From positions 124,001 through 188,000 of the forward strand of contig NZ_MVQB01000013.1 of the NCBI RefSeq assembly GCF_002067035.1: a DNA stretch of 64,000 nt. Reading direction: 5' to 3'. This document shows, piece by piece, positions 1 through 64,000 of this stretch; within the stretch, counting starts at the first letter, position 1, and every line of letters starts with the position of its first letter. The notes under the pieces were generated by a model. It saw nothing but the letters and a program-made list of their open reading frames with translations. It did not search any database and was not told where the DNA came from. The position numbers and the translations under genes are program-made. The DNA is from Methanoregula sp. PtaB.Bin085. Lineage in GTDB: Archaea; Halobacteriota; Methanomicrobia; Methanomicrobiales; Methanospirillaceae.

Positions 1-1569
1 TCGGTCATCTTTATCGATGAAATCGATTCCATTGCACCGAAGCGGGAGGACGTCCACGGGGAGGTTGAGCGCCGGGTGGTTGCGCAGCTCCTTGCACTCA
101 TGGACGGGCTGACGAAACGCGGGCAGGTAATCGTCATTGCCGCGACGAACCTTCCCAACTCCCTGGATCCAGCCCTGCGGAGGGGTGGCAGGTTTGATCG
201 GGAGATCGAGATCGGAATACCGGATAAGAAAGGCCGGCTCGAGATCTTCCAGATCCATACACGGGGTGTTCCCCTGGGCAACGATGTAGACCTCGATTAT
301 TTTGCTGAAACGACCTTCGGTTTCGTTGGAGCAGATATCGCCCTCTTCGTCAAGGAAGCGGCTATGAACGCAATCCGTAAGATCATCCCGCTGATTGATA
401 TTAACAAGGAGATCCCGGGCGAGGTGATCGACCAGCTGAAACTGACAAAGGCCGATTTTGATGCTGCACGCCGGGTTGTTCAGCCGAGCGCCCTTCGGGA
501 TGTCCTCATCGAGATACCGGAAGTACCCTGGGAGGATATCGGGGGGCTCGACGAGGTCAAGGAGGTCCTGGTCCGGAACATCGAAGGCCGGTTGAAATAT
601 TCCGGCATCTTCGAAACTCTCCGGTTCAGGCCCCCTAAGGGTATTCTGTTATTTGGCCCTCCGGGAACGGGAAAAACCCTTCTGGTTAAAGGTATTGCTG
701 CCAAGCGTCAGATGAACTTCATCTCGATCAAAGGCCCGGAGCTGCTCTCCAAGGGAGTCGGGGATTCGGAGAAACATGTTCGGGAGGCATTCCGGAAGGC
801 CCGGCAGTCCGCACCGTGTATCCTCTTCTTCGACGAGATCGACGCGCTCTTCCCGAAGCGGGGATCCTTTGAGGACTCCACCCATGTGACGGAGAGCGTG
901 ATGAGCCAGTTCCTGACCGAACTGGATGGTGTGGAGGAACTCAAAGAGATCATCGTCATAGGCGCCACCAACCGGCCCGATCTGCTCGATCCTGCTCTTC
1001 TGCGGCCAGGAAGGCTTGAGCAGCATCTTTATATTCCCCCTCCCGATGAGGCAGCCCGACAATCCATTCTCGGTATTTACCTGAGGGATCTCGAAGCTTA
1101 CTTGGATCCGGAAATTCGAATCGAGGACCTTGCCCGGAGGACGCGATATTTTGTCGGTGCGGATCTCGAGGCGCTGGTCAGGGAGGTTAAAGCACAGCTC
1201 GTGGATGAACTCATCAGAATGGGCGGGGATGATTCGTCCCTCAGGGTGACCGGCCGCCACCTGGAGGCAGCCCTCGATTCCATGAAGGGATCGCTCGACA
1301 GTGCTGATTTTGAACGGCATGAGGAGATGTCCTGGAATCTGCTGTACAGCAGGGGGAAACGCGAGATCCTGCATCAGGCTTCCGGCCTTGTCAGGCAGGC
1401 AGAGATACTAAGAAGCACGGGTACCCTCCCTCCTGCCACAGAAACGCTTGCCAATTCCGTAAAGGAACAGCTGTACTCTGCGAAGAAATCATTCGAAGCC
1501 CTCCAGCGTGATTCGGCAGAACTGCGCCATCTGCTGTCCGCCGGACCACTCAAACTATCTTCCCGATAA
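1..1569 (+). CDS. CDC48/VCP-family AAA+ ATPase, 5' end cut by window
   Basis: The reading frame is open from base 1, so the N-terminal domain and the D1 Walker A lie outside the window. The window opens on the D1 Walker B (FIDEID, residues about 4-9). The complete D2 module follows, with Walker A GPPGTGKT, Walker B ILFFDEIDAL and the sensor/arginine-finger stretch ending RPGRLEQ. Archaeal CDC48 homologues are hexameric unfoldases that extract or unfold proteins, often for the proteasome. The C-terminal roughly 100 residues after D2 are variable. The final linker is helical and charged, without a recognisable signature. A second paralogue elsewhere is possible, since D2 has atypical residues (LLVKGIA, RLEQ). 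The gene lies 136 bp upstream of a chaperone operon on the same strand. Confidence 0.9.
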   Translation, partial: SVIFIDEIDSIAPKREDVHGEVERRVVAQLLALMDGLTKRGQVIVIAATNLPNSLDPALRRGGRFDREIEIGIPDKKGRLEIFQIHTRGVPLGNDVDLDYFAETTFGFVGADIALFVKEAAMNAIRKIIPLIDINKEIPGEVIDQLKLTKADFDAARRVVQPSALRDVLIEIPEVPWEDIGGLDEVKEVLVRNIEGRLKYSGIFETLRFRPPKGILLFGPPGTGKTLLVKGIAAKRQMNFISIKGPELLSKGVGDSEKHVREAFRKARQSAPCILFFDEIDALFPKRGSFEDSTHVTESVMSQFLTELDGVEELKEIIVIGATNRPDLLDPALLRPGRLEQHLYIPPPDEAARQSILGIYLRDLEAYLDPEIRIEDLARRTRYFVGADLEALVREVKAQLVDELIRMGGDDSSLRVTGRHLEAALDSMKGSLDSADFERHEEMSWNLLYSRGKREILHQASGLVRQAEILRSTGTLPPATETLANSVKEQLYSAKKSFEALQRDSAELRHLLSAGPLKLSSR

Positions 1570-1602
1570 TCCCCTTCCTCTCCAACCGCCCCGAACAAAT
1601 AA

Positions 1603-1610
1603 TTTATATA
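1603..1610 (+). promoter_or_regulatory. TATA box of the clpB-grpE-dnaK-dnaJ operon
   Basis: TTTATATA stands out in an AT-rich patch about 100 bp before clpB. A start site about 25 bp downstream would give a leader of about 70 nt. Just after it lies CTAACCTAAAGT (1621-1632), which shares ACCTAA with the palindromes before marR and lon in this window. Confidence 0.55.
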
Positions 1611-1647
1611 CTTGACTATACTAACCTAAAGTAAATCATCGGGCCTG

Positions 1648-1671
1648 CCCGGGGAAGATACCGTTCCCGGG
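1648..1671 (+). promoter_or_regulatory. GC hairpin in the clpB leader
   Basis: CCCGGG at 1648-1653 can pair with CCCGGG at 1666-1671 around a 12-nt loop, in the predicted 5' leader of the chaperone operon. The ribosome binding site GGAGGGGG (1692-1699) lies 20 nt further on and is not masked by this stem. A regulatory role is only a possibility. Confidence 0.3.
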
Positions 1672-1705
1672 ATAGATTCCGGCAGCGACCCGGAGGGGGA
1701 AACGC

Positions 1706-4297
1706 ATGAACTTCAATAACTTCACGATAAAATCCCAGGAAGCCGTCCAGAAAGCAACGGAGATTGCTGCGGCGCAGCAGAATCAGGCTGTCGAGACGTC
1801 CCATATCCTGAAGGGTATGCTGATGGTGGATGAGAACGTCATCCCGTATCTTCTCAAAAAGCTGCAGGTGAATCTCGATGTCTTTATGCCGGCGCTCGAT
1901 CGCCTGATCGGGGCGCTGCCCCGGGTCAGTGGCGGGGAGCAGTTCCTTTCACGGGAAGCTACCAAAGCCCTGCAGAAGGCAACGGCCCTCTCCCAGGAGT
2001 TCCATGACGAATTCGTCTCGCTCGAGCACCTCCTCCTCGCCGTCTATTCCATCAATGACAACACCTCGCGGCTGCTGAAGGAGAACGGGGTGACCGAGAA
2101 AGACCTGCGGGCGGCCATCACACAGCTGCGCAGGGGTTCGACAGTTCACAGCCAGGACCCTGAAGCGACCTACAACGCCCTGGATAAATATTCCCGGAAC
2201 CTCAACGATCTCGCCCGGAACGGGAAACTCGATCCGGTGATCGGGCGCGATGAGGAGATCCGGCGCGTGCTCCAGATACTCTCCCGGAGGACGAAGAACA
2301 ATCCTATCCTCATTGGCGAACCCGGTGTAGGAAAGACTGCGATTGCCGAGGGTATCGCTTACCGGATCATCGATGAGGATGTCCCGGACAACCTGAAAAC
2401 CAAACAGATCTACTCCCTTGACATGGGGGCACTGATTGCCGGGGCGAAATTCAAGGGGGAGTTCGAGGAGCGGCTCAAGGCCGTGATCAAGGAAGTGATT
2501 GGTGCCGAGGGGGAAATAATCCTCTTCATCGACGAGATCCATACCCTAGTCGGGGCAGGCGCCGGTGAGGGCGCCATGGATGCCGCCAATATCCTCAAGC
2601 CGGCACTCTCGAGGGGGGAGCTGCATGTCGTCGGCGCAACAACACTGAAGGAATATCAGAAGTACTTCGAGAAGGACAAGGCGCTCGAGCGGCGTTTCCA
2701 GCCCGTGATGGTCAACGAGCCCGACGCCCAGGACGCCATCTCCATCCTCAGGGGCATCAAAGAGCGGTACGAGACCCATCACCACGTCCGGATTAAGGAC
2801 GAGGCCATAATCGCAGCCGTCGAATTATCGCAGCGATACATATCAGACCGGTTCCTCCCGGACAAGGCGATCGACCTGATCGATGAAGCAGCAGCGAAAC
2901 TCCGTCTCGAGATAAACTCTGTGCCTGAGGAACTGGAGACGATTGAACGGAGAATCCGTCAGCTGGAGATCGAGCGGGAGGCGATAAAAAGGGAGAAGGA
3001 CCAGCAGAAGCTGACAAGCCTTAACAGCGAGATCGGAAACCTCACTGAGGAACGTAACCGCCTCAAGGCCAAGTGGCAGGCAGAGAAGGACCTTGTCGAG
3101 CAGATCCAGTCCAGGAAGAACGAGATCGAGAACCTGAAATTCGAGGCTGATCGCGCCGAGCGCGATGGAGAACTCGGGAAGGTGGCGGAGATCCGCTACG
3201 GCCGTATCCCCGATATGGAGAAGGCCATCGCATCCCTGAAGGAGAAGCTGACTGTGCTCCAGAAGGACTCCGCGATGGTGAACGAGGAGGTTGACGCCGA
3301 GGAGATTGCCGCGGTGGTCTCACGCTGGACCGGTATCCCGGTCAGCCGTATGCTTCAGAGCGAGCGGGAGAAACTGCTCAGCCTCGAGGCCGAATTGCAT
3401 AAACGGGTTGTCGGGCAGGATGAAGCGATCGCGGCAGTTGCCAATGCTATCCGTCGGAGCCGGGCCGGGCTGCAGGATGCAAAGCGCCCGATCGGTTCGT
3501 TCCTCTTCCTTGGGACGACTGGCGTGGGGAAGACTGAGCTTGCCAAAGCGCTGGCGGAATTCCTGTTCAGCTCCGAGAACAGCACGGTCCGCATCGATAT
3601 GTCGGAGTATCAGGAGCGCCACACCGTGTCGCGCCTGGTCGGCGCCCCCCCGGGCTACGTGGGATATGACGAGAGCGGGCAGCTGACGGAAGCGGTCCGC
3701 CGGAAACCCTATTCCGTTGTACTGCTTGACGAGATCGAAAAGGCTCACCCGGATGTCTTCAACATCCTTCTGCAGGTTCTTGATGACGGGCGCCTGACCG
3801 ACAACAAGGGTCGGACCGTGGATTTCAAGAATACCGTTATCATCATGACCTCCAACATCGGATCATCCCTCATCCAGGAGAACCTCGAGCATGTCACCGA
3901 CAGGAACCGCGACGAGCTGTTCGATCGGACCCGTGTGCAGGTTTTCGATCTGCTTAAAAAGACCCTGCGGCCCGAGTTCCTCAACCGGATCGACGAAGTC
4001 ATCATGTTCAAGCCTCTCACGAAAGATGAAATCCGTACCGTGGTCGGACTCCAGATCGACGTGATCCGGAAGATGCTGGCAAAGAACGAGATCCGGCTCG
4101 AGGCCACGAAGAAGGCGATCGGCTTCATCGCAGAGCGCGGCTTTGATCCCCAGTTCGGCGCCCGGCCCATCAAGCGGCTGATCCAGAGGAACCTCCTGAA
4201 TGATCTTTCACGGATGATCCTTGAAGGAAAAGTACATAAGGAGAAGGGGATAGTCGTTGATGAGAAGGATGGATCCCTCGTCTTCAGGAACGCATGA
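1706..4297 (+). CDS. clpB: ATP-dependent disaggregase ClpB
   Basis: This is a full-length (863 aa) class 1 Hsp100 protein. It has a Clp N domain (about 1-145), NBD1 with Walker A GEPGVGKT at about residue 204, a long charged coiled-coil middle domain (about 400-525), and NBD2 with Walker A GTTGVGKT at about residue 603. The coiled coil marks ClpB rather than ClpA or ClpC. ClpB threads aggregated proteins through its hexameric pore together with DnaK. A strong GGAGGGGG site 6 nt before the ATG supports this start. The gene heads an operon with grpE, dnaK and dnaJ. ClpB and the DnaK system in archaea are generally regarded as bacterial acquisitions. Confidence 0.97.
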
Positions 4298-4343
4298 CAC
4301 GTTCGCGGGGAAGGCGTGCACAGGAGAAAAGGGAGGTACAACG

Positions 4344-4832
4344 GTGGAAGACATTGAACAGCTGAAAAAGGATCTCGAGGAGAAGACCCGGCTGGCAGAC
4401 GAACGGCTCAGCCAGCTCAGGTACCTCCAGGCCGACTTCGATAACTTCCGCAAATGGAGCGCGAAGGAAAAGGAAACGATAACCAGCCTTGCAAACGAGA
4501 AGCTCGTCAGCGATCTTCTCGTCATTCTCGACGATTTCGAGCGGGCCCTGCCATCGATAGGGCAGGAGAAGAACCGGGAGGGAGTGGAGATGATCCATAA
4601 GAAACTGGTGAAGATCCTCTCGGATTACGGGCTGCAGCCGATCGCGTGCGTCGGAAAACGGTTCGATCCGCGTTTCCACGAGGTGTTATGTACAGAGAAA
4701 TGTGACAGCGAGCCGGACACGATCACCGAAGAGATCGGGAAAGGGTACCAGCTGAAATCCAAGGTCATCCGACCTTCCCGGGTAAAGATTGCAGAACATG
4801 TTCCAGTCAGTGAAGGTGAGAACCATGAGTAA
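4344..4832 (+). CDS. grpE: Nucleotide exchange factor GrpE
   Basis: The protein (162 aa) has the GrpE layout: an N-terminal charged helix ([19 protein letters not shown]) and a C-terminal beta domain with [10 protein letters not shown] and the terminal [10 protein letters not shown] signature. GrpE releases ADP from DnaK. The frame is open further upstream into clpB, but GTG at 4344 has GGGAGGT six bases before it, so I take that as the start. The end overlaps the dnaK start by 8 bp, which indicates translational coupling. Confidence 0.95.
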
Positions 4833-6696
4833 GGAAAAAATTATCGGAATCGATCTGGGTACTTCGAACAGCGAGGCTGCCGTCATGGTTGGCGGCAAGC
4901 CGACGATCATCCCGTCCGCAGAGGGGGCAACCGTTGCCGGCAAAATGTTCCCCTCGTATGTGGCATTCACGCAGGACGGGCAGCTTCTCGTTGGGGAACC
5001 TGCACGGAGGCAGGCCGTGAGCAACCCGGCAGGGACCATCACTGCTGCGAAGCGGAAGATGGGAACGGACCACGTATACAGAATCTACAACAAGGAGTAC
5101 ACACCGCAGCAGATCTCGGCGTTTATCCTCCAGAAGATCAAACGCGATGCTGAGGCGTTCCTGGGAGAGAAGGTGACAAAGGCAGTCATCACGGTACCGG
5201 CATACTTCAACGACAACCAGCGGACTGCGACGAAGGATGCGGGAAAGATCGCCGGCCTTGATGTAGTACGGCTGGTCAACGAGCCTACCGCGGCGTCCAT
5301 GGCATACGGTCTGGACCGGGGTGGCGAGTATAAAATCCTGGTCTTTGACCTGGGCGGGGGCACGCTGGATGTCACTATCATGGAGTTCGGCGGAGGGACC
5401 TTTACCGTGCTTGCGACCTCTGGCGATACCCAGCTTGGCGGCACGGACATGGACAATGCCGTGTTCGACTGGATCGCCGATGAGTTTAAAAAACAGGAAG
5501 GCATCGATCTCCGGGCCGACAAGATGGCGGTCAATCGTGTCAGGGAAGCTGCCGAGAAGGCGAAGATCGAGCTCTCTACCGTCATGGAGACTGAGATTAA
5601 CCTCCCATACGTATCAGCAACACAGACAGGCCCCAAGCACCTCAACATCAAACTCTCGCGCTCGAAACTCGAGCAGTTGATCGATCCGATCATCAGGAGG
5701 TGTATAAAACCGTTCGAGCAGGCGCTGAAAGATGCGAACCTTACCAAGGACGATATCCAGAAGGTTATCCTTGTCGGAGGACCAACGCGGATGCCCATTG
5801 TCCAGAAATTTATCGAGGATCATGTCGGAAAGAAGACCGAGCGTGGTATCGACCCGATGGAATGTGTGGCCATGGGTGCGGCCATCCAGGGCGGGATTCT
5901 CGGTGGCGAGATCAAGGACATGGTGCTCCTTGATGTCACCCCCCTGACTCTTGGGCTCGAGACTCTTGGCGGTGTCCGGACCCCCTTGATCGATCGGAAC
6001 ACAACCATCCCGACCAAAAAGAGCCAGATCTTTTCGACCGCGGCGGACATGCAGACTTCGGTCACGATCCACGTCCTGCAGGGGGAACGGCCCATGGCAG
6101 CCGATAACGTGAGCCTTGGCCAGTTCAACCTTGTAGGGCTTCCACCGGCCCCGCGGGGAGTACCCCAGATTGAGGTAACCTTCGACATCGATGCATCGGG
6201 AATCCTGAACGTATCCGCCAAGGATCTCGGTACCGGCAAGGAGCAGAAGATGACCATTACCGCATCGACCAAGTTGTCCGAGGCTGATGTCCGGAAGATG
6301 GTAGACCAGGCAAAGGAGTTCGAGGAGCAGGACAAGCAGAAGAAAGAGGAGGTCGAGAGCCGGAATATCGCGGACTCCCTGGTCTATACCGCGGAGAAGA
6401 CCAGGAGCGATCTCGCGGACAAACTGAGCCCCGAGATGACAGAACGGCTGAACGGTGCGATCACTGCCGCAAAGGCAGCTCTCGACGGTAAAGATCTCTC
6501 CGTTATCAAATCAGAGACAGAGAAGCTCCAGAAAGTCCTGTCCGAGGCAGGGTCCGCCGCGTATCAGGAGGCTGCAAAGCGGCAGGCGCAGCAGCAGGCC
6601 TCCTCCTCCGGTACCGAAACCTCGTCACAGGGCTCCGCCTCTCCGGGCGGCGAGAACGTCGTTGATGCGGATTTCAAGGTAAAGGACGAAAAATAA
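4825..6696 (+). CDS. dnaK: Molecular chaperone DnaK (Hsp70)
   Basis: The ATPase domain opens with [10 protein letters not shown] and carries the phosphate-2 loop [12 protein letters not shown] and the adenosine motif VGGPTRMP. The substrate-binding domain starts near [13 protein letters not shown], followed by a helical lid and a Ser/Gly-rich tail ending in [12 protein letters not shown]. The length of 623 aa is typical. The start is the ATG inside the grpE stop region (overlap ATGAGTAA) with GGTGAG upstream. An in-frame ATG 12 codons earlier lies within grpE and is unlikely. DnaK binds exposed hydrophobic segments in an ATP cycle driven by DnaJ and GrpE. Confidence 0.97.
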
Positions 6697-6712
6697 TTAT
6701 TCCCAAACCACT

Positions 6713-7777
6713 ATGGCGGCACGCGACTACTACGAGATCCTCGGCGTCAAACGGGATGCCTCCGCGGACGACCTGAAGAAGGCCTTCAGGCACCTTGCCC
6801 GGAAATATCATCCGGACCTGAACAAGGGGAGCAGGGAAGCGGAGGAAAAATTCAAGGAGATCAACGAGGCCTACCAGGTCCTGAGCGATCCCCAGAAAAA
6901 AGCCCAGTACGACCATGGGGGGCATGTCGAGTTCACCCCCGGCGATACAGCAGGATACCGGCCGCCCAGTTATGAGGACCTTTTCCGGGATTACGGTCTC
7001 GGCGATATCTTCAACGCATTCTCCGGGGGATCCCGGAGGATGCAGCGAGCCGGGGCGGATCTCCGGTACGACATCGAGATAACCCTCTCCGATGCATTTT
7101 ACGGCACGAAGAACACTGTCTCGGTCCCGCATGACTCAGTCTGCGGAACCTGCCACGGGACCGGCGCGGAACCCGGTCATATCCGTGACTGCCCAGCATG
7201 TCATGGTACCGGGGAAATCCGCAACCCGCAGAAAGTGGGAAACCGAAAGGTTATGAGCATCAGCCAGTGCCCTGACTGCGGAGGCAGCGGCAGGATCATT
7301 GATATGCCCTGCCGGGCCTGCAGCGGATCGGGAATGGTTCAGAAAATGCGACGGATCGAGGTGACGATCCCGCGGGGAGTCGAGGACGGGCAGTTCCTGC
7401 GTATTGCAGGTGAAGGGGAACCCGGTGAGAACGGGGGCACACCCGGGGACCTTTACGTGGTCGTCCATGTCAGGAAGCACGACATCTTCGAGCGGCAGGG
7501 CGCCGATCTGAATACCACCGCGGTGGTCGGGCTGATGACCGCGCTTCTGGGGGGGGAGATAACTGTCCCGACGATCACCGGGAGCGCGTCCCTGAAAATC
7601 CCCCGTGGGACGCAGAGCCATACCATATTCCGCCTCCGCGGCCAGGGAATGCCATCTCTGAGTTCAAAGGGCCGGGGGGATCTCCTCGTCAGGGTGATTG
7701 TGAAGATCCCCCCCAGGTTGAGTGGGAAACAGGAGGAGCTGCTGAGGGAAGCGTTCGAGGGAATCCCTGCAGATTGA
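6713..7777 (+). CDS. dnaJ: Co-chaperone DnaJ (Hsp40)
   Basis: The J domain contains the HPD triad at residues 33-35. A shortened Gly/Phe region follows, then four zinc-binding CxxCxGxG-type repeats starting near residue 144 ([32 protein letters not shown]) and the two C-terminal substrate-binding folds. This makes it a type I DnaJ of 354 aa. It stimulates DnaK ATPase and delivers substrates. The gene follows dnaK after 16 bp with no clear Shine-Dalgarno, so reinitiation is likely. It is the last gene of the chaperone operon. Confidence 0.96.
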
Positions 7778-8395
7778 CGAAAAAACCCGATCGGTCGTCC
7801 TGCTGTCAGGATTCTCGCGGAAAATGACTTTACCGACAGAGATTGTCGGGAGATCTGGCATGTTGCAGGTGGCCGTCGAACCAGGGACTGCGAGGAACAT
7901 GATGTCGGTTCAGTTCCGCACTGCCGGGAAATCATAGCCCCCAGCGGTAGTACTGTTCCATCTTTTATGGGTTCGAGAATCTTTGGGAGAACTTCGAGAC
8001 CCTTCGAAGGGAGGTTCCCGAGGAGATCCGCGACTGCCGGAAAAATCGCTGGAAGGAGCGCAGAAAGTGACGCTGTCTTTTCCCATCCTGCACCTGTGGC
8101 CGAAGAGGGATCAATATCTGCAATGCAGGACGGGCTGCTTGAATTCCTCCTGGGGATGCCGGGCAGGAGCCGAAGCGCAGAATCCATATTTGATCCCTGC
8201 CGGATCATGCAGAATGAGACGTCAGCATCCTGCATACCTGCTTTTTCATGTCAAATCAATGAGCCCGTGATACATACGACAACAGGATAATAATCCTCAT
8301 AACGATCCGCGCCAAAGGACTTATCACCTCAGGGTATCCGGCCGGATCACCGGAGGCTGCCTGCCGTTTCCCGCGGCAGGATTCGGGGGATTTTC
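7778..8395. other. 618-bp intergenic region between dnaJ and fbp, no convincing gene
   Basis: Short frames exist on both strands, but none has a recognisable family signature or ribosome binding site. On the plus strand a readable stretch near 7950-8070 (beginning FYGFENLWENFETLRREV) is bounded by stops and could be a decayed gene fragment. I cannot identify its parent. The last 60 bp form the fbp leader. Confidence 0.4.
8360..8380 (+). promoter_or_regulatory. Hairpin just upstream of the fbp ribosome binding site
   Basis: CCTGCCG (8360-8366) pairs with CGGCAGG (8374-8380) around a 7-nt loop. The stem sits five bases before the CGGGGGA ribosome binding site (8385-8390) of fbp. It could modulate translation or be incidental. 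Confidence 0.3.
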
Positions 8396-9301
8396 ATGAG
8401 ACTATCGGACTTTCTTAAAAAACAGGGAACGGAGAAGAACCTTGCGGAATTGATCCTCTTTCTGGGAAGACAGTCTCTTGTTGTGAAGAAAGGATTCCTC
8501 ACGATGCCCGGCAAGGGGCCGGAAGGGGAAAGAACCCGGAACGTGTTCGGTGAGGAGCAAATGCCGCTCGATAAATATGCTGACGGTGTTTTTATTGACG
8601 CCCTCCGACAGGCGCGGCTGGCCCGGTATATCGCAACCGAGGAGCAGGAGCAGATCATTGAGATTCCCGGCGCGAAGAATGACTTTGGTATCGTCATGGA
8701 TCCGCTGGATGGTTCATCTCTGATCGATGTGAACCTCTGCATCGGTACTATCATCGGTATATGCCCGGGAAATGTCCTTGACAAGGGATCCCGTTTCCTC
8801 GCAGCGCTCTATATTCTCTATGGTCCTCTCACCACTCTGACATACACCACCGGAAAGGGCGTCCACGAGTTCATGGTGGACGAGAGCGGCGAATTCGTTT
8901 TGCGGCACCAGGATCTGCGCATTCCCGACGGAAAGATCTACGCCCCGGGCGCTCTCCGCAAAGACTGGATCCCGGCTCATGCCCGATGGATCGAAGATCT
9001 CGAGAAGTCTGGTTACAAGCTCCGCTTCAGCGGTAGTTTTGTCGCTGATGTCCACCAGATCCTGCACAAAGGCGGTGTCTTCACGTACCCGGGGATTAAA
9101 GGCAAGGATGCGGGAAAACTCCGCCTGCTGTACGAAGCAAATCCCATGGGCAGGATCATCGCGGAGGCCGGTGGGGCAGTCAGCAACGGGAAGGAGGATC
9201 TCCTCAACATCCAGCCGGCATCGATCAGCCAGGTCACACCGGTCTACATCGGCGGGAAGAAGGAGATCGCCCTGATTGAAAAATTTATGCGTGAAGGGTG
9301 A
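8396..9301 (+). CDS. fbp: Class I fructose-1,6-bisphosphatase
   Basis: The protein (301 aa) carries the FBPase metal site [13 protein letters not shown] near residue 101 and the substrate-binding stretch [12 protein letters not shown] near residue 239. It hydrolyses fructose 1,6-bisphosphate to fructose 6-phosphate in gluconeogenesis. The start has CGGGGGA five bases upstream. It is the first of three consecutive genes that act on fructose 1,6-bisphosphate. The third is the usual archaeal bifunctional enzyme, so this class I enzyme is apparently redundant or differently regulated. Class I FBPase is uncommon in archaea and may have been acquired from bacteria. Confidence 0.93.
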
Positions 9302-9330
9302 GTACACTGTGGCAGAGGAATGATGACGGA

Positions 9331-10482
9331 ATGACAGCGAAGACCTATGGTCCAATCTCCGGCTCAGCTATCCTGAGAGGGATCACCGGCCACAAAGCAA
9401 TCGTCATGGCGGCCAATGTCCGTATCGCGACTGTTGCGCAGGGTATATTTCAGGCAGCAAAGGATACGGACTCTGTTGTGTTTATGGAACTTGCCCGGTC
9501 CGAGAGCGACCTGAAAGGCGGGTATACCGGCATGACTCCGGCGATATTTGCAGAAAAGATGAAGGAATCTGCTGCGAAGGTGATGTTCGGGACATGGGCG
9601 CTCCATGCGGACCATATTACGATCAAGAAAGGCGATGCAGCAGAGATTGATGGAACGAAACAACTTATCGATGCGCAGGTGGATGCCGGTTACACCTCAT
9701 TTGCGATCGACGCCTCTCACCTCTTCAACTTCGAGGGAAAGAACGTCCGCGAGGAGCTTTCTGAGAACATCCGGGTCACAACAGAGCTTGCCCGCCACAT
9801 CAGGTCAAAGATGAAAGACCGTGAGTTCGGTCTGGAGGTTGAAGTCGGTGAAATCGGCCGCAAAGACACCGGCGGGCTTGTGCTGACAAAACCCGCAGAA
9901 GCGGTCGAATTCATCAGAGCGCTGAACGAGAACGGCGTATTCCCTGACGTCCTTGCTATCGCGAACGGCAGCACCCATGGCCATACTTATGATGCAAACG
10001 GGAACGTGGTTGCACAGCTTTCAATCGATATTCCCCAGACGAAAGCGATTGCACAGGCCCTCCGCGACAACCGTCTCAGTGTCGGAATTGCCCAGCACGG
10101 GATCACCGGCACCCCCCGCGAGCTGATCAACCTCCATTTCCCCAAGGGAGACATCATCAAGGGTAATGTCGGCACTTTCTGGCAGGATGTTGTCTTCGAT
10201 GTCCTGAAAGTCTACGAGCCGTCCCTGTACAAAAGCATCTATGACTGGACACTGGAAAAGTACCGGCCTCTGAACCCCGGCAAGAAGGACAACCAGGTTT
10301 TCGATGGCAACTGCAAGATGGCGATCAAGGAGTTTTACAAGGAACTGTATTCCGTTGGCGAGGAGACGAACCAGGCCATCAGGGCCCGTGCATATGCCGA
10401 GAGTCTCGTCTTCTTCCGTGCCTTTTCCGCATATGGCACTGCGTCTCTTTTAAAAACCGGCGCAAAGAAAAAATCACCGTAA
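9331..10482 (+). CDS. Class II fructose-bisphosphate aldolase family protein
   Basis: The sequence is a TIM-barrel class II ketose-bisphosphate aldolase of about 383 aa. The catalytic/zinc motif HADH lies near residue 92, and further zinc and substrate loops appear as EVEVGEIG and ANGSTHGHTYD, then QHGITGTP. Such enzymes cleave or form fructose 1,6-bisphosphate or tagatose 1,6-bisphosphate through a metal enolate. A GTG at 9298 overlapping the fbp stop would add 11 residues. I prefer ATG 9331 because homology appears to begin near TYGPISG. Its place between two FBP enzymes points to a fructose-bisphosphate substrate, but specificity is not proven. Confidence 0.85.
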   Translation: MTAKTYGPISGSAILRGITGHKAIVMAANVRIATVAQGIFQAAKDTDSVVFMELARSESDLKGGYTGMTPAIFAEKMKESAAKVMFGTWALHADHITIKKGDAAEIDGTKQLIDAQVDAGYTSFAIDASHLFNFEGKNVREELSENIRVTTELARHIRSKMKDREFGLEVEVGEIGRKDTGGLVLTKPAEAVEFIRALNENGVFPDVLAIANGSTHGHTYDANGNVVAQLSIDIPQTKAIAQALRDNRLSVGIAQHGITGTPRELINLHFPKGDIIKGNVGTFWQDVVFDVLKVYEPSLYKSIYDWTLEKYRPLNPGKKDNQVFDGNCKMAIKEFYKELYSVGEETNQAIRARAYAESLVFFRAFSAYGTASLLKTGAKKKSP

Positions 10483-10484
10483 TC

Positions 10485-10491
10485 TTTTTTT
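10485..10491 (+). terminator. T7 run after the aldolase gene
   Basis: Seven consecutive T residues begin three bases after the aldolase stop. Oligo-T tracts are the usual termination signal in archaea. They would separate this gene from the following FBP aldolase/phosphatase. Confidence 0.45.
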
Positions 10492-10522
10492 ATCCCCGGC
10501 GTATCTCTAACTGTGAGACTGT

Positions 10523-11623
10523 ATGCCCAAGACCACCATTTCTGTTATCAAGGCGGATGTGGGCAGTTTTCCCGGACACTGCCGCACCCACCCGAAGCTC
10601 CTTGAGAAGGCGTCCAGGCTCCTCAAGGACGAGGAGGGAAAGCTCCTGATCGATTCGCTTGTTACGCACTGCGGTGATGACCTCGAATTGATCATGACCC
10701 ATACCCACGGCGTTGACAACGAGAAGGTCCACAAGCTTGCCTGGAATGTCTTCATGGAATGTACAAAGATAGCAAAAGATCTCAAGCTGTATGGCGCCGG
10801 CCAGGACATGCTCTCGACTGCATTCTCGGGAAATGTTCGGGGGATGGGCCCTGGTGTGGCAGAGATGGAGTTTGAGGAACGGGCATCCGACCCGGTGCTG
10901 GTCTTTATGGCGGACAAGACCGAGCCGGGGGCATGGAACTTTTTCCTGTACAAGATCTTCGCCGATCCGTTCAACACGGCCGGCCTCGTGATCGATCCTG
11001 CAATGCACAAGGGATTCACGTTCGAGGTGCACGATCTTTTCAAGAAGCGGAAGATCCTCTTCAGGTGCCCGGATGAGATCTACGACATGCTCGCTTATAT
11101 CGGCGCACCCTCCCGTTACGTGATCAAACACGTTTTCCGGAACGATGGTGAGATAGCCGCAGCGACCAGTACCCAGCGGTTAAGTTTAATCGCAGGTAAG
11201 TATGTGGGCAAGGACGACCCGGTCATGATCGTCCGGTCGCAGAGCGGCCTTCCGGCAGTAGGCGAAGTGATCGATCCGTTCTGCATTCCGGTTCTCGTTG
11301 CAGGCTGGATGCGGGGATCCCACCACGGACCGCTGATGCCGGTGGGTCTCTGCGACGCTAACTGCACGCGGTTCGACGGTCCGCCCCGGGTTATCTGCTT
11401 CGGGTTCCAGATCTGCAACGGGAAACTGGTTGGTCCTGTCGATATGTTCGACGACCCGGCGTTCGATCGCGTCAGGAACCGGTGCAATGAGCTTGCCGAT
11501 ACAATCCGGGCACAGGGGCCGTTCGAGCCCCACCGCCTCTCGCTCGAGGAGATGGAATATACTACCCTCCCCGCTGTCGAAAAGGCACTTGCGGGCCGCT
11601 GGGAGGATCTGCCGAAGGAATAG
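10523..11623 (+). CDS. Bifunctional fructose-1,6-bisphosphate aldolase/phosphatase (FBPA/P, type V)
   Basis: The 366-aa protein begins with the family's N-terminal metal and lysine region (TTISVIKADVGSFPGH). It also has GAGQDMLSTAFSGNVRGMGPG and the C-terminal segment with FDGPPRV. This enzyme condenses DHAP and glyceraldehyde 3-phosphate and then dephosphorylates the product. That makes archaeal gluconeogenesis one-way to fructose 6-phosphate. It is the standard gluconeogenic enzyme of methanogens. The adjacent class I FBPase and class II aldolase duplicate its two half-reactions. A T-rich stretch (CTTTTTATAC) follows the stop. Confidence 0.95.
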   Translation: MPKTTISVIKADVGSFPGHCRTHPKLLEKASRLLKDEEGKLLIDSLVTHCGDDLELIMTHTHGVDNEKVHKLAWNVFMECTKIAKDLKLYGAGQDMLSTAFSGNVRGMGPGVAEMEFEERASDPVLVFMADKTEPGAWNFFLYKIFADPFNTAGLVIDPAMHKGFTFEVHDLFKKRKILFRCPDEIYDMLAYIGAPSRYVIKHVFRNDGEIAAATSTQRLSLIAGKYVGKDDPVMIVRSQSGLPAVGEVIDPFCIPVLVAGWMRGSHHGPLMPVGLCDANCTRFDGPPRVICFGFQICNGKLVGPVDMFDDPAFDRVRNRCNELADTIRAQGPFEPHRLSLEEMEYTTLPAVEKALAGRWEDLPKE

Positions 11624-11864
11624 CATCTTTTTATACAAACCGGTCCAGCAGGTCCGGCAAGGTTGGATCCCGGTGGACAGAAGGTGACTCATCCGGACAC
11701 GGTACCCGTGTAATGATTGACGGGTTCGGGGAGACAGAAGCAGCCCGTCAGGGCCCGGATGCCATCAGCAGGTTGAAAAATCCTGCGGATTCATCTCCGG
11801 TATCGGGTCATACGCCCCTCACCATAAGCAAGCTTTAATTATTTTACATGCCAAATTAGGGCAG

Positions 11865-12101
11865 ATGGTTAACGGAATTGTTTTGCCGATAAAAAAAGTA
11901 TTTGCGCTCGTTGATTCCAAAATTTCAGTGGAGATCAAGGATGAAGGCCGTATCCTTCAGGGACGCCTCGTTGCAGTGGACGAATATCTGAATATCCACA
12001 TGGACGAGACCATTGAGTTTGTCAACAAGCAACGGGGGAGGAGCCTCGGGACCGTTGTTATCCGGGGTAATAACATCCTGACAATTGCACCGGTTATCTG
12101 A
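11865..12101 (+). CDS. Sm-like (LSm) RNA-binding protein
   Basis: This 78-aa protein shows the Sm1 motif (RLVAVDEYLNIHMDE, about 31-46) and the Sm2 motif (VVIRGNNILTI, about 64-74). Archaeal Sm proteins form heptameric rings that bind U-rich RNA and take part in RNA processing. The ATG lies about 20 bp below the AT-rich element TTTAATTATTTTA, so the transcript may be nearly leaderless. In many euryarchaea this gene is followed by rpl37e. Here a winged-helix gene follows after 17 bp. Confidence 0.93.
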   Translation: MVNGIVLPIKKVFALVDSKISVEIKDEGRILQGRLVAVDEYLNIHMDETIEFVNKQRGRSLGTVVIRGNNILTIAPVI

Positions 12102-12118
12102 GACGCAGGTGGAAGAAC

Positions 12119-12751
12119 GTGGCAAAAACTGTCGTCAAAAAAGCCTCAAAGAACGCGGGCGGGGATGGCAAGAAGGCTGCAGGAAACAAACCTGCAAAGA
12201 CTGCAACAAAGAGTCCCGTAAAAAAAACAAAACGAAACGAGGAAAAAACACCTGAAAAGAAAACCGGCCGGAAATCAGGTGTCACCGAAGAAAAAACCCT
12301 TGAGAAAATCCCGGTAAAAAAAGCAGTTCCAAAAGAGAAGAAAGAGAAGAAGCCCCCGGCAGAACAACCAGTAAAGACCGAAGCACCTGAAGAGGATATG
12401 GACAGTGAAGCGGATCCGGTCGACGAGGGTCTGAGACTGATCCAGTCGAAACCCGAAGGGATCCTCCAGAGCGAACTATGGAAGGAACTCGGTGTCGACA
12501 GCCGCAAGTGCTCGCGGATCGTCAAGAGGCTCGAAGAGAGCGGGCTCATTGAGCGGGTCGATTTCAAGCGGGAAGGAATCAAAACATACCTCCTGCGGGC
12601 AAAACAACAACCGGTAAATCCCGCGGACCTTCTTGCTGGTGACGAGCTCATTCCCTGTATCGGGTGCGAGCTCGAGTGTGTTGTCGAGGAATGTCATCCC
12701 CTCATGGACTGGATGTATCAGCTCGCCATTGTCCAGCATTCCGACGAATAA
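12119..12751 (+). CDS. Winged-helix DNA-binding protein with a long lysine-rich N-terminal tail
   Basis: The first roughly 95 residues are Lys/Pro/Ala/Glu-rich low complexity with histone H1-like composition. A winged-helix domain (about 103-165) follows, with helix-turn-helix text ILQSELWKELGVDSRKCSRIVKRLEESGLIERV split across its helices. The C-terminus has a cysteine cluster, CIGCELECVVEEC. That cluster could hold zinc or a cluster cofactor. The GTG start has AGGTGG six bases upstream and lies 17 bp after the Sm gene, so both are probably co-transcribed. Target and function are unknown. The fold resembles MarR/Lrp-type regulators, and a nucleoid-associated role is possible because of the basic tail. 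Confidence 0.75.
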   Translation: MAKTVVKKASKNAGGDGKKAAGNKPAKTATKSPVKKTKRNEEKTPEKKTGRKSGVTEEKTLEKIPVKKAVPKEKKEKKPPAEQPVKTEAPEEDMDSEADPVDEGLRLIQSKPEGILQSELWKELGVDSRKCSRIVKRLEESGLIERVDFKREGIKTYLLRAKQQPVNPADLLAGDELIPCIGCELECVVEECHPLMDWMYQLAIVQHSDE

Positions 12752-12886
12752 CTTCATTCCCGTTTTTCCATTTCGGGTTTTGCGGACTGTTCTTTCTTTG
12801 CAATTTCCATCTGGAACAACTATTTATCGGTCCACCATCCACCTTTATCCAGTGAATCTGGCACGCTTTCAGCCCGGAGCTGCGTG

Positions 12887-14566
12887 ATGTTCTCTGTTTT
12901 GGTTGTTGACGACTCGAGCGATCTCTTTGCCAGGATCCGTTCATACCTGGAGAAGAGCGGGGAGATCCGTGTCGAATCCGTGCATTCCTTCAGGCAGGCA
13001 ACCGAGAGACTGAAAAGCCGGAATTATGATCTGGTCTTTTCCTACGATCAGGTACCCGATGTGAACGGCATCGAGTTCGTCTCCGAAATGAATGCACCGG
13101 AATTTATCCGGTATCTCCGGTCCGCCGGTAACAGTATCCCGGTAATCTTCCTGACCAGGAAACCTGGTGACCGGATCGTGCTTGAAGACGTGTCCAGTGC
13201 AGCAGAGATGGCGCTCTCTCCATCCGGCGATCTGCGTCCGCAGCTCGCCGATATTGTCACCCTGATCAAACAATCCGTTCTGCGGAAAAAGGCAGAAAGG
13301 GATACCAAGCTCCAGAACGACCAGCTTGCGGCTATTCTGGCAGCAAGTCCCCTTGGGATTATCCAGGTGCGGAACAGAACCATCCTGTGGGTGAACAACC
13401 GCATCGCCGCTTTCCTGGGCTGTAACGAGGCCGGCCTGACGGGAAAGGATTTCCCGGCCCTGTTTCCTACACCCGAAGAGTATGCCCGGTTCTGCGCCGC
13501 AATCCAGCACGTGCAGGATTCCTCCGGATTCGGCAGGGCAGAATGCAGTATCCAGAAGAAAGACGGGACACTTCTGCCCTGCCTGGTTCAGGCTCACCTT
13601 TTCGATCCCCGGGACGTTGCCAAGGGCGGAATCTTCATCGTTACCGATATCACGGAGAAAAAGGCGATGGCTGAAGCCTTAAGAAAGAGCGAGGCGAAGT
13701 ACCGCGATCTGCTGGGAAACACGCAGAGCATTATAATCAGGATGGACCTGCAGGGGACAATCACCTTTATCAATACCTATGCGCTTGCATTTTTCGATTA
13801 TGCATTTGAGGATATACTTGGAAAGAATGTTGTCGGGACAATCGTATCGCCAAAATCCCGGTCCGGTCATGATCTGTCTATGATGGCCGATGACCTGGGA
13901 TTCAATGCCGATGGATACGCCGTCAATGTCAGCGAGAATATCCGCAGGAACGGAGACCGCGTCTGGATTGCCTGGATCAACAAGGCCATCCGCGATGAGA
14001 AGGGGCACGTCGTCGAGGTCCTGTGCATCGGGAATGATATCACCGACCGGAAGCGTGACGGAGTTGTCCGTATCAGCACCGATACCTGGAAAGACGTTGT
14101 TGTCGCAGAAACGGACATTTCCGACAGTGTCTTTGACGCCGTATTCCATATCTGCACCGAGATATCTATCGAAGGGAGGGAAGGGAAGGCAGTCGGGACG
14201 ACGTTTCTTGTCGGGGACATGCAGCACGTACTGGAGAAGTCGCGCCAGATCATCCTGAACCCGTTTGAAGGCCACCCGCCAGAGTCGCGTATCATCACCA
14301 ACCCCGGGCTCAAGGAAAACATCAAGGCGCTTGCGCAGCTGGATGGCGCCTTTGTCATATCCGGTGATGGTTTTGTCGAATCCGTAGGACGCTATATCAC
14401 AGTCGATTCGAGCAGTGTCAGTCTCCCTCCCGGGATGGGCACACGGCATAACTCGGTTGCGGCCATCACCAGTGTAACCCGGTGCGTGGGGATCGTGGTT
14501 TCCCAGAGCGGAGGCGGGATCACGGTGTTCCGTGACGGAAGGATTGTGAAGAAGATCACGCTTTGA
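12887..14566 (+). CDS. Pseudo-receiver-PAS-PAS-diadenylate cyclase (c-di-AMP synthase) fusion
   Basis: The 559-aa protein has four modules. Residues 1-125 resemble a response-regulator receiver (VLVVDDSSD), but the phosphoacceptor position holds Tyr53 with Asp54 next to it, and I see no conserved lysine. Two PAS domains follow (about 140-255 and 272-385), ending in FIVTDITEKK and IGNDITDRK. The last roughly 165 residues match archaeal DacZ-type DAC domains: GREGKAVGTTFLVGD, the substrate motif DGA at 486-488, GTRH at 518-521 and IVVSQSGG. DAC domains condense two ATP into cyclic di-AMP, so the fusion suggests signal-controlled c-di-AMP production. GGAG lies 7 bp before the ATG, and a TATA-like CTATTTATC sits near 12820. 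The catalytic domain looks intact. Confidence 0.85.
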   Translation: MFSVLVVDDSSDLFARIRSYLEKSGEIRVESVHSFRQATERLKSRNYDLVFSYDQVPDVNGIEFVSEMNAPEFIRYLRSAGNSIPVIFLTRKPGDRIVLEDVSSAAEMALSPSGDLRPQLADIVTLIKQSVLRKKAERDTKLQNDQLAAILAASPLGIIQVRNRTILWVNNRIAAFLGCNEAGLTGKDFPALFPTPEEYARFCAAIQHVQDSSGFGRAECSIQKKDGTLLPCLVQAHLFDPRDVAKGGIFIVTDITEKKAMAEALRKSEAKYRDLLGNTQSIIIRMDLQGTITFINTYALAFFDYAFEDILGKNVVGTIVSPKSRSGHDLSMMADDLGFNADGYAVNVSENIRRNGDRVWIAWINKAIRDEKGHVVEVLCIGNDITDRKRDGVVRISTDTWKDVVVAETDISDSVFDAVFHICTEISIEGREGKAVGTTFLVGDMQHVLEKSRQIILNPFEGHPPESRIITNPGLKENIKALAQLDGAFVISGDGFVESVGRYITVDSSSVSLPPGMGTRHNSVAAITSVTRCVGIVVSQSGGGITVFRDGRIVKKITL

Positions 14567-14640
14567 TCCTCCCGGTGATGGTATATGCAAAGTGGGGGAG
14601 AGCCGCTATCCCAGAAAAAATTCCGGCAATTCCCGCGAAT

Positions 14641-14970
14641 TCATTCTTGTGCAGGCTCCAGGAGCATATCCTGGTACCACCGGTCGACCGGAACAGAAAG
14701 TCCGGCTGTAAGCGCAATCTGCGCTGCAAGCAGGTGCCAGCAGGCCCTGCCGCGGTACAGGAAGTCCCCGCAGGTACAGAACCCGTCTTCTACGATATAG
14801 GATGAGGTCTTTCCCTCGACAACAACAAAGTCCAGATATTTTTTCACCCGGCCGGCATCGATCGCTTCAAGGGCATATTTCCCTTTCCGGCCGAACCTGT
14901 CTTCTATCGCTTTACGTACTTCCGCATCAAGCCCGTTACGTCCTTTCAGCAGGTCCCGGATATCGTTCAT
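14641..14970 (-). CDS. SWIM zinc-finger domain protein
   Basis: The protein of about 109 aa contains a SWIM-type zinc motif, CTCGDFLYRGRACWH (CxC...CxH), near residues 65-80. A short helical N-terminus precedes it. SWIM domains bind DNA or proteins, and no enzymatic domain is present. The frame extends 14 codons upstream. ATG at 14970 overlaps the stop of the upstream nif3-like gene as ATGA, which fits translational coupling, so I take that start. Its function is unknown. Confidence 0.75.
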   Translation of the reverse strand: MNDIRDLLKGRNGLDAEVRKAIEDRFGRKGKYALEAIDAGRVKKYLDFVVVEGKTSSYIVEDGFCTCGDFLYRGRACWHLLAAQIALTAGLSVPVDRWYQDMLLEPAQE

Positions 14971-15683
14971 GGGATCGTATTCAGGACCGGAGGATCGGCA
15001 ATGAATATCCATCCTTTTCGGGCTGCGAGTCGTTTCATCGCGGGAGTTTCGAGCGCATAGTGAGTTGCCTCGATGCAGGGAAGGGGTGCAGCGCGGCAGA
15101 TCGAATGTTTAAGTTCCGATGAGAGGAATGCCAACGCACCCTTTCCTTTCGCCTCCTCCATGAGGAGAAGGTCGAATCCGCTCCCGCCGGCAACGGCAAT
15201 CCTGCCGACGGGTCCGGTTTTTGTCATCTTTCCCCAGATTCGGAGCGGGCAGTCAAGGCGTCGGGAAATCTCCTTAACGGTCATCGGGCAGTCCCCGACC
15301 ATCCCGAGTTCCAGGGGTGCGGTGTTCTCAAGGGAGAGGAGTTCCGCGAGTGCGTCGTTTACGCCAGATTCGGCATGGTCGAAGTTGGTATGCATGACCC
15401 AGATGTTCATGCCTGCTGCGAGCACGTCCCGCATAAGCGCAGCGGTCTGGCCGGTAAGGGTGGTAAGCGGGGTCCAGATAGGTGTGTGGTGGACAACGAG
15501 CATATCGGCCCGGGCGGCTGCAGCCTGCTTCACGACCGTGGGGGTGGCATCGAGTGCGCAGCAGATCGTGCCAATGGTTTTTTTCCCTTCAACGATGAGG
15601 CCTATCCTGCCTTCATCGAATTCCTCGGCAAGCCCGGGCGGGGCGATCCGCTCCATCTCGTCAATGAACTCCCGCACATGCAT
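14967..15683 (-). CDS. Nif3-like dinuclear metal-centre protein
   Basis: The 238-aa sequence has the Nif3/YbgI family hallmarks. These are the metal ligands in VVHHTPIW (about 63-70), MHTNFDHAESGVNDALAE (about 97-114), and the closing ATHYALETPAMKRLA with the late His and Glu ligands. Members form toroidal hexamers with two metals per subunit. Some are annotated as GTP cyclohydrolase I type 2, but no general function is established. The gene is co-transcribed with the SWIM gene (ATGA overlap) and is divergent from the homocysteine cluster. Confidence 0.88.
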   Translation of the reverse strand: MHVREFIDEMERIAPPGLAEEFDEGRIGLIVEGKKTIGTICCALDATPTVVKQAAAARADMLVVHHTPIWTPLTTLTGQTAALMRDVLAAGMNIWVMHTNFDHAESGVNDALAELLSLENTAPLELGMVGDCPMTVKEISRRLDCPLRIWGKMTKTGPVGRIAVAGGSGFDLLLMEEAKGKGALAFLSSELKHSICRAAPLPCIEATHYALETPAMKRLAARKGWIFIADPPVLNTIP

Positions 15684-15774
15684 ACAGGATCATGGACGCC
15701 GGTGGTTAAAATCGCATTTATTACTGAAAGTAATAACAATTGTCTTAAATATTCGGAAAACGGAATATCTGGGC

Positions 15775-17283
15775 ATGCACAAGACCATCGGACAGATCAA
15801 CGATCGCATCCGTGACGGATCGGCACGGGTCGTCACTGCCGAGGAGATGCCGGCTATCGTGGCCGAACTCGGCGAGGAGAAGGCGCTTAAAGAAGTCGAC
15901 GTGGTTACCACCGGAACTTTCGGCGCCATGTGTTCGTCCGGGGCTTTTCTGAACTTCGGCCATGCTGAACCGCCTATTCGCATGGAACGGATCTGGCTGA
16001 ATAACGTCGAAGCATACGGAGGTCTTGCCGCGGTCGATACCTATATCGGTGCAACGCAGGAGTCCGATACGCAGGGAAAGGAGTACGGAGGAGCGCACGT
16101 CATCGAGGATCTCATTTCCGGCAAGACTGTCGAGCTCCGGGCAAGTTCCCGGGGCACCGACTGCTACCCGCGCCGCACGCTTACGACCGAGCTTGCGCTC
16201 GAGAACCTCAACCAGGCGGTGATGTGCAACCCCCGAAACGCGTACCAGCGCTACAATGCTGCAACCAACACAACCGACCGCGTCCTGAACACCTATATGG
16301 GCACACTGCTGCCGGGCAATGGCAATATTACCTATTCCGGCGCAGGGCTCCTGAACCCCCTCTCAAACGACCCGAAGCTCCGTCTGATAGGGAGTGGTGT
16401 TCCAATCTTCCTCTGCGGCGGCCCCGGTATCGTTGTCGGTGAGGGGACTCAGCACTCTCCTGCCGGTGGATTCGGTACACTGATGGTGACGGGGGACCTC
16501 AAACAGATGTCACAGGAATACCTCCGCGCAGCGACCATGACCGGTTATGGCGTGACGATGTATGTCGGTCTTGGCATTCCCCTGCCGGTTCTTGACCTTG
16601 ATGTCGTGCGGGCAACTGCAGTCAGGGACGAGGATATCAGCGTGGATATCATGGATTACGGGGTCCCGAGCAGGAACCGGCCATCGCTTCGCAAGGTCAC
16701 GTACGCGGAACTGCGCAGCGGTGCGGTCGAGCTGAACGGCGAGGAGATCAGGACATCATCGCTCTCGAGCTTCCGCAGGGCGCGGCAGGTTGCAGCCGAA
16801 CTGAAGCAGTGGGTCGAGAGCGGGAAGATGACCCTGGCTCTTCCCACCCGGCCGATCGACCCGGCTAAACAGAACAGGCCGATGCACCAGACAAAGTCGA
16901 GCCCAAAGGTACTGGAGATCATGGACAAGAAAGTGGTGAGCGTGGGGGAGGACGAGGAGATAACAACGGCAGCCAAGAAGCTCCTCAAGGGCGAGACCAA
17001 TCACCTGCCGGTCATCAACAGCGGAAAGGTGCTGGTCGGGATCGTCACCACCTTTGATATTTCCAAAGCGGTTGCCAACCCGGGTAAAGCGCATCTCGTG
17101 CGGGACATCATGAAAACCAAAGTGATCACGACAACGCCGGACGAAGCGGTTGATATTGCGATCCAGAAACTGGAGAAGAACAACATCAGCGCCCTGCCGG
17201 TTATCGACGAAAAGTCGCATGTTGTCGGGATCCTCACCGCTATGAATCTCGGGAAGCTGGTCGGCGGGAGGTGGCTGAAATGA
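15775..17283 (+). CDS. Homocysteine biosynthesis protein, DUF39 (COG1900) with C-terminal CBS pair
   Basis: Residues 1-365 are the DUF39/COG1900 domain, with motifs such as GTFGAMCSSGAFLNFGH, GGAHVIEDL and CGGPGIVVGEGTQHSP and conserved cysteines. The last roughly 120 residues hold two CBS domains (VLEIMDKKVVSV and IMKTKVITT mark their starts). In Methanosarcina acetivorans COG1900 proteins are implicated in direct sulfide insertion from aspartate semialdehyde to homocysteine. The open frame runs 234 codons upstream across the nif3 region, but ATG 15775 begins the conserved sequence. A TATA-like TCTTAAATATT about 28 bp before it suggests a leaderless mRNA. Confidence 0.9.
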   Translation: MHKTIGQINDRIRDGSARVVTAEEMPAIVAELGEEKALKEVDVVTTGTFGAMCSSGAFLNFGHAEPPIRMERIWLNNVEAYGGLAAVDTYIGATQESDTQGKEYGGAHVIEDLISGKTVELRASSRGTDCYPRRTLTTELALENLNQAVMCNPRNAYQRYNAATNTTDRVLNTYMGTLLPGNGNITYSGAGLLNPLSNDPKLRLIGSGVPIFLCGGPGIVVGEGTQHSPAGGFGTLMVTGDLKQMSQEYLRAATMTGYGVTMYVGLGIPLPVLDLDVVRATAVRDEDISVDIMDYGVPSRNRPSLRKVTYAELRSGAVELNGEEIRTSSLSSFRRARQVAAELKQWVESGKMTLALPTRPIDPAKQNRPMHQTKSSPKVLEIMDKKVVSVGEDEEITTAAKKLLKGETNHLPVINSGKVLVGIVTTFDISKAVANPGKAHLVRDIMKTKVITTTPDEAVDIAIQKLEKNNISALPVIDEKSHVVGILTAMNLGKLVGGRWLK

Positions 17284-17666
17284 AACTGCTGGTCACGTTC
17301 TCCCGCGGGAAGGGGAGGAAGCCGATCATCGCCCAAGCGGTCCGCGATACCGGTGTCCTTATCAACGTGGAACGTGCGGTCATCGATTCATCCGAGGGCG
17401 AGGCCCTGATTGAAGTCCCGGACGACCAGTGCCGTCTCGTGAGCGACACCATGAGTACGCTCGGGGCGCATGTCCGTATCCTCGACCATGGTGTAAGCTA
17501 CGATGAAAGCGAGTGTGTGGACTGCGGCGCCTGCATCAGCGTATGTCCCCGTGAGGTCTTCAGTTTCGACGCGGACTGGAAGCTCCATCTTGATGAAGGG
17601 CGATGCATCCTGTGCGGCAAGTGCGTTGATGCCTGCCCGCACCGTGCGCTTTCCCTGCCGTTATGA
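17280..17666 (+). CDS. NIL domain plus two [4Fe-4S] ferredoxin motifs (homocysteine synthesis partner)
   Basis: The 128-aa protein has an N-terminal NIL ligand-binding fold (about 1-70). Two CxxCxxCxxxC clusters follow (CVDCGACISVC and CILCGKCVDAC, ending in CP). NIL-ferredoxins accompany COG1900 proteins and are thought to deliver sulfur or electrons for homocysteine formation. The ATG overlaps the DUF39 stop as ATGA, with GGGAGGTGG five bases before it, so the two genes are translationally coupled. The next gene (UPF0280) overlaps this one by 4 bp. Confidence 0.92.
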   Translation: MKLLVTFSRGKGRKPIIAQAVRDTGVLINVERAVIDSSEGEALIEVPDDQCRLVSDTMSTLGAHVRILDHGVSYDESECVDCGACISVCPREVFSFDADWKLHLDEGRCILCGKCVDACPHRALSLPL

Positions 17667-18373
17667 TCCGGGAGCGATTCCATTTCCGGGAAACATTTGC
17701 AAACATCCTCGCGGATGATCCCGCGCATACAGCGGCAGCGAAATCCGGCATGATGGCCGCGAGGCAGGATCTGGAGGCATATATTGCCCGCGATCCTTTT
17801 TTTTCAGCAACCTTTGATCCGTACGAACCGGATTCTGATAATCAGGTCATCACCCGGATGGCAGAAGCAGGACGGAAGGCTGGAGTCGGACCGATGGCAG
17901 CAGTTGCCGGTACGATCGCATGGGCTGGTATCGAGGCGATGCGGGAAGCCGGAGCAACGTTTGGTGTTATCGATAATGGCGGCGACATCGCACTTGTCGC
18001 GAATCGCCCGGTCCGTGTCGGTGTTCACGCCGGTGGCGCACCCCTCTCAAACCGGGTCGCGTTTGTTATTCCTCCGCAGGAATCGGTTCTCGGCATCTGC
18101 ACCTCATCGGCAACGGTCGGTCCGTCCGTCTCGTTCGGCATGGCCGATGCCGTTACGGTCTTCGCCCGCGATGTGGCGCTTGCGGACGCTTGGGCAACAG
18201 CTGTCTGCAACGCGATTCTGCCGGATGACCGGTCGGTGCTGGATAGGGTGGATCCTTATGAGGTCGCCGGAATTTTCGCAATCATGGGCGATATTACGGT
18301 CCGCTGGGGAGAGCTGCCCCCTCTGGTACCAGCAGTCGTTGACGAGGGGTTGATTAGCGCCGGGGACCGGTGA
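17663..18373 (+). CDS. UPF0280 / COG2122 family protein (ApbE-like fold)
   Basis: The 236-aa sequence matches the UPF0280 family. Features are PMAAVAGTIAWAGIEAM, FGVIDNGGDIAL, GICTSSATVGPS and the terminal DPYEVAGIFAIMGDI. The fold is related to ApbE flavin transferases. In M. acetivorans a COG2122 protein was linked genetically to homocysteine synthesis with COG1900 and NIL-ferredoxin. Here all three form one overlapping operon, which supports a shared pathway. The biochemical role of this member is not established. Confidence 0.88.
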   Translation: MIRERFHFRETFANILADDPAHTAAAKSGMMAARQDLEAYIARDPFFSATFDPYEPDSDNQVITRMAEAGRKAGVGPMAAVAGTIAWAGIEAMREAGATFGVIDNGGDIALVANRPVRVGVHAGGAPLSNRVAFVIPPQESVLGICTSSATVGPSVSFGMADAVTVFARDVALADAWATAVCNAILPDDRSVLDRVDPYEVAGIFAIMGDITVRWGELPPLVPAVVDEGLISAGDR

Positions 18374-18401
18374 TAAGAGATACTCTGAGAAACGCCCGGA
18401 A

Positions 18402-18833
18402 TCACTGATACTCCGGGCTTTCCATGAACTCAATCCCCTGAATATATGCGGCCGAGCCGGAGAACGTTGCGACAACCTTCTCCCCATCGCTGATCGCGAT
18501 CACGGGTTTTGCATCGTGCACGGCAACGATCATCGCCAGGAAATCGTTCTCCCGTATTTTGATTCCGCCGGTCAGCGATGATGCCGGTTCGAGTTCCAGC
18601 TGCTCGCGCAGGAGATTGTCGCCGGCGGTCCGGAAGAAGAAGTAAAAGACCTGCCATGCGTTCAGCAGGTCCGAAACCAGCAGTTCGTCCCGCACCTCGG
18701 ATACAAGGAGTCCCAGCCGGGTCGCGAGGCACTCGTAATCGTCCTCGCAGTCATCCAGCAGCCGATCGGCAGCCGCAACGAGTTCGGTAAACGGGACGCG
18801 GGACTGGGAGAGACTCATGCACCACATATTCAT
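18402..18833 (-). CDS. Hypothetical protein
   Basis: I do not recognise this 143-aa protein. The N-terminal half is acidic and helical (AADRLLDDCEDDYECLATRLGLLVSEVRDELL). The C-terminal half looks like alternating strands (FLAMIVAVHDAKPVIAISDG). No signal peptide or membrane segment is visible. Starts at 18833 or at MSLSQ (18818) are both possible. The gene stands alone, converging on the homocysteine operon. Confidence 0.6.
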   Translation of the reverse strand: MNMWCMSLSQSRVPFTELVAAADRLLDDCEDDYECLATRLGLLVSEVRDELLVSDLLNAWQVFYFFFRTAGDNLLREQLELEPASSLTGGIKIRENDFLAMIVAVHDAKPVIAISDGEKVVATFSGSAAYIQGIEFMESPEYQ

Positions 18834-18977
18834 TCCGAAACCACAAATACTTCCCTGCCCCGGGTTTCTGTCTCATATAGGTCCAGGAGCCGTTCGGATT
18901 CGTTTCATTTCCCACTTCTTCCTGAAGGATTCAAAACAAAGAAAACCCTTATTCCGATCGAAGGGAGATGAATACAG

Positions 18978-19271
18978 GTGAAAGAAGCTGACACGGACTG
19001 GCTGGTCTACCACCATCTTCCTGAGAGTGCAGCAGTCAGCACGGACGAACTTGCGTCCCGCTGCGGGCTCGCGCTTCCTGATGTCGAGGCATCGCTTGTG
19101 CGCCTCGAACGTTCCTGCCTTATCGAGCGGAATGGCCGATCGGTCAGGATGCTCTCGTTCGGTGAAGCTCTCGTCCGCAACCAGCTGAAATACGAAGAAG
19201 ACCTCCCGTTCACGATTGAAAACGGCGTAATCAAAGCAAAAAACAGGGATCCATGCCAGGAAAAGAAGTAG
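18978..19271 (+). CDS. Small winged-helix DNA-binding protein
   Basis: This 97-aa protein has a winged-helix core. [19 protein letters not shown] and [13 protein letters not shown] form the helix-turn-helix and wing. It starts at GTG with GGGAGATG upstream and overlaps the aTrm56 gene by 19 bp, so the two are co-expressed. The ligand and target are unknown. Being 5' of a run of information-processing genes suggests a regulator or accessory factor. Confidence 0.65.
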
Positions 19272-19783
19272 CCATTCTCCGTATCGGTCACCGGCCGGAA
19301 CGCGACCAGCGGGTGACGACCCATGTCGGGTTAACCGCCCGCGCTCTCGGGGGGAAGGGGATGTATCTCGCTGCTTCCGACAAGGGCGTTGTCAAAAGCA
19401 TCGCGGACGTTGCCGGGCGGTGGGGCGGGGAGTTCTTCTGCGAGGACAATGTGAAGTGGCGGTCCTGCATCAAAACCTGGAAAGCGGAGGGAGGGGTTGT
19501 TGTCCACCTTACGATGTACGGGATCAACCTGCCGGATGCTATCGGCGAAATCCGGATGCATGGGAAGATCCTCGTCATTGTCGGGGCAGAGAAAGTGCCC
19601 GGGGATATCTACGGCCTTGCGGATTACAACGTGGCCGTGACGGGCCAGCCCCATTCCGAGATCTCGAGCCTCGCCCTCTTCCTCGATCACCTTTTCGAAG
19701 GTTCCGAGCTTCGGCATGAATTCCCCGGTGCGCAGATCCGTATCGTCCCGTCGAAAGCCGGAAAACAGACGGAGGGCCCGTGA
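19253..19783 (+). CDS. tRNA (cytidine(56)-2'-O)-methyltransferase aTrm56
   Basis: The 176-aa protein is a SPOUT-class enzyme with [23 protein letters not shown] split near its N-terminus, and [14 protein letters not shown] and [16 protein letters not shown] forming the SAM-binding knot. aTrm56 is archaea-specific and methylates the ribose of C56 in the T-loop of tRNAs, stabilising the D-loop/T-loop contact. It overlaps the upstream HTH gene, and its TGA overlaps the GTG of the downstream ATP-grasp gene. Confidence 0.93.
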
Positions 19784-20856
19784 GAGGCCGGCTGCTGGTT
19801 GCCGGGTTTGCCACCCGCCATATCGCCCAGTCTGCCAACCGGGCCGGCTTCGAGGTCTGCGCTGTCGACCATTTCTGCGACCAGGACCTTGCATGGTACA
19901 CACAGGACCGGGAGAGATTCGACGATCTCGCCGATCTGCCGGCTGCAATTGAGCGTATCTGCCGCCGCAACCGTTTCGACTTTTTCGTGCCTGCATCCGG
20001 TGCCGAGATGATCCCTCCACCGGCACCGCTCCTCGGGACGCCGGCAGACACCGCTGCCCGGTTCCTCGACAAGCTGGAAACCCAGCGGTTCTTCGAATCG
20101 CTGGGGGTTACGGTGCCCCGGCTCCTCCCGGACGATGAGTATCCCGCGATGGTCAAGCCACGGTCCGGCGCCGGAGGGTGGCGGAACGCCGTAATCCGGA
20201 CCGGAGCGGAGATGGAATCGTGGAAGGCGCTGTACGAAAATCCCCCATATATCCGGCAGGAGATCATCCCGGGAACCGCGGCAAGCGTCTGCTGCGTTAC
20301 GGACGGTTCGCGGGCTGTTGCGATTGCGATAAACGAGCAGATCCTCCGGGGACAGGGAGAGTCTGCATTCGGGTTCTCCGGTTCGATCACGCCGTCAGAA
20401 CACCCCCGCGGCCGTGAAATGGCGGATATGGCCGAACGGATTGCCGCAGCCAGCGGATGCCGCGGCACCATTGGGATCGATTTTGTTGCGGGTGACGACC
20501 GGGTGGCAGCCATTGAAGTGAACCCCCGGTTTCAGGGGACGGTCGACACCGTGGAGATGGCATGCCACGCCAGCCTGTTCTGTCTCCATTACGATGCCGT
20601 CCGCGGTAACCTGCCGGCCTGCCGGCCAAAACCCTGTGAGGTGGCGGTCCGGAGCATCCTGTTTGCCGACCGGGACATGACCCTGAAAACGGATCTTCGG
20701 GCGCTGAAGGAATACGTTGCCGATATCCCCTGGCCGGGAACGTTCTTTGAAAAGGACCAGGCCGTTGTCAGCGTGTACGGGCAGGGGCCCGATCGCGCGG
20801 CTGCCCTTGCTATGCTGGATAAGCATATTAGTTCCGTCCGACAATATATGCGCTGA
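19780..20856 (+). CDS. ATP-grasp ligase family protein (COG2232-like)
   Basis: The 358-aa protein begins with a Rossmann-like preATP-grasp domain ([19 protein letters not shown]). The ATP-grasp fold follows, with [15 protein letters not shown] and the metal-binding GTIGIDFV...[18 protein letters not shown]-grasp enzymes activate carboxylates as acyl phosphates for ligation to an amine or thiol. The substrate is not evident. From memory the family is annotated as a carboligase related to biotin carboxylase and is distinct from the tyramine-glutamate ligase of methanofuran synthesis. GTG overlaps the aTrm56 stop, and the end abuts the tfe ATG. Confidence 0.8.
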
Positions 20857-21377
20857 TGGATCCAACCGAAGACGCGCTGAACAACCCGGCAATTCGTGCC
20901 TACCTCCACCGACTCGTGGGGGATGAAGGTCTCGACCTTCTCGAGCGGTTCCCCGAGGAAGGGGAGCACAGCGACGAGGACCTTGCAGCCTCGACAGGTA
21001 TCAACCTGAACTCAGTCCGGCACACGCTCTATACCTTATACGAGAAGCGGCTCGCCGAATATCACCGGATCAAGAACAACGAGACCGGCTGGCTTACCTA
21101 TCTCTGGCAGCTGCGCATCGATCATATCTACGATGCCATCCGCGAGGACATGGAGACAGTGCTCGAGAAACTTTCACGCCGGGAAAAATACGAAACTGAG
21201 AATGATTTCTACATCTGTAAGGACTGCCAGATCCTTTTCACTTTCCCGCTCGCGATGAACTGCGATTTCACATGCCCGGAATGCACTAAACCGCTCGGGC
21301 ACTTCGATAACGAGATCCTGCTCCGCTCCCTGACGACACGCATCGAAGCGATCAAGAAATCGCTTGGTCATGCCTGA
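20856..21377 (+). CDS. tfe: Transcription initiation factor E alpha (TFE)
   Basis: This 173-aa protein has an N-terminal winged helix (about 12-90: IRAYLHRLVGDEGLDLL, TGINLNSVRHTLYTLYEKRL). A C-terminal zinc ribbon follows with CKDC and CPEC pairs (about 124-146). TFE helps TBP, TFB and RNA polymerase open promoters. The ATG overlaps the stop of the ATP-grasp gene by one base. The end overlaps the next gene. Confidence 0.95.
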   Translation: MDPTEDALNNPAIRAYLHRLVGDEGLDLLERFPEEGEHSDEDLAASTGINLNSVRHTLYTLYEKRLAEYHRIKNNETGWLTYLWQLRIDHIYDAIREDMETVLEKLSRREKYETENDFYICKDCQILFTFPLAMNCDFTCPECTKPLGHFDNEILLRSLTTRIEAIKKSLGHA

Positions 21378-21894
21378 ACACAGGAGAATGAACAAAACGG
21401 CACCCGAATCGTCCAGCGAAGCGATTCTTGAGGATGCCGGGTGCAGTGAAAAGGTCATCGCCCACTGCCGTGCCGTGCGGGACTGCGCCTGCGAATATGC
21501 AGCGCGGAATTCCGCGATTGATTTTTCTCTTGTTGAACAGGGTGCGATGCTCCACGATATCGGCAGGGGTCGGACCCACGATATCCGTCATGCCCAGTGC
21601 GGGGCGGATCTCGTGCGTTCCATGAACCTTGGTGAGGATTTAGCCCGGATCGTGGAATGCCACACCGGTGCCGGCCTTACCGCCGATGAGTGCACGCTCC
21701 TTGGCCTCTCCCCCCGCGAATGTATGCCCCGGACAACTGAAGAGAAGATTGTGACGCATGCTGACAACCTTATCGCCGGGAAAAAACGGGTGACTATCCA
21801 CGAGAGCATAGCTTCCGCATATCACCTGCCGCGGAAGGCACGGATGCGGATGTGGCGCCTCGCGTGCGAGGTGGAGATGCTGTGCGACGGGTGA
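21370..21894 (+). CDS. HD-domain (HDIG) hydrolase, TIGR00295-like
   Basis: The protein (about 174 aa) contains an HD phosphohydrolase core with AMLHDIGRGRTHDIRHAQ and RIVECHTGAGL, plus EKIVTHADNLIAG. HD proteins are metal-dependent phosphohydrolases acting on nucleotides or related phosphoesters. The specific substrate of this archaeal family is unknown. The ATG overlaps the end of tfe by 8 bp. A second ATG at 21388 lacks a properly spaced ribosome binding site. Confidence 0.85.
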   Translation: MPEHRRMNKTAPESSSEAILEDAGCSEKVIAHCRAVRDCACEYAARNSAIDFSLVEQGAMLHDIGRGRTHDIRHAQCGADLVRSMNLGEDLARIVECHTGAGLTADECTLLGLSPRECMPRTTEEKIVTHADNLIAGKKRVTIHESIASAYHLPRKARMRMWRLACEVEMLCDG

Positions 21895-21905
21895 TGTGGT
21901 ATGAC

Positions 21906-21930
21906 TTTTTCCCACTCACACCACTTTTTT
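21906..21930 (+). terminator. T-rich tracts after the tfe-HD operon
   Basis: T5 at 21906-21910 and T6 at 21925-21930 follow the HD gene stop. They lie between convergent transcription units. Confidence 0.4.
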
Positions 21931-22013
21931 ATATGCTACCCGGGTCATCAGCATCAACCATAGAACGGTTCATTGATGTGTAAACCGAAGAAAAGAGAAA
22001 CCGGGGACATTTT

Positions 22014-22514
22014 TCAGATAATTACCTGCCGCACCTGCGGGAGCGCCCGGATCTGTTCGATGACGCCGGCCGGCAGGGGATCTTCAACAACGATCACCAG
22101 CTTTGGATCCTCGGAGAACTGGGGGTCGGTTACAAAGATCTGGCGGATGGAGAGCTGGTGGTCCGCGAGGACCCGCACAGCGGCCCCGACAATCCCCCGC
22201 TCGCTTGCATTCTTCGGAAGCACGGTGATGACCGTAAAGCCAAGCGACTCGGCGACCCTGCTGACATCCGGTGTGGCCCGCATGTTGAGGAAGATGTCGC
22301 GGAGCGTGGGACGCTCGAGGATCCTTCTTGCGGTCGCATCGACAACCCGACGGTCCGATCCGATGGCCTTTGCAACCGCGGTTGCCGGTATTTCGATACC
22401 ATTGCAGCAGATCCGGCCATCTTCCGTTACTCCAAAGCCATTTTCGAGGAGGAACCGGACGACACGGCTCTGCGACGGTGAATCGCCAAACTCGTGAATG
22501 ATTTCAGACCACAT
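22014..22514 (-). CDS. ACT-domain regulatory protein (COG2150-like)
   Basis: The protein (166 aa) has an N-terminal winged-helix-like part (SQSRVVRFLLENGFGV). A C-terminal ACT domain follows (IVGAAVRVLADHQLSIRQIF, DPKLVIVVEDPLPAGVIEQI). ACT domains bind amino acids, and the family is described as a predicted regulator of amino acid metabolism. I choose ATG 22514, which directly follows GGTGAG, over the ATG 13 codons upstream. The 237 bp upstream of it carry no gene. Confidence 0.8.
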   Translation of the reverse strand: MWSEIIHEFGDSPSQSRVVRFLLENGFGVTEDGRICCNGIEIPATAVAKAIGSDRRVVDATARRILERPTLRDIFLNMRATPDVSRVAESLGFTVITVLPKNASERGIVGAAVRVLADHQLSIRQIFVTDPQFSEDPKLVIVVEDPLPAGVIEQIRALPQVRQVII

Positions 22515-22751
22515 ACTCACCACACGGATTCCTGTGAACATATCTGCATTCATATCAACCTGATCGCCTGGTTACTCAGGTCCATAGTTCGGGAAAATCG
22601 GCAGGCATTCCGGTTTTTCCATGCTAGTGCTTGTGTTCCAGGTACTGAAATATTCTTCGATGTTCGTGTACCAGCATTACGGAACAGCCTTATACATGTC
22701 CCCAAAAAGTCCCCGCGTAGAGCTAGGCGCAGACCGATCACGCGAAAAAAG

Positions 22752-23621
22752 TTAGAGTTTCCCCGCTCTCCGTATAAGGAGAACGGCGCTAACAAATCCT
22801 ATGATAAAGGTTACCGGAACGAATGCAGTCGGAAACTCAGGAGAACCTACTGGCGGGCAGAATACCTTACTCCAGAGGTTCTTTGCAAAGAGTGTGTTGT
22901 CTGCGGTGGAAATATGGCGGTTATCGAAGATATTGGAATCACCGATGACGATAACCCGGCTCTCTTCCACCGCGTCGATCGCGGGGTATTTGTCGGGGGT
23001 CCATGCGATGGTACCTGTTGGACTGAGTTCGCCGCCTGCACGCAGGTAAACGGTTGACACGCCACTGAATGACGGGTGAGATGCCAGGTTCGTGATATAC
23101 AGGTCAAGGGGAGACAGATACGATACTCCCGTTGTTACACCGAATGCCTGGCTGACCGGATTGATGTTTCCATTCGGGCAGTCGGTATTCTCGGCCAGTA
23201 TGAGCAGTTTTCCGCCATTGTCTACGAAGGACTTGATTGCGGCCACTTCGGCAGCAGAGTACGGGGAATCGTCTGTTGTCAGCGTCGAAATGATCAGGAT
23301 ATCGAACGAGCTGAGATCCACCGAGGGATCCAGGATCCCCTTGTCGGTTACTGCAACAGGGTATCCCTCACCGGCCAGTAATGCCACAAATTGTGAAAAA
23401 TCCCCGGTGGGATAATAATTGAGATAGACCCCATGGGATATATCCCATAGTGCAAGACAGTTTTGTGATCCGATTTCACAGACGGATGCCGCCGGGGAAC
23501 TCCCTGTCATCATCATTTTTTCTTCCACGGGCAGACCATTTGATCTGTCGATCTCTGCTGATGCTATCCCACATACCAGGAGCATCAGTGTAAGGACAAT
23601 AACAGCCTTCACGTGTTTCAT
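22752..23621 (-). CDS. Secreted DUF4350/GATase-like protein with PEF-CTERM sorting signal
   Basis: The 289-aa precursor has a signal peptide (VKAVIVLTLMLLVCGIASA). The middle domain resembles the GldG/ThuA-type glutamine-amidotransferase-like fold (FDILIISTLT, AIKSFVDNGGKLLILAENTD). The C-terminus reads PEFP, then a hydrophobic segment, then RRAGKL. This is the tripartite PEF-CTERM signal recognised by an archaeosortase, which removes the tail and probably attaches the protein to a surface lipid. No archaeosortase is in this window. The natural ligand is unknown. Confidence 0.8.
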   Translation of the reverse strand: MKHVKAVIVLTLMLLVCGIASAEIDRSNGLPVEEKMMMTGSSPAASVCEIGSQNCLALWDISHGVYLNYYPTGDFSQFVALLAGEGYPVAVTDKGILDPSVDLSSFDILIISTLTTDDSPYSAAEVAAIKSFVDNGGKLLILAENTDCPNGNINPVSQAFGVTTGVSYLSPLDLYITNLASHPSFSGVSTVYLRAGGELSPTGTIAWTPDKYPAIDAVEESRVIVIGDSNIFDNRHISTADNTLFAKNLWSKVFCPPVGSPEFPTAFVPVTFIIGFVSAVLLIRRAGKL

Positions 23622-23962
23622 TCCCTATCCTCCTCCTCTCATGATAATCATAACAGGGTGCTATGATTAGAAATGAGATATTTTTTTAATTGGAATTCCT
23701 GTATAAAATGAGGTGCAATGCGCCGGTGCAAGGCACCTTCATGGCGCACAGTGAAACACAGTTTTTCCGGAAACAGGAGTGAAGGTGGACTGCCATCTTT
23801 TCATGGATTATTTGTTTACCGATCCCGGTCCGGGACCGAAATACCCGGGGATGATCAGTATCCCCTCAACCCGGCAAGTAATCATGTTAATCCGAATCCT
23901 GATAAGGTGTCTCCTGTCGCAAGTTTTTATAAGATAGACAGCCTTTTTGTAATGGCACGAGA
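23622..23962. other. Intergenic region before tRNA-Leu
   Basis: 341 bp without a credible gene. The left side is AT-rich (ATATTTTTTTAATTGG near 23680) and probably holds the minus-strand promoter for the PEF-CTERM gene. The right side holds the tRNA promoter. A long open frame beginning at 23718 runs straight through the tRNA and is not real. Confidence 0.5.
23924..23935 (+). promoter_or_regulatory. TATA box of tRNA-Leu
   Basis: GTTTTTATAAGA lies about 30-35 bp before the first base of the tRNA, the expected spacing for an archaeal promoter. Confidence 0.55.
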
Positions 23963-24047
23963 GCGTGGGTTGCCGAGCCAGGTCAAAGGCGCCAGCTTGA
24001 GGGGCTGGTCTCGAAGGAGTTCTCCGGTTCAAATCCGGTCCCACGCA
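23963..24047 (+). tRNA. tRNA-Leu (anticodon GAG)
   Basis: The 85-nt cloverleaf has acceptor stem GCGTGGG/CCCACGC with discriminator A. The D-arm is closed by GCC/GGC. The anticodon stem CCAGC/GCTGG encloses the loop TTGAGGG, so the anticodon is GAG. A type II variable arm (CTC-GAAG-GAG) is followed by the T-loop TTCAAAT. The long variable arm and GAG fit leucine. The outermost T-stem pair appears to be T-T. CCA is not encoded. Confidence 0.92.
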
Positions 24048-24140
24048 TGGTTTCTGTTCTTTCCAATCCTCTTTGCAGGTCAGCGTCTTTCCCGCTTGAC
24101 GACCGTACAGGTATTTAGGCATGAATATCGATGTATATCG

Positions 24141-24698
24141 ATGAAAAATATCCCGGTTCACCTCATGTTCCTGTTGGGAATCGTCCTTTTCCTTGTATCA
24201 TCCGGCTGCACTGGTGGCCAGTCCGGCGTACAACTCACGGCAAAGGCAGTCCCGGTCGTGTCCCAGCATCAGACAGACAGATCCAACGAAACGCTTGTTG
24301 CCTTTGTGGAAAATGCGGCTGCTTACGTAAAAACCAACGGTGCACAAAAGGCACTTGCCGAGTTCAGCAACCCGAACGGTTCGTTCATCCGGGGTGAACT
24401 GTATATATACGCGTACGGTTTCAACGGCACGACCCTTGCCCACCCGGTCAATCCAGAGTCGATCGGAAAGATCCGTGAAGGAGCGATCGGCGTTTTTGTT
24501 ACGGAGATGGGTGAGGTTGTCCGGAACGGGAGCGGCTTTTACCGGTTTACGTATGTCAACCCGCAGCATAACGGGATTCTCGAATCGAAGCTGGGGTATG
24601 GCGTGAAGATCGATGACGACTGGTGGATCGGATCCGGTGTCTATACCGGGCCGGTTGAGACTGCAGCAGCGCCATTGCCGGCAACACCTGGTACCTGA
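24141..24698 (+). CDS. Lipoprotein with a Cache-like sensor domain
   Basis: The 185-aa precursor has a lipoprotein signal (MFLLGIVLFLVSSGC, lipobox SSGC). The mature part resembles a single Cache domain: FVENAAAYVKTNGAQKALAEFSNPNGSF, LYIYAYGFNGTTLAHP, GYGVKIDDDWWIGSGVY. In sensors such domains bind small ligands. Here the domain stands alone, anchored outside the cell. No Shine-Dalgarno is visible, so the mRNA may be leaderless. Confidence 0.8.
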   Translation: MKNIPVHLMFLLGIVLFLVSSGCTGGQSGVQLTAKAVPVVSQHQTDRSNETLVAFVENAAAYVKTNGAQKALAEFSNPNGSFIRGELYIYAYGFNGTTLAHPVNPESIGKIREGAIGVFVTEMGEVVRNGSGFYRFTYVNPQHNGILESKLGYGVKIDDDWWIGSGVYTGPVETAAAPLPATPGT

Positions 24699-24782
24699 TC
24701 GCCAATCCCACACCACTCTTCTGCCGCCTCTCGTTTTCGGGCCAGTGAAATCCTTATCATATTCCCAGCATAATTCTCCAGT

Positions 24783-25118
24783 ATGCCGGAACAGAAGGGC
24801 CGGAAGAAAAAACCTGATCCAAAAGAGCGGGTAAAAAAAGCGGTTCGGAAACCTGGTTTGGAAAAAAGGGTGCCGGAACCTGCAAAAATGCCGCAGAAAA
24901 GGACGATTATCGATATGCTTCCGGACCTGCTGGTGAAGGCCCTCGCCCGCCATGACGATTTCATCATAACCTGCGAAACAGATCCCGGTACGGAGAAAAA
25001 AACCCTTCATATCCTCTCCGGCAGGTTTGTCACACCCTGCATGCTGAACAAACTTATTGGCCAGGCAGAGTCGCAGCGCGACGAGGGAAGTACGCTGATC
25101 TCGCGGAAATGGATATAG
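24783..25118 (+). CDS. Hypothetical protein with basic N-terminal tail
   Basis: This 111-aa protein opens with about 40 Lys/Pro-rich residues. A small domain follows (IIDMLPDLLVKALARHDDFIITC, ILSGRFVTPCMLNKLIGQAES). No family is recognised and no membrane segment is seen. The basic tail resembles nucleic-acid-binding extensions, but this is only compositional. Confidence 0.55.
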   Translation: MPEQKGRKKKPDPKERVKKAVRKPGLEKRVPEPAKMPQKRTIIDMLPDLLVKALARHDDFIITCETDPGTEKKTLHILSGRFVTPCMLNKLIGQAESQRDEGSTLISRKWI

Positions 25119-25177
25119 CCGGCCAGTGATATCACGGCCTGTCCGTCTGCCGGATTCCGGGTATATGGCGGGAACGA

Positions 25178-25630
25178 TCACCGCTCGATCAGCCGGATGG
25201 TATCACCGGTCTTTTTTGCCAGCACGTCCCGTCCCTGGAGCCGCGCCACATCAGCGATTGCTTCGAGAACATGGACCGATTCCTCAAGGAATGACAGAAT
25301 ATCGGCCGGGAAGAGTTCGATCCCGTATTCGTCCAGCAGGTACGATCCTATCTGCCGGTGGTCGAGCCCGTTCATCCGGAGTTCGAGGACTTTTGTAGCA
25401 AACTTCTTCTCCGGACAGCCGCAGAGCGGGGAGTCCCGGCAGTTACACCGCAGAAACGCATCAAAAAAAGCAAGGATCTGCTCCCTCACTGCATAATCGA
25501 GGGAATCGTAATCGATCCGAGAACTGAGGGTCTCGAGCATCGTGCCCGAGAATGCAAGCTCGGGAATGCGGTATCCGGCGAGCCGTTCAATCTTTTTTGC
25601 ATGACGGAAACGCGCCCGGTCAGCGATCAC
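25178..25630 (-). CDS. Conserved hypothetical protein with a tight cysteine cluster (DUF5814-like)
   Basis: The 150-aa protein carries CNCRDSPLCGC (about residues 62-72), flanked by helices (LRMNGLDHRQIGSYLLDEYGIELFPADILSFLEESVHVLEAI across two segments). The cluster could bind zinc. From memory it resembles small DUF5814 proteins that are sometimes annotated as helicase-related, although no helicase motif is present. GTG at 25630 overlaps the stop of the DUF2150 gene (GTGA), so the two are coupled. Confidence 0.65.
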   Translation of the reverse strand: MIADRARFRHAKKIERLAGYRIPELAFSGTMLETLSSRIDYDSLDYAVREQILAFFDAFLRCNCRDSPLCGCPEKKFATKVLELRMNGLDHRQIGSYLLDEYGIELFPADILSFLEESVHVLEAIADVARLQGRDVLAKKTGDTIRLIER

Positions 25631-26259
25631 TCGTCTTCTCCGGTACTCTCATCAAAGTTCTTTAACGAGGTCATCGACTCGCCGATCCGCTCGCATTCGA
25701 TGAGCCATTCGTCGAACAGCGTTGGATTCTCGAGATCGTCCTTGACATATTTCCCGCAGCAGGCAGCACCGTCAATGACTGCAGCGGCGATGTTGGACGC
25801 GGTCTCGAGGGCGAGTTCCATGTCCTTATCGATCTGCTCTTTTCCTTTCTTGACGAGTGTCTTGATGTCCTTGTCGAAGGTGCCGGAAATATATTTCCTG
25901 CTGCCGGCAAAGAGGACAAGCTTGGGCAGCTGGAGGATCTCGACGAGTTCCTCGAGATCTCCCTTGGGGGCCGCCGCCATTACAATCGCTTCGACCGCGG
26001 CGAGCTTGTCGAGGGCCTCTTCCTTGCTGAAACGCTTGTTCTGGTACAGCTTGATGATCTTCAGGACCTCGATGGTAATATCGACGGAGAAGCCGTCAAG
26101 GATACGGAATCCCTCGGGCATCTCCTCGCTCTTTGGATCCTGTTCGAAACTCGCTTCGGAAAGGGTTTTGAGCCAATTGTCCCAGCGCTCCTGGTTATAA
26201 AAGATATAGAACAGCTTCAGGGGCTCTTCTTCAACTTTTTTCGCTGCCTTCTTTGCCAT
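25627..26259 (-). CDS. DUF2150 family protein
   Basis: The 210-aa soluble helical protein begins with a basic stretch (MAKKAAKKVEEEP). It continues with FYIFYNQERWDNWLKTLSEA, the text I associate with DUF2150. Its function is unknown. The frame is open 40 codons further upstream, but the conserved sequence begins at the ATG at 26259. Its stop overlaps the start of the next gene, suggesting that the two small proteins work together. Confidence 0.72.
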   Translation of the reverse strand: MAKKAAKKVEEEPLKLFYIFYNQERWDNWLKTLSEASFEQDPKSEEMPEGFRILDGFSVDITIEVLKIIKLYQNKRFSKEEALDKLAAVEAIVMAAAPKGDLEELVEILQLPKLVLFAGSRKYISGTFDKDIKTLVKKGKEQIDKDMELALETASNIAAAVIDGAACCGKYVKDDLENPTLFDEWLIECERIGESMTSLKNFDESTGEDE

Positions 26260-26402
26260 TTCATTACAGTATTCCACCTCCGTGATTAAATGATTTCGGA
26301 ACTTCGAGGGTCGCCAGAGCCGGGAATGGAGAAGACCGAAGGTTTTGAACTCCCCCGGGGTCGAAGGTTTGTTGCGCAACCCATTACCTCATCGACATTC
26401 GA

Positions 26403-26420
26403 AGTACTCCGGAGAGTACT
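26403..26420 (+). promoter_or_regulatory. Perfect 7-bp hairpin in the DUF2150/thiI divergent region
   Basis: AGTACTC (26403-26409) and GAGTACT (26414-26420) form a perfect inverted repeat with a CGGA loop in the 293-bp divergent region. It could be an operator or an RNA hairpin in the thiI leader. The rest of this region has no visible gene. Confidence 0.3.
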
Positions 26421-26552
26421 CCTCCTCATAATCCAGATGATCTATTCAGATTCTGACGAACCTTCCGGACTCATCAGTTCCGAAACGTGAGGGATGACAG
26501 GATCCCGGGCCGAGAACGGTTATCACCATTGACGGGCAATTATTCCGGGACT

Positions 26553-27782
26553 ATGGCGGCAGGAGGAAACGGACACGGGAAGGAGAAGCTTGTGATGGCG
26601 CGGTACGGGGAGCTCTTCCTGAAGAGCGAACCGGTCAAGCGCCATTTCATCGGCATGCTCCTGCGTAATATCCGGAAAGCGCTCGGAGCCGCAGGTCTGG
26701 AATGCCGGTTCGAAACCCCCCGTGGCAGGATCCTGATCTATGGCGATAATCCGGATCGGATCGCGGGGATTGTTTCGCGGATCTTCGGCATAGTGGACGT
26801 CAGTACCTGCCTCCGGACATCTCCCGATCCGGAGGAGATGAAACGGGCAGCGCTCGCCCTTGCGTCTTCCCGCCTCAAAACCGGTATGAGTTTTGCCGTC
26901 CGTGCAAAACGGCAGCACAAGACCGGCATGGACAGCCAGGAGCTGGGACGTGTTATCGGCTCATGGCTGTACGAACATATTCCCGGTCTCACCGTTGATC
27001 TTGATGATCCCGCGTATGAGATCTTTGCGGAGGTCCGCGATATCGGGGGGCTTGTGTATGATGGGCGGTTGCCGGGACCGGGCGGTCTGCCCTGGGGCAC
27101 GCAGGGCCGCGTGCTGGTCCTTCTCTCAGCTGGAATCGATTCGCCGGTTGCGTCATGGCTTGCCATGAAGCGCGGTTGCGAGGTCACCAGCCTGTACCTG
27201 GATGCAGGGCGGTGGGCCGGTGCGGACGTCACGGCTGCAGCGATTGAGAACCATCGAAGGCTCTCCCTCTGGTGTGCCGGCACTCCGCTCCCGATGGTTA
27301 TCGCGGACAGCGAACCGCTGTACGATGCGATGAGCCGGCAGAAAGTCCCGCCGCGGTACCGTTGCGTCATCTGCAAGCGTTTTATGCTCCGTGTCGCGGG
27401 ACGGCTGATGGAACACGAAGGCGCTCTTGCGGTCGTTACCGGGGAGAACCTCGGGCAGGTGGCTTCCCAGACCCTCGCGAATCTCGGTGTTGTTGCTGAC
27501 GCTGCGTCTGTCCCGGTTCTCCGACCGCTTATCACGTTCGATAAGGAAGAAACGATCGCAATCGCCCGCGGTATCGGGACGTTCGTTGCAAAGCCGGGCG
27601 ATCTTGCCTGCCGCGCTGTTCCGAAGATGCCTGCAACGGCAGCAGGGCTGAAGGAAGTGCTGGAGCACGAGCAAACGGTCGGGATTGTTGATCTTGTGGA
27701 CCATGCGGTCATCAATTGCCGGTTCATCACCGCGCTTGACGGCAGGATTGTTGATCAGATACCCCATGTCCGCGGGGAGTGA
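26553..27782 (+). CDS. thiI: tRNA 4-thiouridine synthase ThiI (archaeal type)
   Basis: The protein has an N-terminal ferredoxin-like and THUMP region (RYGELFLKSEPVKRHF; FAVRAKRQHKTGMDSQELGR). The PP-loop adenylation domain follows, with SAGIDSP, YRCVICKRFM and TGENLGQVASQTLANL. It lacks the C-terminal rhodanese domain of bacterial ThiI, as usual in archaea. It activates U8 of tRNA and may also serve thiamine sulfur transfer. I give the ATG at 26553. ATG 26595, preceded by GGGAAGGAG, is an alternative that would trim the N-terminal strand. Confidence 0.92.
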   Translation: MAAGGNGHGKEKLVMARYGELFLKSEPVKRHFIGMLLRNIRKALGAAGLECRFETPRGRILIYGDNPDRIAGIVSRIFGIVDVSTCLRTSPDPEEMKRAALALASSRLKTGMSFAVRAKRQHKTGMDSQELGRVIGSWLYEHIPGLTVDLDDPAYEIFAEVRDIGGLVYDGRLPGPGGLPWGTQGRVLVLLSAGIDSPVASWLAMKRGCEVTSLYLDAGRWAGADVTAAAIENHRRLSLWCAGTPLPMVIADSEPLYDAMSRQKVPPRYRCVICKRFMLRVAGRLMEHEGALAVVTGENLGQVASQTLANLGVVADAASVPVLRPLITFDKEETIAIARGIGTFVAKPGDLACRAVPKMPATAAGLKEVLEHEQTVGIVDLVDHAVINCRFITALDGRIVDQIPHVRGE

Positions 27783-27798
27783 CCCCCGGGAGTGACCG

Positions 27799-28731
27799 AT
27801 GGAACCGGATGAATTCCGACCGGCATACCTCACCCTGCATGCATCCGGCGAACTGGATGAACGGGCGGACCGTGCAGAGGATCTTTTGAAGGCCTGCACG
27901 GTCTGCCCCCGCCGGTGCGGGGTGAACCGGTTCGCGGGCGAGCAGGGATTCTGCCGGACCGGGCTGCTACCGGTCGTCTCCAGCTATGGCCCGCATTTTG
28001 GCGAGGAGCCTCCGCTCGTGGGGCACGGGGGTTCCGGCACGATCTTTATTACTCACTGCAACCTCGCCTGCACGTTCTGCCAGAACGCCGATATCAGCCA
28101 GGAAGGACGGGGGGGTGAGATACCCCTGGAAAAATTCGCGGAGATGATGCTCCGACTGCAGAAAGGGGGCTGCGTGAACATCAACGTCGTTACCCCGACC
28201 CATATTGTCCCGCAGCTTATCAGGAGCATCGGGATCGCGGCCGGCCGGGGGCTTTCTTTGCCAGTAGTGTACAATTCCGGCGGGTACGAATCCATGGATA
28301 CGCTCCGGCTTCTCGACGGGATCATCGACATCTACATGCCGGATGCAAAATACGGCAGCAACAGAATCGCAGAAGCCCTCTCTGGTGCGGCAGGGTACGT
28401 GGATGTCATGAGAGACGCCCTCCGGGAGATGCACCGGCAGGTCGGTGACCTTGTCATAACCGGAGGCATTGCACGGCACGGCCTGCTTGTTCGGCACCTT
28501 GTGCTGCCGGACAATCTCGCGGGGAGCGATTCTGTCCTTCCGTGGATAGCGGAGAATCTCTCGCAGGATACCTACGTAAACATCATGGACCAGTATCATC
28601 CCGCCCACAGAGTCATCGATAATCCGGAGAACAGATTCCCGTCGCTCCGGAGAAGTATAACTGCCATCGAGTACCGGCAGGCTGTACGGATCGCACAGCG
28701 GGCAGGGCTGCACCGCGGTTTTCCCGGCTGA
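27799..28731 (+). CDS. Radical SAM protein, PflA-like (COG1313)
   Basis: The 310-aa protein has the radical SAM cluster motif CNLACTFC near residue 88. It also has an N-terminal cysteine set (CTVCPRRCGVNR...GFCRTG) typical of pyruvate formate-lyase activating enzyme-like proteins. The target protein is unknown. It lies 16 bp after thiI and is probably co-transcribed. COG1313 members are widespread in methanogens. Confidence 0.88.
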   Translation: MEPDEFRPAYLTLHASGELDERADRAEDLLKACTVCPRRCGVNRFAGEQGFCRTGLLPVVSSYGPHFGEEPPLVGHGGSGTIFITHCNLACTFCQNADISQEGRGGEIPLEKFAEMMLRLQKGGCVNINVVTPTHIVPQLIRSIGIAAGRGLSLPVVYNSGGYESMDTLRLLDGIIDIYMPDAKYGSNRIAEALSGAAGYVDVMRDALREMHRQVGDLVITGGIARHGLLVRHLVLPDNLAGSDSVLPWIAENLSQDTYVNIMDQYHPAHRVIDNPENRFPSLRRSITAIEYRQAVRIAQRAGLHRGFPG

Positions 28732-28819
28732 ACACACAGGAACTGCCGTGGTCACGCGGGACTGTCCACTCCCGGTTCCAACCACTGTTTTATGTATCTT
28801 GAATTGAATATCTGGAGCT

Positions 28820-29089
28820 ATGCCCCATAACGAAACCGAGGTCTCGCTCAGGATGCCGGTCGGCCTTGTTGAAAAGATCGACGAGATTGCAAAGATGAAA
28901 TACCTGAACCGTGCCGATGTGATCATCGATGCCTGTGCATTTTACTGCCAGCATCAGGATATGCACAGCGAATGGTTCCCAAAGACCATGCGCAATGTCT
29001 TCTTCGACCTTGCCCGCCATGACGAGGAGTTCCGTACGACCCTGTGGCACCTGATGCGCGAGTATCCTCTCGAAAATGCTGATAAATAA
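28820..29089 (+). CDS. Ribbon-helix-helix (CopG-like) protein
   Basis: The 89-aa protein starts with a typical RHH motif: strand VSLRMP, helix GLVEKIDEIAKM, turn and second helix RADVIIDACAFYCQ. A C-terminal extension (FPKTMRNVFFDLARHDEEF) follows. RHH proteins are dimeric DNA-binding regulators. Its targets are unknown. It is a single gene with AT-rich sequence (TTTTATG near 28790) upstream. Confidence 0.75.
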   Translation: MPHNETEVSLRMPVGLVEKIDEIAKMKYLNRADVIIDACAFYCQHQDMHSEWFPKTMRNVFFDLARHDEEFRTTLWHLMREYPLENADK

Positions 29090-29333
29090 TCGCCCGCCCA
29101 AAGAAAACAGCCATGATTCCCGGCATCCTGCCTGAATGAACGGTTTCGGAAGACAAAAGTCTGTATCCAAATCTTCTTTTCTGCTCCCGGCAGAACGACC
29201 GCTGTCCTTTTGTTAAATTTTCCTGCCGGATTATCCGTACCCATACTCCAAGCTAACTCGCGATTTGTAACCTGACCCTGTCTTAGCAGGTCTTTTGGAT
29301 TTTCTCCAAAGAACTTGTCGTGAAGGTACGGTT

Positions 29334-30812
29334 TCACAACAGGTTCTGGACGGTGTTGATAACCGTCTTTAATGCCTTGACCCGGGAATACCATTTGTCG
29401 TCTGATTCGATGACGGTCCACGGTGCGATCTCCGTGCTCGTCCGGGCAAGCATCTCATCAACAGCCTCAGTGTAGAGATCCCATTTCTCGCGGTTGCGCC
29501 AGTCCTCGTCTGTGATCTTGTACACTTTCTGTGGATCGTTTGCCCGCTGCTGGAACCGCCTGAGCTGTTCGTCCTTGTCGATCTCCAGCCAGAACTTGAC
29601 AATACCCCCGCCGGAGGAGTTCACGAAATCCTCCTCCATCTCGTTGATCTCGCGATACGCCCGCTGCCAGTCCGTCTCTGTGCAGAAGCCCTCAACCCGC
29701 TCGACAAGAACCCTCCCGTACCAGCTCCGATCGAAGATCGCGATATCCCCTCCCTTGGGGAAATGCTTGATGAATCGTCGCAGGTAGTGGTACTGTTTCT
29801 CGTGCTCGGTCGGTGCGGCGACGGGAACGACATAATACCCCAACGGGTTCATGTACCGTGTCAGCCGCGTGATGTTGCCCCCCTTCCCTGCCGCGTCCCA
29901 GCCTTCGTACGCAATCATGAGAGGGATCTTCCGCTTGAAGAGGAGGTAGTGGAGCTCGAGCATCTCGATCTGGAGGCTTGCAAGCGACTCCTGGCACTCC
30001 TCTCTGGAATATTTTTTTTCCGGTAATGCTTTTCGTTTCACCGGATTCTTCTTTGGGAGGGGCAGATCCTTCTGTTTTGCTTTTTTTTGTTTTCCCTCCC
30101 GTATACTATCTGCCCTCTTCTCCAGGGACTTCACAATCGTACCGTAAATTTTGAGGATCGCGTATTTCCGGTCCATAGCCTCGACAATGGTCCAAGGTGC
30201 ATAATCGGTGTCGGTCTTCTCGATGAAACGGTCGATGAGCGGGAGCGAGTCCTCGTAATGCCGGTGGATGTTCCAGATCGACGGGGTGACGAGCCATGCC
30301 GTGAGCGGGTTCCGTTCGCGCTCATCGAGCCGCCGTTTCTGCTCCTCCTTGGTGATGTGCAGGAAGAATTTCAGGATGACCGTGCCGTCATCATGGAGCT
30401 GGCGCTCGAAGTTGTTGATCTGACCAACCCTTCCGGAGAGTGTTTTTTCCCATGCATGTTTCTGCATCTCTTCAGAGATGGCGCGGCTGTACCAGCCCCG
30501 TGCGAAGAGGGCGATCCTGCCGCGGGGAGGGGTCCGCAGCCAGAATCTCCAGAGGAACGGGTGTGCCCGTTCCTCCTCCGTGGGTTTTTCTATTGCATGC
30601 AGGGTAAATCCGCGGGGATCGAGCGCCTGGATGATCTCGTGGACCGCCATGGTGATCCCGGCCGTGTTCCATCCCTCAATGACGATGATAACGGGGATCT
30701 GCTGGTCGCGCAGTGACCGCTGGAGATAATTCAGGCGTTCCTTGTACGACCCGAGGGTTTTGTCATAGGATCCTTCGTCAGCTTTCTTTGTCAGGTCGCA
30801 TCTGTCAAGCAT
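29334..30812 (-). CDS. Two-domain polyphosphate kinase 2 (polyphosphate:AMP phosphotransferase type)
   Basis: The 492-aa protein consists of two PPK2 domains. The C-terminal domain (about 265-490) has intact Walker A EGWDAAGKGG and the Walker B/lid text FDRSWYGRVLVERVEGF. The N-terminal domain (about 18-235) is degenerate: EGWNTAGITMAV lacks the P-loop lysine, and FARGWYSR replaces FDRSWYGR. This layout matches class II PPK2, which phosphorylates AMP to ADP with polyphosphate. The N-terminal domain is probably structural. The family is mainly bacterial, so lateral acquisition is plausible. The 240 bp beyond its stop hold no gene. Confidence 0.9.
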   Translation of the reverse strand: MLDRCDLTKKADEGSYDKTLGSYKERLNYLQRSLRDQQIPVIIVIEGWNTAGITMAVHEIIQALDPRGFTLHAIEKPTEEERAHPFLWRFWLRTPPRGRIALFARGWYSRAISEEMQKHAWEKTLSGRVGQINNFERQLHDDGTVILKFFLHITKEEQKRRLDERERNPLTAWLVTPSIWNIHRHYEDSLPLIDRFIEKTDTDYAPWTIVEAMDRKYAILKIYGTIVKSLEKRADSIREGKQKKAKQKDLPLPKKNPVKRKALPEKKYSREECQESLASLQIEMLELHYLLFKRKIPLMIAYEGWDAAGKGGNITRLTRYMNPLGYYVVPVAAPTEHEKQYHYLRRFIKHFPKGGDIAIFDRSWYGRVLVERVEGFCTETDWQRAYREINEMEEDFVNSSGGGIVKFWLEIDKDEQLRRFQQRANDPQKVYKITDEDWRNREKWDLYTEAVDEMLARTSTEIAPWTVIESDDKWYSRVKALKTVINTVQNLL

Positions 30813-30891
30813 GGTCGAGATTCCCTCCCGCCATTTATAATCAGCGGTATATCTCTATCGGATTCGTAGGGCACAGGGGATGATAACCTTT

Positions 30892-30916
30892 ACCCGGGTC
30901 ACCCCGGGTAAAAAAA
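30892..30916 (-). terminator. Oligo-T tract and hairpin after SepCysS
   Basis: On the minus strand the SepCysS stop is followed by T7 (30910-30916) and then an ACCCGGG/CCCGGGT hairpin (30892-30909). The oligo-T is a plausible archaeal terminator. Confidence 0.4.
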
Positions 30917-30927
30917 TGACCGGGGAA

Positions 30928-32109
30928 TTATCCCTTTACCGCTAGCCCGTTCTCCCGGGCGATCTCCACGAACGCCTTTGCAAGGTGCAGCGCCTGTTTA
31001 TGGGTCGTTCCGTACGTATTGAACTTCCAGACCTTCGTTGCACCGGGGATGACTCCCGTAACACCCCGTTCTTCGAGAGCACTCTGGAGGAAGTACCCCC
31101 GCTTCTTGTGCGATTCCGCGATCCGGTCGAACGATGCCGTTGTGTCAACCCGTGTCATCGTGTGCTTCCGCGGATACTCGGAGAGGCACTTCGTGCCCTC
31201 GATGGAGAGGAGCGCGTCCATGACAACCGCGTGGTTGGCGAGTTCTCGGTCGAAATGCTTTGTCCGCTGCCTGACATGCGGGAACGACGCCATCATCCCG
31301 ATCAGTGTAGCGCCCATCAGCGTGCAGCCTATCATTTCCGGCTCCTTGATTCCGAACTTACGGTTCGTTACATCGCCGACAATTGCTGTTGTGCGGAAGA
31401 CCTCTTTCTCCCGTTCTGCAGTAACGGCGAGGATGCCGGAGGGAGCCGGGGCTGCCATGCTCTTGTGGCCGGATCCGACAACAAAATCTGCGCCAAGGGC
31501 TTTGCCATCAACCGGCAGGATGCCGACCGTGTATGCGCCATTATAAACAACCGGAATATCGTACTGGTGCGCCACCTTTGCAATCGCAGCAAAATCGTGC
31601 AGGTTCCCGTACTGGTAATCAACGTGATCGATAAAGGCGAGGACCGGGGCTTTCCCCAGTTCTTTCTTCACAGCCTCGATCTTCGCTGCAGCCGCATCGG
31701 GGGTTACGAGTTTCTGGTCGTTTGCCGGGATCTCGCGTGCGACGCCACCCGCTTCTTCGATGGCCAGGAACTCGGTGTAGTGGGAAAGAGATGTCAGGAG
31801 GACCGGGTCACCCTTCTTCACGTAGGTCTGTGCAACCGCCTGGAATCCCCGGCGGGCCCCGGGGACTGTCCGGACAGCATCCATGTTCAGCCACTTTGCA
31901 ACGTCCTTGTGAAACTCGGCGATGGGAGGCTTTGCAATATAGTCGAGCCGGTTGGGCTTGCGGCAGTTGTCGCAGACGGAGTATCCATCACCGTACGCGA
32001 TGACGGCCTTCATCGCTTCGGCCGTGAGCCGCCCGCCCGCCTGTATGGGGTCGATATTGATGAAGAGCTCGTCCACCTGCCGCGCCTCGATCCCGCTTGC
32101 ACACTTCAT
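30928..32109 (-). CDS. pscS: O-phospho-L-seryl-tRNA:Cys-tRNA synthase (SepCysS)
   Basis: The 393-aa PLP enzyme has three conserved Cys positions near the N-terminus (MKCASG, YSVCDNC). It also has FIDHVDYQYGN and the PLP-lysine motif GSGHKSMAAP (Lys near 228). SepCysS converts phosphoseryl-tRNA(Cys), made by SepRS, into Cys-tRNA(Cys) using sulfide or an activated sulfur source. It is the route to both Cys-tRNA and free cysteine in many methanogens. Its ATG overlaps the stop of a 60-codon upstream gene as ATGA, indicating translational coupling. Confidence 0.95.
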   Translation of the reverse strand: MKCASGIEARQVDELFINIDPIQAGGRLTAEAMKAVIAYGDGYSVCDNCRKPNRLDYIAKPPIAEFHKDVAKWLNMDAVRTVPGARRGFQAVAQTYVKKGDPVLLTSLSHYTEFLAIEEAGGVAREIPANDQKLVTPDAAAAKIEAVKKELGKAPVLAFIDHVDYQYGNLHDFAAIAKVAHQYDIPVVYNGAYTVGILPVDGKALGADFVVGSGHKSMAAPAPSGILAVTAEREKEVFRTTAIVGDVTNRKFGIKEPEMIGCTLMGATLIGMMASFPHVRQRTKHFDRELANHAVVMDALLSIEGTKCLSEYPRKHTMTRVDTTASFDRIAESHKKRGYFLQSALEERGVTGVIPGATKVWKFNTYGTTHKQALHLAKAFVEIARENGLAVKG

Positions 32110-32288
32110 TTCAGCATCTCCTGCTTCAGGGACTGGACCTGCCGCTCGAGGTTCTCAAGGAGCCGCACCGCCTGTGCTTCCTGGTGGATATCGAACTCGT
32201 GGGAAGGAGCGGTTTCCCGGAGAAGAATACGGATATCGGTAAGAGTATAAATTGCCTGGAAGGTCATGTCGACTGCCCGTTTTGACAT
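32106..32288 (-). CDS. Small helical protein coupled to SepCysS (possible SepCysE-like partner)
   Basis: The 60-aa acidic/amphipathic protein is predicted to be mostly helix (AVDMTFQAIYTLTDIRILLRE, QAVRLLENLERQVQSLKQEM). Its stop overlaps the SepCysS start. Some methanogen SepCysS proteins carry an N-terminal extension related to SepCysE, the factor that bridges SepRS and SepCysS. A detached version of that extension is a reasonable hypothesis here, though I cannot confirm similarity. No other family is evident. Confidence 0.6.
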   Translation of the reverse strand: MSKRAVDMTFQAIYTLTDIRILLRETAPSHEFDIHQEAQAVRLLENLERQVQSLKQEMLK

Positions 32289-32418
32289 CGGTTCACCTGC
32301 CTAGAGTATACGCACCGGAAAATTAAGTACTTGCGCCGATCCCGGGCAGGCTCACTGATATGTATCTGTGTTTCATGGTCTTTATTTGCCAAACGCCAAT
32401 ATACGGATAAGCCGGTGA

Positions 32419-33060
32419 ATGATGAATCCAGCACTAATCCGGTTCAAAACCGAGATCGCGAATTTCTATCGCATCTCGCTCATCAACCTTGTCTTTGCCG
32501 CGCTGGCTATTGCATATGGAATCTCCTACATAATCACAGCTGTGCTTGGCAGTCCCCTGGGGCTGCAGGCAGTCCTGCTCCGGCTCGTTACCGGTGCGGC
32601 TGCCCTTGCCTGTTTCGGGCTCGGGCTCAGCTGGCTTTTATCAACGCTCAGGATCTTCGAAGGTGTCGAAACGATCCGGGACGCACTCAGTGCGTCGGGC
32701 GAAGAGGTATCAGAGGAACGGCTGACCTGCCTGATTGTGCGGATGCTTGCCCATTACCGGGACAACAGGGATACCATCCGGACCATGATCCTTGTCAGCA
32801 CAGCCGGCGGTTGTGTCTTCTTTGTCCTCTCAATCACGAGCGGCATCCGGGCACTGTCCCTGACTGCGAACAGCGGGTCGGCCACGTTTGAAAGCCTCGT
32901 TCTCCTCCCGTCCATGCTGCTGACGCTGGGGATCGCCCTTGTCAGCCTCATCTCGTCGTATTATTTTTCCCGGTTTGCCGGCCTCTGGGACCGCCGCTTG
33001 CACGAGATAGGGGAATCCGAATGCACCCTGAAAAAGACCCTGGAAAGGGATGAGGCATGA
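32419..33060 (+). CDS. Integral membrane protein, four predicted helices
   Basis: The 213-aa protein has hydrophobic segments at about 20-45, 50-76, 119-142 and 157-182. A charged loop (RIFEGVETIRDALSASGEEV) separates the pairs. No family is recognised. It overlaps the downstream winged-helix gene as ATGA, so the two are co-translated. A membrane protein with a small HTH partner could form a sensing pair. Confidence 0.7.
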   Translation: MMNPALIRFKTEIANFYRISLINLVFAALAIAYGISYIITAVLGSPLGLQAVLLRLVTGAAALACFGLGLSWLLSTLRIFEGVETIRDALSASGEEVSEERLTCLIVRMLAHYRDNRDTIRTMILVSTAGGCVFFVLSITSGIRALSLTANSGSATFESLVLLPSMLLTLGIALVSLISSYYFSRFAGLWDRRLHEIGESECTLKKTLERDEA

Positions 33061-33332
33061 GCGGGCGCCGGACCGTGTACGAGATTTACTGGGAGATCCT
33101 CGTCTATTGTAAAACCCCGCGATCCTTCACGGCAATCATCAACCGGTGCGATCTGAACTCGAAGACCGGGCAGGAATATATCGCGTTCCTCGCAGCGAAG
33201 GGATACCTGTCTTTGGTCACGGAAGAGGAGAAAGCGCGGTATCTTTCTACTCCTGCTGCTGCGGAATACATCGCGCTTTTCAGCTCGCTCTATCAGAAAC
33301 TGTTCGATACCGGGCCCGGGTTCAGGCTCTGA
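33057..33332 (+). CDS. Small winged-helix protein (ArnR1/HTH_45-like)
   Basis: The 91-aa protein resembles the archaeal winged-helix group typified by VYEIYWEILVYCKTPRSFTAI, INRCDLNSKTGQEYIAFLA and LVTEEEKARYLSTPAAAEYI. These align with helix 1, the recognition helix and the wing of such proteins, which often serve as transcription regulators. It is coupled to the membrane protein upstream. Its target is unknown. Confidence 0.72.
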   Translation: MSGRRTVYEIYWEILVYCKTPRSFTAIINRCDLNSKTGQEYIAFLAAKGYLSLVTEEEKARYLSTPAAAEYIALFSSLYQKLFDTGPGFRL

Positions 33333-33425
33333 TGGAGGTGGGGAACGCGACGACCTCTCCACAATCCCTGACGCGGCCGAACCCGCCGCCGCGCTTATCA
33401 CCTCCGGGAGCTATTATATTGTCAG

Positions 33426-35075
33426 ATGAGCAGCGGACTACCCGGATGCCCCACCGTGCATCCTGTTTACATCTTCGGGCACAGGAATCCTGACACGGAC
33501 AGTATCGCCAGCGTCATCGGGTATGCGGATTTCAGGAACCGTTCCGAGCCGGGGCGGTACATACCAGCCCGGTGCGGCGACCTGAATCCCGAGTCACGGT
33601 ACATGCTGGAACGGTTCGGGATCGAGAGCCCTGTCTTTATCCCGTCTCTCGAGCCCCGGCTCTCGGATATTCCCTACAAGCCGGTCTTCTCGCTTGCAGC
33701 CGATGTCCCGACAGTCGATGTGGCGTCCCTGATGGCCACGGAAGGGATCCGGAATGTTGTCATCACCGACCCTGACGGGAAGCCGGTAGGGATGGTCGGG
33801 GAGCATGCCCTTGCCGCAGCATACCTCCGGAAGGTCCATCTCGCAGAACTTGCGGTGACCCCCGTCAGCATCGGAACGCTTGCCCGGATCCTGAATGCCG
33901 GCATTGCGGTATCTGCCGGCGCCGTTCTCGAGGGTCGTGTCTATATTGCCATCGATGCCCTGCATGTCACCCTTGCAAAGATGACGGCAAAGGATATCGT
34001 GATCGTCGGTGACAACGAACCTGCCCAGCTTGCGCTCATCGGTGCCGGGACAGCCTGCCTCATCATTGCGGAAGGCGCTCCGGCTGGTGAGCGTGTCATC
34101 GACGCTGCACGGAAGAAAGGAGTTGCTGTCCTGACAACCCCGCTGGACGCATTCGGTGTCGGGAAGATGATCAGCCTCTCGCTCCCGGCACGCGAGGTAA
34201 TGGAACCGGATGTCCCCATCCTTTCCCTGGCTGATACAATCATCCATGCCCGGGAGGTTGTTGCCGGTTCGAAGTTCCGGGCTGCATGCGTTGTCGGAGC
34301 GGACGGTACGCTGTCCGGTATCCTGACCCGCACGACCCTTCTTATGGATGTCAGGCGCCAGGTCATCCTGCTTGACCATAACGAGGCATCGCAGGCTGTT
34401 GACGGGATCGGCGAGGCAGAGATCGTGGAGATCATCGACCACCACCGGCTCAGCCCGATAACAACCCTGAGACCGGTGAAATTCTTCAACGACCCGGTTG
34501 GCGCGACATCGACGATCATCGCGATGAAATTCATGGAGTCCGGCCTTGTGCCGTCTCCGGGAATTGCCGGCGTGCTGCTCTGCGGGATCCTTTCCGACAC
34601 ACTTGCCCTGCGCATGTCAACGACGACCCACCACGACCGGATGGCGGTGAAGTACCTCGCGCCGCTGGCTGGAGTGGAACCGGACGATCTCGGGACTGCC
34701 CTTCTTGAACGGGGTATGGACCTTGCGGGCGTACCGCTGTCGCAGATCATTGCCCGCGACACAAAGGCATTTACCCTCTTTGGCAGAAAGGTGATTATCT
34801 CGCAGGTGATGGTTCCTTCATTCTTCTGGAACCGCGAACGATCGGATGCCATTCGTGGGGAACTGTCGGTCCTCCGGTCAGGAACCGGGACCGACCTTGC
34901 TGTCGCCCTTTTCACGAACGTCATGGAGAATGCGAGTGATATCTATGCTGCCGGAGACAGTTCCCTCCTTGGGAAAATATTCTGTACCGGTATGCCCGCC
35001 CGGTTCGATGGGGTCATGTCGCGGAAGAAGGATTTTCTTCCCTGGCTTGGTGACCGGCTCCGCGGGGTTTCCTGA
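33426..35075 (+). CDS. ppaC: Family II inorganic pyrophosphatase with CBS-DRTGG-CBS insert
   Basis: The 549-aa protein has the DHH-type catalytic core: FGHRNPDTDSIAS at about 17-29, ILLDHNEA, and EIIDHHRL near 339. A DHHA2 domain follows at the C-terminus (GILSDTLALRMSTTT, ending SRKKDFLPWL). Between them lie two CBS domains and a DRTGG-like domain (about 75-310). CBS-PPases hydrolyse pyrophosphate with Mn/Co, and adenine nucleotides or diadenosine polyphosphates modulate them through CBS. The start at ATG 33426 is compatible with the conserved FGHRNPD region. Confidence 0.93.
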   Translation: MSSGLPGCPTVHPVYIFGHRNPDTDSIASVIGYADFRNRSEPGRYIPARCGDLNPESRYMLERFGIESPVFIPSLEPRLSDIPYKPVFSLAADVPTVDVASLMATEGIRNVVITDPDGKPVGMVGEHALAAAYLRKVHLAELAVTPVSIGTLARILNAGIAVSAGAVLEGRVYIAIDALHVTLAKMTAKDIVIVGDNEPAQLALIGAGTACLIIAEGAPAGERVIDAARKKGVAVLTTPLDAFGVGKMISLSLPAREVMEPDVPILSLADTIIHAREVVAGSKFRAACVVGADGTLSGILTRTTLLMDVRRQVILLDHNEASQAVDGIGEAEIVEIIDHHRLSPITTLRPVKFFNDPVGATSTIIAMKFMESGLVPSPGIAGVLLCGILSDTLALRMSTTTHHDRMAVKYLAPLAGVEPDDLGTALLERGMDLAGVPLSQIIARDTKAFTLFGRKVIISQVMVPSFFWNRERSDAIRGELSVLRSGTGTDLAVALFTNVMENASDIYAAGDSSLLGKIFCTGMPARFDGVMSRKKDFLPWLGDRLRGVS

Positions 35076-35176
35076 GACCAGCGAGTATCGTCACTTCCTG
35101 CCAGCGGCTCCTGCAGGAACCGGGTGAGAAGACGGCAACCGTTATCATTAGATAGATCCGCGTCAATGCTCTCACT

Positions 35177-35737
35177 ATGATGCCCCGCACCCTTGCCGGT
35201 TCCTGCATCCTCCTCGGGCTCATGCTCGTGGTGTCCGGGTGCATGGAACCACCGGTAAAAGATCCTGTCGTGACCGTTGGGAATATCACGCTTTCCGATG
35301 TCACCCTCCGGACAATGAACGTGAACACGACCGTGAATATCTTCAATCCTAATCCGCTCGGTGCGAGGCTGAACAGGCTGGCATTTGATGTTTACTACCT
35401 TGATGGTTCCCGTACCTTCCTCGGCCACGGAGAAAAGTCAGATATCGATATCAGGGAAAACGGCAACACCACCATCGAAATCCCGGTCACCATCAGCAAC
35501 GTCCAGGCAGTCAATGCGGCCGGCTCTCTTCTCCGGAACGGGAATATCACGCTGTATGTCAACGGCTCAGCGTTCATTGACGTAAAGGTGACGTCGTTTG
35601 AGAAACCCTTCGAACAGAGCAGGACGTTTGAAGCATCCGAGTTCACCGGCCTTGTCCCGGCAACCATCCCGGGCACCGATATCAATCTCTCGGAAGGGAT
35701 TCAGCAGCTCGGGGGGCTCCTGGGATCATTGTCCTGA
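35177..35737 (+). CDS. LEA14/WHy-domain lipoprotein
   Basis: The 186-aa precursor has a lipobox (VVSGC) after a short hydrophobic stretch. The mature part shows the LEA type 2 (WHy) pattern: VTLRTMNVNTTVNIFNPNPLGARLNRLAFDVY in two segments, then NTTIEIPVTISN. WHy lipoproteins are common in archaea and are linked loosely to stress tolerance or cell-envelope stability. No partner gene is evident. Confidence 0.85.
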   Translation: MMPRTLAGSCILLGLMLVVSGCMEPPVKDPVVTVGNITLSDVTLRTMNVNTTVNIFNPNPLGARLNRLAFDVYYLDGSRTFLGHGEKSDIDIRENGNTTIEIPVTISNVQAVNAAGSLLRNGNITLYVNGSAFIDVKVTSFEKPFEQSRTFEASEFTGLVPATIPGTDINLSEGIQQLGGLLGSLS

Positions 35738-35901
35738 TCCCGGCTGCCGGACAGGACAACCTTCCGCGACAGGAATCTTCCGGTTTTCCTGCAGAAGACC
35801 GGGCGGAATCCTCTCTTGCCCGGAGGGAGTGAGCCTGTGCATGCTGCGCTGAGATTAAGAGAACCCGGGATAGTACCGGGTATGGTCTTTGGGTGAGATG
35901 A

Positions 35902-36384
35902 ATGCCTTTTGAATGCAGCCAGTGCGGGGAATGCTGCAGCCACCTCGGCCTCGTTCATGTGATCGTGGAGGAGTACGGGCAGTACCGTTTCCTGGTACGG
36001 AACCAGTATACCGGAGATAAGACGCCGGTCGCGGTCGACAAGGACAAGATTTCCCTCTTCAACGACCGAAGCATCTTTGCCGAACGCCCCGAGGCGTGCC
36101 CGTTCTTCCGGTTTGACCATGCAGCGGAGAAGGGATACTGCACCGTTCATCTCACCCGCCCGGAGATCTGCCGGGACTATGGCTGCTGGCGGCTGCTGAT
36201 CCTGAAGCCGGACGGAACGCGGGCCGGGAGGATCATGGGCCATCGCCACCTTGCGTCGGAGGATGAGAGGCTGACCCGGATTTTCAGGCAGAAGGTGGAT
36301 CAGATAGTTGAGCCGGACGATGCCCAATGGGACCGTCAGGTGATCCTGACACTCGTTGCAGAAGGGTACCGCGTGCTCACGTGA
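35902..36384 (+). CDS. YkgJ-type CxxCxxCC cysteine-cluster protein
   Basis: The 160-aa protein begins with CSQCGECCSHLGL, then has CPFFRFD, GYCTVH, RPEICRDYGCW. These match the YkgJ (UPF0153) zinc/iron-chelating family. Its function is unknown. A second member with the same spacing lies about 2 kb downstream (37870-38292). Ribosome binding site GGTGAG precedes the ATG by a few bases. Confidence 0.85.
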   Translation: MPFECSQCGECCSHLGLVHVIVEEYGQYRFLVRNQYTGDKTPVAVDKDKISLFNDRSIFAERPEACPFFRFDHAAEKGYCTVHLTRPEICRDYGCWRLLILKPDGTRAGRIMGHRHLASEDERLTRIFRQKVDQIVEPDDAQWDRQVILTLVAEGYRVLT

Positions 36385-36421
36385 ACCGCGGCGTTGAAAA
36401 AACCTGGTCCGGTCGGTCCGT

Positions 36422-36646
36422 TTACTTCTTCTTCAGCCTGGCCCCGGCCCTGTGGGCTGCGATCTTTGCGTCGGCAAAAGCCTTGTGCACACCGACCTTC
36501 ACCTCATCGGACACCTTCTGCACATCCGCCTCGGTGTCCACGAGGGTGTTATGGGCAGCAACGGATACATCGTCCATCACCGCATGAGCGGCAACGCGGG
36601 CATCATCGATCGCTTTTTTCGCTTTGACTGAAAGGGTATCGGCCAT
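36422..36646 (-). CDS. Small Ala/Lys-rich amphipathic helical protein
   Basis: The 74-aa protein is a continuous amphipathic helix by composition. It has quasi-repeats ARVAAHAVMDDV, SVAAHNTLVDTEADV and KVGVHKAFADAKIAAH and a basic end (RLKKK). It resembles LEA-like or apolipoprotein-like helical proteins. No function is assigned. GGAAGGTGG six bases upstream of the ATG at 36646 fixes the start. A longer open frame upstream has no support. Confidence 0.65.
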   Translation of the reverse strand: MADTLSVKAKKAIDDARVAAHAVMDDVSVAAHNTLVDTEADVQKVSDEVKVGVHKAFADAKIAAHRAGARLKKK

Positions 36647-36813
36647 TGATGTCCACCTTCCTTCCCGGTATGGTTGTATGCTCTTTTTGGGATAATTAAG
36701 GTTTTTTCTTCCGGTTGCTGATGTGGGCGGATGACAAACCGATCGACCTGACCGGCAATGATCCCGGCAGAATTTTCCGTTCGTTTTATTTCCGGAGAAC
36801 ACCTACGGAATGT

Positions 36814-37392
36814 ATGCATGAGCTCCTTGAGGTCTGGAGAGACCGGAACGGGCTGAAATGGATCGCGCTCTCCGCGCTGATCTATGCGCTTGTCCTCATC
36901 CCGTTCAACCAGCTTCACTGGAGTGTTGCGGGAATACCGATCCGTCCGGCGGCCGCGCTGCCGGTTGTACTGGGCATCATCTGGGGCCCGGCTGCCGCAT
37001 GGGGTCTTGGCATCGGGAACATTGCCGGCGATTATTTCGGTTCATGGTCCCCGATGAGCATTGCCGGGTTCCTTATCAATATCCTGTACCCGTACCTGTC
37101 CTATCTTCTGTGGCACCGGCTCGTTAAGGGGCGGGGAGAGAGGATGGGCCGGCACGGCCTTGCGATCTTTCTCATCGTAACTGCAGTCATGACTCTCGTC
37201 TGCATGGCGCTTCTTGCCGCGTCCGGTACCTTCTTCTTTTCCCGTCCGTTCGAAAGCAAATTCACCGGGTACCTTGGCAACAGCATTGTCTGGGCAATGA
37301 CTGCCGGGCCTGTCCTGTTCAAGGTTCTGGGAGAACGTGCCGTACAGAACGGGTGGACCTACGGCAGGGAATGGACAGGCAGCGATCAGTAA
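36814..37392 (+). CDS. Membrane protein, ECF-transporter S-component/QueT-like
   Basis: The protein has about five to six hydrophobic segments. The stretch AALPVVLGIIWGPAAAWGLGIGNIAGDYF resembles the GxxxGD loop region of ECF-type S components and QueT-like transporters. The transported substrate is unknown and no ECF ATPase is nearby. The frame is open from 36715. I prefer ATG 36814 because TTTTATTT lies about 28 bp before it, giving a leaderless mRNA, and the sequence upstream is not hydrophobic. Confidence 0.6.
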   Translation: MHELLEVWRDRNGLKWIALSALIYALVLIPFNQLHWSVAGIPIRPAAALPVVLGIIWGPAAAWGLGIGNIAGDYFGSWSPMSIAGFLINILYPYLSYLLWHRLVKGRGERMGRHGLAIFLIVTAVMTLVCMALLAASGTFFFSRPFESKFTGYLGNSIVWAMTAGPVLFKVLGERAVQNGWTYGREWTGSDQ

Positions 37393-37724
37393 GCTGCGGG
37401 GATATTCTGTGTCTCCCGGCTTAACTGGAGGATTTCCTGAGCATGGTCCAGGAGGCCGGCGAGGTATCCCTGCACCCATTCTTCGCCGGCATATTCCTCG
37501 AACGGGCGGTAGGATCCCTGGATCTCCGTGCCCTCCCGGTCGAACCGGAGCAGGCCGATTGGTGACCCTCCCCTGCTGATGAGCTTGTTCAGTTCGGAGA
37601 GCGGCTGCCTCTGCGAGCTGAAGATGAAACGGGTATCGTCTGCGAACCCGACCGCTATTGCGACGACAACAGCACCCCTGGCTTCCTTGAGCATCTCGTT
37701 GACCAGGTCGGCAGAATTTCTCAT
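37386..37724 (-). CDS. Hypothetical protein
   Basis: This 112-aa acidic soluble protein has a central strand-rich part (ARGAVVVAIAVGFADDTRFIFSS). It ends in a helical region (WVQGYLAGLLDHAQEILQLS). I do not recognise the family. ATG 37724 is preceded by GGTGAG at a good distance, better than the GTG at 37733. It converges on the preceding membrane-protein gene, overlapping its end by 7 bp. Confidence 0.6.
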   Translation of the reverse strand: MRNSADLVNEMLKEARGAVVVAIAVGFADDTRFIFSSQRQPLSELNKLISRGGSPIGLLRFDREGTEIQGSYRPFEEYAGEEWVQGYLAGLLDHAQEILQLSRETQNIPAAY

Positions 37725-37869
37725 CGGTCTCACCCAATGGATTGCCGTTCATGGTTTAAAAGATTCGTCATTCGTCCGGCATGTGCTGCCCTGCCCCGAG
37801 CGGGAATCGCAGGACCGATCCGATACCTACTTTTGCCTGCGTGCCGGATGAACAAGGGAGAGATGCTGC

Positions 37870-38292
37870 ATGGACATGCCGGAACTGGATGACGAACCCT
37901 GCGAGCAGTGCGGTCTCTGCTGCCGGATCTTCGGCCCCGGTATCACGCCGACGGCAGCGAACGTCTATACCTGGATTGAAAATGGCAGGACCGACATCCT
38001 GCGCTGGTTTGCTGCCAACCGCGACGATGGCAGCCGCGTGCCCTGCATTGCCCTGCATGGCGAGGACCTGGGGAATATCGTCTCGTTCGAGATGTGCGAT
38101 CCGGAGACCGGCGGTTTTGTCACGGTCTGCCCCTTCCTGCGCAGGGTATCCCGGGAGCGGTATCTCTGCGGTATCCATTCGGTGAAACCCGAGATGTGCT
38201 GCACGTACCAGCCATGGGTCTGGGGCGAGACGTTCTTCAACCGGTGCCCGGCCCTGAAGAAAGCCGGGAACAGCTGCCGCTGGCCGCTCTGA
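37870..38292 (+). CDS. YkgJ-type CxxCxxCC cysteine-cluster protein, second copy
   Basis: The 140-aa protein contains CEQCGLCCRIFGPG near the N-terminus. CPFLRRVS, YLCGIHSVKPEMCCTYQPW and a final CPALKKAGNSC follow. This is the same family as the protein at 35902, with a more cysteine-rich tail. The family is thought to bind metal, and the role is unknown. Ribosome binding is unclear (GGGAGATG about 15 bp upstream). Confidence 0.83.
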   Translation: MDMPELDDEPCEQCGLCCRIFGPGITPTAANVYTWIENGRTDILRWFAANRDDGSRVPCIALHGEDLGNIVSFEMCDPETGGFVTVCPFLRRVSRERYLCGIHSVKPEMCCTYQPWVWGETFFNRCPALKKAGNSCRWPL

Positions 38293-38454
38293 TCCATGGT
38301 ACCGGGCCATGCAGCCTTCCGGTATGCCCGGACCTGCCCGGACCCGGCCGGGTTTACGGAAACGGGTTCTGCCAGCGTTTTCGGTATCGCGGCATTGTCC
38401 TGCCTTTGCGGACAATCATTATCTTTCCAGACCGGAATGGTACTTGGGAATATC

Positions 38455-39948
38455 ATGCCGGATACTGTTCAACCATTTACCGTTGCAAAGGGGGCACACG
38501 ATGTCACGATGCTTCCTGCAATGGCAAACCGCCACGGCCTGATCGCCGGAGCAACCGGGACCGGAAAGACCACGACGCTGCGGCTCCTTGCGGAAAACTT
38601 CAGTGCCATCGGCGTCCCTGTCTTCCTTGCGGATATTAAGGGGGACCTCTCCGGGCTCGCGGCTGCCGGCGGGGACAACCCCAAAGTGAACGAGCGGGCG
38701 CAACAGCTGGGCATTACCGGGATACAACCCCAGGGATACCCCGTCACGTTCTGGGACGCATATGGTGCGGCCGGCCACCCGGTCAGGACAACCATCTCGG
38801 ATATGGGGCCGCTCCTCCTTGCCCGGATCCTGGACCTCAACGATATCCAGACCGACGTGCTGACCATCCTCTTCAAGATAGCCGACGATCAGGGCCTTCT
38901 GCTCCTTGACTTAAAGGACCTCAGGGCGATGGCGCAGTACTGCGGGGATCATGCAAAGGATCTGAAGACAAGGTATGGCAACATCTCGCCTGCAAGCATC
39001 GGATCCATCCAGAGGAGCCTGCTGGCGCTGGAACAGCAGGGGGGAGACCGGCTCTTCGGCGAGCCTGCCCTTGATGTCATGGATTTTGTCCGGACCGATT
39101 CCGCGGGCAGGGGCATGATCAATATCCTTGCAGCCGACCGGCTGATGCAGTCCCCGAAGACCTATGCAACATTCCTCCTCTGGCTGCTCTCGGAACTCTT
39201 CGAGAAGTTCCCCGAGGCCGGCGACGTGGACAAACCCAAACTCGTCTTCTTCTTTGATGAGGCGCACCTGCTCTTTGCTGACACCCCGAAGATGCTCGAG
39301 GAGAAGATCGTGCAGGTGGTCCGGCTGATCCGGTCGAAAGGTATCGGCGTTTACTTCGTCACCCAGAACCCGCTCGACCTTCCCGACCCGGTACTCGGCC
39401 AGCTGGGGAACCGCGTCCACCATGCGCTCCGGGCATTCACCCCCAAGGATGCAAAGAATGTCAAAGGTGCCGCCGGGACACTGCGTCCGAACCCGTCATT
39501 CGATACGGCAGCGGTAATGACAGAGCTGCAGATCGGGGAAGTCCTCATCTCGCTGCTCGATGAGAAGGGGAGCCCGTCGGTTGTTGAACGGGCGTTCGTG
39601 TACCCGCCGCGCAGCAGGTTTGCCCCGCTCGTACCCATGGAACGTGATGGTGTTCTCCGATCGTCCCCGTTCCAGGCACGTTACGCAAATATCATTGACC
39701 GCGAATCCGCGTATGAATTGCTGAAAAAGCGGGCCGATGCCGAGACACCCGCAGCAACACCTCTCACTCCTCCAGCCCCTGTTCAAAAAGCCCCGGCCGA
39801 GACCCGGAGACCGGCCCCGCGCTCATCACAAAAAGATATGGGCGATGTCCTTGGATCCGCCGCCACCAGCGCAGCCCGTTCGGTGGGAACGCAGCTGGGG
39901 CGGGCCCTGATCCGAGGCGTTCTCGGGTCCCTTGCCGGAAAACGGTGA
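38455..39948 (+). CDS. HerA-like/DUF853 AAA NTPase
   Basis: The protein has the FtsK/HerA P-loop [10 protein letters not shown] shortly after RHGLIA, and Walker [13 protein letters not shown] near the middle. The arginine/sensor segment [24 protein letters not shown] follows. The closing region is Pro/Ala-rich and ends in a Gly-rich helix ([17 protein letters not shown]). DUF853 proteins are related to HerA DNA-export helicases. Their own role is unproven. Starts at 38437 or 38455 are both possible, and the upstream frame overlapping nothing is not conserved. Confidence 0.88.
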
Positions 39949-39960
39949 AGGGTCGGATCC

Positions 39961-39970
39961 TTTTTTTTTT
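39961..39970 (+). terminator. T10 tract after the HerA-like gene
   Basis: Ten consecutive T residues begin 12 bp after the stop. It is the longest T tract in the window and a likely transcription terminator. Confidence 0.55.
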
Positions 39971-40055
39971 AATTTTCCTGCTTTGAAGAAACTTGCATGA
40001 ACCAAGCGAGTTCAGACCAGAACGATGAAAAAAGGTCAATCAATTAGAATTAATA

Positions 40056-40208
40056 TGAGTGCTCCCCGCCTCAGGGCCCCTCACGGGGCACGGCGGGGCA
40101 ATTACCGTCACCCGGAAAACCGGTAATTGAGGCCGCCGCGGGAGCGCCCCCGCGGGGGCGGCGGCAACTATCATAAAGGGGGTATGGGGGCATCAGCCCC
40201 CATCATGG
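40056..40208 (+). repeat. Dispersed structured intergenic element, copy A
   Basis: Four consecutive potential hairpins are visible. The first is CCCCGCC/GGCGGGG with an inner GCCCC/GGGGC. The second is AATTACCG/CGGTAATT. The third is a GC stem built on CCGCGGGAGCGCCCCCGCGG with flanking GCCGC/GCGGC. The fourth is ATGGGGGC-ATCA-GCCCCCAT. Related sequence occurs at 51574-51714 (hairpins 1-3) and at 46404-46458 (the 3' part). It could be a structured RNA or a non-autonomous repeat. The rest of the 374-bp gap carries no gene. Confidence 0.7.
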
Positions 40209-40322
40209 CAATTGAGGAGCGGGAAATCATCTCCTCTCCAGTATCCAATGTTCTTGAGGGAGTCAGGGGATCATCGTCATATATAATCGGAATAGGAAGG
40301 GATTATCGGCACCAGACCTGCA

Positions 40323-41180
40323 TCACGTCACAGCCGGCAGCAGGGAATTCTCGCATGCCGAAACCTGCCCGGAGTCCATTCCCTTACGGAACCATCTGAC
40401 GCGTTCGGCAGAAGTCCCGTGTGTGAAGGAGTCAGGGACAACATAACCCTGCGCCTCTTTCTGGAGGGTGTCGTCGCCAATCGCGTTCGCCGCGTTGAGT
40501 GCCTCCTCCAGATCGCCTTTCTCGAGAATCAGGTCCTGGCGCTGCGCCCGGTTGGCCCATACACCGGCATAACAGTCTGCCTGCAGTTCGAGCGCAACGG
40601 AGAGTTTGTTCGCCTCGGACCCGCTCAGCTGCCGGCTCTTCCGGTCCACATAATCCGATGTCCCAAGAAGGTTCTGGACATGGTGGCCGACTTCGTGGGT
40701 GATAACATATGCCTGTGCAAAGTCGCCGGGCGCCCCGTACTGCCGGTTCAGTTCATCGAAGAAATCCAGGTCAAGGTACACCTTCTCGTCACCAGGGCAG
40801 TAGAACGGCCCGATGGCAGCGCTCGCGTACCCGCAGGCAGAGTCGACACTGCCGGTGAAGAGAACGAGTTTCGGGTTCTGATAAGTCTTTCCCAGCTCGT
40901 CCTCGAAGATTACCGCCCATGTCTTCTCCGTATCGCCAAGCACCAGCGTTGCATTGTCCGCAAGCAGGTCCTGCTCTTCCCGCGACAGCGATGACTGCTG
41001 CGCCGGCATGGCCGATGAAAGGTCGGTGCTGCCGAGAAGAGAGATGGGATCGATCCCGAGGACGAGAGCCAGGCCGATGACAACGATGATCCCGACGATG
41101 CCGAGGCCCCCGGCCCGCCCGCCGGACATTCCCCGGATATCCTCCACGTTCCCGCTCCGCGTTCCGGTCCGCCACCTCAT
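40323..41180 (-). CDS. YpfJ-type neutral zinc metallopeptidase
   Basis: The 285-aa protein has a single N-terminal transmembrane segment (GLGIVGIIVVIGLALVLG). The zincin motif HEVGHHVQ is at about residues 162-169. The third-ligand region LELQADCYAGVW and the closing YVVPDSFTHGTSAERVRWF are typical of the YpfJ family. It is probably an extracellular membrane-anchored protease. The family is mainly bacterial, which suggests transfer. It has its own promoter and is separated from lon by 192 bp. Confidence 0.92.
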   Translation of the reverse strand: MRWRTGTRSGNVEDIRGMSGGRAGGLGIVGIIVVIGLALVLGIDPISLLGSTDLSSAMPAQQSSLSREEQDLLADNATLVLGDTEKTWAVIFEDELGKTYQNPKLVLFTGSVDSACGYASAAIGPFYCPGDEKVYLDLDFFDELNRQYGAPGDFAQAYVITHEVGHHVQNLLGTSDYVDRKSRQLSGSEANKLSVALELQADCYAGVWANRAQRQDLILEKGDLEEALNAANAIGDDTLQKEAQGYVVPDSFTHGTSAERVRWFRKGMDSGQVSACENSLLPAVT

Positions 41181-41350
41181 GCCCGTTCCTCCTTTGGCAA
41201 CGTATGCATACCCCCGGAATTCCCGCTGGCAGTGTAGTTTTTCCTGCAGTAACTACCTCTCAAAATCATCACGCACCACCTTTCTTGACTGAATCCTTGA
41301 TGCTGCTATCACTTAAGGAATGGCATGTGTCCTGTCCATCATTGTAGGAT

Positions 41351-41357
41351 AAAAAAA
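41351..41357 (-). terminator. Oligo-T tract after lon
   Basis: A7 on the plus strand, read as T7 from the minus strand, lies about 16 bp past the lon stop. It is a likely terminator. Confidence 0.45.
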
Positions 41358-41372
41358 TGGTGACCGGAGTGT

Positions 41373-43757
41373 TCAGATATGCTGTGCCGGGACCACGGTG
41401 CCGGGAGTATGCATGGCAAACGGCCGGGGCAGCTCGATGCCGAGCGCTTCTTTCAGGACCTCCTCGACAGTCTCTACCAAAACAAACGCGATCTCGTTCC
41501 TGACATCCTCCGGTACATCCTGGAGGTCGCGCTCGTTCTCCTTTGGCAGGATGATCCTCCGGATTCCCGCCCGGTGCGCGGCAAGTACCTTCTCCTTGAT
41601 CCCTCCGACCGGGAGGACGGTGCCGCTGAGGGTGATCTCGCCCGTCATTGCAAGACCCGGGTCAGCGGTCTTGCCGGTAATCAGCGATGCAAGGGCGGTG
41701 AAGAGCGTGACCCCTGCGGACGGACCGTCCTTGGGTGTTGCCCCGGACGGGACGTGGACATGGATGTCGCTCGTTATGAAGTTGAATCCGTTCTCCGTCC
41801 CAGCGAGCCTTGACCGGATGAGGGAGAGGGAGATCGTGGCGGATTCCTTCATCACGTCCCCGAGCTGGCCCGTGAGCGTCAGCTTGCCGGTGCCGGGCAT
41901 GAACGTTCCTTCGATGAAGAGGATCTCGCCACCAGCCGGAGTCCATGCAAGGCCGGTGACAACGCCAAGCACGGGCTCCTTGCGGGCCACCTCCTGACGG
42001 ACCTGCTCCTTCCCGAGGATTACCGGAAGCTTTTCGGGTGTTACGATGAACGGCAGCACGGCCTCTCCCGAGACGATCTTCTCGGAGACGTGCCGTGCAG
42101 CCTTTGCCAGCTGTTTTTTCAGCCAGCGGACACCTGCCTCGCGGGTGTATTTTTCAATGATCGTTTTCAGTGCTTCGTCATCGAACTGCAGTTGTCCGGC
42201 TTGGAGGCCGTGATCCTTCAGGGTTTCCGGGATCAGGTGCTCTTTTGCAATGGCAAACTTCTCGTTCTTCGTGTATCCCGAGATCTCTATCAGTTCCATC
42301 CGGTCAAGGAGGGGTGCCGGGATCGTGGCAAGCGAGTTGGCGGTTGCGATGAACAGGACATCGGAGAGGTCGTAGGGGACCTCGAGGTAATGGTCGGAGA
42401 AGGTGTTGTTCTGCTCCGGGTCGAGCACCTCGAGGAGCGCGCTTGCCGGGTCGCCGGCATACGACATCGCCAGCTTATCGACCTCGTCGAGGATAAAGAC
42501 CGGGTTCCTGGTCCCGGCTTTCCGGATGCCCTGGATGATCCTGCCAGGCAGTGCCCCGACATAGGTCCGGCGGTGCCCCCGGATCTCTGCCTCGTCACGG
42601 ACGCCGCCAAGGCTGATGCGGACATACTTCCGTCCGAGCGCCTCCGCGATGCTCCTGCCGAGGCTGGTCTTGCCCGTCCCGGGCGGCCCGGCAAAGAGGA
42701 GGATCGAACCCTGCTTTTCCGCCTTGAGTTTCATCACAGCAAGGTGCTGGATGATCCGCTCCTTGACCTTCTCGAGCCCGTTGTGGTGGCTTTCGAGCAC
42801 CTTCCGGGCGCCCGCAATGTCGATGCTTTTCTTCTCTTCCGTCACCCACGGGAGGTCGAGCAGGAGGTCGAGATAATTCCGGATGACAGAGCTTTCATGG
42901 TTGTGGGGACCGCCGGTTTCCAGCTTCTTTGCCTCCGCCAGCGCTTTTTTCCTGACCTCCTCCGGCATCTTCGACTGTTCGATCCGTTCACGGTATCCGG
43001 TATCGCTGCCGGTCCCGTCGCTCTCGCCGAGCTCTTCCTGGATCACCTTCAGCTGCTCCCGCAGCATCGCCTCCCGGTTCGATTTGCTCACCCGGTCGGT
43101 GACCTTCTTAGCCATCTCGATCCGGATCTTGATGGTCTCGCGCATCCTGATGAGCAGTTCGAGGAACGCGATGTACCGCTGCCGTACGGAGTCGATCTCG
43201 AGGAGTGCCTGTTTCTCGGAGACGTGCACCGGCAGAAACGGCATGACAAATCCCATGATCTGCTCGGCGCTGTCCATCCGGTCGATCGGCGCGGTGAACT
43301 GTTCGGAGCCGGAGAACCGGCTGCTCATCTCGTGGAGCGTGTCCCGGATATCCGTAAGGATCCGTTCCCGGAGATCGTCTTCAAGGTCTTCGATATCCGG
43401 TACGGGTCTCCAGGCAGCGTAGAGCCGCCCCTCCTTTTCGAGAATCTCAGATATCTTCACCCGCTGCCCGACCTCTGCGCAGATGACATAGCCATCATCT
43501 GCCGGCTTGACGTACGCAACGCGGAACAGCGTTCCGGTCTTATAGAACGACTCTACGGTCAGTTCACGGGCACGGGTCCCGCTTTTGACGGTAAGTCCGA
43601 TTGCATGGGCTTCGTTCTTCTCCTTCATCGCCTCGAGCAGCAGCTCCCCGGTCTTCTGGTCGACCTGGAATTTTGTCCGGGTCTCCGGGTACACGACAAT
43701 CTCGAAGAGCGGTATCACCAGTTTTTCCTGTGTTGTTTCCATTGGTTCTTTCTGCAT
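41373..43757 (-). CDS. lon: ATP-dependent protease LonA (bacterial type)
   Basis: The protein (794 aa) has an N-terminal substrate-binding domain (about 15-210) and a coiled region. The AAA+ domain follows with GPPGTGKTS near residue 356, and the protease domain contains KDGPSAG (catalytic Ser near 680) and GGIKEKVLAAHRAG (catalytic Lys). It lacks the membrane segments of the archaeal LonB type, so it is a bacterial-style cytosolic Lon. The frame is open from 43772, but GAGGAAA sits five bases before ATG 43757. The palindrome at 43773-43795 is just upstream, and a MarR gene precedes it by about 40 bp. Confidence 0.95.
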   Translation of the reverse strand: MQKEPMETTQEKLVIPLFEIVVYPETRTKFQVDQKTGELLLEAMKEKNEAHAIGLTVKSGTRARELTVESFYKTGTLFRVAYVKPADDGYVICAEVGQRVKISEILEKEGRLYAAWRPVPDIEDLEDDLRERILTDIRDTLHEMSSRFSGSEQFTAPIDRMDSAEQIMGFVMPFLPVHVSEKQALLEIDSVRQRYIAFLELLIRMRETIKIRIEMAKKVTDRVSKSNREAMLREQLKVIQEELGESDGTGSDTGYRERIEQSKMPEEVRKKALAEAKKLETGGPHNHESSVIRNYLDLLLDLPWVTEEKKSIDIAGARKVLESHHNGLEKVKERIIQHLAVMKLKAEKQGSILLFAGPPGTGKTSLGRSIAEALGRKYVRISLGGVRDEAEIRGHRRTYVGALPGRIIQGIRKAGTRNPVFILDEVDKLAMSYAGDPASALLEVLDPEQNNTFSDHYLEVPYDLSDVLFIATANSLATIPAPLLDRMELIEISGYTKNEKFAIAKEHLIPETLKDHGLQAGQLQFDDEALKTIIEKYTREAGVRWLKKQLAKAARHVSEKIVSGEAVLPFIVTPEKLPVILGKEQVRQEVARKEPVLGVVTGLAWTPAGGEILFIEGTFMPGTGKLTLTGQLGDVMKESATISLSLIRSRLAGTENGFNFITSDIHVHVPSGATPKDGPSAGVTLFTALASLITGKTADPGLAMTGEITLSGTVLPVGGIKEKVLAAHRAGIRRIILPKENERDLQDVPEDVRNEIAFVLVETVEEVLKEALGIELPRPFAMHTPGTVVPAQHI

Positions 43758-43772
43758 GGTTTCCTCGTTCAT

Positions 43773-43795
43773 TTAGTTCGAATTTACCTAACTAA
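43773..43795 (-). promoter_or_regulatory. Palindromic operator-like site upstream of lon
   Basis: TTAGTT...AACTAA is an inverted repeat (TTAGTTCGAATTTACCTAACTAA) in the roughly 40-bp gap between marR and lon. It shares TTACCTAA with the palindrome before marR. The simplest reading is a MarR binding site. Confidence 0.6.
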
Positions 43796-43813
43796 TGCCA
43801 GGAAGAAAAAAAA

Positions 43814-44233
43814 TTACCTGACTTTGCCCAGGATCCGTATCAGCGTCTCCAGTTCATGGTCATCCAGCGAATCCACCATCCGTTCGACCACCCGTCGGAG
43901 GGCAGCCTGTTCGGCGCCTGCAACCATCTTTCCCTTGTCGGTCAGGCGGATGTACAGGATCCTCCCGTCGTCCCGGCAGGGTTCCCGGTACACGCAGTTC
44001 ATCCGGACAAACCTGTTGACCATCTCGGTGATCGTGGGTTTTGAGTTGTTCGTGATCTCGGCGAGCCTGCTGAACGTCACATCGCCCTGTCCACTGATGG
44101 CTTTCAGGTACGCGATCTGCCGGACCGTCATGTCCGAAAGCCCGCATTCGGAGAAGATGGAACAGGAGCATTCGTTCTTCATCATGAGCAGGCGCTCAAG
44201 TGCTTCCAGCAGGTGCTCGTTGTGTTCGTTCAT
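43814..44233 (-). CDS. MarR-family transcriptional regulator
   Basis: The 139-aa protein has the MarR winged helix: MTVRQIAYLKAISGQGDVTFSRLAEI, NNSKPTITEMVNRFVRMNCVYRE and the wing DDGRILYIRLTDKGK. A distinctive CSCSIFSECG segment near residue 22-31 has three cysteines that could sense redox state or metal. It lies directly upstream of lon on the same strand. Similar palindromes precede both genes, so autoregulation and control of lon are likely. Confidence 0.88.
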   Translation of the reverse strand: MNEHNEHLLEALERLLMMKNECSCSIFSECGLSDMTVRQIAYLKAISGQGDVTFSRLAEITNNSKPTITEMVNRFVRMNCVYREPCRDDGRILYIRLTDKGKMVAGAEQAALRRVVERMVDSLDDHELETLIRILGKVR

Positions 44234-44247
44234 ACTCCGACTGTTGG

Positions 44248-44266
44248 TTAGTTAGGCCTTACCTAA
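44248..44266 (-). promoter_or_regulatory. Palindromic operator-like site upstream of marR
   Basis: TTAGTTAGGCCTTACCTAA is an imperfect palindrome 15 bp before the marR ATG. It resembles the site before lon (TTACCTAA in common) and fits an autoregulatory MarR operator. Confidence 0.6.
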
Positions 44267-44364
44267 TGATAAAGATGGTGGTATGTGCTGGTGTCCCGGG
44301 ATTCCTTCGTTCCGGTGAAGACGGGAACGCGATGTGAGGACCGGGGCCCGGTTTTGTTATGAAA

Positions 44365-44757
44365 AACAGGGATCGGTTTTTGTACGAAAACCGATGATCG
44401 ATTTTTCCGGAAGAAATTTTAATCGGGATCGTGATCGCGATCAAAAAAGAAAAATCAGGATCCGATTGAAAAAAAATTTTCAAGGATCGATATTGATCTC
44501 AAAATCGATGATCGATTTTTACAAAAAAATCGGGGATCGATTTTACATTCCGTCTGTGATTTGGATCCGGAAATGAGTTTTCAATCAGGGATCGATTTTT
44601 CTTTGAAAATCAGGGATCGATTTTTTCCGGGAAATCAGGGATCGATTTTGATCTGAAAATCGATGATCGAATTTTCCGGAAAAGATTTTGATCGGGATCG
44701 TGATTGCGATTGATTCCGGGAAATCGCGAACCGGTTTTATTGACCAGGATCTGATCG
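44365..44757. repeat. AT-rich tandem array of ~25-bp hairpin units
   Basis: GATCG-type unit starts recur at 44371, 44396, 44427, 44459, 44485, 44510, 44535, 44564, 44590, 44615, 44640, 44665 and 44696. Several are exactly 25 bp apart and others 26-32. The consensus is about AGGGATCGATTTTTNNNNGAAAATC, so each unit is a small hairpin (GATTTT...AAAATC) and junctions form ATCGAT palindromes. The composition is far more AT-rich than the flanks. No frame is credible across it. It fills most of the 627-bp gap between marR and a lipoprotein gene. Its function is unknown. Confidence 0.85.
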
Positions 44758-44893
44758 CTATCCGCCCATGCCAATCCGATGTAAGGGGTACAGGTTTAAT
44801 GACAAAAGAAAGTGGTGAATTGATATTCTATTCTTTGAAAAAGAACATAAATGTAATTTGACCTGTGATAATTGTGGGTCTGTCAATTCCGTA

Positions 44894-45667
44894 TCACAGC
44901 GGCCCGCTCGTGTTCCCGCGGACCGTGAAGTAATTGGTATACTCGTCGGATTGACCGTTGGGATTCGTGACAACAATATCCCAGGCACCAACTGTTGACG
45001 TGTTGGGGATGACAAACGTTGCGGTCACGCTCTTGTCGGAGTACCAGCTGATGGTTGTTGCATTGATCTCGTCCTGCCCCTTATGGCGCAGTCTGGCTGT
45101 CAGGTCCTTGAGGAACCCCGATCCGGTGATCTCGGTGACGACCTTTGTCCCGGCCTCGCCGTGATCGGGCTCCATCCCCTTGATCGAGGGCCTGGCGCTG
45201 GAAGTGGTTGCGGTCGTTGTGGCTGAGGTTGTCGCTGCGGTCGCACTCTTTGCCGTGGTCACGGCGGCCGTTGTTTCGGTTGCAGCGGTTGTCGGGGCCG
45301 CGGTCGGGATTGAACCGGCATCAACGTGCGTGATCTTCACGGTCATCACCTTCTCCATCGTGGTGCGCTTTGCCGTGTCCGTTGCCGTATTCATGCGATA
45401 CCCATACGATCCATCGGCGTTCCGGTAGATGAGGGCACGGGAATACGAATCGGTTGCGGAATCATACCCGAGAACAAGCCATGCAGGAGACTCGCTGCCG
45501 GACGCACTCCGGACAATATCGCCAGCCGCGTACAGGGGCCCGATGGTTGTTACCAAAGCTGCGGTTTCTGTGGGGACAGTATCAGAATCGTCGGAACATC
45601 CGGAAAAGGATGCAGCCATGACAAGGAAAAAGCCAAAGATAATCAGGATTTTGAGAAATCGGTTCAT
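44894..45667 (-). CDS. Lipoprotein with Thr/Ala-rich linker and IPT/TIG domain
   Basis: The 257-aa precursor has a lipobox SFSGC after a hydrophobic signal. The N-terminal globular part includes GDIVRSASGSESPAWLVLGYD. A low-complexity Thr/Ala linker (about 120-160) follows, then an Ig-like IPT/TIG domain (PSIKGMEPDHGEAGTKVVTE, WDIVVTNPNG). It is probably surface-attached. Similar Thr-rich linkers are common in Methanomicrobiales surface proteins and are probably glycosylated. Confidence 0.83.
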   Translation of the reverse strand: MNRFLKILIIFGFFLVMAASFSGCSDDSDTVPTETAALVTTIGPLYAAGDIVRSASGSESPAWLVLGYDSATDSYSRALIYRNADGSYGYRMNTATDTAKRTTMEKVMTVKITHVDAGSIPTAAPTTAATETTAAVTTAKSATAATTSATTTATTSSARPSIKGMEPDHGEAGTKVVTEITGSGFLKDLTARLRHKGQDEINATTISWYSDKSVTATFVIPNTSTVGAWDIVVTNPNGQSDEYTNYFTVRGNTSGPL

Positions 45668-45931
45668 GCACTCCGGTTACTCTGGATTCTATTAATAATT
45701 GCCAGACGGTACGCCATCCATTCTGTAACAAGACGCTGCCGGAAACGGACGTTCTCCGCGTTCCCGCCTCTCTGCGGCAGGTTTTTTCCCTGAACCCATG
45801 GCCGGTTCCTGTAAATGCGACAAATCTTCGGCCGTCGGAGATTTCCCCCTGAAAGTATCTCCCACCAGTGCCCGGTGAAGCGACGACTGGCATCCCATAT
45901 CTGATATAGCTCCCGCGCCCAACATTCCGGT

Positions 45932-46345
45932 GTGACGTTCGACAAGCGGTACTGGATCTTCATCGGATCCGCGATGTTCTTTGCCAGTGTTGCATCCGTT
46001 TCTACGCTCTATCTCGCGCTGGTGCAGGAGCATTTTATGGAATGCAATTCCGTATCCGCCGCCTGTTTTGGTATGTTCGGGATGGTCCCGTGCATGGTCT
46101 TTGGCGTCTTCTCGCTCCTGCCGGTCATGATGGCAGTGCCGTATCTGTTCCGGCAGAATGAGACGCCCGGGTTCCTCTCCGTATTCGTGCTCGGGTGCTT
46201 TGTCCTGTACACGGCTCTTGACGCGGCAAACAATATCTCGGCAATCCTGGGATACCATCACATCTACCTGTTCGCCCACGCAACGCTCGACACCGCAAAC
46301 AACATCACCGGGACTGTTGTCGGCACAGGCGAATCGCACTGCTGA
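45932..46345 (+). CDS. Small integral membrane protein
   Basis: The 137-aa protein has three to four hydrophobic segments (about 8-30, 43-72, 82-105 and a weaker C-terminal one). No family is recognised. It starts at GTG. No clear Shine-Dalgarno is present. The region upstream (45668-45931) holds the divergent promoters of this gene and the lipoprotein gene. Confidence 0.55.
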   Translation: MTFDKRYWIFIGSAMFFASVASVSTLYLALVQEHFMECNSVSAACFGMFGMVPCMVFGVFSLLPVMMAVPYLFRQNETPGFLSVFVLGCFVLYTALDAANNISAILGYHHIYLFAHATLDTANNITGTVVGTGESHC

Positions 46346-46403
46346 CCTTGCAAATATGCCCAACAGCCACTATCCTGAGCGGGAAAAGCGGTATTAATGC
46401 CCC

Positions 46404-46458
46404 ATGTTGGCGGCAGCTGTTGTCATTATGGGGGTATGGGTGTATCAGCCCCCATCAT
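46404..46458 (+). repeat. Dispersed structured intergenic element, copy B (3' part)
   Basis: The segment matches the last third of copy A at 40156-40206: TGGCGGCAGCTGTTGTCATTATGGGGGTATGGGTGTATCAGCCCCCATCAT in outline, with the terminal ATGGG...CCCAT hairpin. The upstream hairpins are missing. The surrounding 512-bp gap (46346-46857) holds no gene apart from this and the hairpin element at 46656. Confidence 0.6.
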
Positions 46459-46655
46459 CGGATCGTTACATATCACGGGACAATTCATTCCCCCTGACTC
46501 GCTTCGGAATATAATACCCCGCGCAGGATGGAGAGGCGGGATAAGGAAAAACCGGTATCCTTCATCTGCCCTGCGGGTATGAGGGAATCCTGATTCTCTA
46601 ATAAAATCAGCTGAACGGGTCTGGAGAATACATTCGGGGTATAACGTCAGAACAG

Positions 46656-46712
46656 GATGAGTCCACGGGCGCTCATGGTCTGCCGACCATCACCCCATGG
46701 AGCATTACCTTA
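46656..46712 (+). repeat. Conserved hairpin element, copy 1
   Basis: ATGGTC-TGCC-GACCAT (46675-46690) forms a perfect hairpin flanked by CCACGGG (46663) and CCCATGG (46694). The same element occurs at 54417-54475, where the stem reads GGGGTC/GACCCC. Both sides of the stem have changed together, which supports a base-paired structure. Confidence 0.65.
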
Positions 46713-46857
46713 TCCTGACATTGAAAAAAGGGAGTCAAGGAAGCTTGCCCCCGCCAGCTGCCTCCTCCTTTGCTGAGAGAGCGGATCACTCCGGCAATTC
46801 CCCTGAGTATGATGCCGGAATGGATTTCTCCGGAGCCCGCTGAACACCGTATATCTT

Positions 46858-47667
46858 TTACCGGAATGTCTGACGGCCGGTACTCCGCGCGCCCCGTTCC
46901 CCGGCAAGCGCACGGTACTGTGAGAAACAGTCGATTGCCTCGGCCTCCCTGCCGAGTTTTGACAGTGCCAGCCCCTTGTTGTGCCACGTAACCGGGTCAC
47001 GGGGATCGATCGCGAGCGCCTCGTCAAACGAGCTGAGGGCTTTCTCGTGCTGCCCGAGGCCTGCAAGCGCCACGCCAAGGTTGGTCAGGACAACAGCCAC
47101 GCCGGGACTCATGTCAAGGCATGCACGGTATGCCTCCACTGCCTCCTCGAACCTTCCGAGATCCGCAAGCGATACTCCCTTGTTGTACAGGGCCTTGGGG
47201 TAGCGTCCCGAGATCGCAAGGAGGCGGTCGAAACACTCCAGCGATTTCCCGATCTCGCCGGAGAGGTAATGGCAGTTACCCAGGAAGAACCAGGCTTCGG
47301 TATGCTCCGGCACCAGGGCAACTGCCTGCCGGAACGCGTCGATCGCGCCGGTATAGTCCCCCCGGCGGTAGAGCGCGAGACCCCTGAAGAACCAGGCATC
47401 AGGCGAGAGCGGAGCTGCAGCTGCAGCCTGCTCGGCAAGGCTGAGGGCATGCGAGAAGAACCCGAGCCGGTCCACGGCGGCAGCAAGGCCGGTGAGGTAC
47501 CGGGCCTCCCGCGGCCGGGCATCGAGCGCTTTCTCAAACAGGCGGATTGCTTCAGGATATCTCCCGGCAGTAAAGAGCGCTGTACCCTCGCGATACCAGT
47601 CATCGGGATTGTCAGGTTCAAGGGGTTCGTCATCAGCGCTCCCGCCTGTTCCTTCCAGAAGGACCAT
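46858..47667 (-). CDS. Tetratricopeptide-repeat protein
   Basis: The 269-aa soluble protein contains about six to seven TPR units (WYREGTALFTAGRYPEAIRLFEKALDARP, WFFRGLALYRRGDYTGAIDAF and so on). TPR folds are protein-interaction scaffolds. No partner can be named. The divergent N-formylglutamate amidohydrolase gene lies 114 bp away. Confidence 0.9.
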   Translation of the reverse strand: MVLLEGTGGSADDEPLEPDNPDDWYREGTALFTAGRYPEAIRLFEKALDARPREARYLTGLAAAVDRLGFFSHALSLAEQAAAAAPLSPDAWFFRGLALYRRGDYTGAIDAFRQAVALVPEHTEAWFFLGNCHYLSGEIGKSLECFDRLLAISGRYPKALYNKGVSLADLGRFEEAVEAYRACLDMSPGVAVVLTNLGVALAGLGQHEKALSSFDEALAIDPRDPVTWHNKGLALSKLGREAEAIDCFSQYRALAGERGARSTGRQTFR

Positions 47668-47781
47668 GCTTCTTTACTCTCCCGGTTCTAGAATCCGGTT
47701 GCCGGAATATAACAGTTCCGCGATGGCAGATGCCAGTACCCAAACCCTTAACAGAATATCCCCGCAATAGTCCGGACAGTC

Positions 47782-48597
47782 ATGCCGGTACGAAAAAAAT
47801 ACCCGTTCCTGATCTCCGTTCCCCATGGAGGTACTGAGATCCCGGAGACTATCCGGCCGCGGCTGCTCCTTTCCGATGCGGACCTCCGGTACTATTGTGA
47901 TCCTGCAACCCGCACCCTTTTCGGGTACCGGGACCGGGTTGCCGCCTGGATCGATACGCCGGTCTCCCGCATGGTCGTTGATCTCAACCGGCCCCCGCTG
48001 CCCCTCCCGCTCCGGGATCCGGACGGGATCATCAAGCTCCGGACCATTGACGGCCGGGATGTATGGAGGCCGGGACAGGTTCCCGATATGCAGATGATCC
48101 ACCGTCTGTGTGTGGATCATTACTTCCCGTTCCACCAGCGAATCGATGAGCTGATTGACCGGTACCGGATCAGCATCGCGTTCGACTGCCATTCCATGCT
48201 CCCGTCCGGTTCGGAACTCCAGAAGGATGCCGGAAAAAAACGCCCTCTCATCTGCCTTGGCAACAACGGCGACCGGAAAGGGCGGGCAAAAAAGGGTGGC
48301 ATCGCGACATGCAGTGAAGAATGGATCACCGCTCTTGCGGACCTGTTTGAGGATGCATTTCCCGGGAACGATGCTGTTGCGATCAACAATCCCTTCTCCG
48401 GCGGGTTTATTGTCAACGCCCATTTCTGGCGCAAGGGAGTGCCGTGGATCCAGATCGAGGTGAACCGGTTACTGTACGAATCTTCATCAGGCCCGGCCCT
48501 GGCTGAAACCGGTACCGGCGGCGGACAGGTATCGCAGCTGAAGGAAAAGATCTGGAATGTTCTGGCATCCTTCTGGGATCAGGTTTCCGGAACGTAG
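47782..48597 (+). CDS. N-formylglutamate amidohydrolase family protein
   Basis: The 271-aa protein matches the FGase/HutG2 superfamily. Features are FLISVPHGGTEIPE near the N-terminus, VVDLNRPP, IAFDCHSMLPSG (metal His) and FSGGFIV. Known members hydrolyse N-formylglutamate or related amides. In a methanogen the natural substrate is uncertain. The ATG follows a divergent promoter region. Confidence 0.85.
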   Translation: MPVRKKYPFLISVPHGGTEIPETIRPRLLLSDADLRYYCDPATRTLFGYRDRVAAWIDTPVSRMVVDLNRPPLPLPLRDPDGIIKLRTIDGRDVWRPGQVPDMQMIHRLCVDHYFPFHQRIDELIDRYRISIAFDCHSMLPSGSELQKDAGKKRPLICLGNNGDRKGRAKKGGIATCSEEWITALADLFEDAFPGNDAVAINNPFSGGFIVNAHFWRKGVPWIQIEVNRLLYESSSGPALAETGTGGGQVSQLKEKIWNVLASFWDQVSGT

Positions 48598-49086
48598 CTA
48601 GAGGTCTTTCTCATACATCACGACGTCGAGAACCTTTCCTAACTTTTCACCGGTGTTCCTGATATGAGCGCACCGTTCATACCCGCATTTCTCCATCAGC
48701 CGGATACTTGCATGGTTCTCCCCGCAGAGGGTCCCGATGATGACCCGGATGCCTGATTTTGCTGCCGCGTCCTTGAGCACCTTCAGCGCTGCAACCCCGA
48801 TTCCCTTACCGGTGAATTCCGGCCGCAGGTAGATTGAAACCTCAGCCGTGCGATCGTACGCCTGGCGTTTCTTGTACCGGGTCAGGAAGCAGTACCCGAT
48901 GATGCTATCGTTCTCCTGTATCAGGAACGAGGGGTATTTCGGGTTTCCGACAAACAAAAATTCTCTCAGTTCATCTACCGTGACCGGTTCGCTGTGGAAC
49001 GTTGCCGTCGTATTCCTGACATAGTAATCATAGATATCCCTGATCGTGCCGAGATCGTTCTCTGTGACCGGGAGGAATACTGGCAT
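48598..49086 (-). CDS. GNAT-family N-acetyltransferase (Pat/Bar-like)
   Basis: The 162-aa protein shows the GNAT fold. Features are RDIYDYYVRNTTATFHSEPVT, GYCFLTRYKKRQAYDRTAEVSIYL, the acetyl-CoA loop RPEFTGKGIGVAALKVL, and NHASIRLMEKCGYE. It resembles phosphinothricin acetyltransferase-type enzymes. AAGGTGT lies four bases before ATG 49086, so I trim the 19-codon upstream extension. It ends one base after the stop of the converging amidohydrolase gene. Confidence 0.88.
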   Translation of the reverse strand: MPVFLPVTENDLGTIRDIYDYYVRNTTATFHSEPVTVDELREFLFVGNPKYPSFLIQENDSIIGYCFLTRYKKRQAYDRTAEVSIYLRPEFTGKGIGVAALKVLKDAAAKSGIRVIIGTLCGENHASIRLMEKCGYERCAHIRNTGEKLGKVLDVVMYEKDL

Positions 49087-49237
49087 AGGTACACCTTGCA
49101 TCCCGGTGCACCTGTATCTTGCGGTGGTGGGGACCCCGGGCATAACGGGTCCTCCCGATACAAGACGGAGGGTAAAAACGGATAAAAACCGAACCCCAAC
49201 AATTATCCGTCACCTTTCCCTACACACAATAGAACGC

Positions 49238-50869
49238 ATGCCGGTCAAAGTCCTCTTCATCGCCTCCGAAGACGAGGAGAACCTCTCCGTACGGTATCCC
49301 GCTGCGGCACTCCTCAGGGCCGGGCACACGGTAGAGATAGCACCGTTCTCCGTTCCGGAAGATACTGAACGGGTCTTAAAGCAGATCCACAGATTCCGGC
49401 CGGATCTCGTTGCAGTATCGATGGCGTTCCAGAGCCGGGCATTGCCGTTTTTCGATCTTATCAGGAAGATCCGCAAGAACAATGCAGCCTGCCATATCAC
49501 GGCTGGCGGCCATTTCCCCACGTTCGAATACCGGAAGATACTGGAGATGAAGATCGGGATCAACAGCATTATCCGGTTCGAGGGTGAGCAGGCCCTCGTT
49601 GAGCTGGCGGAATTCCTTGACGGCAAACGGAAGATCTCTGATATATCTAACCTCGTCTTCTGGGTTGGCAAGATGATCGTGGAGAACCGTGTTATTGACG
49701 AGTTCCCGGATCTCGATGCCCTGCCGTTCCCGGTCCGGAACGATCATCCCCAGGTCCGCCTTGGCGAGAATTTCGCTACCCTTGTCTCGAGTCGGGGGTG
49801 CTGGCACGCGGCCTGCTCCTACTGCTGCATCGGGGCCTTCCATGCAAAGAAACCGGGGAAACGGCATGCGCTGAGAAGCCCGGAGAATATCGCGAAAGAG
49901 ATAGCATGGCTGTACCACAAGCAGGGTGTCCGGCTCTTCCAGTTCCACGATGATAATTTCCTGCTGCCAAAGGAGCGGGACAGTATTGCCCGTCTCGATG
50001 CGCTGATGGCTGCGCTCGATGCAGAGAAGGTGGACGTCAGCACCACCGCCTTCCTGATCAAGGCCCGGCCCGACTCGATCACGCCAAACGTTGCAACCCG
50101 TCTCTGGAGGCTCGGGGTCGCGGGCGTCTTCCTCGGTGTCGAAAATGCTACCGACAGCGGCCTGTTTGCACTCATCCGGGGCTCGCAGGCCGATGATATC
50201 GAACGCGCGTTCGGGCTCCTGCGCCAGAATAATATTGCCGTGACCTACAACCTCCTCATCTTCCACCCGGATGCAATGCTTGACGAGATCAATGATAATC
50301 TGCTCTTTATCAGGAACCACCCGGGATACCCGTTCGATTTCGGGAGGGCCGAGATCGTTGCAGGCTCCCCTCTCGAGAAGCGGCTTGTCCGCGACGGCCT
50401 CATCAAAGGCAGCTGGCCGAACTGGGACTACCGCATCATGGATCCTGCTGTCGAGCAGATGTTCCGGATCAACCTTGCCACGTTCCGCGTTCCGGGATCG
50501 GGATACGCAAAACTCGCCCACACCCTCATCGCGCTCTCGTACCGGGCAGCGGTAGTCCGGCGGCTGTACTCAGGTCCGGTGGCAAAGGAGCTTGCCGACG
50601 AAACAACTGAACTTGTCACGAAGGGCAACACGTTTGTCCTCGACCAGATCCTGAAGATGTATGCCCTTACTGCCCGGCTTGTCTCAAAGAAAGATATTGA
50701 TGACCTTGCAGCTTCCATCCATGACGGCAGCAAAGACCTGATCAGGCAGGCGGATGCTCTCTCCCAGCGACTGGATCGGCTGCAGCAGGTGGAAAGGAAG
50801 TTCCGGAAGACCGGTGTGCCCGGCGAAGTGCAGTTCTCGACTGTTCTGCGGAAGATCTTCCGGATCTAG
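49238..50869 (+). CDS. B12-binding domain radical SAM protein
   Basis: The 543-aa protein has an N-terminal cobalamin-binding-like Rossmann domain (VLFIASEDEENLSVRYPAAALLRAG; LVAVSMAFQSRALPFFDLIRKIR). The radical SAM core follows with RGCWHAACSYCCIGAFH. The cysteines are spaced CX4CX2C rather than CX3CX2C. A C-terminal helical extension is unassigned. Such proteins methylate or rearrange unactivated carbons or phosphorus. The substrate is unknown. The open frame upstream of ATG 49238 lies in the GNAT leader and is not used. Confidence 0.85.
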   Translation: MPVKVLFIASEDEENLSVRYPAAALLRAGHTVEIAPFSVPEDTERVLKQIHRFRPDLVAVSMAFQSRALPFFDLIRKIRKNNAACHITAGGHFPTFEYRKILEMKIGINSIIRFEGEQALVELAEFLDGKRKISDISNLVFWVGKMIVENRVIDEFPDLDALPFPVRNDHPQVRLGENFATLVSSRGCWHAACSYCCIGAFHAKKPGKRHALRSPENIAKEIAWLYHKQGVRLFQFHDDNFLLPKERDSIARLDALMAALDAEKVDVSTTAFLIKARPDSITPNVATRLWRLGVAGVFLGVENATDSGLFALIRGSQADDIERAFGLLRQNNIAVTYNLLIFHPDAMLDEINDNLLFIRNHPGYPFDFGRAEIVAGSPLEKRLVRDGLIKGSWPNWDYRIMDPAVEQMFRINLATFRVPGSGYAKLAHTLIALSYRAAVVRRLYSGPVAKELADETTELVTKGNTFVLDQILKMYALTARLVSKKDIDDLAASIHDGSKDLIRQADALSQRLDRLQQVERKFRKTGVPGEVQFSTVLRKIFRI

Positions 50870-50907
50870 GGGACGATTGAATACATGGCATCCCGGAGTG
50901 TGGATTA

Positions 50908-51417
50908 ATGTCAGGTTCAGCTGATATCATCCGTCCGAACGGAGCAAAACTCCTCCTTGCGGCAACATTCCTCATCCCGTCTCTCTTCCTGGTCCTGCTC
51001 ATCACCGGCTTCACCCTGTGGGAACCTCTGGTGCCTGTTGCCCTCTCTGCGGTCATCGCCTATGGTGCGGCCTGTGCTGCCGATTCCTGTATCAGGAGCC
51101 GTGTCATGAAGATCGCGGTTGCATCGGCTGCCGCACTCGCGTCGATCTTCCTGGGATCGCTGTTGATCCGGAGCATGACCCTTGTCTGCGACCCGGTCCA
51201 TGATCCCGGGCTGGTCTGTGATCCGGTCCACGTGCCGGAGACTCCGGAACCGAGCGTTATCCCGACCGTCATGCCGGCGGAAACCACGCCGATGATCTTC
51301 GATCCGGTCCATGACCCGGGCAGCTGCAGCGCAGACGTTTGCACTGCCGCTCCCGGTATTGCGACCGGGCTTGTGGCAGAAAAACTGGAAGAGTGCCGGC
51401 GGAAGTGCGGCCGGTAA
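50908..51417 (+). CDS. Membrane protein with exposed DPVHDPG repeats
   Basis: The 169-aa protein has three hydrophobic segments (about 16-36, 42-60, 68-90). A tail follows containing three copies of a short motif, CDPVHDPG, CDPVHVPE and FDPVHDPG, and a Cys-rich end (CSADVC, LEECRRKC). The repeats and cysteines suggest metal or disulfide features, but no family is known. GTG or ATG starts are close together. I used ATG 50908. Confidence 0.65.
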   Translation: MSGSADIIRPNGAKLLLAATFLIPSLFLVLLITGFTLWEPLVPVALSAVIAYGAACAADSCIRSRVMKIAVASAAALASIFLGSLLIRSMTLVCDPVHDPGLVCDPVHVPETPEPSVIPTVMPAETTPMIFDPVHDPGSCSADVCTAAPGIATGLVAEKLEECRRKCGR

Positions 51418-51573
51418 AGGCTTGTCATGTGAGGTATTCATGGATCCGGGAAAAAACCAGTGCACGCCATTGGTATAGTGGTTCCCCCCCATTCTCCATA
51501 AAAATTGGTTAGGTTGACTCAGGCATGAACAGGATTTCACAACGAGATGATGAAAATCATATAAAAACCGGAG

Positions 51574-51714
51574 ATTTATGAGGGCTCCCCACCTCAGGGC
51601 CTCTCCAATGTACGGCGGGGTCAGAGCAGGTTCGGGAAAAACCGCTGATTGAAGGCCGCCGCGGGAGCGCTCCCGCGGGGACGGCGGTAACGATCCTTAA
51701 GGGGATATGGGGGA
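51574..51714 (+). repeat. Dispersed structured intergenic element, copy C
   Basis: The segment aligns with copy A from GAGGGCTCCCCACCTCAGGGC through the GC stem, where CCGCGGGAGCGCTCCCGCGG (51659-51678) is a perfect 20-bp palindrome. Hairpin 2 is conserved as a stem despite sequence change (TCAG...CTGA with GGTT/AACC). The last hairpin is lost. The 551-bp gap (51418-51968) carries no gene; its right end is the leader of the PEGA gene. Confidence 0.65.
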
Positions 51715-51968
51715 ACTAGCACACATCGTTTATCTTTGAGGGTGTTTTTCATAGGAGATTTCCCGGGGTATAGCGTTTAGCTGGGATCTTGTCACGAGAG
51801 TCTGGGGTGTGTCGATCCTCATAATTCGACTGAATAGGTTTTACAAATGATTTTCAACATATCTGAAAATTCCCAAAACCCGTTTCCCTGTACGGGTAAA
51901 AAAGCAGGTTCATCTCATTTACGTCCCTTCCCACAAACCTTATACCCCTCCCGCCACTACATCCCAGT

Positions 51969-52937
51969 ATGTCATCGATATATACCAGAACAATACCCCT
52001 CCTCGTATTATTCCTGCTCCTTTGCCTGCCTGCCGCAGCAGAGGTTCCCCCCGGGAGGATCACGGTGTACTCGTCGCCATCGGGTGCACTGGCCTGCATC
52101 GATGGCGGGAACTGCGATTTCACGACAGCCACGTTCACGGTCTCCGGCAACTCCCTGCATACGGTAACGGTCCGCGAAAAAGGATACCGGACATGGACAG
52201 AGAACGTGTACGTGACCTCCGATCAGACCAGCAGGGTTGACGCATACCTTGACCTGGATCCCGATGCAACCGGTATCAAAGTCAGTATTAAGCCGGGCGG
52301 TGCGACCATCTGTATGGACAACATGGACTGCCGTGCGAATGTGGGTGCAAACAGCACCTCAGGATCCACGTTCTTCCGCGGCGTGAGTCCGGGATACCAC
52401 ACGATCTCTGTGGAGGCACCGGCCGATTACGAGGATACCACCCGGCTTGTTCAGGTTGAACAGGGAAAAATCTCCGAAGTGAACATCGAGCTGGTCGCAT
52501 TTTTCGCGCCGGTTACGGCAACCATCACCACGGCGGCTCCCCGCGCCACCGGCTCGATCCGCGTGTATATTGACCGGACCGGCAGCACCGTATGTCTTGA
52601 CAATACGGACTGTTACGTCAATGTCGGCGGGAGCCCCGGCCCGGGAACCGGCACGGTTGTCTTTAGCGACGTAACTGCAAACGAGGTACATATCATCACT
52701 ATCGCCGCGGACGGGTACCGGCCGGTCTCGACGGGTATCACAGTCGGCAAGGACCAGGTGGCTACTGCGGACGTGTCGCTTCAGCCCCTTGGCAGCAGTA
52801 CGACGGAGATGACACCCTCCCAATCACAGAAACAGACCGCTCCCCCCACCATGCCGACAGCGCGATCCGGGCTGGATCCCGTTGTGGTTATCGGTGCGCT
52901 GGGGCTCTGCGCTCTGCTTCGTGTGACCCGGAAATAG
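51969..52937 (+). CDS. Secreted PEGA-repeat surface protein
   Basis: The 322-aa precursor has a signal peptide (IPLLVLFLLLCLPAAAE) and three PEGA-like repeats. Each carries a C-[IML]-D-x-x-x-C hairpin (CIDGGNC, CMDNMDC, CLDNTDC at about 34-40, 117-123 and 206-212). A Pro/Thr-rich stretch and a C-terminal transmembrane anchor (VVVIGALGLCALL) follow. PEGA domains are probable surface-protein beta folds. The paired cysteines could form disulfides. No Shine-Dalgarno precedes the ATG. Confidence 0.82.
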   Translation: MSSIYTRTIPLLVLFLLLCLPAAAEVPPGRITVYSSPSGALACIDGGNCDFTTATFTVSGNSLHTVTVREKGYRTWTENVYVTSDQTSRVDAYLDLDPDATGIKVSIKPGGATICMDNMDCRANVGANSTSGSTFFRGVSPGYHTISVEAPADYEDTTRLVQVEQGKISEVNIELVAFFAPVTATITTAAPRATGSIRVYIDRTGSTVCLDNTDCYVNVGGSPGPGTGTVVFSDVTANEVHIITIAADGYRPVSTGITVGKDQVATADVSLQPLGSSTTEMTPSQSQKQTAPPTMPTARSGLDPVVVIGALGLCALLRVTRK

Positions 52938-53204
52938 AACCATACCCTTTTCCAGAAAATCTTCCCGCCCCTGTCTTCTGCAGATTTCCCGTATTTTACG
53001 GAAGTGTTCAGGGTGTGTTTTTGCCTGACAGATCCGTGAAGCAGGTCAGGAGGCAGGTAATTGCCCGCCAGATAAGGTTTTTTACAGGTACCGACCAATA
53101 CTCGCATGCGCTGATATGAACCGGTATCCTTTCCGGGGGCTTGCAGAACAATCCCGCAAATAAATGTCATATCAGGGACAAGAACCAGGAGTTGACCACG
53201 AGTT

Positions 53205-53549
53205 ATGGCAGATGATACAATCGACCGGATGGCGAGTAAGGGTGTATCGGAAGCGGACCATGTCAAGACCCAGACGATCGAGGCACTGGAAGAGGCAGCC
53301 CGCCGGCTCCGGAATACCGATATATCCGTGAGCGGTGAGGATGTGAAAAAAATCCTGCACGGCGTCCAGGACAAGATGGACAACCTCAAGGTGGAGATCG
53401 GTGCGAAATATCACGAAGTGGAAGCCGAGTACCAGAAAAAAGTGGAGCCGGTTGAACACATGATCTGCGATCACCCCATCCCGGCGGTTGTTGTTGCCAT
53501 GGGATTCGGGTTCCTTCTCGGTATGCTGATCTCGAGATCCCGTGACTGA
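53205..53549 (+). CDS. DUF883/ElaB-YqjD-like membrane-anchored protein
   Basis: The 114-aa protein has a long charged helix (about 20-80). A terminal transmembrane segment follows (HPIPAVVVAMGFGFLLGMLISRSRD), exactly the C-terminal pattern of DUF883 proteins such as E. coli YqjD and ElaB. Those bacterial proteins tether ribosomes to the membrane in stationary phase. Here the gene heads a three-gene membrane operon. Confidence 0.78.
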   Translation: MADDTIDRMASKGVSEADHVKTQTIEALEEAARRLRNTDISVSGEDVKKILHGVQDKMDNLKVEIGAKYHEVEAEYQKKVEPVEHMICDHPIPAVVVAMGFGFLLGMLISRSRD

Positions 53550-53560
53550 CGGGGGACGGC

Positions 53561-53935
53561 ATGGAACCTGATTCCTGCGACGAAGACGTGTCGGTAGAAT
53601 CGGATCTGGCGACAACGGTCAGATATCTTGACCTCTGGCTGCGGCAGAAGACCGACCTGTTCCTGCAGCATTACGTCTTCGAGCCTTTTGATCTCCTCGG
53701 CACTAGGATGATGTACCTTGTTGTCGTCCTCACCCTCCTTGCGACGGCGGCCCTGATCATGGTTGTGGGTGTGATCTTTCTTATCGCGACCTATATACCC
53801 CTCTGGGCTGCCCTGCTTCTCTCGGGGCTGCTTGCCCTGCTGGCAGCATTGATCATCGTACAGGTATTCCTGAAAAAACCGATCGTCCTCCAGACACCAA
53901 CGGCGCGGGAGATGATGAACCGTGGAAAACCGTAG
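53561..53935 (+). CDS. Phage holin-X/YqjE-like membrane protein
   Basis: The 124-aa protein has two adjacent hydrophobic helices (about 50-78 and 82-105) after a charged N-terminus (VRYLDLWLRQKTDLF). This is the layout of putative Actinobacterial holin-X/YqjE-family proteins, which in bacteria accompany DUF883 genes. The stop overlaps the next GTG start. Confidence 0.68.
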   Translation: MEPDSCDEDVSVESDLATTVRYLDLWLRQKTDLFLQHYVFEPFDLLGTRMMYLVVVLTLLATAALIMVVGVIFLIATYIPLWAALLLSGLLALLAALIIVQVFLKKPIVLQTPTAREMMNRGKP

Positions 53936-54314
53936 ACCGATCACCGAGGATGACGTCTACCTGACCGAGCTGCTGCTCGCAAAATCCTACGGGCACCTGA
54001 AGACGTCCGTGGTAAAGGCATCGTCCGATGCACTGTCTTCCGTGGGAGAAACAGTCGGGGGAACCGTGAAGCGTCATCCTGTTGCAACGGCAGGTGCAGC
54101 CGTTGGTGCCGGTATCCTCCTGTTCATGCTGTTCCGGATCCTGGGCGGGGGAGGAGGCTCCTCCAGGCGGAGGAGTGCAGCCCCGCGGGACGAGAAGCCC
54201 CGTTCCAGCCTTTTCATGGATCTCCTTGGCATGCTCATGCCGTTCGTGATGCCCCATATCACGGCGTACCTCGAGCGATCCCTCGGCCGGATGGCTGGCA
54301 GGGACCGGGACTGA
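53922..54314 (+). CDS. Membrane protein of the DUF883/holin-X operon
   Basis: The 130-aa protein has two hydrophobic segments: Gly-rich TAGAAVGAGILLFMLFRILGG and LFMDLLGMLMPFVMPHITAYL. A basic loop (SSRRRSAAPRDEKPRSS) lies between them. It starts at GTG within the preceding gene. The arrangement recalls the bacterial yqjC-D-E-K group, with this gene in the third position. The molecular role is unknown. Confidence 0.62.
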   Translation: MENRRPITEDDVYLTELLLAKSYGHLKTSVVKASSDALSSVGETVGGTVKRHPVATAGAAVGAGILLFMLFRILGGGGGSSRRRSAAPRDEKPRSSLFMDLLGMLMPFVMPHITAYLERSLGRMAGRDRD

Positions 54315-54416
54315 GACGTGTGATCCCCGGGATTAATATTGCCGGGCCGGTGTTTCCGGTCTTCTCTTTTTTTTCAGCTCTTGAGAAAAGTATCCAGACA
54401 TGTCGTATGGTACTGC

Positions 54417-54475
54417 GATGGGGCCACGGGCGCTCGGGGTCTGCCGACCCCCGCCCCGTGGAACATTGCCGTATA
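54417..54475 (+). repeat. Conserved hairpin element, copy 2
   Basis: GGGGTC-TGCC-GACCCC (54436-54451) forms a perfect hairpin within an outer CCACGGG (54424)/CCCGTGG (54455) stem. It aligns with the element at 46656-46712, with compensatory AT-to-GC changes on both stem arms. The 298-bp gap (54315-54612) has no gene. Confidence 0.65.
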
Positions 54476-54612
54476 TGGGCATTAATAAATCGAATATGGG
54501 AATCGAAGGTTAGCTGAAGCCTCCATTCTTCTGTTCGGGATCTGATGACATCTCACACGCTCAAGGGGGCTCCCAGAAAATAAGATCTGTTCCAGATTGT
54601 TTCACCGGCCCG

Positions 54613-55503
54613 CTACCCGAACATGTCGTGAAGTCTGAACCGGTACTGCCCGAGTTTCCCCTCAAAGTTCGATGCCCCGATGCAGCGGGCCTTCCCTGTC
54701 TTTGTGGCGGCAAGGATGCCTGCCTTCATGGCTTCCCGTACCGCTTCCTCACCGGTGCCGTTTATGACGATCTCGTAGATCGAGCCCACGCCGTCAGGGA
54801 CAAGCGAGTCCGGTATCCTGCCTTTCAGCACCGGGCAGAACCGGTGGCTGGTGCTTGCCGGCATGGGGAATGAGTAGTTTTTGCACGCCACCTTCGACCC
54901 GCTCCTGACGATTCCCCCGGCAAAACCGGTCATTACTCCTTTCATCCCGGCGATGGCACCGGCTCCCGCCTCCGCTGCTGCGAGGGCGGCCGGCTGGTCC
55001 TTCCCCATGACCAGGAAATTTCCCCCGGCAATCCCCCGGACGGTGCCGAATCGTTCCTCGCCAACGTACTCGCCCTCCATGACCGGTATCCTCCAGCAGT
55101 TCCTTCCGCCGACAATACAGCGTTCCTCATACCGGTCACCGAAATAGTGCATCCGGATATAAAACCGCGAGTCCGCATCCGGCAGGCCGTCGAATGCGGC
55201 AGCTGTTGGTGCCGGCAGGATGCACTGGGAGACCCGTGCAGCCACGTTGGCTTTCATGTTCTTCTTCTCCGCACAGATCAGGATCGATACCCCGGGCCGT
55301 TTGTCGGGAGTATCGCGGGCCGAAACATCGTATTCTATCCCGGCCTCGCAGGGGCATGCAATCTTGGAGGTTGCAAAACCGGTTGCGGTCACGGCAGCCC
55401 TGCGGGCCCATTCCGGGGTAGCGGCAGTGATGATGACCCGCGAGACCCAGACCGGAAATGCCTCGGCATACGTGTCGAGGATCTCTGTGCCGTTGATCTG
55501 CAT
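54613..55503 (-). CDS. ftr: Formylmethanofuran:tetrahydromethanopterin formyltransferase
   Basis: The 296-aa protein matches Ftr throughout: MQINGTEILDTYAEAFP at the N-terminus, VIITAATPEWARRAAVTATGFATS in the family pattern, CPCEAGIE, and TVRGIAGGNFLVMGKDQ. Ftr transfers the formyl group from formylmethanofuran to H4MPT (or H4SPT) in the second step of hydrogenotrophic methanogenesis. The ATG at 55503 is better spaced from AAGGGAT than the ATG three codons earlier. It lies just after the formyltetrahydrofolate cyclo-ligase gene. Confidence 0.96.
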   Translation of the reverse strand: MQINGTEILDTYAEAFPVWVSRVIITAATPEWARRAAVTATGFATSKIACPCEAGIEYDVSARDTPDKRPGVSILICAEKKNMKANVAARVSQCILPAPTAAAFDGLPDADSRFYIRMHYFGDRYEERCIVGGRNCWRIPVMEGEYVGEERFGTVRGIAGGNFLVMGKDQPAALAAAEAGAGAIAGMKGVMTGFAGGIVRSGSKVACKNYSFPMPASTSHRFCPVLKGRIPDSLVPDGVGSIYEIVINGTGEEAVREAMKAGILAATKTGKARCIGASNFEGKLGQYRFRLHDMFG

Positions 55504-55515
55504 CGTGATCATCCC

Positions 55516-56076
55516 TTAAGGATATACGATACCTTCCTCCGTGATAATATGATCCATGCGCACATCGGTCTCGTCGAGCGGGAGCGACTCTATCTCCTGG
55601 CAGGAGAATGCAAGGCCGATCTTGCGGAGATTGGGGTGCTTCTCCAAAAAGCGGTCGTAATAGCCGGCGCCGTATCCGATCCGCCCGCCCGTCCGGTCAA
55701 AGCCGAGCATCGGGAGCAGGATCGTGTCGATATCGCCGCCCTGCGCCGGGATCTCGCTTCCGATAGGCTCGGGAACGCCGAAGGTGCTGGGGACAAGGAC
55801 GGCGGGATCGCGCAGGTACGAGAGCCGGAGGCTGATATCCTCCTTTACGATGATCGGGACGATGAGCGGAATTTTCCGTTCAAGGAGACGCATGATGATC
55901 GGCTGCGTATTGACCTCCTTCTCCTTCGAGGTGTATGCCATGACGGTTTCGTTGTCCCGGATGAGCGTCATGAGATGGCGGCAGATCGCCCTGCTCTTCG
56001 CCAGCCTGTCTTCCGGCACCATCGCGTCCTTGCGTTCCCGCAGGATCTTCCGAATACTGCTTTTCTGCTCCCGCAT
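55516..56076 (-). CDS. 5-formyltetrahydrofolate cyclo-ligase family protein
   Basis: The 186-aa protein has the MTHFS pattern (REQKSSIRKILRERKDAM; KEKEVNTQPII; GGRIGYGAGYYDRFL; FSCQEIESLPLDETDVRMD). The family converts 5-formyl-THF to methenyl-THF using ATP. In methanogens the substrate may be a pterin analogue, and the gene's place before ftr supports C1 metabolism. A TATA-like ACATAAATA about 25 bp upstream of ATG 56076 suggests a leaderless start. Confidence 0.87.
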   Translation of the reverse strand: MREQKSSIRKILRERKDAMVPEDRLAKSRAICRHLMTLIRDNETVMAYTSKEKEVNTQPIIMRLLERKIPLIVPIIVKEDISLRLSYLRDPAVLVPSTFGVPEPIGSEIPAQGGDIDTILLPMLGFDRTGGRIGYGAGYYDRFLEKHPNLRKIGLAFSCQEIESLPLDETDVRMDHIITEEGIVYP

Positions 56077-56238
56077 GGGTAGGAGTGGAAAACAGAGGTA
56101 TTTATGTTTTTCCGGATTGCTCTCTGACGGAGTACGGTATCCCGTGACGTTTTTTTCCTGACGATCCACTCTGGGAGGTGCATCACCCCGTTCGCGGCTC
56201 CTCAGCGATCCTGCCGGTGATGCGGCTGGCCGTGACCG

Positions 56239-56697
56239 TCATCCGCTGAGCCGGAACGGCCCTGGAGGGGCATGGGTGAAATATTCGTCAAAGATCTGGG
56301 AGACATCGATCTCTTCGGGTGGTGAATACGGTCTCGGCCGGTATCCGAAGACCCGGCGGAGGTCGCGCCGGACAAAAAACGAACGGCGGGAGACGATCTC
56401 CCGCTGCTGCCGGACCGGTACTGGGAGGTGGTGGATATGATCATGGCAGAGATGGCAAACCACGAGGATACGGGTCGAGGGATCCCGTTTCATCTCGCGG
56501 TACTGGCGACGGGATATACGGTGAATATCAAGGAACGGGAGCGCGAAATACTCGGAGCAGAGCTCGCAGGTTCCCTCCACTGCAAGCTTGAGCCGTTTCT
56601 CCTGTGCCGGGGTCAGCCCGGGACATTCGGGCGGCGGCATGGCAGTCCCTGATTCAGGATCCGTTCCTGCAGGATTTATTCCTGACGGCAGGGACAT
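56239..56697 (-). CDS. HNH-type nuclease-like protein
   Basis: The protein (about 152 aa) has an HNH-like zinc/metal core: CELC near the middle, FLDIHRISRRQYREMKRDPSTRI, and VCHLCHDHIHHLPV. A Pro-rich C-terminal half follows. The N-terminal start is uncertain (56697 or 56640, both without clear ribosome binding sites). HNH domains cut or bind nucleic acids. No mobile element surrounds it. Confidence 0.65.
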   Translation of the reverse strand: MSLPSGINPAGTDPESGTAMPPPECPGLTPAQEKRLKLAVEGTCELCSEYFALPFLDIHRISRRQYREMKRDPSTRILVVCHLCHDHIHHLPVPVRQQREIVSRRSFFVRRDLRRVFGYRPRPYSPPEEIDVSQIFDEYFTHAPPGPFRLSG

Positions 56698-56822
56698 TGT
56701 TCCCGCTACCCATCCGGAAAACGCTTCCTGCAATCCCCGTTCCGGAACGTATCCCCAAAGGTGATCGAAGATACCCGTGAAAAACCGCCGGTTTATTTTC
56801 GTACGGTGTAAAAATCCATCCA

Positions 56823-58153
56823 ATGCCTATGTTTTCCATCGCCCGTAACCAGGTTGTTGTTGCAGCGCTCGCCATGGTATTCATCCTGTCTGCAGGGTGC
56901 GTCTCGGAATAACCATCAGGACCTCCCCTTTCAGTGCATCCCGGCTCGCTCGATCCGTCGTTCAATCCCCCGCTTGGCTACCTGATGTCGGCTGATACCG
57001 AAGAGTTCCGGGACCGCGGCGTCGAAGTTGCCGTCCAGGAAGACGGGAAGATCGTAGTCCTCGGTTACGGGAACAACAACAGGAACGAAGACCTGGTCAT
57101 CACCCTGTAAACGGCAGGGGGAGACCCGGACACAGCTTTTGGCAACGGGGGAATTGTCCGCTATGACGGGGGCGGTAACGATCGTGGCCTCGGGCTCGCG
57201 CTCCAGTCAGATGGTAAGATCCTTGCAACCGGTTTCACGACAAACGGCAGCCGCCAGCGGGACGTGCTGGTTCTCCGCTATGACAGCAGCGGGAATCCCG
57301 ACCGGGCGTTTGACCGCGGGGGGTGGTCACGTACAGTTCGCCGGGCTCAGCAACGGATATCGGCTTTGCCTTAGCATGCGGCGATGGCGGACGCATCCTG
57401 GTTACCGGTGAAGTGTCCAATAAAACCAGCCAGGATCTCCTTGTATTGCAATTCACGGAAGCAGGAGATTTGGATACCCGGTTCGGGAACAGCGGGGTTT
57501 TTACCTATGGCGGGCCGGGAATGGACCGGGGATTTTCTGTCGCAGTCCAGCCTGACGGGAAAATCCTGGTAACGGGAGCAACGGTCATGAACAGCCGGGA
57601 TGATGTGCTTCTCATCAGAATCAACCCGGACGGGTCGATGGACAGGACGTTCGGGAACATCGGTGCTGTTACCTACAGCAGCACGGGAGACGCTGCGGAT
57701 TACGGGAACTGGGTCACGGTGGGGGATGGCGGGAAGATCGTAGTGAGCGGCGCGGCAACGGTCAGCGGTGCGTTTGACGTGCTCGTTCTTCAGTTCAATG
57801 CCGATGGTACGCCTGACACGGCGTTTGGCGACAGCGGGGTCATCCACTATGGCGATGCGGGCGGGAAGGATGATTACGGGTATGCACACGTGATCCAGGG
57901 AGACGGGAAGATTGTGATTGCAGGATACTCGCAGAACCGTACCAGCGACGAGGTCCTTGTTGTCCGGTTCAACCGGGACGGGGATCCGGATACTTCGTTT
58001 GGTCTGGAAGGCAGCGTGCTCTGGAACGGCCCGGGAAAACGGACGGATTACGGGCAGGGTATCGCCCTGCAGCCTGACGGCAGGATTCTTGTCACAGGTT
58101 TTACCTGGCATGGCAACAGCGAGGATCTGCTGCTGATGCGCCTTATTCCCTGA
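56823..58153 (+). pseudogene. Delta-60 repeat lipoprotein gene, disrupted
   Basis: The frame opens with a lipoprotein signal (VVVAALAMVFILSAGC) and then meets TAA at 56910. The same frame resumes with HPGSLDPSFNPPLG and delta-60-like repeats, with a second TAA at 57108. At the G6 run 57318-57323 the frame shifts by one base, and the intact repeats (GGRILVTGEV, DLDTRFGNSGV, ...) continue to the stop. Each delta-60 unit (about 60 aa, with DGKI[LV]VTG) is still readable, so the gene is recently inactivated or has sequencing errors. The intact 3' part alone spans 57323-58153. Confidence 0.82.
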
Positions 58154-58212
58154 ACCGCAAAGGCACCGTGCCAGCGAAAAATATATTACTCTGACGCGGG
58201 CAGGACTCCCGT

Positions 58213-58503
58213 ATGACAGTCTATGTGATGCTGGGGAACCTGACCCATGCTGCATTCGACGAACTAAACAGCATCGATGAGCGGGACAGGAAGGCAAAGG
58301 AGATCATCGAGTCGCTCGGGGGAAAGCTCATCGCCCGGTATTACACGCTCGGCCAGTATGACTTTGTCGTGGTCTTCGAGATGCCGGACAAGGAGAATCT
58401 GGTGAAGTTCCTTTCGATTCTGGGCAAGTTCGGCACAGTGCGGACCGAGACCATGGAAGCGATCCCAAGCGACCTGCTGTACCGGGTTGCAAAAACGGTG
58501 TAA
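58213..58503 (+). CDS. GYD-domain protein
   Basis: The 96-aa protein matches the GYD family of small dimeric alpha/beta-barrel proteins (LGGKLIARYYTLGQYDFVVVFEMPD, ETMEAIP). Its function is unknown. The closely following gene (58634) is on the same strand. Confidence 0.85.
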   Translation: MTVYVMLGNLTHAAFDELNSIDERDRKAKEIIESLGGKLIARYYTLGQYDFVVVFEMPDKENLVKFLSILGKFGTVRTETMEAIPSDLLYRVAKTV

Positions 58504-58633
58504 TTCCGGATAGCATTCCTCCGGAATGGGTTATCGGGAACCCGTGCATACCCGCAGGTACCAGACATCCCCGACCTGCAAGCGGGACACACCATGTGAA
58601 CCTTTTTCTTTCCGGGAACCAGACAGTACGGAT

Positions 58634-59020
58634 ATGCAAACCACGGAATCCGAACGGCTGCTCATCCTGGAGAAAAAGGAGGAGGTCTGCCGGCTCTCCC
58701 TGGAGATCCTGGACATCATCCACCAGCCAAAAACCGACAGCGATGATGTCATCGAAGTCAAGAAGCGGATGATCCGGATCCTCGCTCTCCTGAACGGTCT
58801 TGCAAGTTACGGCTTCCCCGGCCGGGATCTCGATGCCGTGATGCGCCTCGTCCTGCGGTTTTTCTCGATGCAGGGCAGGGGCAAGGAGGACTACCTCCAG
58901 GGTATCCCTCTCTGCGAACTGTTCTGCATAACCGTAAACGCGATCGAGTTTACGCAGGGCTGGATCCCGCCCGTCATCAGGGCGCAGGTTCCGCCCTACG
59001 ATATCCTGATGAAAAAATGA
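58634..59020 (+). CDS. Hypothetical helical protein
   Basis: The 128-aa protein is mostly helix (ESERLLILEKKEEVCRLSLEILDII, AVMRLVLRFFSM). I do not recognise the family. The start at ATG 58634 is preceded by no clear ribosome binding site. An upstream extension of 36 codons looks non-coding. Confidence 0.6.
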   Translation: MQTTESERLLILEKKEEVCRLSLEILDIIHQPKTDSDDVIEVKKRMIRILALLNGLASYGFPGRDLDAVMRLVLRFFSMQGRGKEDYLQGIPLCELFCITVNAIEFTQGWIPPVIRAQVPPYDILMKK

Positions 59021-59065
59021 TTGCACCGTCGTGCAGGTGCTTTAAAAAAACAGGTGTGTGTTCCC

Positions 59066-59545
59066 ATGTCCCGGAAAAAGAATAAAATTCCTTCAGAGAA
59101 TATTGCGAAAGAACCTGACGAATCATCCGGGGTTCCCTCAGGGACCATGCAGGGCCAGAAAATTCTTCTCGTCATTCTCGTTCTGGGAATCGTTATTACC
59201 GGGGCTGTTGTTCTCATCGGCAGCCAGCCAAGTACCCCGATCCGTCCTTTCCCCAAAACGGACGGAAGCCTGACTGTCTGGTATTTTTATGGCAACGGAT
59301 GCGAGCATTGCGAGAATGTGACACCGTATGTCCAGTCGCTGCAAAGGAAATACAAGGACGTCGATTTCAGGATCCTGGAGATCTATGATAACCCGGGGAA
59401 CCGCGACAAGCTTCTTGCCCTGAACCGGCAGTACCGCCAGACATCTACCGGCATTCCCGTGGCATTCGTCGGGAATGTCGTATTGCTGGGCGCGGACGAG
59501 ATACCCGCGAAACTTGAGTCAGCGATCCTCCGTGAACGGGGATAG
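59066..59545 (+). CDS. Membrane-anchored thioredoxin-like protein (CxxC)
   Basis: The 159-aa protein has one transmembrane segment (ILLVILVLGIVITGAVVLIG). An extracellular thioredoxin fold follows, with WYFYGNGCEHCENVTPY (active-site CEHC) and TSTGIPVAFVGNVVLLG (cis-Pro). It is probably a thiol-disulfide oxidoreductase outside the cell. The ATG at 59066 is about 20 bp after CTTTAAAAAA, so the mRNA may be leaderless. Confidence 0.85.
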   Translation: MSRKKNKIPSENIAKEPDESSGVPSGTMQGQKILLVILVLGIVITGAVVLIGSQPSTPIRPFPKTDGSLTVWYFYGNGCEHCENVTPYVQSLQRKYKDVDFRILEIYDNPGNRDKLLALNRQYRQTSTGIPVAFVGNVVLLGADEIPAKLESAILRERG

Positions 59546-59589
59546 TCCGGACGTTTTTGGTACGGGACAGATCTTTTTTCTGTACCGGG

Positions 59590-60135
59590 CTATCCCCGTC
59601 GTGTCGCCGCCAGTCCGATCGCGAGAACAACCGCTGCGAAGATTACCGTAGTCGCCGGAGACGATTGCGGGGAGGTTGGCCATGGGGTGGGGAGGGTTAT
59701 CGTTGATCTCGGGAGGGTTGTGATGGTTGTTGCCGTTCCAGCGGTCGTGATCTCCGAACTGATGGTATGCGATACCGGGGTGAGCACGGCTTCGAAGATC
59801 ACCCGCTGCCCCTTGCTGACCGTTACCTGACCGGTAAAATTTTCGTACCCTTTCTTCCAGGCACGCACCCGATAGGTCCCGGTTTTATCGAAGAAATAGG
59901 TAAAATCACCGGTACCAAGTTCGGCATCGTCCACCCAGATCATTGCACCCTTTGGATCCGTCGTGAAATAGACGCTGCCCCCGGTCCTGATGGTCTCCGC
60001 TCCCGTTACTGCGGGTGTTGCAGTGTCGGTCAGGTTTGCTGCGGCCGGTACTCCCGTATCCGCGGCGGATGCTGTTCCCGTGTGGGTTACGAGTATGAGC
60101 AGTACCATACATGCGAAGGACAGGGGATGATCCAT
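59590..60135 (-). CDS. Secreted PEGA-domain protein with C-terminal anchor
   Basis: The 181-aa precursor has a signal peptide (FACMVLLILVTHTGTASAA). One PEGA domain follows (GSVYFTTDPKGAMIWVDDAELG, VRAWKKGYENFTGQVTV), then a Thr/Pro-rich stretch. A terminal hydrophobic segment and Arg pair (VIFAAVVLAIGLAATRRG) close it. AGAGAGGA precedes the ATG at 60135. Unlike the PEF-CTERM protein at 22752, it lacks a clear PEF box. Confidence 0.82.
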   Translation of the reverse strand: MDHPLSFACMVLLILVTHTGTASAADTGVPAAANLTDTATPAVTGAETIRTGGSVYFTTDPKGAMIWVDDAELGTGDFTYFFDKTGTYRVRAWKKGYENFTGQVTVSKGQRVIFEAVLTPVSHTISSEITTAGTATTITTLPRSTITLPTPWPTSPQSSPATTVIFAAVVLAIGLAATRRG

Positions 60136-60372
60136 GCTTTTCCTCTCTCTGCGCCTCCTCTCTCTCCAGATGCATGAATATATCGACATAGTGCCGGGAT
60201 CCTGTCGGATTGTATCGGGACTGTCAGCCGTCCTCCCGGGTTGCCTGCGCTGACCCGGTTTTTTTACAATGATCTCCTTTACGGTACATAAAATCATAGG
60301 ATGGTCCGGATTCAGGATATCCGGTATCCGCAACACCCGGATCGAAAATCCCGCGATTCTCCGAAGGCCGGA

Positions 60373-60771
60373 TCAGAGGATCTTTTTTCCGGCATCGGGC
60401 CCGGGCTTGACAGTATAGACATCGGTTACCTTCAGGAGGACCGCGGTCTTGGGTTTCAGCTGGGGCCGGAGGTCTTTCATCCACGCAACATTCTGCAGGA
60501 AGACCTCGTCGTCCGTGTGGAGCGTGACGGTCCCCCGGATCTGGAAGCCGCCCTTGTCGCCCCACCACGAGAGGGCAGCGTGCGGGTTCTCCTTCATGTT
60601 CGCAAGCGTCTTGTTGAAGAACTGGTCCGAGACAAGGATCGTCCCGTCATCGTACATTTTAAATGCCCCGATCGGGACAACGTTGGGAATGCCGTTTTTC
60701 GACGATGTCGCGAAGAACGCGGTCCTGGTTCCTGCCAGCGATTCCCGGATCTCGTTTGTCAGGTTTACCAT
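60373..60771 (-). CDS. Pyridoxamine 5'-phosphate oxidase-like FMN-binding protein
   Basis: The 132-aa protein matches the PNPOx-like split-barrel: TRTAFFATSSKNGIPNVVPIG, LVSDQFFNKTLANMKENPHAALSWWG and VYTVKPGPDAGKKIL. Such small proteins bind FMN or F420 and reduce diverse substrates. GAGGGAAG six bases before ATG 60771 fixes the start. Longer upstream frames are not conserved. Confidence 0.85.
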   Translation of the reverse strand: MVNLTNEIRESLAGTRTAFFATSSKNGIPNVVPIGAFKMYDDGTILVSDQFFNKTLANMKENPHAALSWWGDKGGFQIRGTVTLHTDDEVFLQNVAWMKDLRPQLKPKTAVLLKVTDVYTVKPGPDAGKKIL

Positions 60772-61027
60772 CGAATCTTCCCTCAGGTCAGTATATCTGG
60801 TTCGCATACTCTTAATGGCAGCAGTCAGGGTCCGGACACTGTCTGGTCCTGCGAAAGGGGTCGTGACAGACAGCACCCGCACTGATCCCGGCGGGATGGG
60901 ATACCAAACCTGTCTTTCGGGAATCAGGAAACTCCGGAAATCCCCGGGTGTTCTGGTATTTCCCTGACAGGCAGCAGTGGTCTGAAATCCAATATCCATA
61001 TTAACCCCTTTATACTATTCACTCACG

Positions 61028-61549
61028 ATGGTTGTCACCGGTGCAGAAGCATCCCGGAAGCATGCTGCATACCACGTGGCCGGTCATGTTGTTGCTGACC
61101 TGGTGTACGGGTACCGTTTCCGTTTTGTCACCATCAGGCCCCTGGAATCCGGGGGGGAGGACGGATCGCTCTGCGGCAGTGTACGGGGCAGGGCCCGCGA
61201 TCTTGCGGTTGTCCAGCTTGCAGGAATTGCAGCAGCCGCCCGCATGGCCGGGCAGGATCCGCGGGAAGAGACCGTCTGGTCCGGGGACGAGCGCGACGAT
61301 AGTGCTGCTGCAGATACCTTTATCGACAACTGGATTGCCTTCCTCACCCGCATCTATGGAGAAGCGCCGTACCGGGACAGGATCCGGGACGAGATTCTGG
61401 ACAGGACACAAAAGCTGGTGGACACGAACTGGGGAGCCATCGAGGTCATCGCCGAATGTCTCCTTGCGAGGGAAACCCTTTCATATAACGACACTGAACG
61501 GATCCTGAAGGAGCGGTGCCCGGAATTCAGACACGGTGAGAAAGTCTAG
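61028..61549 (+). CDS. Peptidase M41 (FtsH)-like protein with altered zinc motif
   Basis: The 173-aa protein aligns with the M41 peptidase domain of FtsH (AAYHVAGHVVADLVYGYRFRFVTIRP against the usual YHEAGHAVVA...VTI). The catalytic glutamate of HEXXH is Val (HVAGH), which should abolish zinc-hydrolase chemistry. A later helical region includes DIR/DTNWGAIEVIAECLL. No AAA domain is present. It is either a pseudo-peptidase or a family that has changed role. Confidence 0.75.
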   Translation: MVVTGAEASRKHAAYHVAGHVVADLVYGYRFRFVTIRPLESGGEDGSLCGSVRGRARDLAVVQLAGIAAAARMAGQDPREETVWSGDERDDSAAADTFIDNWIAFLTRIYGEAPYRDRIRDEILDRTQKLVDTNWGAIEVIAECLLARETLSYNDTERILKERCPEFRHGEKV

Positions 61550-61658
61550 GATCCGGCAGGGCGGGTGTCATTGCTGTACGCAGGGCAGTTGGCAGAACCC
61601 GCCGAAAACTGCAACATAAAGAAAGATCTTTTACCCTTGATTGCCCACCTCAAAGGGT

Positions 61659-61904
61659 ATGTTTGAAACAAAAATGCCCGGGGTGGAGAACACCGAGGAG
61701 AACAAGGCCATCTGCAGGAAGTACTGCACCATCTGCCAGAACTACCGGAAGCACTCGCTGGAGAAGCACCAGCCGGCCGAGCTCTTCTGTGCCTGCGGGC
61801 AGTCGTCAGCAACGGGGATGAAGATGATTGGCTGCTTCTGCCAGGGATGCGAGATTTACCTGACACATCACCTCCGCGGCGGGTTCTTCTGCGTCCGGCG
61901 CTAA
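61659..61904 (+). CDS. Cysteine-rich DUF2769-like protein
   Basis: The 81-aa protein has cysteine pairs CRKYCTIC, FCACGQSS and CFCQGCEIYL...FCVRR, resembling DUF2769. It may bind zinc or an iron-sulfur cluster. No transmembrane segment is present. I chose ATG 61659. The open frame has six upstream codons from a TTG. Confidence 0.75.
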   Translation: MFETKMPGVENTEENKAICRKYCTICQNYRKHSLEKHQPAELFCACGQSSATGMKMIGCFCQGCEIYLTHHLRGGFFCVRR

Positions 61905-62341
61905 ACACAGATCTTTTTTATCATCTTAAGTCGTGAGGGAGAGCATATCCCTCCGGTATACCGGTGCATACAACCTGCAATCCAAAATGCACACGAAGTG
62001 ACGGTTGAAGGGGAGAGCGTGTGTACAGTACCTTTGGATTCCCGAAGCCGAAGGAATATCCCGGTCTCTACACCTGGTGAAAATCCCGGGGTCCGTCATG
62101 CATATCGGTTTCCGAAGGTTCTTCAGCTGTTCACGGCCTCCCGGGGCCGGTCAGAGGGGAGATTGTGACCTCCGTATCCTGATCCGGTAATGGACCGTTC
62201 TCCACCCGGCAATTTACTGCAGCCCAATGGTTTTTCAGGATATGCTCTCGGAAAAACCTGAAAATCCGACGTTTTATTGTAAAGAACATTTTGAAACATT
62301 CATAAGCAAGAAGGGAATAATGATATTTTCATAGTCAAACC
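61905..62341. other. Intergenic region before the REC-PAS gene
   Basis: 437 bp with no gene I can support. A T6 run follows the DUF2769 stop. The right side is AT-rich (TTTTGAAACATTCATAAG, GATATTTTCATAG) and probably holds the promoter of the response-regulator gene. Confidence 0.45.
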
Positions 62342-64000
62342 ATGTCCCCGGTACACCCTCAGCCCGCACCGCTCTCGATCCTCGTGGTCGATGACGATCC
62401 CGATGTTCTCGATACGTTTGCTACCTATTTCACCAGCAAGCCGGGGATCGCCGTCCTGACGTTCAGGTCACCGATTGCCGCACTTGAAAAGCTGAAAACG
62501 GATCCCGTCGATGCAATCTTCTGCGATTTCTCGATGCCGGATATGGACGGTGTCGAATTCCTCCGGGTGATCCGGTCGCGGGGAAGCACGGCATTTTTCA
62601 TCATCTGCACCGGCAGGCACCTCACACGGGTTGCCATCGATGCAATGAACAGCGGGGGGAATTACTACCTGCAGAAGGGGGTGCTCATGATGGACGAGAT
62701 ACCAAAAATCATCGAACTCGTCCGGCAGCACCAGGCCGGCCAGGCTCAGGCTTCCCCTGCGAAACCGGCGGCTGCTGCAACCCGACCCGCGGCAACAACG
62801 ACCCGGTCCGCATCAGCTGTGACACGGTCCGGCACCGCTGCATCCCGGCCGGCAGCATCCCCGACCCGGGCCCCGGCAACACCGCCGGTCACAGCCGCCG
62901 ACAGCCCGTTCCAGTCGCTGATCGACAACCAGTTTGTCCCCTTCTGCGGCTTCGACCGCAATGGCAAAATCCGGTACGCAAACCGTATCTATGCCCAGGA
63001 GATCTCCGCAGATGCTGAGGAAGGTGCGGGATTCTTCTCTGCAATCCCTGAGGACGAGCGTGCAGAGTTTGCAACGTACATCAAGTCGCTGACGGCACAG
63101 AACCCCGCCATCCACCTCCTGCATCATGTCCGGTCGAATGGTGCGCTGAAGCTGGTCCTTGGCAATTACCGGATATTTACCGATCCCTCCGGCGAGATTA
63201 CCGGATATACTGCAATCCTGACACCGATGTCCGGTATCATCTCCCTCTCATCTCTTGCCCTGCACTCTCTGGAGGAACCCCGGGTCAAGCCGGAGCCCGT
63301 GGTGCAGAAGGTCACCATGCCGCCGACTGAAAGCCACGTGACGGTCAGGAAGAAGCGGCGGACGAAGGATTACTTTACCGAGTTGTCGGAATCGGTCGAG
63401 AATGTCCAGTACCCGGTCTTTGCCATCGATACTGCCGGAAAGGTCGTTGCCTGGAACCGGGCTATCGCAGAGCTGACCGGGATCGGCGCCGCGGACATGG
63501 TCGGAAAGGGGGGCTATGCCTATTCAGATGTTCTCGTGGGCGAGAAACGGCCCATGCTGATCGATTACCTGGCAAAGATCCCGCACGACCTCAAGCTCAA
63601 GAAAGCGCTGGGAATCACCCATGACGGAGACGTGTTCAAGAGCGAACCCGACACGGTCCGGCTCCGGGGAAAGACGGTGCACCTCCACAGCAAGGGGGCC
63701 GGCATCTACGATGCGGAAGGAGCGCTGATCGCCGCGGTCCAGTCCATCATGGTCAGTACCGAGCAGCCGGCGCGGAAGGGGAGGGAACGGTACAGCGAGG
63801 AGGTGTACCTTGGCGGGATCTCGAGTATCATCCTCAAGGTCACCGACAGCGGCATGGGCGGGGCAATTGCCGGTGCGATCGGTTCGGCAGTCGGCGGGTA
63901 TGGTGTGTACGTGACCGACCGGCGGCTGTTCGTGATCCACAACCCGTTCCTGGACGCACGGCGCAGTGACAGCATCTCGTTCGGCGAGTTCATCCTTGGC
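62342..64000 (+). CDS. Response regulator with PAS domains and a C-terminal PH-like domain, 3' end cut by window
   Basis: The frame is open from ATG 62342 to the window end (553 codons). Residues 1-125 form a receiver (ILVVDDDPD, phospho-Asp62 in FCDFSMPDMDG, conserved lysine in LQKG). A Thr/Pro/Ala linker (about 140-185) leads to a degenerate PAS (about 188-290) and a second PAS (about 355-475; VFAIDTAGKVVAWNRAI). The last part (YLGGISSIIL, GVYVTDRRLFVIHNPF) resembles a bacterial PH-like domain and is preceded by a Gly-rich stretch. It may signal by protein contact rather than transcription. Confidence 0.85.
   Translation, partial: MSPVHPQPAPLSILVVDDDPDVLDTFATYFTSKPGIAVLTFRSPIAALEKLKTDPVDAIFCDFSMPDMDGVEFLRVIRSRGSTAFFIICTGRHLTRVAIDAMNSGGNYYLQKGVLMMDEIPKIIELVRQHQAGQAQASPAKPAAAATRPAATTTRSASAVTRSGTAASRPAASPTRAPATPPVTAADSPFQSLIDNQFVPFCGFDRNGKIRYANRIYAQEISADAEEGAGFFSAIPEDERAEFATYIKSLTAQNPAIHLLHHVRSNGALKLVLGNYRIFTDPSGEITGYTAILTPMSGIISLSSLALHSLEEPRVKPEPVVQKVTMPPTESHVTVRKKRRTKDYFTELSESVENVQYPVFAIDTAGKVVAWNRAIAELTGIGAADMVGKGGYAYSDVLVGEKRPMLIDYLAKIPHDLKLKKALGITHDGDVFKSEPDTVRLRGKTVHLHSKGAGIYDAEGALIAAVQSIMVSTEQPARKGRERYSEEVYLGGISSIILKVTDSGMGGAIAGAIGSAVGGYGVYVTDRRLFVIHNPFLDARRSDSISFGEFILG

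Follow-up and report, generated by a model that had tools for sequence, protein, structure and literature searches.

The window analysed here, a 64,000-nucleotide stretch of the genome of Methanoregula sp. PtaB.Bin085, contains an open reading frame, dacX, for a single polypeptide in which a receiver-like domain and two PAS domains precede a C-terminal diadenylate cyclase (DAC) domain. A Shine-Dalgarno-like ggag (12876-12879) lies ahead of it, and an in-frame GTG precedes its start by one codon. The features of the locus are as follows.

12119..12751, plus strand: gene for a winged-helix protein (B-block_TFIIIC/HTH_24/MarR), upstream of dacX
12887..14566, plus strand: dacX, receiver-PAS-PAS-DAC, 559 amino acids plus stop
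12887..13261, plus strand: pseudo-receiver domain, residues 1-125 (Pfam Response_reg at 4-95)
13043..13045, plus strand: codon (tac) of Tyr53, at the phosphoacceptor position
13322..13657, plus strand: PAS domain 1, residues 146-257 (PAS_8/PAS_9)
13682..14056, plus strand: PAS domain 2, residues 266-390 (PAS/sensory_box)
14057..14116, plus strand: linker between PAS2 and DAC, residues 391-410, of near-constant length
14117..14563, plus strand: DAC domain, residues 411-559 (PF02457 at 427-552)
14342..14350, plus strand: DGA motif, residues 486-488
14438..14452, plus strand: GTRHN motif, residues 518-522, at the GxRHRxA position
14498..14509, plus strand: VSQS motif, residues 538-541, at the (V/I)SEE position

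The original prediction, made from the sequence alone, had placed a DAC domain with DGA (486-488) and GTRH (518-521) motifs at the C-terminus, fused to two PAS domains and an N-terminal receiver-like domain. The motifs were found at these positions, and Pfam returned every one of the domains: Response_reg (PF00072; residues 4-95) with 43.4 bits against a cut-off of 30.2, PAS_9 (residues 161-257) with 72 bits and PAS (residues 271-385) with 60.6 bits, both above their curated cut-offs, and DAC (PF02457; residues 427-552) with 59.7 bits against a cut-off of 27. As the four matches lie well above the curated cut-offs, they are not chance similarities. The full-length architecture recurs throughout the genus Methanoregula. 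One refinement concerns the residue following GTRH, which is Asn (GTRHN) where the textbook motif has Arg.

The similarity of the C-terminal part to DacZ, also predicted, proved to be real but partial. The DacZ model NF041371 matches residues 366-556 of dacX, at 103 bits against an equivalog cut-off of 430. The homology with DacZ/CdaZ (H. volcanii DacZ, M. jannaschii CdaZ) lies in the DAC domain, beginning near DacZ residue 111; one DacZ of the order is 48% identical to dacX over DacZ residues 111-253. The N-terminal third of DacZ has no match in dacX; a PK_C-like domain, reported by structure modelling (PMC6741144), occupies the N-terminus of DacZ, whereas dacX has receiver-PAS-PAS. The two differ further in that dacX does not lie after sucD, that its DAC domain belongs to another clade and that Glu540 is replaced with Gln. 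By these sequence comparisons, dacX is a relative of DacZ and not a DacZ. The bacterial DisA and CdaA share the DAC superfamily with dacX, as seen in profile matches to solved structures, but DisA adds a DNA-binding part and CdaA a membrane anchor, and their motif reads GTRHR as against GTRHN.

A sensor-fused archaeal cyclase is not in itself new, contrary to what the prediction had implied. A 2013 classification (Corrigan and Gruendling, cited in PMC6741144) already recognized archaeal DAC classes DacV to DacZ, with attached domains, and the representatives named for DacX are Methanoregula boonei A7I8S2 and a protein of a Methanoregulaceae archaeon (PMC6741144). A7I8S2 comes from the same genus and should have the same receiver-PAS-PAS-DAC architecture, which every complete Methanoregula genome searched encodes as its single DAC or alongside other sensor-fused ones only; we found no difference from it, the class assignment being that given in PMC6741144. 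Since a dacX orthologue is present in every good Methanoregula genome, the window protein is, on that account of the classes, DacX, and the M. boonei protein must be its orthologue. In the papers that we consulted, Methanoregula and c-di-AMP occurred together in PMC6741144 only, and we found neither biochemical data for any receiver-PAS-PAS-DAC protein nor a description of the extent of the takeover by sensor-fused cyclases reported below, parts of which may already be in print.

dacX is the sole PF02457 match in the genome of the window (63 contigs, 98.3% complete). The search for a separate DacZ, a point that the prediction had left to be checked, thus came out negative in this genome, which strengthens the case that dacX makes the c-di-AMP of the cell. 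We then surveyed 232 genomes of the order. DAC was present in all 135 good genomes, including the 59 of the window's family. Families f3-f6 have mostly one short open frame, representing stand-alone DacZ. We searched 108 genomes from the window's family with a full-length DacZ. End-to-end matches came from only six, of genera g12 and g15, and four of these six are among the family's 59 good genomes. Almost all the remaining matches began around DacZ residue 109-117 and represent the DAC part alone. Among the 23 good Methanoregula genomes, the main DAC gene encodes receiver-PAS-PAS-DAC in 22, the open frame in the remaining one (G180) beginning inside PAS2, and all cyclases are sensor-fused in 23/23. 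Most species have one cyclase, with a second fused DAC, often accompanied by a membrane helix, in several genomes. The dacX orthologues of the genus are mostly 62-67% identical, and synteny was conserved where checked.

The window's genome also contains five TrkA_C domains and six DHH matches. These are the kinds of families that include c-di-AMP targets and phosphodiesterases, and their presence speaks for c-di-AMP synthesis in this cell, though weakly, as both families are broad. At 33426-35075 of the window, a 549-residue open reading frame with a DHH-type match resembles, on reading its sequence, a CBS/DRTGG-regulated family II inorganic pyrophosphatase.

The winged-helix neighbour of dacX is conserved in Methanoregula and a sister genus. 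Further upstream (8396-11623), a class II-type aldolase gene lies between the genes of two unrelated fructose-1,6-bisphosphatases (PF00316 and PF01950), all in one orientation, and the order of bisphosphatase, aldolase, bisphosphatase, winged-helix protein and dacX is kept in Methanoregula and the sister genus. We considered an operon link between dacX and the fructose-bisphosphate genes but claim no functional connection, as this order is absent in other genera having the same protein.

The position that dacZ once held can be recognized. In relatives within Methanomicrobiales, the genes run sucC-sucD-dacZ-metK-hisG, and dacZ frequently overlaps the end of sucD. The two genera of the family with a retained dacZ have it after sucD as well. 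We compared these sucC-sucD loci (L149-L156 versus L052, L055, L058, L061 and L065). Where all DACs of a genome are sensor-fused, sucC-sucD is kept and dacZ is cleanly gone from its place after sucD, as seen in five Methanoregula genomes (that of the window and four complete ones) and in three other genera. Because sucC-sucD is still present without dacZ, the comparison gives direct evidence of gene loss and not of a failed search.

In a tree of 104 DAC domains, the sensor-fused DACs of the order formed one clade (support 100/97), with the stand-alone DacZ proteins of the order outside it. The only short entries in this clade (L004 and L066) both carry PAS2 and are truncated fusions. The clade also includes proteins of Methanoregulaceae, Methanoregula among them, in which a signal-peptide-like segment, a TPR or PKD region and one further hydrophobic helix, a membrane helix, precede the DAC domain where dacX has receiver-PAS-PAS (L047, L013, L084, L076, L072, L159, L160, L161 and L162). 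These TPR- or PKD-membrane-DAC proteins, probably the DacV/DacW classes, would have an external sensor and, behind it, an intracellular cyclase. Since varied modules precede DAC within one clade, the input module was exchanged several times. A search of phage records gave PAS matches only. Among structures, PDB 37jy, 'Panoptoo PanS synthase', gave a weak DAC profile match (E 0.048), suggesting that DAC-like synthases occur outside c-di-AMP housekeeping.

We place the following history at somewhat better than an even chance: most Methanoregulaceae deleted the housekeeping DacZ at sucCD, and a single new clade of sensor-fused cyclases took over the whole of c-di-AMP synthesis, in Methanoregula a phosphorylation-blind pseudo-receiver-PAS-PAS enzyme with Gln for the active-site Glu of DacZ, so that a constitutive housekeeping messenger became a sensor-gated one.

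The missing DacZ would also fit a loss of the pathway, in which case the DAC domain would bind ATP or c-di-AMP without catalysis, dacX would be a nucleotide-sensing protein and Methanoregula would have ceased to synthesize c-di-AMP. The active site bears on this alternative. In Listeria CdaA, ATP is held by Leu of GALI, Asp of DGA, Thr-Arg-His of GxRHRxA, a Ser and a metal-binding Glu, and by main-chain contacts, among them one with the Glu preceding the metal-binding residue (PMC7288161). Of the side chains with such roles (PMC7288161), dacX has D486, T519, R520, H521 and S539. We compared them across 119 archaeal DACs, 77 fused and 42 stand-alone. The retention of core active-site residues in homologues, on which the predicted activity depended, was borne out: Asp486, Arg520 and His521 are invariant (119/119), the Asp-Gly of DGA being present in 77/77 fused and 42/42 stand-alone proteins, and Ser539 is found in 118/119. 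Thr519, whose counterpart in CdaA binds phosphate (PMC7288161), is present in 76 of the 77 fused DACs, whereas stand-alone DacZ proteins mostly have Gly or Ala there; relative to DacZ, it is restored.

Two positions deviate, and it is these, GTRHN for GTRHR and VSQS for VSES, that speak for a loss of catalysis. The third residue of RHR is N522 in dacX. This position is variable in fused and stand-alone DACs alike, stand-alone DacZ having Arg, Leu, Met or Val there. Met occurs in 12 stand-alone DACs, mostly of the haloarchaeal type (a label inferred from the groups to which the sequences belong), and in all haloarchaeal-type sequences examined; the haloarchaeal DacZ of H. volcanii is an experimentally active enzyme (PMC6741144). 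At the second site, Q540-S541 replaces the metal-binding Glu of (V/I)SEE. Gln is found at position 540 in 58/77 fused DACs and Glu in 41/42 stand-alone ones, and the DisA proteins with solved structures carry Arg or His there. Both positions varying in archaeal DacZ or DisA, the replacements appear to leave membership in PF02457 standing, and Asn for Arg in RHR and Gln for Glu in VSE both match variation among DAC families that are regarded as active. Gln540 is nevertheless a real change, which could entail altered metal use or lower activity, and it is the main reservation about catalysis. Replacement of RHR with AAA abolishes the activity of mycobacterial DisA (PMC3328451) and CdaS (PMC4568413). 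As the deviating positions vary in archaeal DacZ and DisA, we think it unlikely that GTRHN and VSQS mark a dead enzyme. With the invariant residues, the most conserved domain of the protein being DAC (see below) and the retention of DAC in every good genome of the order, we regard a non-catalytic dacX as unlikely. AlphaFold models obtained with a seven-sequence input (full protein: pLDDT 52.1, pTM 0.32; DAC part: pLDDT 42.7, pTM 0.45) were too poor for active-site geometry or dimer contacts.

We examined the receiver domain in 43 distinct members of the family. Tyr53 was confirmed at the phosphoacceptor position, as predicted, and the absence of Asp there is family-wide: position 53 is Tyr in 39 receivers, Cys in 3 and Phe in 1. 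Other receiver features are kept, namely Asp9 (42/43), Pro57 (39/43) and Gly61 (42/43). The conserved receiver lysine is absent from dacX, in a part where the alignment of the relatives is loose. The dacX domain is thus similar to PF00072 while lacking the phosphoacceptor Asp of the beta-3 strand, and position 53 having one of three residues but never Asp in 43/43 receivers, the sequences therefore characterize it as an ancient and conserved pseudo-receiver. Phosphorylation by a histidine kinase could in principle still control the cyclase through Asp54 or the acid pair, for dacX keeps both Asp8 and Asp9 and its Asp54 adjoins position 53. However, Asp54 is present in only 3/43 relatives and Asp8 in 20/43, and the beta-3 position is never Asp; we consider this mode of control highly improbable. 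The original prediction that the protein responds to a PAS ligand or redox state rather than to phosphorylation is therefore upheld insofar as the receiver is not phosphorylatable in the usual way; its positive half, the PAS or redox input, is a proposal. No ligand could be assigned to the PAS domains of dacX, and no cofactor-binding signature was identified in them.

This last result, together with a receiver that is degenerate family-wide, would also suit a cyclase that is active but constitutive, its receiver and PAS domains serving only dimerization or localization. We compared the domains of dacX with those of six congeners. Mean identity was 86% for DAC, 81% for the linker, 80% for PAS2, 58% for the receiver and 51% for PAS1, making DAC the most and PAS1 the least conserved domain. 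The fast divergence of the receiver and PAS1 accords with a constitutive enzyme. In contrast, PAS2 and the linker nearly match the conservation of DAC, the pattern to be expected from selection on output and coupling. The spacing from the DIT motif of PAS2 to the EGREG motif of DAC is likewise near-constant, at 44-47 residues in 61 proteins and 45 in 42/61 (the spacing of dacX itself, 45, was counted by hand). The conservation and the spacing fit a role of PAS2 in passing a signal to the cyclase, and at least three different input modules occur in the one DAC clade, as expected for regulated outputs. A purely constitutive enzyme is, in our judgement, distinctly unlikely.

As read from the sequences, dacX is most likely an active, PAS-controlled and phosphorylation-independent c-di-AMP synthase. 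With reasonable confidence, we propose it as the only c-di-AMP synthase of the cell, a DacX-class diadenylate cyclase under sensor control, gated by PAS through a dimer, with the receiver as a structural or protein-binding domain. DAC domains need face-to-face pairing for activity (PMC8573169, PMC10167629), and by analogy with this need, signalling may proceed by re-orientation of two DAC domains. The receiver-PAS-PAS part would keep two subunits together. A change in the ligand or cofactor state of the PAS domains would be relayed by PAS2 and the linker of near-constant length, and would alter the mutual orientation of the two C-terminal DAC domains and with it the rate at which 2 ATP are converted to c-di-AMP. 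The receiver, without the capacity to carry a phosphate on Asp, would contribute structure or protein binding. Catalysis, PAS control and the dimer mechanism are inferred, as is a part for dacX in K+/osmotic homeostasis.

Many bacteria cannot live without c-di-AMP, and neither can Haloferax volcanii; we know of no account of how the synthesis of this messenger is controlled in archaea. Methanoregula offers a clean case, most species having one cyclase with the sensor on the same chain, and the input signal could be found from a single purified protein. The clade, with its cytosolic PAS versus extracytoplasmic TPR or PKD inputs, forms a natural set for studying archaeal c-di-AMP sensing. Most worth pursuing are the disappearance of DacZ and the prospect of tracing, with one protein, what c-di-AMP responds to in archaea.

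Follow-up and report, generated by a model that had tools for sequence, protein, structure and literature searches.

The window analysed here, a stretch of 64,000 nucleotides of DNA from Methanoregula sp. PtaB.Bin085, carries two genes on its minus strand whose ends overlap: a 60-codon open reading frame and, directly 3' of it, the gene for SepCysS (Table 1). The TGA stop of the short gene and the ATG start of SepCysS share four bases (...CTGAAATGAAG...). This overlap had been described in the original prediction, which did not give the strand, and it is borne out here. Mukai et al. 2017 (PMC5424206) gave genes of this kind the name SepCysSn, which we use throughout.

Table 1. Genes and signals at the SepCysSn locus (positions in the window)
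Feature	Position	Strand	Remarks
SepCysSn gene	32106..32288	minus	60 aa, from ATG to TGA stop (32106-32108); homologue of the SepCysE N-terminal domain, predicted two-helix hairpin
SepCysS gene	30928..32109	minus	393 aa; matches two NCBIfam models
Stop/start overlap ATGA	32106..32109	minus	4 bases; couples SepCysSn and SepCysS
Shine-Dalgarno-like AGGTGA	32293..32298	minus	upstream of SepCysSn start; motif in 42/51 loci
Shine-Dalgarno-like AGGAG	32118..32122	minus	within SepCysSn end, upstream of SepCysS start; motif in 50/51 loci
PPK2 protein gene	29334..30812	minus	492 aa; two PPK2 (polyphosphate kinase 2) stretches; just 3' of SepCysS
ThiI gene	26487..27782	plus	tRNA sulfur transferase type, THUMP domain; about 3 kb past far end of SepCysS

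The larger gene product matches PRK09331 with an E-value of 4.7e-175 and TIGR02539 with 373.8 bits, against a cut-off of 365.25 for the latter. It keeps the three conserved cysteines of SepCysS, which we take to be positions 64, 67 and 272. The PLP lysine is kept as well, a lysine standing at the position of Lys234 as given by Chen et al. 2017 (PMC5688128). In one alignment with the SepCysS of a SepCysE-bearing genome (L196), the window protein has 7 residues fewer in its N-terminal chain, a gap located in the chain that covers the tRNA in M. jannaschii, and an insertion of 8 residues around VGDVTN. A sulfur link between the nearby ThiI and SepCysS is possible. The genome from which the window is taken has a SepRS gene and also encodes CysRS.

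Conservation and coupling of SepCysSn

Homologues of SepCysSn were found in 208 of 232 genomes of Methanomicrobiales, spread over 38 of 40 genera (E<=0.01), and SepCysS itself in 214 of the 232 genomes (E<=1e-60). To describe the gene order we used 51 loci in which the two genes are split: 30 best matches belonging to the genus or family of the window, 20 loci chosen for spread over five of the six families of Methanomicrobiales, and one further split locus (L066) met among stretches fetched as fused. SepCysSn lies directly 5' of SepCysS in all 51, with an overlap of 4 bases in 48 and of 1 base in 3, so that the pairing of the two genes, whose conservation across the order had been named as a check on the original prediction, holds throughout this set. 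Some genomes have two such split pairs (L162 and L046 in G023, L158 and L159 in G268).

A Shine-Dalgarno-like motif precedes SepCysS in 50 of the 51 loci, compared with 153 of 1020 control stretches, an excess to which conserved Glu codons at this place may contribute in part. Between the window gene and 13 near relatives, dN ranges from 0.07 to 0.14 and dS from 0.56 to 1.75. SepCysSn is thus under purifying selection, and SepCysSn and SepCysS are made from one coupled unit. A chance open reading frame 5' of SepCysS might well be as short as this one and, like the single 60-residue sequence, find nothing in either Pfam or the PDB and a single chance hit in NCBIfam (E 0.11), but such an explanation is refuted by the homologues in 208 genomes, by a dN far under dS and by the conservation of both the overlap and the Shine-Dalgarno-like motifs.

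Homology to the N-terminal domain of SepCysE

Since searches with the single sequence return next to nothing, the origin of the protein had to be sought with family profiles. A profile of 27 split SepCysSn proteins (A1), searched against 177,635 PDB sequences, found as its best match MJ1481, the SepCysE of Methanocaldococcus jannaschii, over residues 54-93 and with a borderline E-value of 0.025. For direct comparison we used a set of SepCysE proteins from the phylum to which a Methanocaldococcus record belongs, where 36 of 36 genomes yielded one. Aligned with this set by hhalign, A1 scored 31.9, with residues 6-52 of SepCysSn aligning to SepCysE residues 49-95, whereas 200 column-permuted versions of A1 had a mean of 10.9 and a maximum of 17.6, none reaching 31.9. 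The two families also have in common the turn APxHxL of SepCysSn, present in most SepCysE proteins. The profile comparison with SepCysE, which the original prediction had left to be made, therefore comes out on its side.

The predicted structure of the 60-residue protein is a helix hairpin with helices at 3-25 and 34-58 (pLDDT 96.3, pTM 0.78), in agreement with the expectation of a free helical protein of this length. Searched with Foldseek against 350,542 PDB chains, it retrieved SepCysE chains at all of ranks 1 to 5, with probabilities of 0.99-1.00 and weak E-values of 0.17-0.32; ranks 1 and 2 superpose over 49 columns with an rmsd of 0.9 and 1.0, ranks 3 to 5 over 61 columns with an rmsd of 5.4. 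By VIA-align, SepCysE stands at rank 25 with a Z of 7.8 over all 60 residues, and unrelated helical hairpins reach up to Z 9.2, so the fold by itself is not decisive.

These results bear on a second explanation, that an unrelated helical-hairpin protein, for example a regulator or a chaperone, has become coupled to SepCysS by accident. Two-helix hairpins are common, and unrelated ones equal or exceed SepCysE by VIA-align Z. The explanation is nevertheless disfavoured and we regard it as very improbable, given the profile match with its permutation control, the turn held in common with most SepCysE proteins, the five leading Foldseek ranks and the fusion of this domain to SepCysS in relatives. 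The profile, the permutation test and Foldseek agree that SepCysSn and the N-terminal domain (NTD) of SepCysE are homologous.

The fused counterpart and the direction of change

A second, weak match to the 60-residue protein in its own genome (E 0.14) is the N-terminal extension of another SepCysS, encoded on a different contig by a frame of 464 aa (G000 contig C9, 4493-5857; loci L052 and L166). Fused genes of this kind were collected at 19 loci from 17 genomes, with L002 counted together with its duplicate L052; the known spread of the fused paralogue is these 17 genomes. Counted by protein match, the free form is strongly matched in 13 of the 17 genomes as well (E 2.9e-9 or lower). G196, G213, G214 and G216 gave no match to it, and the SepCysS copies found in these four are fused.

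The split and fused domains match each other by hhalign with an E-value of 4.1e-11, so the N-terminal extensions of SepCysS, to which the original prediction had pointed as relatives, do belong with the split domain, and their link to SepCysE runs through intermediates. Compared directly with SepCysE, the extensions of the fused paralogue of Methanomicrobiales are matched or exceeded in score by 52 of 200 permutations, and SepCysE is absent from the 8 PDB matches of their profile search; intermediates from other families were therefore needed. These are mixed-sequence fused proteins in other families of the phylum, for example LEDLREILRETAPDHRLDEGQ. Nine of them, taken together, score 35.7 against SepCysE, a value that none of 60 permutations attains, 81.0 against the split family and 95.1 against the other fused extensions. 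Sequence profile, predicted structure, gene linkage and the presence of the same domain on fused SepCysS all uphold the proposal that the short gene encodes a detached domain related to SepCysE.

In the structure predicted for a fused protein encoded in another genome (mean pLDDT 78.7; L144 was left out because of unread bases), the hairpin occupies residues 2-21 and 30-47 and is followed by a low-confidence stretch at 49-54, as expected of a linker; further low-confidence stretches, at 77-80, 97-113 and 295-319, lie in the enzyme part. The two forms also differ in their surroundings. A tRNA-Cys gene stands 47 bases upstream of the fused SepCysS in the genome of the window, and tRNA-Cys is found 3-75 bases upstream of the fused gene in 10 of the 19 loci. 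None was found at the 21 of the 51 split loci that were scanned, within the 2.2-3.3 kb fetched for each, and the only tRNA gene in the window itself is one for tRNA-Leu.

Which form came first was approached with trees of SepCysS computed without the domain. In the second tree, made from a chosen subset of 51 rows and rooted on 11 SepCysS from SepCysE-bearing genomes, the split forms cluster together (94/88) within a grade made up of fused ones. The first tree, which had a single outgroup row from a SepCysE-bearing genome and from which L022 was dropped as too short, gave a similar topology. A fusion in 'modern archaea' has been suggested by Mukai et al. 2017 (PMC5424206). Our trees suggest that a fused gene may have been cut once to give the split form, with the opposite arrangement, a constraint holding all fused forms together, not rejected by the AU test (p 0.252).

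A probable anchor apart from its bridge

The pathway through SepRS and SepCysS is regarded as an ancient means of making and encoding cysteine. In methanogens that have SepCysE, SepRS and SepCysS are held together so that wrongly charged Sep-tRNA stays unreleased. According to Chen et al. 2017 (PMC5688128), the parts of M. jannaschii SepCysE have separate tasks: the N-helix (residues 1-24) binds SepRS, and its deletion abolishes binding; the NTD (residues 35-101) forms a dimer that binds the SepCysS dimer; and the C-terminal domain (residues 111-213) binds tRNA. The same paper describes deletions of SepRS loops, of which single ones had no significant effect on SepCysE binding and double ones did.

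Of these parts, the window protein covers the NTD only. The SepRS-binding N-helix is absent, as only 5 residues precede the NTD-aligned part (6-52), and the C-terminal tRNA-binding domain is absent too, the protein stopping at residue 60, two residues past its second helix. Changes are also seen on the side of SepRS. We searched 17 genomes of Methanomicrobiales for it, dropping L185 and L191 (wrong or truncated frame), with G158 yielding no locus, and defined and counted the loop motifs by eye on the alignment. The motifs of loop 1 (a proline followed by [IV]x[DN]E) and loop 3 ([LF]x[ST]N) both occur in 14 of 14 SepRS sequences from SepCysE-bearing genomes, but neither occurs in any of the 14 readable SepRS sequences of Methanomicrobiales, in which loop 2 is 2-3 residues shorter. 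General divergence of SepRS may account for the lost motifs; since the two groups of SepRS differ throughout and single-loop deletions are tolerated in M. jannaschii, we take the loop loss as supporting evidence only. A Methanocaldococcus SepCysE query, which recovers SepCysE from all 36 genomes searched in its own phylum, found no match in any of the 232 Methanomicrobiales genomes, and as it misses SepCysSn too, this is weak evidence for the absence of SepCysE, of which a diverged form could escape. With the SepRS-binding helix absent and the docking loops of SepRS changed, the known bridge between SepRS and SepCysS seems to be missing on both sides. The bridging and minimal-channelling function that the original prediction had attached to the domain is accordingly not sustained: what is left of SepCysE is the part that binds SepCysS.

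One might still suppose that SepCysSn joins SepRS to SepCysS through another surface, with tRNA-Cys channelled in a minimal transsulfursome, as was first proposed. Its homology to the SepCysE NTD and the presence of SepRS in the genome speak for such a bridge. Against it stand the absence of both the helix by which SepCysE binds SepRS and the tRNA-binding domain, and the motifs lost from SepRS loops 1 and 3, and we consider it improbable.

SepCysSn is instead probably a stand-alone subunit, predicted from its homology to bind SepCysS and to do so without a bridge to SepRS. Like the NTD of SepCysE, it would dimerise on the two-fold axis of the SepCysS dimer, and translational coupling would supply it at about 1:1 with SepCysS. 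As a subunit it could then support the structure or the activity of SepCysS, adding stability or shaping the tRNA entry site. In the sister paralogue encoded by this genome, the domain would play the same part in cis, tethered by a flexible linker.

A wider reading, which we offer as a conjecture with somewhat less than even prospects, is that the anchor performs an essential function on SepCysS that is independent of tRNA channelling, that the lineage, across the order, dropped the bridge (SepRS helix, docking loops and tRNA-binding domain) and kept the anchor, free or fused, and that the split and fused SepCysS found side by side have become specialised as two enzymes, of which one is linked to tRNA-Cys. 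What seems to deserve further attention is that the anchor is kept and the bridge is not: this separates two roles that SepCysE normally combines, the holding of SepRS and an action on SepCysS; split and fused versions in one genome provide a natural comparison.

Among known systems, SepCysE (MJ1481; PDB 3WKR, 5X6B and 5X6C) shares the NTD sequence profile and the hairpin fold with the window protein, but is 216 aa long and, as described in PMC5688128, also has an N-helix that binds SepRS and a C-terminal domain that binds tRNA; the window protein lacks both. SepCysSN, the fused form of PMC5424206, bears the same domain on the N-terminus of SepCysS, and one is encoded in the genome of the window. 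It differs from the free form in being one polypeptide with a linker, in a turn that is mostly LPTG rather than TAPxH, and in the tRNA-Cys upstream of 10 of 19 fused loci compared with 0 of 21 split loci scanned. The account of SepCysSn in PMC5424206 was repeated and extended in an update of that work (PMC8762117, 2022) and restated in a 2022 review (PMC9499178); Methanomicrobiales has 0 occurrences in the main text of PMC5424206 and PMC8762117. Set beside SepCysSn as the available text of PMC5424206 presents it, the window gene shows no distinguishing feature: it is likewise separate and directly 5' of SepCysS, and so belongs to a kind of gene already described.
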